11,229 nt of DNA from assembly GCA_021817755.1 (NCBI GenBank), contig JAKAGC010000062.1:1-11229 (forward strand). The letters run 5' to 3'. Within the stretch, counting starts at the first letter, position 1. Every line of letters begins with the position of its first letter. Shown here in pieces: positions 1-11,229 of the stretch. Made by a program: the position numbers and the translations under genes. Source of the DNA: Acidobacteriota bacterium (GTDB lineage: Bacteria; Acidobacteriota; Aminicenantia; UBA2199). Under the pieces are notes generated by a model, which saw nothing but the letters and a program-made list of their open reading frames with translations, did not search any database and was not told the DNA's origin.

Positions 1-863
1 CCATGAAAAACAGGATTAAAATTGACCTGGGCATGAGCCCGCTCACGAACATAAAGTGTTACGGTATTCAAGGACGCAACCCAAAAATCCCTCTCTTTAA
101 TGGATTCAAGATTTTTTTTAAACTGGTCAAGCTTAATAAATCCATACCCTTTTTCATCTCCGATTGCATGATAAGTAAGAATGATCCACGCGGTTTTATT
201 GAGTGTTTGATCAAGATATGGAATCAACTGTTGATTTGTTCCGACACATTTTTCACAATTGGAAAACGAATGGTCCTGCATAACAAGTGTGGGAAGTGCA
301 AACCAATTTGGAGGCTCTTTTTCTTGGTCAGAAACAAGGTAAGGCTGAGTCATAAATTTACTGTAATGTAACCTTCCACTTAAAAACCCTGAATCTGCTA
401 GAGCTTTCTGGGTAGTTGGGGCATTGCCTGCTCCACGGGGATATGAATATGCTACGGGATGCAATCCCCACTCTTTCATCTTTTGATAACATTTTTGAAA
501 CGAATTTAAGGCTTGCTGATAAGTGAACTTATCATGATTATCATGCTTATGACCATGACCGAAATACCCAAACCGGGGGGGAACGATCTTTTTTAAAAGG
601 TAATCCAACAAGGCAGGATTTCGAGAGTAATCATATGTTATGATTTCATAATCTATGGTTAATTGGTTTTCAATTATAAGATTATTTACAATTCTATTGG
701 ATTTGGAAGCAGGATCGCCATCATCATAGGTAAGTGTAATGGCTGCGGTATGATTATTATACCACTTAGCGATAAGTGGGACGGGAAGAGATTGACTGGA
801 ATTTCCAACGACAGTGACTATCATAAACAATACTAAAAAAATAAATAGGTTTGAGTTCTTCAT
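1..863 (-). CDS. Secreted polysaccharide deacetylase (NodB/CE4-like), partial at 3' end
   Basis: The reading frame is open from an ATG at 863 down to the window edge (287 codons seen), so the C-terminus is missing. Residues 1-20 are a typical signal peptide: a short Lys-containing start, then a hydrophobic run (FIFLVLFMIVTVVG), so the product is probably exported to the envelope. NodB-fold motifs appear in order: TYDDGD at 45-50 (catalytic and metal Asp pair), a His-rich GHGHKHDNHD at 102-111 in place of the usual HxxxH metal motif, YSYPRG at 139-144, and LTYHAIGD at 229-236 near the end of the barrel. CE4 enzymes remove N- or O-acetyl groups from cell-wall or exopolysaccharides using a divalent metal. 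The substrate here is unknown. The His-rich second motif is unusual, and the paired Cys at 203 and 206 are an extra feature. The MKN start is chosen because it gives a complete signal peptide. No SD precedes it (see the promoter entry). The family call is firm and the substrate open. Confidence 0.85.
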   Translation of the reverse strand, partial: MKNSNLFIFLVLFMIVTVVGNSSQSLPVPLIAKWYNNHTAAITLTYDDGDPASKSNRIVNNLIIENQLTIDYEIITYDYSRNPALLDYLLKKIVPPRFGYFGHGHKHDNHDKFTYQQALNSFQKCYQKMKEWGLHPVAYSYPRGAGNAPTTQKALADSGFLSGRLHYSKFMTQPYLVSDQEKEPPNWFALPTLVMQDHSFSNCEKCVGTNQQLIPYLDQTLNKTAWIILTYHAIGDEKGYGFIKLDQFKKNLESIKERDFWVASLNTVTLYVRERAHAQVNFNPVFH

Positions 864-870
864 TTTGCAG

Positions 871-899
871 ATTTTAACGGATATTGGGAGGTATGTCAA
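871..899 (-). promoter_or_regulatory. Sigma70-type promoter of the deacetylase gene, possibly leaderless
   Basis: On the minus strand TTGACA (899-894) is followed after exactly 17 nt by TAAAAT (876-871), a near-perfect vegetative promoter. Only 7 nt (CTGCAAA) separate the -10 box from the ATG at 863-861, so transcription would start at or next to the start codon. No SD is present in that gap. The rest of the 864-1032 interval holds no gene and no clear terminator hairpin for the upstream ygfK-like gene. Confidence 0.65.
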
Positions 900-1016
900 C
901 TAAGGAGGGGGAATTTTCATGGGAGTATAATTACTGGGATGCTTTTATAAAGAAGTTTTTTGGGGTAGTTGGTTTTTTATATTTCTCAACGAAATTGGCA
1001 AGAGGCTTTTTTTTAA

Positions 1017-1034
1017 TAGATTCTTGTAGATTCT
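1017..1034. repeat. Short direct repeat at the end of the ygfK-like gene
   Basis: TAGATTCT occurs at 1017-1024 and again at 1027-1034, separated by TG. The second copy overlaps the stop codon of the minus-strand gene (TAG, complement of 1033-1035). It may be a small tandem duplication and no function is evident. Confidence 0.4.
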
Positions 1035-4000
1035 AAAAAATTTGTGCCCGATTTGACAAGAGAATACTCATTTGTACTGCATGGATTAAGGATATGGGAT
1101 TTATTGAATTGGTTTTGAGCGCTACGGATTGAATATTGAATGTATCCTTATCGAGATCTATTGTTGCCTGGGATGTTTCATAAATGTATGTGTTTTCTTT
1201 TAAAATGAGTCTCTGGAATTCTGTTCCATTTTTAAATCGAATACAGGGGAAGGTACTCTGGGATTCAAAAAAATATGCACTCTCCTCAGCTTGAAAACTT
1301 TCGTGAGTCAAACAAATTTTGGGTTTATCTCTGAATGGAGCTCCGGCTGTTGGGCAAAAGGTTTGACAGTTTCCACATTGATTACAAAAATCAGCGATAT
1401 TGACAACCTGGTAAACCTGCTTTAACTGAAATGGCTGATCTTCCTCAAGGTGATAGTGGAGGGCTTCATGACTATCTGGTATTACTTTTTTCAATTTGTA
1501 CTCTATGGGCTGAATTTGATATGCAACATTGGCACGGTTGGGGCAAAGGGTAACACAAACATTACAGACATCATCACACATTAAACACCGCTGTGCTTCT
1601 TCTTGGATTGCATACTGGGAATCCTGGTTTTCCGGAACTAAAGATGAATAAACACGATAAGCGGCTTTTTTCTGGTAATATGAAAGAGGATACTGGGGTG
1701 AATGGGAAATGGGTTTCTCCTGTTGGGGAGATATTAAATCAGCAGCTTTCAGGCCATCGGCTACACCGGTTATTATATTGGCGGGGCCACGGAGGGCATC
1801 ACCGCCTATTAGCACACTGTGGGAATGAGGGCTGGCGGATGTTCGGACATCAGTTATGGGTGTATCCTGGATAAAATCGAGTTTTACGAGTTGACCGATA
1901 GCGGTAATGACGGCGTGGGCTTCTATCTGAAACTCTGAATGATCTATTTTTATGGGCCTTCGCCTATTGCTTTGATCGGGTTCACCGAGTTGCATTTTAC
2001 AGCACGTGACACTTAATGGAAAGGAATCATGGGTTAATTGGGGGGTCTGAATGGCAAGGGGTGCGGTTAGTTGTTGAATGGTAATACCTTCGTGAAGGGC
2101 TTCTGCGATTTCTTGGGGATCAGCGGGCATTTCTTCTAATGTACGGCGGTATAAGATGATGACCTGTGAATCTGGATGAGTAAGGAGCCTTCGGGCAGTT
2201 CGGGCGGCATCGATGGCACTGTTGCCACCTCCGACTATGAGAATTTTTAGTGCTTTGTCGGAAGAGACTTTTTTTGAAAAAATGGGAGTTTGACTGGTAA
2301 AAAGGGTTTGTATTGGGGGAAGATTGGGATTATCCTGAAGAGTTTGGATTTGATGGGAAAATACAAGACGGCTGATTTTAAGAAATGTGAGTGCATCGAT
2401 AACATAGGGGGAATCTTCATTGGGGATATTCAACCGGGTACTGATGGAAGCACCTACGGCTATGTATATATGAGAATATGTTTGACGTAAGGTTTGAAAC
2501 ATTTCCTGATTTATTTTTTGATTGTAAAAAATTTGAACGCCTAGGGCCTGAATGCGTTGGATATCGATTTGAATATCTTGGGGGGAGATACGAAAGGGGG
2601 GGATGACATGAGATACTGTACCGCCGGCTATATTGGTGGCTTCGTATATATGAACGGTTACCTGACGAAGGGCAAGATAATAGGCACAAGAAAGCCCTGA
2701 AGGGCCGGCGCCAATGACAGCTACCTTAATGTTTGAAGCTTTTTTTGAGAGGTGGGGTGGCTGAGATTGGCCGTGAGTAAGGGCAAAATGTTTAATCTGG
2801 CGAATATGAAGAGAATTATCATAGTTCTGGCGGGTACAACGGTTTGTACAGGTGTGATCACATACTTTAGCGGTAGTGGATGGGAGAGAATTGGTTTGAA
2901 GGATTACATTAAGAGCATCATGATAATTGCCTGCTGCGACATGAGAAATATAGAGTGGGACATCCTGGTGAGCGGGACAGGTATATTTACAGGGTGCAGA
3001 AATACAATCAAAGGGAGTGAGAGGACGTGTGGTTTTTATGGAACTACCGGGAAAATAAGTTTTTAGATATGGGCTATGCTGGGGGTGGATAATGTGTTGG
3101 GCATACTGGTTAAGATTTTCGAGCTGAGCTTTATATAAATCTTTGGTGCGATTGGTGTTCATTTTCAATATAAATTGATGGATATCTGAGGCATCATTTT
3201 CTTTGAAAGCTTTTCGAATGTGCTGAATATATTGAGGGATACGACCATATCCACCGGGCTTGAGTAAATCGGAACAAATCGTAACGGGTTTGAGACCGGA
3301 TGCGAGAAGGGGAACAACATTGAAAGCATCGACACCTGCGGAAAAAGAAATATCGAGCTTACCGTGGAACTGCTCTTGCAATGTTGCAGCGAGGTTAATA
3401 CTGATGGGATGAAGGGCTCTTCCGCTCATATAAACGACTGGTTCATTTGGAGGGAGAACCTGGGAAGAATTGAGGGTCTCAAGGGTATTGGTGAGTTTTA
3501 GGCTAAATTGGACCTGGTTTTGTTGGGCGAGTGTTTGAAGTGATTGAATGATCTTTATTGCATCATCATATTTTAAATCATGCTGGAATGCCTGATCTGG
3601 GACTTGAGTTTTGAAACGGAGTCGTGTATTGAGTATATCTCTTACTTTTTGGGGACCTAAGAGAGTGGGATTCAATTTGATTGTGGTATGATATTTTCGA
3701 ACCTGGATTAAATAACTGGCAATTTTTTCGATTTCATCAGGGGGGCAACCGTGCATGGTGGATAAGGTGACATTGCGGGAAATGGTATCGGGGATATGGA
3801 TATCTTTTATCTGTGGATAAATACTGGAAAGACGATCGAGTTTCTCCTCTTTTTGCTGTTTACAGTTTTCCATTTGGTCGAGAAACGATTGAACGTTGGC
3901 GTTTTGAATTCCCTGGAAGTTGTACCCGATACTGATATTAAAAATAAAACCTCTTTCTTCTTGATTATGGGGGTGAAGTTTATGTTGAAGAGCATGAAGC

Positions 4001-4386
4001 AGAATCCAGGCATCGAGGTATTGATTAAAGGATTGTTGGATTAGCAATTCCTGGGACCATTCGCAGTTATAGCCTTCGTCCTGTGCATAAATACAGGGTT
4101 TGGAAACAGATAATTCATCGAGAGTTTGGATGGTTTTTAATTCGATATATCGAGCGCCGGTGAGCCAGGCGGAGATAATGTTTTGGGCGAGTTGAGTATG
4201 GGGGCCTGCGGCAACTCCGAGAGGGGTTTGGAGTGTTTCTCCGTATCGTTGCATTTTAAATGGATCTTGGGGATGGGGGGTAAAGAAAAGTTCACGAGAT
4301 ATGCCGAAGATTTGTCCTGATTTTTCTTCTTCTATTATATGTTTCCACAACCGTTCTATTGGTATATTAAAAAATTTATCGCTCAT
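1033..4386 (-). CDS. ygfK: YgfK-like iron-sulfur flavoprotein oxidoreductase (putative selenate reductase subunit family)
   Basis: This 1117-aa protein has the domain order of YgfK. Residues ~1-430 resemble a dihydroorotate-dehydrogenase-type barrel (TPLGVAAGPHTQLAQN at 54-69, STMHGCPPDEIEKIA at 209-223). Residues ~455-540 form a GltD/DPYD-type Cys-rich region (C461, C466, C470; CDHTCTNRC at 509-517). An FAD dinucleotide fold has VIGAGPSGLSCAYY at 557-570 and an NAD(P) fold has ILIVGGGNSAIDAARTARR at 715-733. Two C-terminal 4Fe-4S motif sets have Cys at 934/937/941/944/948 and 1001/1004/1007/1011. It is probably a soluble electron-transfer enzyme linking NAD(P)H to another redox partner. In E. 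coli the homologue (about 1030 aa) lies in a selenium and purine-catabolism cluster and has been linked to selenate reduction. The true substrate is unsettled, and no molybdenum hydroxylase or purine gene is visible here. The start at 4386 has SD TGAGGAAAA and a good promoter. The family call is strong; the role is not known from this sequence. Confidence 0.88.
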   Translation of the reverse strand: MSDKFFNIPIERLWKHIIEEEKSGQIFGISRELFFTPHPQDPFKMQRYGETLQTPLGVAAGPHTQLAQNIISAWLTGARYIELKTIQTLDELSVSKPCIYAQDEGYNCEWSQELLIQQSFNQYLDAWILLHALQHKLHPHNQEERGFIFNISIGYNFQGIQNANVQSFLDQMENCKQQKEEKLDRLSSIYPQIKDIHIPDTISRNVTLSTMHGCPPDEIEKIASYLIQVRKYHTTIKLNPTLLGPQKVRDILNTRLRFKTQVPDQAFQHDLKYDDAIKIIQSLQTLAQQNQVQFSLKLTNTLETLNSSQVLPPNEPVVYMSGRALHPISINLAATLQEQFHGKLDISFSAGVDAFNVVPLLASGLKPVTICSDLLKPGGYGRIPQYIQHIRKAFKENDASDIHQFILKMNTNRTKDLYKAQLENLNQYAQHIIHPQHSPYLKTYFPGSSIKTTRPLTPFDCISAPCKYTCPAHQDVPLYISHVAAGNYHDALNVILQTNSLPSTTAKVCDHTCTNRCTRQNYDNSLHIRQIKHFALTHGQSQPPHLSKKASNIKVAVIGAGPSGLSCAYYLALRQVTVHIYEATNIAGGTVSHVIPPFRISPQDIQIDIQRIQALGVQIFYNQKINQEMFQTLRQTYSHIYIAVGASISTRLNIPNEDSPYVIDALTFLKISRLVFSHQIQTLQDNPNLPPIQTLFTSQTPIFSKKVSSDKALKILIVGGGNSAIDAARTARRLLTHPDSQVIILYRRTLEEMPADPQEIAEALHEGITIQQLTAPLAIQTPQLTHDSFPLSVTCCKMQLGEPDQSNRRRPIKIDHSEFQIEAHAVITAIGQLVKLDFIQDTPITDVRTSASPHSHSVLIGGDALRGPANIITGVADGLKAADLISPQQEKPISHSPQYPLSYYQKKAAYRVYSSLVPENQDSQYAIQEEAQRCLMCDDVCNVCVTLCPNRANVAYQIQPIEYKLKKVIPDSHEALHYHLEEDQPFQLKQVYQVVNIADFCNQCGNCQTFCPTAGAPFRDKPKICLTHESFQAEESAYFFESQSTFPCIRFKNGTEFQRLILKENTYIYETSQATIDLDKDTFNIQSVALKTNSINPISLIHAVQMSILLSNRAQIF

Positions 4387-4390
4387 ATTT

Positions 4391-4416
4391 TTTTCCTCAG
4401 TGTGAATATTATAGCA
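4391..4416 (-). promoter_or_regulatory. Extended -10 promoter and SD of the ygfK-like gene
   Basis: On the minus strand TGCTATAAT (4416-4408) is an ideal extended -10 element (TGnTATAAT). No good -35 is seen 17 nt upstream, which is usual for extended -10 promoters. Transcription would begin near 4401. The SD TGAGGAAAA (4399-4391) follows, with its GAGG core 8 nt before the ATG at 4386. The geometry supports both the promoter and the annotated start. Confidence 0.65.
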
Positions 4417-4622
4417 GATTTTTGAATTTATGGTATGGGGTTTGAGGCTGATAATAAATGATTGGTTATTGGAGTTTCACAATTTACCATTAATTTCTTC
4501 ATGTTGAAGATATAATTGCCTGGATTTTATCTCTTTGCAATTTTCTTGGCCGGACAAAAATTATTGACGTATAACCGATGAATATAAATTTAGAGACAAT
4601 CTATTTTGTTTCGGAAATTCTA

Positions 4623-4652
4623 TTGACAAAATACCTTTAGAGGTGATAAATT
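4623..4652 (+). promoter_or_regulatory. Candidate promoter of the four-gene cassette
   Basis: TTGACA at 4623-4628 is followed by GATAAA (4645-4650, 16-nt spacer) or TAAATT (4647-4652, 18-nt spacer). The -35 is perfect and the -10 mediocre. Transcription would start about 4657-4660, only a few bases before the methyltransferase ATG at 4662, and the mRNA would exclude the SD-like sequence at 4639-4647. A second, weaker TTGACG at 4564-4569 with TATAAA or TAAATT downstream could be an upstream promoter that includes the SD. The 275-bp gap between the divergent genes holds no ORF or RNA gene that I recognise. Confidence 0.4.
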
Positions 4653-4665
4653 TATAATGGGATGA
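4639..4665 (+). promoter_or_regulatory. SD-like site and two-codon start-stop ORF overlapping the methyltransferase start
   Basis: AGAGGTGAT (4639-4647) matches the anti-SD tail of 16S rRNA well but ends 14 nt before the methyltransferase ATG (4662). It is better placed for an ATG at 4657, which reads Met-Gly-stop (ATGGGATGA). The TGA of this mini-ORF overlaps the methyltransferase ATG as ATGA. If the mRNA starts far enough upstream, the methyltransferase could be translated by re-initiation from this minimal ORF. It could equally be chance in a short AT-rich stretch. Confidence 0.3.
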
Positions 4666-5744
4666 AAAATACAGATACATGTCCAAAACAACTAAACGCC
4701 ATCGATTTTTTCTGTGGTGCCGGTGGTATGACTTTTGGCCTTAAACTTGCGGGTATAAATGTTCTTGCTGGAATCGATATCGACGAGGAATGCCGGGAAA
4801 CTTACGAATTGAACAATCAAAATTCTATTTTCATTCATGCAGATATAAAAAAACTAACCGAAACCGATCTTCAAAATAAAATCGATATCAAGAGAAACGA
4901 TGACTCAATGATTTTTATCGGATGTAGTCCGTGTCAATACTGGACAAAGATCAATACGCACAAAAAAAAATCAACTGAAACCAAAAACCTGCTTAATGAA
5001 TTTCGCCGATTTGTAGACTATTTCAGGCCCGGTTATATATTTATAGAAAATGTACCTGGACTATCGGGGAAAAAAGAGGAGAGCAACCTCTCAACATTTC
5101 TGGAATTTCTTGAAATAAATGATTATAAATATGATTTTAGTATTATTAATTCAAATCATTACGGAGTCCCCCAAAACAGAAAAAGATTTATTCTCATTGC
5201 TTCGCGGGTTCTGAAAAATATTAAAATACCTCCCCCGGTAAAAGATGACTCATTGGTGGTAAAGAATTTTATCGGAGAACATAAAGGATTTTCAAAAATA
5301 GAAGCTGGCTATAAGGATGAAACAAACAATCTTCATACCGCAGCTTCTCTTTCCGAGAAAAATTTATTGAGATTGAAAAAAACACCTCCTGACGGAGGTA
5401 ACCGGTGGTCCTGGAAAGACGACCCCGAACTTCAGATAAATGCATATAAAGGGAAAGACACAATTTTCCGTGATGTTTATGGTCGAATATACTGGAATAA
5501 ACCGGCTCCGACTATCACAACGAAATTCATCCGAACATCCAGCGGTCGATTCTCTCACCCGGAAGAGCATAGAGGGCTTTCATTACGGGAAGGTGCAACA
5601 TTACAAACATTTCCGAACGAATATGTCTTCAGGGGGCCGAACATCGATTCCATAGCAAGACAGATCGGCAATGCGGTTCCGCCTCAATTGGCAAGATGTA
5701 TAGGATGCGCTTTGCTAAAGGAAACAATAAATGCCGACATTTAG
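4662..5744 (+). CDS. C5-cytosine DNA methyltransferase (Dcm/type II-like)
   Basis: This 360-aa protein transfers a methyl group from S-adenosylmethionine to C5 of cytosine in DNA. The family motifs occur in order: motif I AIDFFCGAGGMTFGLKLAG (13-31, SAM binding), motif IV GCSPCQ (87-92) with catalytic Cys91, motif VI IENV (128-131), motif VIII QNRKRFILIA (171-180), a target-recognition region at about 185-300, motif IX LREGATLQTFP (308-318) and motif X IGNAVPPQLA (335-344). The length is normal for the family. Motif IV has Ser-Pro-Cys-Gln where most relatives have Pro-Pro-Cys-Gln. The target sequence cannot be read from the protein. It is the first gene of the cassette, and its last 14 bp overlap the ATPase gene. 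ATG 4662 is the first in-frame start, since an in-frame TAA lies at 4647. Pairing with a GHKL ATPase and Vsr points to a modification or defence role rather than a lone housekeeping methylase. Confidence 0.95.
   Translation: MKNTDTCPKQLNAIDFFCGAGGMTFGLKLAGINVLAGIDIDEECRETYELNNQNSIFIHADIKKLTETDLQNKIDIKRNDDSMIFIGCSPCQYWTKINTHKKKSTETKNLLNEFRRFVDYFRPGYIFIENVPGLSGKKEESNLSTFLEFLEINDYKYDFSIINSNHYGVPQNRKRFILIASRVLKNIKIPPPVKDDSLVVKNFIGEHKGFSKIEAGYKDETNNLHTAASLSEKNLLRLKKTPPDGGNRWSWKDDPELQINAYKGKDTIFRDVYGRIYWNKPAPTITTKFIRTSSGRFSHPEEHRGLSLREGATLQTFPNEYVFRGPNIDSIARQIGNAVPPQLARCIGCALLKETINADI
5717..5724 (+). promoter_or_regulatory. SD of the GHKL ATPase gene inside the methyltransferase gene
   Basis: AAAGGAAA lies inside the 3' end of the methyltransferase gene. 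Its AAAGGA core ends 8 nt before the ATG at 5731, supporting translation of the overlapping ATPase gene from that start. Confidence 0.6.
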
Positions 5745-8625
5745 AGCCAGGGCCAGAGCTGTCGATTTATTAGGGAAAGGACAAATCGCCGACTTACCTA
5801 CCGCCATTTGCGAATTATGGAAAAACGGCTATGACGCTTATGCCGATGAATTGAATTGCCACTTATATCTGAAAGGTTATAAAGACATTTCGAATCCGCT
5901 ATTCATTCTTTCAGATAATGGCTCGGGGATGAATGCGGAAGATATTAATGAAAAATGGCTCATTCTTGGAACCGATTCCAAAAAAAGAGGCGACAATCCT
6001 CCATTGTTCGGGAAACCGAAACGAATTCCCATGGGTGAAAAAGGTATCGGCAGACTTTCGGTAGCTTACCTGGGCAACCGGATGTTGATGCTGACTAAAA
6101 AACAAAATGAACCGTGCACTGCTGTTTTCATCAATTGGGCGATCCTGGAAAATTTCAATCTTTACCTGGATGGATTGAATATTCCTATCAAAGAATTCCG
6201 GGATGCCAAAGATTTCGATCATGTTTTCAAAGACCTTTTAACCGGCTTTATGGAAAACCTTAGAAAAGGAAATTGGGAAGAACACCAGCCTCTGGTCGAA
6301 AAAATCGAAAATGAAATCAATCAAACCGTTTTCCCGGATTTTATAAAGAGTGATATTCTCCCAACATTTTTATTACCGGATTCTCACGGGACATTTTTTA
6401 TTATTATCGATCCACACGAACAACTTTTATTACTTTCGGAAGAAAGCAGGATAGAGATTTCCGTTAATTCTCAAACCAACTATCTGCGATCATCACTCAG
6501 CGGATTATACGATGGATTCAGAGAAAATAACGATATCGGGACTCATTTCTGGATGCATGACAATAAAGGAAAATATGACCTGATTGCCCGACAGAACTTC
6601 TTTACCGAAGAGGATATCCGAATTGCCGATCACTGGCTTGAAGGTGAATTCGATTCAACAGGATTCTTCAAAGGTGAATTGCAGGTATTCAATACGATTA
6701 TTCCCCATACATATCGCCCCAGGCGCGCTCCGGGAGAGACTCCTTACGGACCCTTCAAAATCAAATTCGGGGTTATTGAAGGCCTTGACAGGAGCAGTAA
6801 ATTATCATCGGAACAATGGCAGACAATGAACAAAAAAATGGCAATATACGGAGGATTGTATATTTATAGAGATAAATTCAGGGTGCTTCCTTATGGACGT
6901 ACTGAGTACGATTTTTTAAAATTCGAGGAAAGAAGGACAAGAGGTGCTTCTTATTATCAATTCAGCCACCGGAGGATATTCGGATTTATCGAAATATCCA
7001 GGAACAAGAATCCCAACCTGATCGACAAAGCCGGTAGAGAAGGATTTATCGGTAATAAATCATTCAGAGAATTCGTCGAAGACCTTATCGGTTTTTTTAT
7101 CGATCTTTCCGTCAGATACTTTCGGACAGTTGCATCGGGAGAGACGCCTACTTTAAGAGAGCAGCAAGTCGAAGCCATACAGAAGCACAATGAACGCATT
7201 CTTAACCTGGAAAAAAGGCGGTCGAAACTAACACGCGCCGGTTTTGACAGGGAATTGAAACAAAATATAGAACGCCTCGATGTATTGGACCCGGAATTAA
7301 GGGAATTATATAATAAACTTGACGAAGAATCACGGAAATCCGAAATCACATATAATCATATCGAAACCGTATTCAGTGAAATTACTGCAAAAAAATCGGA
7401 ATTTAAAAACCTGAAAATAGTCAAACCCAAACGAGTTAATATTACCCAATCCCAGGAAAATAAATTTAATAATTACAATCTACGGTTGGGTAATTCATTG
7501 ATTATACTGGATAATTGCGACCGCTTGATCGAGGAAATAAACAAACGGTTAACCGAAGAATACCTGGTAACGGAATTCCATAATAAATCCGCGCAACTTA
7601 AAAAGGATATCGGTCAATCGGTTCGAAATTTTAAAAAGCGATATTCGGAAGCTGTAAAAAAACTCGAACAGGAAATCGATACCGACCGCCAGGCCTTCGA
7701 GGATTTATTCGATGAAAAAACCCATCCCATTGTTCCAACCGGTTCCGAAGAGAAAGGAGACCTTGAAAACAGACTTGTTTTGCTTGAAAAGATACATCTT
7801 GCGATAAAAGAAGAATTGGAAGAAAAATACGATAGTTTCGTCAAACACGTGGAAAATCTGACGTTTGGTATCGATGATGATTTTCTTGTGGGTTGGTACA
7901 AAGAGCAGTATGAAAAAATCGAAGAAAAAGTCGAAGCCATGCAGGAACTGGCGCAATTGGGTGTTGCCATCGAAATAATCGATCACCAATTCAATGTTCT
8001 CTATTCCGAAATGGCTGATGCCATCGATTTTTTCAAAAATTATGCTGATAAAAATGCGGAAGTAAAAGACAACTTTTCTCAATTGAAAGAATCCTTTCAG
8101 CATCTTGAGAGCAACCATCATTTATTGACACCGCTTTACAGGACGACCCGCAGAATAAAATCGGAAATATGGGGGAAAGATATTATAGACTATATGAAGA
8201 AATTTTTCGCAGACAACCTTCGAAAATACCGGGTATCTCTGACTTCGGACAGATCATTCGATAACTATTGCATTTATGGATACGAATCCGTGATAAAACC
8301 GGTTTTTATAAATATAATCAATAATGCCTTCTTTTGGCTAATACCTGTTAAAGACAGGAAAATACACCTTGCTTACGAAGATGGAAAAATATTGATTATG
8401 AATTCCGGAGAACCCATCGATCCTTCCTACAAAGAAGATATCTTCACGTTGTTCTTTACTCGAAAACCTGCGGGCAGAGGAATCGGACTCTGGATTGCAA
8501 GAACCAATCTAAGGGCTCATGGTTTTGATATAAATTGCACTTTCGATAAAAAATATAATAGATTAAACGGGGCCTGTTTTGTGATAGAGCCTTATGATAA
8601 AAAAAGGGAGAAAGATGAGTTATGA
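5731..8625 (+). CDS. Dual GHKL protein: MutL/MORC-like ATPase fused to a histidine-kinase-like domain
   Basis: This 964-aa protein has no membrane segment or signal peptide, so it is expected in the cytosol. An N-terminal GHKL ATPase spans about 1-240: ICELWKNGYDAYADE (26-40) holds the catalytic Glu28 and Mg-binding Asn32, SDNGSGM (61-67) is the nucleotide-binding DxGxG, and MGEKGIGRLS (101-110) is the lid GxxGxG. Region ~240-470, with IYRDKFRVLPYGR at 378-390, resembles the transducer domain of MutL/MORC/Hsp90-type ATPases. Charged, helix-rich stretches at ~475-560 and ~610-735 look like coiled coils. The C-terminus resembles a histidine kinase: LAQLGVAIEIIDHQFN (740-755) with candidate phospho-acceptor His752, N-box FINIINNA (859-866), IFTLFFTRK (904-912) and G-box GRGIGLWIAR (915-924). 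The kinase G1 motif reads MNSGEPI (890-896), with Asn for the usual Asp. The gene lies between a DNA methylase and a receiver gene, so a sensor that relays to the receiver is likely (inference). GHKL ATPases of the MutL/MORC type are known in restriction-modification operons. Confidence 0.85.
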   Translation: MPTFRARARAVDLLGKGQIADLPTAICELWKNGYDAYADELNCHLYLKGYKDISNPLFILSDNGSGMNAEDINEKWLILGTDSKKRGDNPPLFGKPKRIPMGEKGIGRLSVAYLGNRMLMLTKKQNEPCTAVFINWAILENFNLYLDGLNIPIKEFRDAKDFDHVFKDLLTGFMENLRKGNWEEHQPLVEKIENEINQTVFPDFIKSDILPTFLLPDSHGTFFIIIDPHEQLLLLSEESRIEISVNSQTNYLRSSLSGLYDGFRENNDIGTHFWMHDNKGKYDLIARQNFFTEEDIRIADHWLEGEFDSTGFFKGELQVFNTIIPHTYRPRRAPGETPYGPFKIKFGVIEGLDRSSKLSSEQWQTMNKKMAIYGGLYIYRDKFRVLPYGRTEYDFLKFEERRTRGASYYQFSHRRIFGFIEISRNKNPNLIDKAGREGFIGNKSFREFVEDLIGFFIDLSVRYFRTVASGETPTLREQQVEAIQKHNERILNLEKRRSKLTRAGFDRELKQNIERLDVLDPELRELYNKLDEESRKSEITYNHIETVFSEITAKKSEFKNLKIVKPKRVNITQSQENKFNNYNLRLGNSLIILDNCDRLIEEINKRLTEEYLVTEFHNKSAQLKKDIGQSVRNFKKRYSEAVKKLEQEIDTDRQAFEDLFDEKTHPIVPTGSEEKGDLENRLVLLEKIHLAIKEELEEKYDSFVKHVENLTFGIDDDFLVGWYKEQYEKIEEKVEAMQELAQLGVAIEIIDHQFNVLYSEMADAIDFFKNYADKNAEVKDNFSQLKESFQHLESNHHLLTPLYRTTRRIKSEIWGKDIIDYMKKFFADNLRKYRVSLTSDRSFDNYCIYGYESVIKPVFINIINNAFFWLIPVKDRKIHLAYEDGKILIMNSGEPIDPSYKEDIFTLFFTRKPAGRGIGLWIARTNLRAHGFDINCTFDKKYNRLNGACFVIEPYDKKREKDEL
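8606..8614 (+). promoter_or_regulatory. SD that selects the downstream start of the receiver gene
   Basis: GGGAG (8606-8610) is followed by AAAG and then ATG at 8615. The alternative in-frame ATG at 8594 has no comparable SD upstream and would only add MIKKGRK, so 8615 is preferred. Confidence 0.55.
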
Positions 8626-10354
8626 TTCCGTAGCCAACGAAATCGTTTCAAATTCCATCCGGTCTGCGATTTGTATCGATGACGAAAATGTCGGGCCCTA
8701 TGACGATGTAGAGAAGAAAAAAAGGGATAAATCAAAACAACTCTGGGAATCATTCAAAAAAAGTAATTGCAGCCTGGATATTTATACTTTTAAAGATTAT
8801 TCTCAATTGCAGAAAGAGTCGGAATTCATTTTTAAGAACCGGGACTTAATGATCCTGGATTGGGAGCTGTCCAATGAACAAGGCCAGGACAAATTCAAAG
8901 ATACGCTCTATATTTTGAAAGATGCGGTCGAAAATCCCGGATTGGCTTTCGTTTTAATTTACACAAAAGTATCCGGAAACGGGTTAGACGGCATTGAGAT
9001 GCAGATTCGTTCCTATTTCAACCAAAAAAACACTAGTATGGAAGAAAGAGACCAAAAATACTTCGAACTCCTCTCATCTCTCAATGATGAATTCTTTTTC
9101 AAAGAAACCGGCGATAATATCCCGGACAGTGCTGAGACATTTTTTAAAGAGATAGAGATACAAAATGCCTTTGGAGACTTTTTTATGAAAGGGCCAGCGG
9201 ATGAAGCAATAAAAGAGTTTAAAACTTTAATCAGAAAATATTTTCATGATAATACAATCGGCGGCAAATTTTACAAACTCTTCGAGGAAAAAATCACGAA
9301 ATTATACAATTGTAATACCCTCTTTGAAGGATGCGAGCAATTGGAATTTCACCTTAAAAAAACATTTATTGCAGAAGAATTACTTCCTTCGTCTCTATAC
9401 TGCCATAAAATACATAACCGTACTCATGCACTATGGAGTAATAATACATACATTATTATTTTTAATAAAAACGAATTTACTCCGAAAAAAGTATACAAGG
9501 AATTTTCCGAGTCTCTTTATAAAAAACCCGGGAGTATAATGACATTAATTTCCCTTGAGATGAAAAACAATTTTAAAGAGAATTCGGCGAAAGTCGGGAA
9601 AGATTTGCTGGCTGTAGATGAGCTTGCATTTTTCCATCATCATGGAACATTGAAAGATAATGAAGAGTTTTACGATTTCTTAAGAAATAACTGGAAACAC
9701 CAGGTGGCTTTGTTTCATTTGAATTCGGATTTAAAAATATTCCCTGTATTGGAAGAGTATATCAAAAATAATCATATCAATGAGCAAATCGATAAAAAGA
9801 AGAAAGGAAGCAATCCGGATTGTTTCCGAAAAGAACTAGCCAGATTAAATTACCAATACTCGTTCCACCATGCTGTAAGGAAAGAAAAAGACTATCTACG
9901 ATTCGGAGATATTTTCAATATCAGGGACTCGGCGGAATCCAAATCCACCAGAACCGATAAATATCTATTGAATATCACCGCTCATTGCGATTGTCTGAGA
10001 CCTACAAAGATCTATTACCATTTCCATTTTGTACGCGGACAAAAATACAATTTAAATAACGCATTGGAAAATGCAACAAGCGATAATCATTGTTTTTCAT
10101 TTTACTTTCGAGATAATGAACCACTCTGTATATCCTGGGATACCAAACCCTTTACGATTTACATACCGGAAACAAATCGTTTTTTTTCTCCCGAATCCTC
10201 GATAGAAATAAATATCGATAAAGAAACGAAATTTCTTTGCTATGAAGGGATGTTGTTGGAGAATTATGCACAAAGAATCGCCAATAAATCATTCGCTCAT
10301 GCCGCACGAGTCGGAATAGACCTTTTGGAATGGAAAGTAGAACATAAAAAATAA
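8615..10354 (+). CDS. Receiver-domain protein with large uncharacterised C-terminal region
   Basis: With the start at 8615 the protein has 579 aa (586 if ATG 8594 is used), and 11 bp overlap the kinase gene. Residues ~10-185 read as a response-regulator receiver domain with every key position: acidic pair Asp22-Asp23 after strand 1 (SAICIDDENV), phospho-acceptor Asp82 (LMILDWEL), Thr117 (FVLIYTKVS) and Lys163 (EFFFKETG). The loops are longer than in CheY-type receivers, which suits a divergent family. No helix-turn-helix or other DNA-binding output was recognised. The remaining ~390 residues are soluble and not assigned. They include a His cluster AFFHHHGT (338-345), RFGDIFNIRD (429-438) and ITAHCDC (454-460). 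A strand followed by a Cys-Asp motif is reminiscent of a CD motif I associate with uncharacterised bacterial proteins, but this is weak. The cognate kinase is most likely the upstream gene product. The C-terminus could be an effector or a docking platform. Function is inferred from domain pairing only. Confidence 0.75.
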   Translation: MSYDSVANEIVSNSIRSAICIDDENVGPYDDVEKKKRDKSKQLWESFKKSNCSLDIYTFKDYSQLQKESEFIFKNRDLMILDWELSNEQGQDKFKDTLYILKDAVENPGLAFVLIYTKVSGNGLDGIEMQIRSYFNQKNTSMEERDQKYFELLSSLNDEFFFKETGDNIPDSAETFFKEIEIQNAFGDFFMKGPADEAIKEFKTLIRKYFHDNTIGGKFYKLFEEKITKLYNCNTLFEGCEQLEFHLKKTFIAEELLPSSLYCHKIHNRTHALWSNNTYIIIFNKNEFTPKKVYKEFSESLYKKPGSIMTLISLEMKNNFKENSAKVGKDLLAVDELAFFHHHGTLKDNEEFYDFLRNNWKHQVALFHLNSDLKIFPVLEEYIKNNHINEQIDKKKKGSNPDCFRKELARLNYQYSFHHAVRKEKDYLRFGDIFNIRDSAESKSTRTDKYLLNITAHCDCLRPTKIYYHFHFVRGQKYNLNNALENATSDNHCFSFYFRDNEPLCISWDTKPFTIYIPETNRFFSPESSIEINIDKETKFLCYEGMLLENYAQRIANKSFAHAARVGIDLLEWKVEHKK

Positions 10355-10362
10355 ATATTTCT

Positions 10363-10812
10363 ATGGACATTTATCCTGAAATAAAAAGAAGTGAAATAAT
10401 GTCAAAGATTTCCGGGAAAAATACCAAACCGGAGATGGACATCAGGAAATTCTTATTCTCAAAGGGGTTCAGATACCGAATCGATGACAATAGATATCCG
10501 GGAAGGCCGGATATCGTTTTACCGAAATTTAAAACTTCGATATTCATTCATGGATGTTTCTGGCATGCTCATCCCGGATGTAAAGCCGCAACCCTGCCGA
10601 CCACAAGGAGTGCATTCTGGGAGAAAAAGATAAATAATAATAAATTAAGAGATGAACGGAATATCGAAGAATTGAGAAAGAACGGCTGGAATGTTATTAC
10701 TATATGGCAGTGCGAAATAAAAAATATGGCATCAAGAAAAAACCGATTGGAAAAATTGCTCCTGGAAATCACAGATAAAAGCTTTAACAGCGAAAACTCT
10801 AACGATCACTAA
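10363..10812 (+). CDS. vsr: Vsr-family (very short patch repair) DNA endonuclease
   Basis: This 149-aa protein matches Vsr over its full length. E. coli Vsr nicks next to T:G mismatches that arise from deamination of 5-methylcytosine at Dcm sites. Landmarks are SKISGKNTKPEM (14-25) with Glu24, PGRPDIV (46-52) with catalytic metal-binding Asp50, IHGCFWHAHPGC (62-73) with His63 and His68, and WQC (115-117). Zinc ligands correspond as Cys65, His70, Cys73 and Cys117, with one residue more between His70 and Cys73 than in the E. coli enzyme. Ile62 sits where E. coli has Thr63. The gene begins 8 bp after the receiver gene and has no SD, so it may depend on coupled translation. The ATG at 10363 gives the normal family N-terminus; a later ATG at 10399 would remove it. 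With a cytosine methylase in the same operon it could repair T:G mismatches at the methylated site or act as the cassette's restriction nuclease; Vsr-like nucleases are known in both settings. Confidence 0.93.
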   Translation: MDIYPEIKRSEIMSKISGKNTKPEMDIRKFLFSKGFRYRIDDNRYPGRPDIVLPKFKTSIFIHGCFWHAHPGCKAATLPTTRSAFWEKKINNNKLRDERNIEELRKNGWNVITIWQCEIKNMASRKNRLEKLLLEITDKSFNSENSNDH

Positions 10813-10909
10813 TAAAATATTCACATTAAATTCAATCATATTAGATTTCTGTACTACTCAAAGAGAAAAACAATATTTTTTAATGTTATCCAGACATAAA
10901 AATAAAACT

Positions 10910-10925
10910 AATATTTTAAAATATT
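10910..10925. repeat. 16-bp perfect AT-only palindrome
   Basis: AATATTTTAAAATATT is its own reverse complement. In DNA this AT-rich it may arise by chance, and no T-tract follows to make it a terminator. Confidence 0.4.
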
Positions 10926-10992
10926 TCCACTCTAAATTAACAATTTATACGATCGGATTAGTCTTCATTCCTATTCCTATTAGCTAAAGAAT

Positions 10993-11012
10993 ATTGAAAA
11001 TCAATTTTTTTT
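10993..11012 (+). terminator. Weak candidate terminator of the cassette
   Basis: ATTGA (10993-10997), loop AAA, TCAAT (11001-11005), then a run of T to 11012. The stem is only 5 bp with one G-C pair, so the stability is poor. Confidence 0.25.
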
Positions 11013-11093
11013 AGATAAACATTAGTATAATACACTACTACAATTCCTCTTTTGGGTTTTGTGCAGCTCCTTTATATACTTTGTAATTAATAT

Positions 11094-11113
11094 AAAAAGA
11101 CGAATTCTTTTTT
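11094..11113. terminator. Probable bidirectional terminator between vsr (+) and deoC (-)
   Basis: AAAAAGA (11094-11100) pairs with TCTTTTT (11106-11112) around the loop CGAAT. On the plus strand it ends in a run of T; on the minus strand it likewise ends in T-rich sequence. It begins 8 bp after the deoC stop on the minus strand. Convergent genes often share such a hairpin. The stem has only one G-C pair, so the call is moderate. Confidence 0.45.
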
Positions 11114-11120
11114 AATTCAA

Positions 11121-11229
11121 TTATGTTTCTTCGTGCTGGGTGACAATTTTTACACTAGAAGATGCACCGATCCTATCTGCTCCGGCATCGATCATCTTTA
11201 ATGCATCCTCACGGGTACGAATCCCACCG
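11121..11229 (-). CDS. deoC: Deoxyribose-phosphate aldolase, C-terminal end (partial)
   Basis: The last 35 codons are in the window, and the stop TAA is the complement of 11121-11123. The visible sequence begins [19 protein letters not shown] and continues [10 protein letters not shown], the family's conserved C-terminal phosphate-binding region (GG(V/I)RT..DAL, GA.RIG.S). DeoC splits 2-deoxyribose-5-phosphate into glyceraldehyde-3-phosphate and acetaldehyde in nucleoside catabolism. The catalytic Lys residues lie outside the window. It ends in a short TQHEET tail. The gene converges on the cassette. Confidence 0.88.

Follow-up and report, generated by a model that had tools for sequence, protein, structure and literature searches.

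A methylase-linked cassette joining a MORC-like ATPase/histidine kinase, a probably split receiver and Vsr: a candidate phosphorelay-gated restriction or defense system

Organization of the four-gene cassette

The window, by which we mean the entire 11,229-bp stretch of contig that was analyzed, contains four successive genes between positions 4662 and 10812, as revealed by an ORF scan. The first (4662-5744) encodes a C5-cytosine DNA methyltransferase of 360 aa, the second (5731-8625) a MORC-like ATPase/histidine kinase fusion of 964 aa, the third (8615-10354) a response regulator of 579 aa, and the fourth (10363-10812) a Vsr mismatch endonuclease of 149 aa; these and all features described below lie on the plus strand. 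The methylase and kinase genes overlap by 14 bp (5731-5744), as they also do at the related loci L002, L003 and L004, and the Vsr gene follows the receiver gene after a gap of 8 bp. Between the kinase and receiver genes the overlap is 11 bp with a receiver start at the ATG at 8615, or 32 bp with the longest-ORF start at 8594, which would give a protein of 586 aa. We favor 8615, because the gene call in the protein database is 579 aa and because L003 and L004 share the 11-bp overlap; with this start, the layout is as an earlier first-pass annotation of the window had described it. The four-gene order is common to L002-L004, at 57-81% protein identity.

Pfam profile matches bear out the domain identities proposed in that annotation, namely a 5mC methylase (DNA_methylase, PF00145, E 2.6e-56), a protein with a MutL/MORC-type N-terminus and a kinase C-terminus (HATPase_c_3, HEF_HK and HATPase_c), a receiver (Response_reg_2, E 9e-20) and a Vsr nuclease (Vsr, E 1e-30). 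The methylase also scores above the cut-off of TIGR00675, and Vsr above that of TIGR00632, in addition to matching E. coli Vsr (1cw0) at E 8e-28. The genome that carries the window (4.74 Mb, 79.6% complete, 811 contigs) has a single C5 methylase match and a single Vsr match, and both sit in the cassette, which argues against a chance arrangement. Distribution of the cassette is patchy: it is present in 3 of 297 genomes of the phylum, its own genome included, and in none of 6 other genomes of its family among those listed. In agreement with the first-pass annotation, no helicase was recognized among the scanned ORFs of the 11,229-bp window, where the contig ends, and neither was a cognate restriction endonuclease recognized beside the methylase, Vsr being the only nuclease recognized in the window. 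Searching PADLOC-DB 2023, which covers systems up to that release, gave no receiver matches and weak kinase matches.

A MORC-like ATPase fused to a histidine kinase

The kinase has the domain order HATPase_c_3, coiled coil, HEF_HK and HATPase_c. Its first 480 residues (5731-7170) comprise a MORC-like GHKL ATPase with a transducer module, the HEF_HK domain (7954-8154; PF19191, E 3e-23) contains the predicted phospho-accepting histidine H752 (7984-7986), and the C-terminal HATPase_c (aa 856-952; 8296-8586) is the kinase catalytic domain. In an alignment of 63 kinase sequences, picked from the best 120 of 2143 matches, E28, N32, D62, H752, N861, N865 and G915-G919 are invariant. The G1 box has N891 at a position where aspartate is usual. 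The AlphaFold2 model of the kinase is of moderate confidence (pLDDT 78.5, pTM 0.56), with pLDDT below 50 for residues 733-751, near H752. Structure comparison of residues 1-480 finds MORC3 and SMCHD1, with HSP90-type chains close behind, and one protein thus joins a MORC3/SMCHD1-like fold to a histidine-kinase fold. A MORC-like ATPase module fused to a histidine kinase thus makes up the protein. Residues 10-140 also match NF050001, the BbrUII/HgiDII family of restriction enzymes, at E 2e-14, but with 52.9 bits of a 550-bit cut-off, and NF050001 is matched by relatives L098 and L099 as well. No nuclease domain was recognized in the kinase with Pfam, NCBIfam or PADLOC-DB 2023 models.

A probably split receiver with a C-terminal output domain

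Residues of the receiver are numbered from 8594. The AlphaFold2 model is confident (pLDDT 91.9, pTM 0.89), and conservation was assessed in an alignment of 99 sequences picked from 117 matches. D89 (8858-8860) is the predicted phospho-acceptor, accompanied by D29, D30 and T124; D29, D89, T124 and K292 are invariant in the 99 sequences, and D30 is present in 77%. The Pfam Response_reg_2 stretch (aa 21-171; PF19192) does not include the fifth strand or K292. In the model, a helical insert at approximately residues 145-275 (9026-9418) breaks the receiver ahead of the fifth strand (285-291), and K292 (9467-9469) lies at the end of this strand. The receiver is therefore probably split by about 130 helical residues, with K292 as its lysine, and the full set of His-Asp relay residues is then present: the histidine of HEF_HK and the aspartate, acidic pair, threonine and lysine of the receiver, the last of these past the insert.

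The receiver ends in an output domain (aa 430-577; 9881-10324) composed of strands and a C-terminal helix, with the motif GDIF...TxxCDC...QRxxN. C465 and N564 are invariant in the 99 sequences, and G438, C465, D466, R572 and G574 are invariant in 11 sequences drawn from several families. We found no known family for this domain with its conserved C-D motif, nor any match to DNA-binding families in Pfam, NCBIfam or solved sequences. The receiver profile matched three helical designs or bundles only among solved structures, at E 0.03 or worse, and receiver domains took up the VIA list, which left the output domain barely probed there. A PemK/MazF-like fold (PF02452) was considered for the output domain, as it was the top row of the Foldseek viral search (probability 0.97, but E 0.011), but found no support in hhalign against 18 PemK-family sequences, which gave a probability of 0.1, no better than shuffled columns.

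Co-inheritance of the cassette genes

The first-pass annotation had proposed a gene-neighborhood survey. Of 50 other loci examined, all but one carry a receiver gene, which leaves 49 (L037, with a receiver fragment only, is left out of the counts). The kinase is present in 47 of the 49, the two exceptions being L029 and L031, whose contigs start at the receiver, and a C5 methylase lies within the stretch read in 45, all but L018, L028, L029 and L034; the L028 methylase is of the N6_Mtase/Eco57I type. Vsr was counted in 25, or 26 if L029 is included, where a Vsr-like ORF was masked by the overlap filter, and it occurs in either orientation and on either side of the cassette. L057, which was reached by way of a second HEF_HK copy, does not belong to the 50-locus set but enters the distance sets where its genes were found.

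Kinase and receiver are tightly co-inherited, with a distance correlation of 0.92 (42 loci), compared with 0.45 for methylase and kinase (42 loci). Vsr, on the other hand, follows the methylase: across 22 loci the partial Mantel correlation of Vsr with methylase, kinase controlled, is 0.58 (0 of 2000 permutations as high), whereas that of Vsr with kinase is 0.04 (613 of 2000), tests that work on identity distances and assume comparable rates. Leaving out the Aminicenantes set and L033 shrinks the contrast to 0.50 versus 0.22 (17 loci). The window Vsr keeps the residues of E. coli Vsr in sequence comparison. The first-pass annotation placed a Vsr nuclease in the defense system that it proposed; because Vsr tracks the methylase and not the kinase, was counted in 25 of 49 loci only and is missing where two plasmids carry the core, it is more likely, judging from these comparisons, a methylase-associated repair enzyme than an effector nuclease.

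In many relatives the gene after the receiver is nuclease-like (OLD-like, HNH, NOV_C or McrB-like AAA). The OLD-like gene, a label that stands for AAA_15/AAA_21 matches, correlates with the methylase at 0.865 (3 of 2000 permutations as high) versus 0.19 with the kinase in nine loci, a set without L007, where the OLD-labeled ORF is some 7 kb beyond the cassette. Between L008 and L047, methylase (74%) and OLD-like protein (91%) are well conserved around a diverged kinase (30%) and receiver (24% over 91 residues), and kinase and receiver thus behave as an exchangeable unit. The swap points to a kinase that is blind to the target sequence of the methylase, which weakens the simple notion that lack of methylation at the methylase's sites is what it senses. 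At L051 the gene after the receiver encodes a secretion-tail protein and is probably unrelated.

Further families

The output domain also ties in other kinase-receiver families that are linked to methylases and go undetected by PF19192; some of these ride on Campylobacter conjugative plasmids. L098, L100 and L103 have receivers of ~400 aa beside amino-methylases, and L107 and L108, on Campylobacter plasmids, have receivers of 340-357 aa. L099 has a receiver of 482 aa, a C5 methylase, and a HhH-GPD glycosylase of 222 aa after the receiver, with no Vsr match. This glycosylase reaches 184.5 of 286.5 bits against the mutY equivalog, and MutY chains outscore the G-T enzyme 1kea; it may be Mig- or MutY-like, and could be a short MutY. 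The four loci with non-C5 methylases (L028, L098, L100 and L103) have no Vsr match; with four such loci, and some C5 loci also lacking a match, this is suggestive only of Vsr going with C5 rather than amino-methylases.

On a tentative reading of these families, the window could be a single branch within a wide superfamily that combines a methylase with an exchangeable MORC-kinase/receiver engine carrying the new C-D output domain. The HEF_HK branch would keep the sequence-specific parts, namely methylase, nuclease-like gene and Vsr, together while the engine between them is replaced; a phosphorelay driven by a DNA clamp would then gate restriction, and further branches would escape PF19192.

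Comparison with described systems

Two-component-like elements composed of HEF_HK and Response_reg_2 proteins (PF19191/PF19192) and linked to restriction-modification (R-M) were predicted in 2021 (Bellieny-Rabelo, PMC8011034). The window has HEF_HK flanked by HATPase_c_3 and HATPase_c, and an adjacent Response_reg_2 gene, and therefore belongs to this class; the suggestion in the first-pass annotation of a possibly undescribed class does not hold, since the arrangement had already been predicted. The domain order of the window is that of group 1 in PMC8011034 (174 of 222), an upstream C5 methylase is common there, although not universal, and Vsr directly downstream of the receiver is the most prevalent Vsr arrangement. 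That paper places the receiver, including its lysine, in one domain, whereas the window receiver looks split. The passages of PMC8011034 drawn on here do not treat the output domain, the co-inheritance of Vsr and methylase, the core swap or the families missed by PF19192. Our literature search found no wet-lab function for the class, and no phage, plasmid or biochemical assay.

Detocs uses two-component logic in phage defense, with proteins that probably differ from those of the window. The likeness to MORC-type R-M operons seen in the first-pass annotation agrees with the description of MORC/paraMORC operons by Iyer (2008, PMC2292703), which, like the window, unite a MORC-like GHKL plus S5-like module (here kinase aa 1-480), a C5 methylase and Vsr within a single operon. 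A superfamily II helicase is found in ~70% of MORC neighborhoods in that account, compared with none recognized in the window, and relative to those operons kinase and receiver are additions. BbrUII/HgiDII-type restriction enzymes have a related N-terminal GHKL domain, although the NF050001 match falls far below cut-off. CapK/CapS (PMC13373217) also involves a GHKL kinase that adjoins immune operons and reacts to DNA damage, but it pairs a kinase of HTH-STAS-GHKL architecture with a STAS-wHTH repressor that is phosphorylated on serine, with no His-Asp relay described. In VcSduA, a GHKL-type Shedu (PMC12137116), a GHKL ATPase is proposed to regulate a nuclease in defense against phage; unlike the window, this is described as a single protein with a PD-(D/E)xK domain, and no kinase, receiver or methylase.

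Proposed mechanism and alternatives

We consider it somewhat better than an even chance (probability roughly 0.55) that the cassette is a methylation-linked, phosphorelay-gated restriction or defense system of the HEF_HK/Response_reg_2 class; the phosphorelay and the defense role are what the 2021 authors, the first-pass annotation and we alike infer. The methylase would mark the host's own sites, and the MORC-like module of the kinase would clamp or monitor DNA. Unmarked, damaged or invading DNA would trigger autophosphorylation at H752, the phosphate would pass to D89 of the split receiver, and the phosphorylated receiver would free the C-D output domain, which would act itself or license a nuclease. 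Given that no dedicated restriction nuclease is recognized in the window, the acting part there would have to be the output domain or an unlinked partner. Vsr would mend T:G mismatches arising from 5-methylcytosine deamination at the methylase's sites. Favoring phosphorelay-gated defense are the Pfam architecture, the MORC3/SMCHD1-like and histidine-kinase folds, the invariant kinase and receiver residues, the co-inheritance of kinase and receiver, the covariation of Vsr and OLD-like genes with the methylase, the L008/L047 swap, the presence of a C5 methylase in 45 of 49 loci and of an N6_Mtase/Eco57I enzyme at L028, the patchy distribution and the plasmid cargo. It is weakened by the lack of a recognized restriction nuclease in the window and of a receiver model in PADLOC-DB 2023, by the moderate kinase model and N891, by the core swap itself, by the rate assumption of the Mantel tests and by the nine loci behind the OLD-like result.

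The 2021 authors' own suggestion (PMC8011034) was that kinase and receiver control R-M, as a cytoplasmic two-component system that tunes expression or activity of the methylase and any R-M genes and does not cut DNA directly. In its favor, both proteins are intact and co-inherited. Against it, Pfam, NCBIfam and solved sequences gave no DNA-binding family for the output domain, and the kinase has a MORC-like ATPase module in place of a usual sensor; we regard signaling control as unlikely. The ATPase protein might instead be the restriction enzyme, in BbrUII/HgiDII style, forming a type II R-M pair with the methylase and using the phosphorelay as a switch. The NF050001 match, also seen in L098 and L099, and the occurrence on two plasmids of a core with neither Vsr nor a labeled nuclease are consistent with this; given that the match is confined to the GHKL domain, that no nuclease domain is recognized in the kinase, and that the OLD-like gene, where present, co-varies with the methylase, it seems distinctly improbable.

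If Vsr were instead an effector nuclease triggered by the phosphorelay, this would fit its position directly after the receiver in the window and in L002-L004, and its being the only nuclease recognized in the window. However, the Mantel results tie it to the methylase, it is found in about half of the loci in variable orientation and position, it keeps the E. coli Vsr residues, and, as a weaker point, a possibly Mig- or MutY-like glycosylase follows the receiver in L099; together with the suggestive pattern at the non-C5 loci, this leaves an effector role for Vsr very unlikely. Least probable of all is a relic, in which a formerly complete system lost its restriction nuclease and the methylase survives with leftovers. 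In relatives, the receiver is often followed by a nuclease-like gene, and none is recognized in the window, but all four frames are open with key residues, L002-L004 retain the same gene order, and the three-gene core occurs on plasmids.

If the relay of the favored phosphorelay-gated system is real, cutting or another output of a restriction-type system would be licensed by a DNA-binding MORC-like ATPase through His-Asp phosphotransfer, which would provide a way to keep an R-M system from attacking its own host, and a bacterial setting for asking what MORC-type modules sense. Co-inheritance and the core swap make the roles testable: repair for Vsr, specificity partner for the flanking nuclease-like gene, and engine for the kinase-receiver pair. 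The C-D output domain, for which we found no known function, is a conserved target.

Occurrence on plasmids and in viruses

A search of plasmids with the kinase returned 75 records, 3 of them covered to 80% or more, and two plasmids carry the three-gene core, of which L105 (Pantoea) is an example. The receiver of the window and that of L099 were found in no plasmid record, and that of L100 in one. Two DNA queries of E. coli genomes gave no hits, although diverged copies could escape such queries. Among viral contigs, 110 stretches with the pattern included no receiver relatives, phage records had no match to the L107 receiver, and PHROGs had none to the window receiver. Partial kinase matches were seen in 2 of 50,697 phage records, and phrog_8137, a family with no assigned function, matches kinase residues 377-953 at E 1.5e-88, indicating that viral records do include kinase relatives.

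Composition of the cassette and its class

The first-pass annotation of the window had proposed four genes in one cassette, encoding a C5 methylase, a kinase, a receiver and a Vsr nuclease. ORF reading of the window placed them at 4662-5744, 5731-8625 (964 aa), 8615-10354 and 10363-10812, bore out their shared plus strand, overlaps and gap, and Pfam and NCBIfam domain calls agreed with the identities given to them, matching the C5 methylase, Response_reg_2 (PF19192) and Vsr, and placing HATPase_c_3, HEF_HK (PF19191) and HATPase_c in the single 964-aa protein. The receiver start is best set at ATG 8615, because this leaves an 11-bp overlap, agrees with a database gene call of 579 aa, and matches the overlap in the related loci L003 and L004. 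At kinase residue 891 (window 8401-8403) the G1 box has Asn for the usual Asp, a feature almost invariant across the family in our 63-row kinase alignment. CusS-type kinases carry the same change.

Because the domains and the gene arrangement are already present in PMC8011034 (Bellieny-Rabelo, Pretorius, Moleleki 2021), the window represents another case of a known, predicted class, an assignment to which we give a probability of about 95%. Passages of that report define both HEF_HK and Response_reg_2, give 91.6% linkage (644 regions), place C5 methylases upstream with HNH and further nucleases close by, record Vsr in 20 genera with the position directly downstream of the receiver the commonest, note a relationship to paraMORC, and propose a signalling role tied to R-M. 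The one other paper found to name these domains mentions just one of the two, a single time. MORC relatives with a helicase are described in a section of Iyer et al. 2008 (PMC2292703).

The window is an entire contig in an assembly of 4.74 Mb and 811 contigs, and its closest relatives are mostly from Candidatus Aminicenantes MAGs, with one from an Omnitrophota MAG, which makes Aminicenantes its likely host group. In this genome, the single C5 methylase match and the single Vsr match both fall inside the cassette, which sits between what look like housekeeping genes. On the left flank are a YgfK-type putative selenate reductase subunit (1033-4386, minus strand; above the NCBIfam cut-off) and a polysaccharide-deacetylase-like ORF (3-899, minus strand; slightly below the Pfam cut-off). 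The translation of 11104-11229 on the minus strand (24 protein letters, not shown) is presumably the end of deoxyribose-phosphate aldolase (DeoC).

Recurrence and apparent exchange of the kinase-receiver pair

Recurrence of the genes together had been named as something that would support a system, and a neighbourhood survey shows them recurring. Fifty loci were each found via the receiver alone, 38 from the search for relatives and 12 through Pfam censuses, three in number; one locus, L037, is no more than a fragment, and counts are therefore based on 49 loci. Within the stretch read, a kinase is present in 47/49 and a C5 methylase in 45/49. The two loci lacking a kinase are on contigs that start at the receiver. 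Among those lacking a C5 methylase, the stretches of L018 and L029 start too late, L034 stops 109 bp past the receiver and its scanned upstream genes are not methylases, and L028 has an N6_Mtase/Eco57I-type protein downstream of the receiver. Two frame-broken copies, L038 and L039, lie near contig ends on two contigs of one Niabella hibiscisoli genome, and are either decayed copies or assembly effects. On a Rhizobium plasmid (L106) the order is different: kinase, receiver, C5 methylase, Vsr.

Distances of the kinase correlate with those of the receiver at 0.92 and with those of the methylase at 0.45, each over 42 loci. At the nine loci with an OLD-like gene after the receiver, this gene tracks the methylase (0.865; 3/2000 permutations) as against 0.19 for the kinase. 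Judged by sequence identity, the clearest case of apparent kinase-receiver replacement is L008 (Altibacter lentus) compared with L047, at 74% for the methylase, 91% for the OLD-like protein, 30% for the kinase and 24% for the receiver, the last aligned over 91 residues only. Because the outer two genes are kept and the middle pair differs, kinase and receiver appear to behave as an exchangeable unit.

The gene after the receiver

A follower, defined as the first same-strand gene no more than 300 bp past the receiver and labelled by similarity to representatives scanned with Pfam, is present in 32/49 loci. It is an OLD-like ATPase in nine, HNH-type in eight, Vsr in seven, NOV_C in two, McrB-like AAA in two, and a 553-aa unnamed protein in one; three are unlabelled, namely a methylase (L028), a secretion-tail protein (L051) and a protein with no Pfam match (L052). 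The 17/49 loci without a follower include two with an antisense HNH_2 gene (L010, L017), two with an antisense Vsr, three with a convergent methylase, five with less than 800 bp of contig, and a further five lacking any labelled follower, of which L053 has a DUF6602 protein encoded antisense. Vsr alone follows the receiver in the window, L002, L003 and L004. On two plasmids bearing methylase, kinase and receiver, neither a Vsr match nor an adjoining labelled nuclease is present. Similar 553-562-aa proteins adjoin or lie near the cassette at L036:11611-13272 and L025:13676-15364, and the L036 protein has no match in Pfam or NCBIfam.

Vsr occurs in 25/49 loci (26/49 with a Vsr-like ORF of L029 included), upstream or downstream of the core and on either strand. 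In 22 loci having all four genes, its identity distances correlate at 0.66 with the methylase versus 0.39 with the kinase, a difference of 0.21-0.31 on leaving out any single locus. The partial correlation with the methylase, kinase fixed, is 0.58 (0/2000 permutations as high), and with the kinase, methylase fixed, 0.04 (613/2000). Omitting the four Aminicenantes loci gives 0.58 versus 0.24 (18 loci), and omitting L033 as well gives 0.50 versus 0.22 (17 loci). The Vsr-like protein of L033 (5466-5912) has no HGCFWH segment and is perhaps a different enzyme. The window Vsr retains the residues of E. coli Vsr, and its role is probably repair of deaminated 5-methylcytosine. In L099, a C5-methylase cassette of the window's phylum with no Vsr match, a 222-aa HhH-GPD protein (9703-10371) directly follows the receiver. 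It matches the G-T mismatch enzyme 1kea (4e-38) and MutY proteins (1e-44) in the PDB, and by these similarities may be either MutY- or Mig-like; because the MutY matches are better, it lends weaker support to the repair reading.

Signalling and output

A phosphorelay probably operates in the cassette, and defence or restriction is its somewhat favored purpose. For the output step in the window, our tentative first guess is the receiver's own output domain, residues 430-577; an unlinked partner ranks next. The domain is composed of strands and a final helix, and neither C465 nor N564 varies across 99 aligned rows. A 31-row profile of this domain also matched proteins outside PF19192, and profile comparison joined the output-domain families (hhalign E 9e-9, probability 95.7, 50 columns), as did comparison using the whole receiver (E 7e-8, 94.6, 133 columns). 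G438, C465, D466, R572 and G574 are invariant in 11 sequences from different families. No known family was found for the domain, and a weakly suggested PemK-like fold found no support from the sequence. One 543-aa protein of the receiver family, P0308, also bears PF13310.

Wider family and distribution

Receivers of about 400 aa (L098:7841-9160; L100:9191-10402, minus strand; L103:8980-10209) lie beside amino-methylase and HATPase_c_3/HATPase_c kinase genes. At these three loci the methylase is of the N6_N4_Mtase type, the kinase has 745-756 aa and the receiver 403-439 aa, and there is no Vsr match; 1/105 database proteins in this receiver family has a Pfam domain. L108, close to a contig end, encodes a kinase of 738 aa and a receiver of 357 aa together with a C5 methylase, and an Enterobacter mori plasmid (L107) carries a kinase-receiver pair of the same kind without an annotated methylase. 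The L108 receiver matched 44 plasmid records, 41/44 from Campylobacter and 41/44 typed conjugative. Both Campylobacter conjugative plasmid records that were read, L109 and L110, have a kinase, a receiver bearing the C-D domain and, in convergent orientation, a C5 methylase. For one such plasmid, a passage of PMC6145009 names a histidine kinase as well as a cytosine methyltransferase, with no further comment there.

By the criterion of PF19192 above cut-off, the receiver occurs in 3/297 genomes of the window's phylum (its own included), in none of six other listed genomes of its family, and, seed genomes included, in 8/395 and 4/369 genomes in the classes of L008 and of another locus, L012. Such a rare and patchy occurrence is what one would expect of mobile cargo. 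A scan of viral contigs yielded no receiver. Kinase residues 377-953 are matched by phrog_8137, a viral family of unknown function (E 1.5e-88), and therefore relatives of the kinase also travel in viral records.
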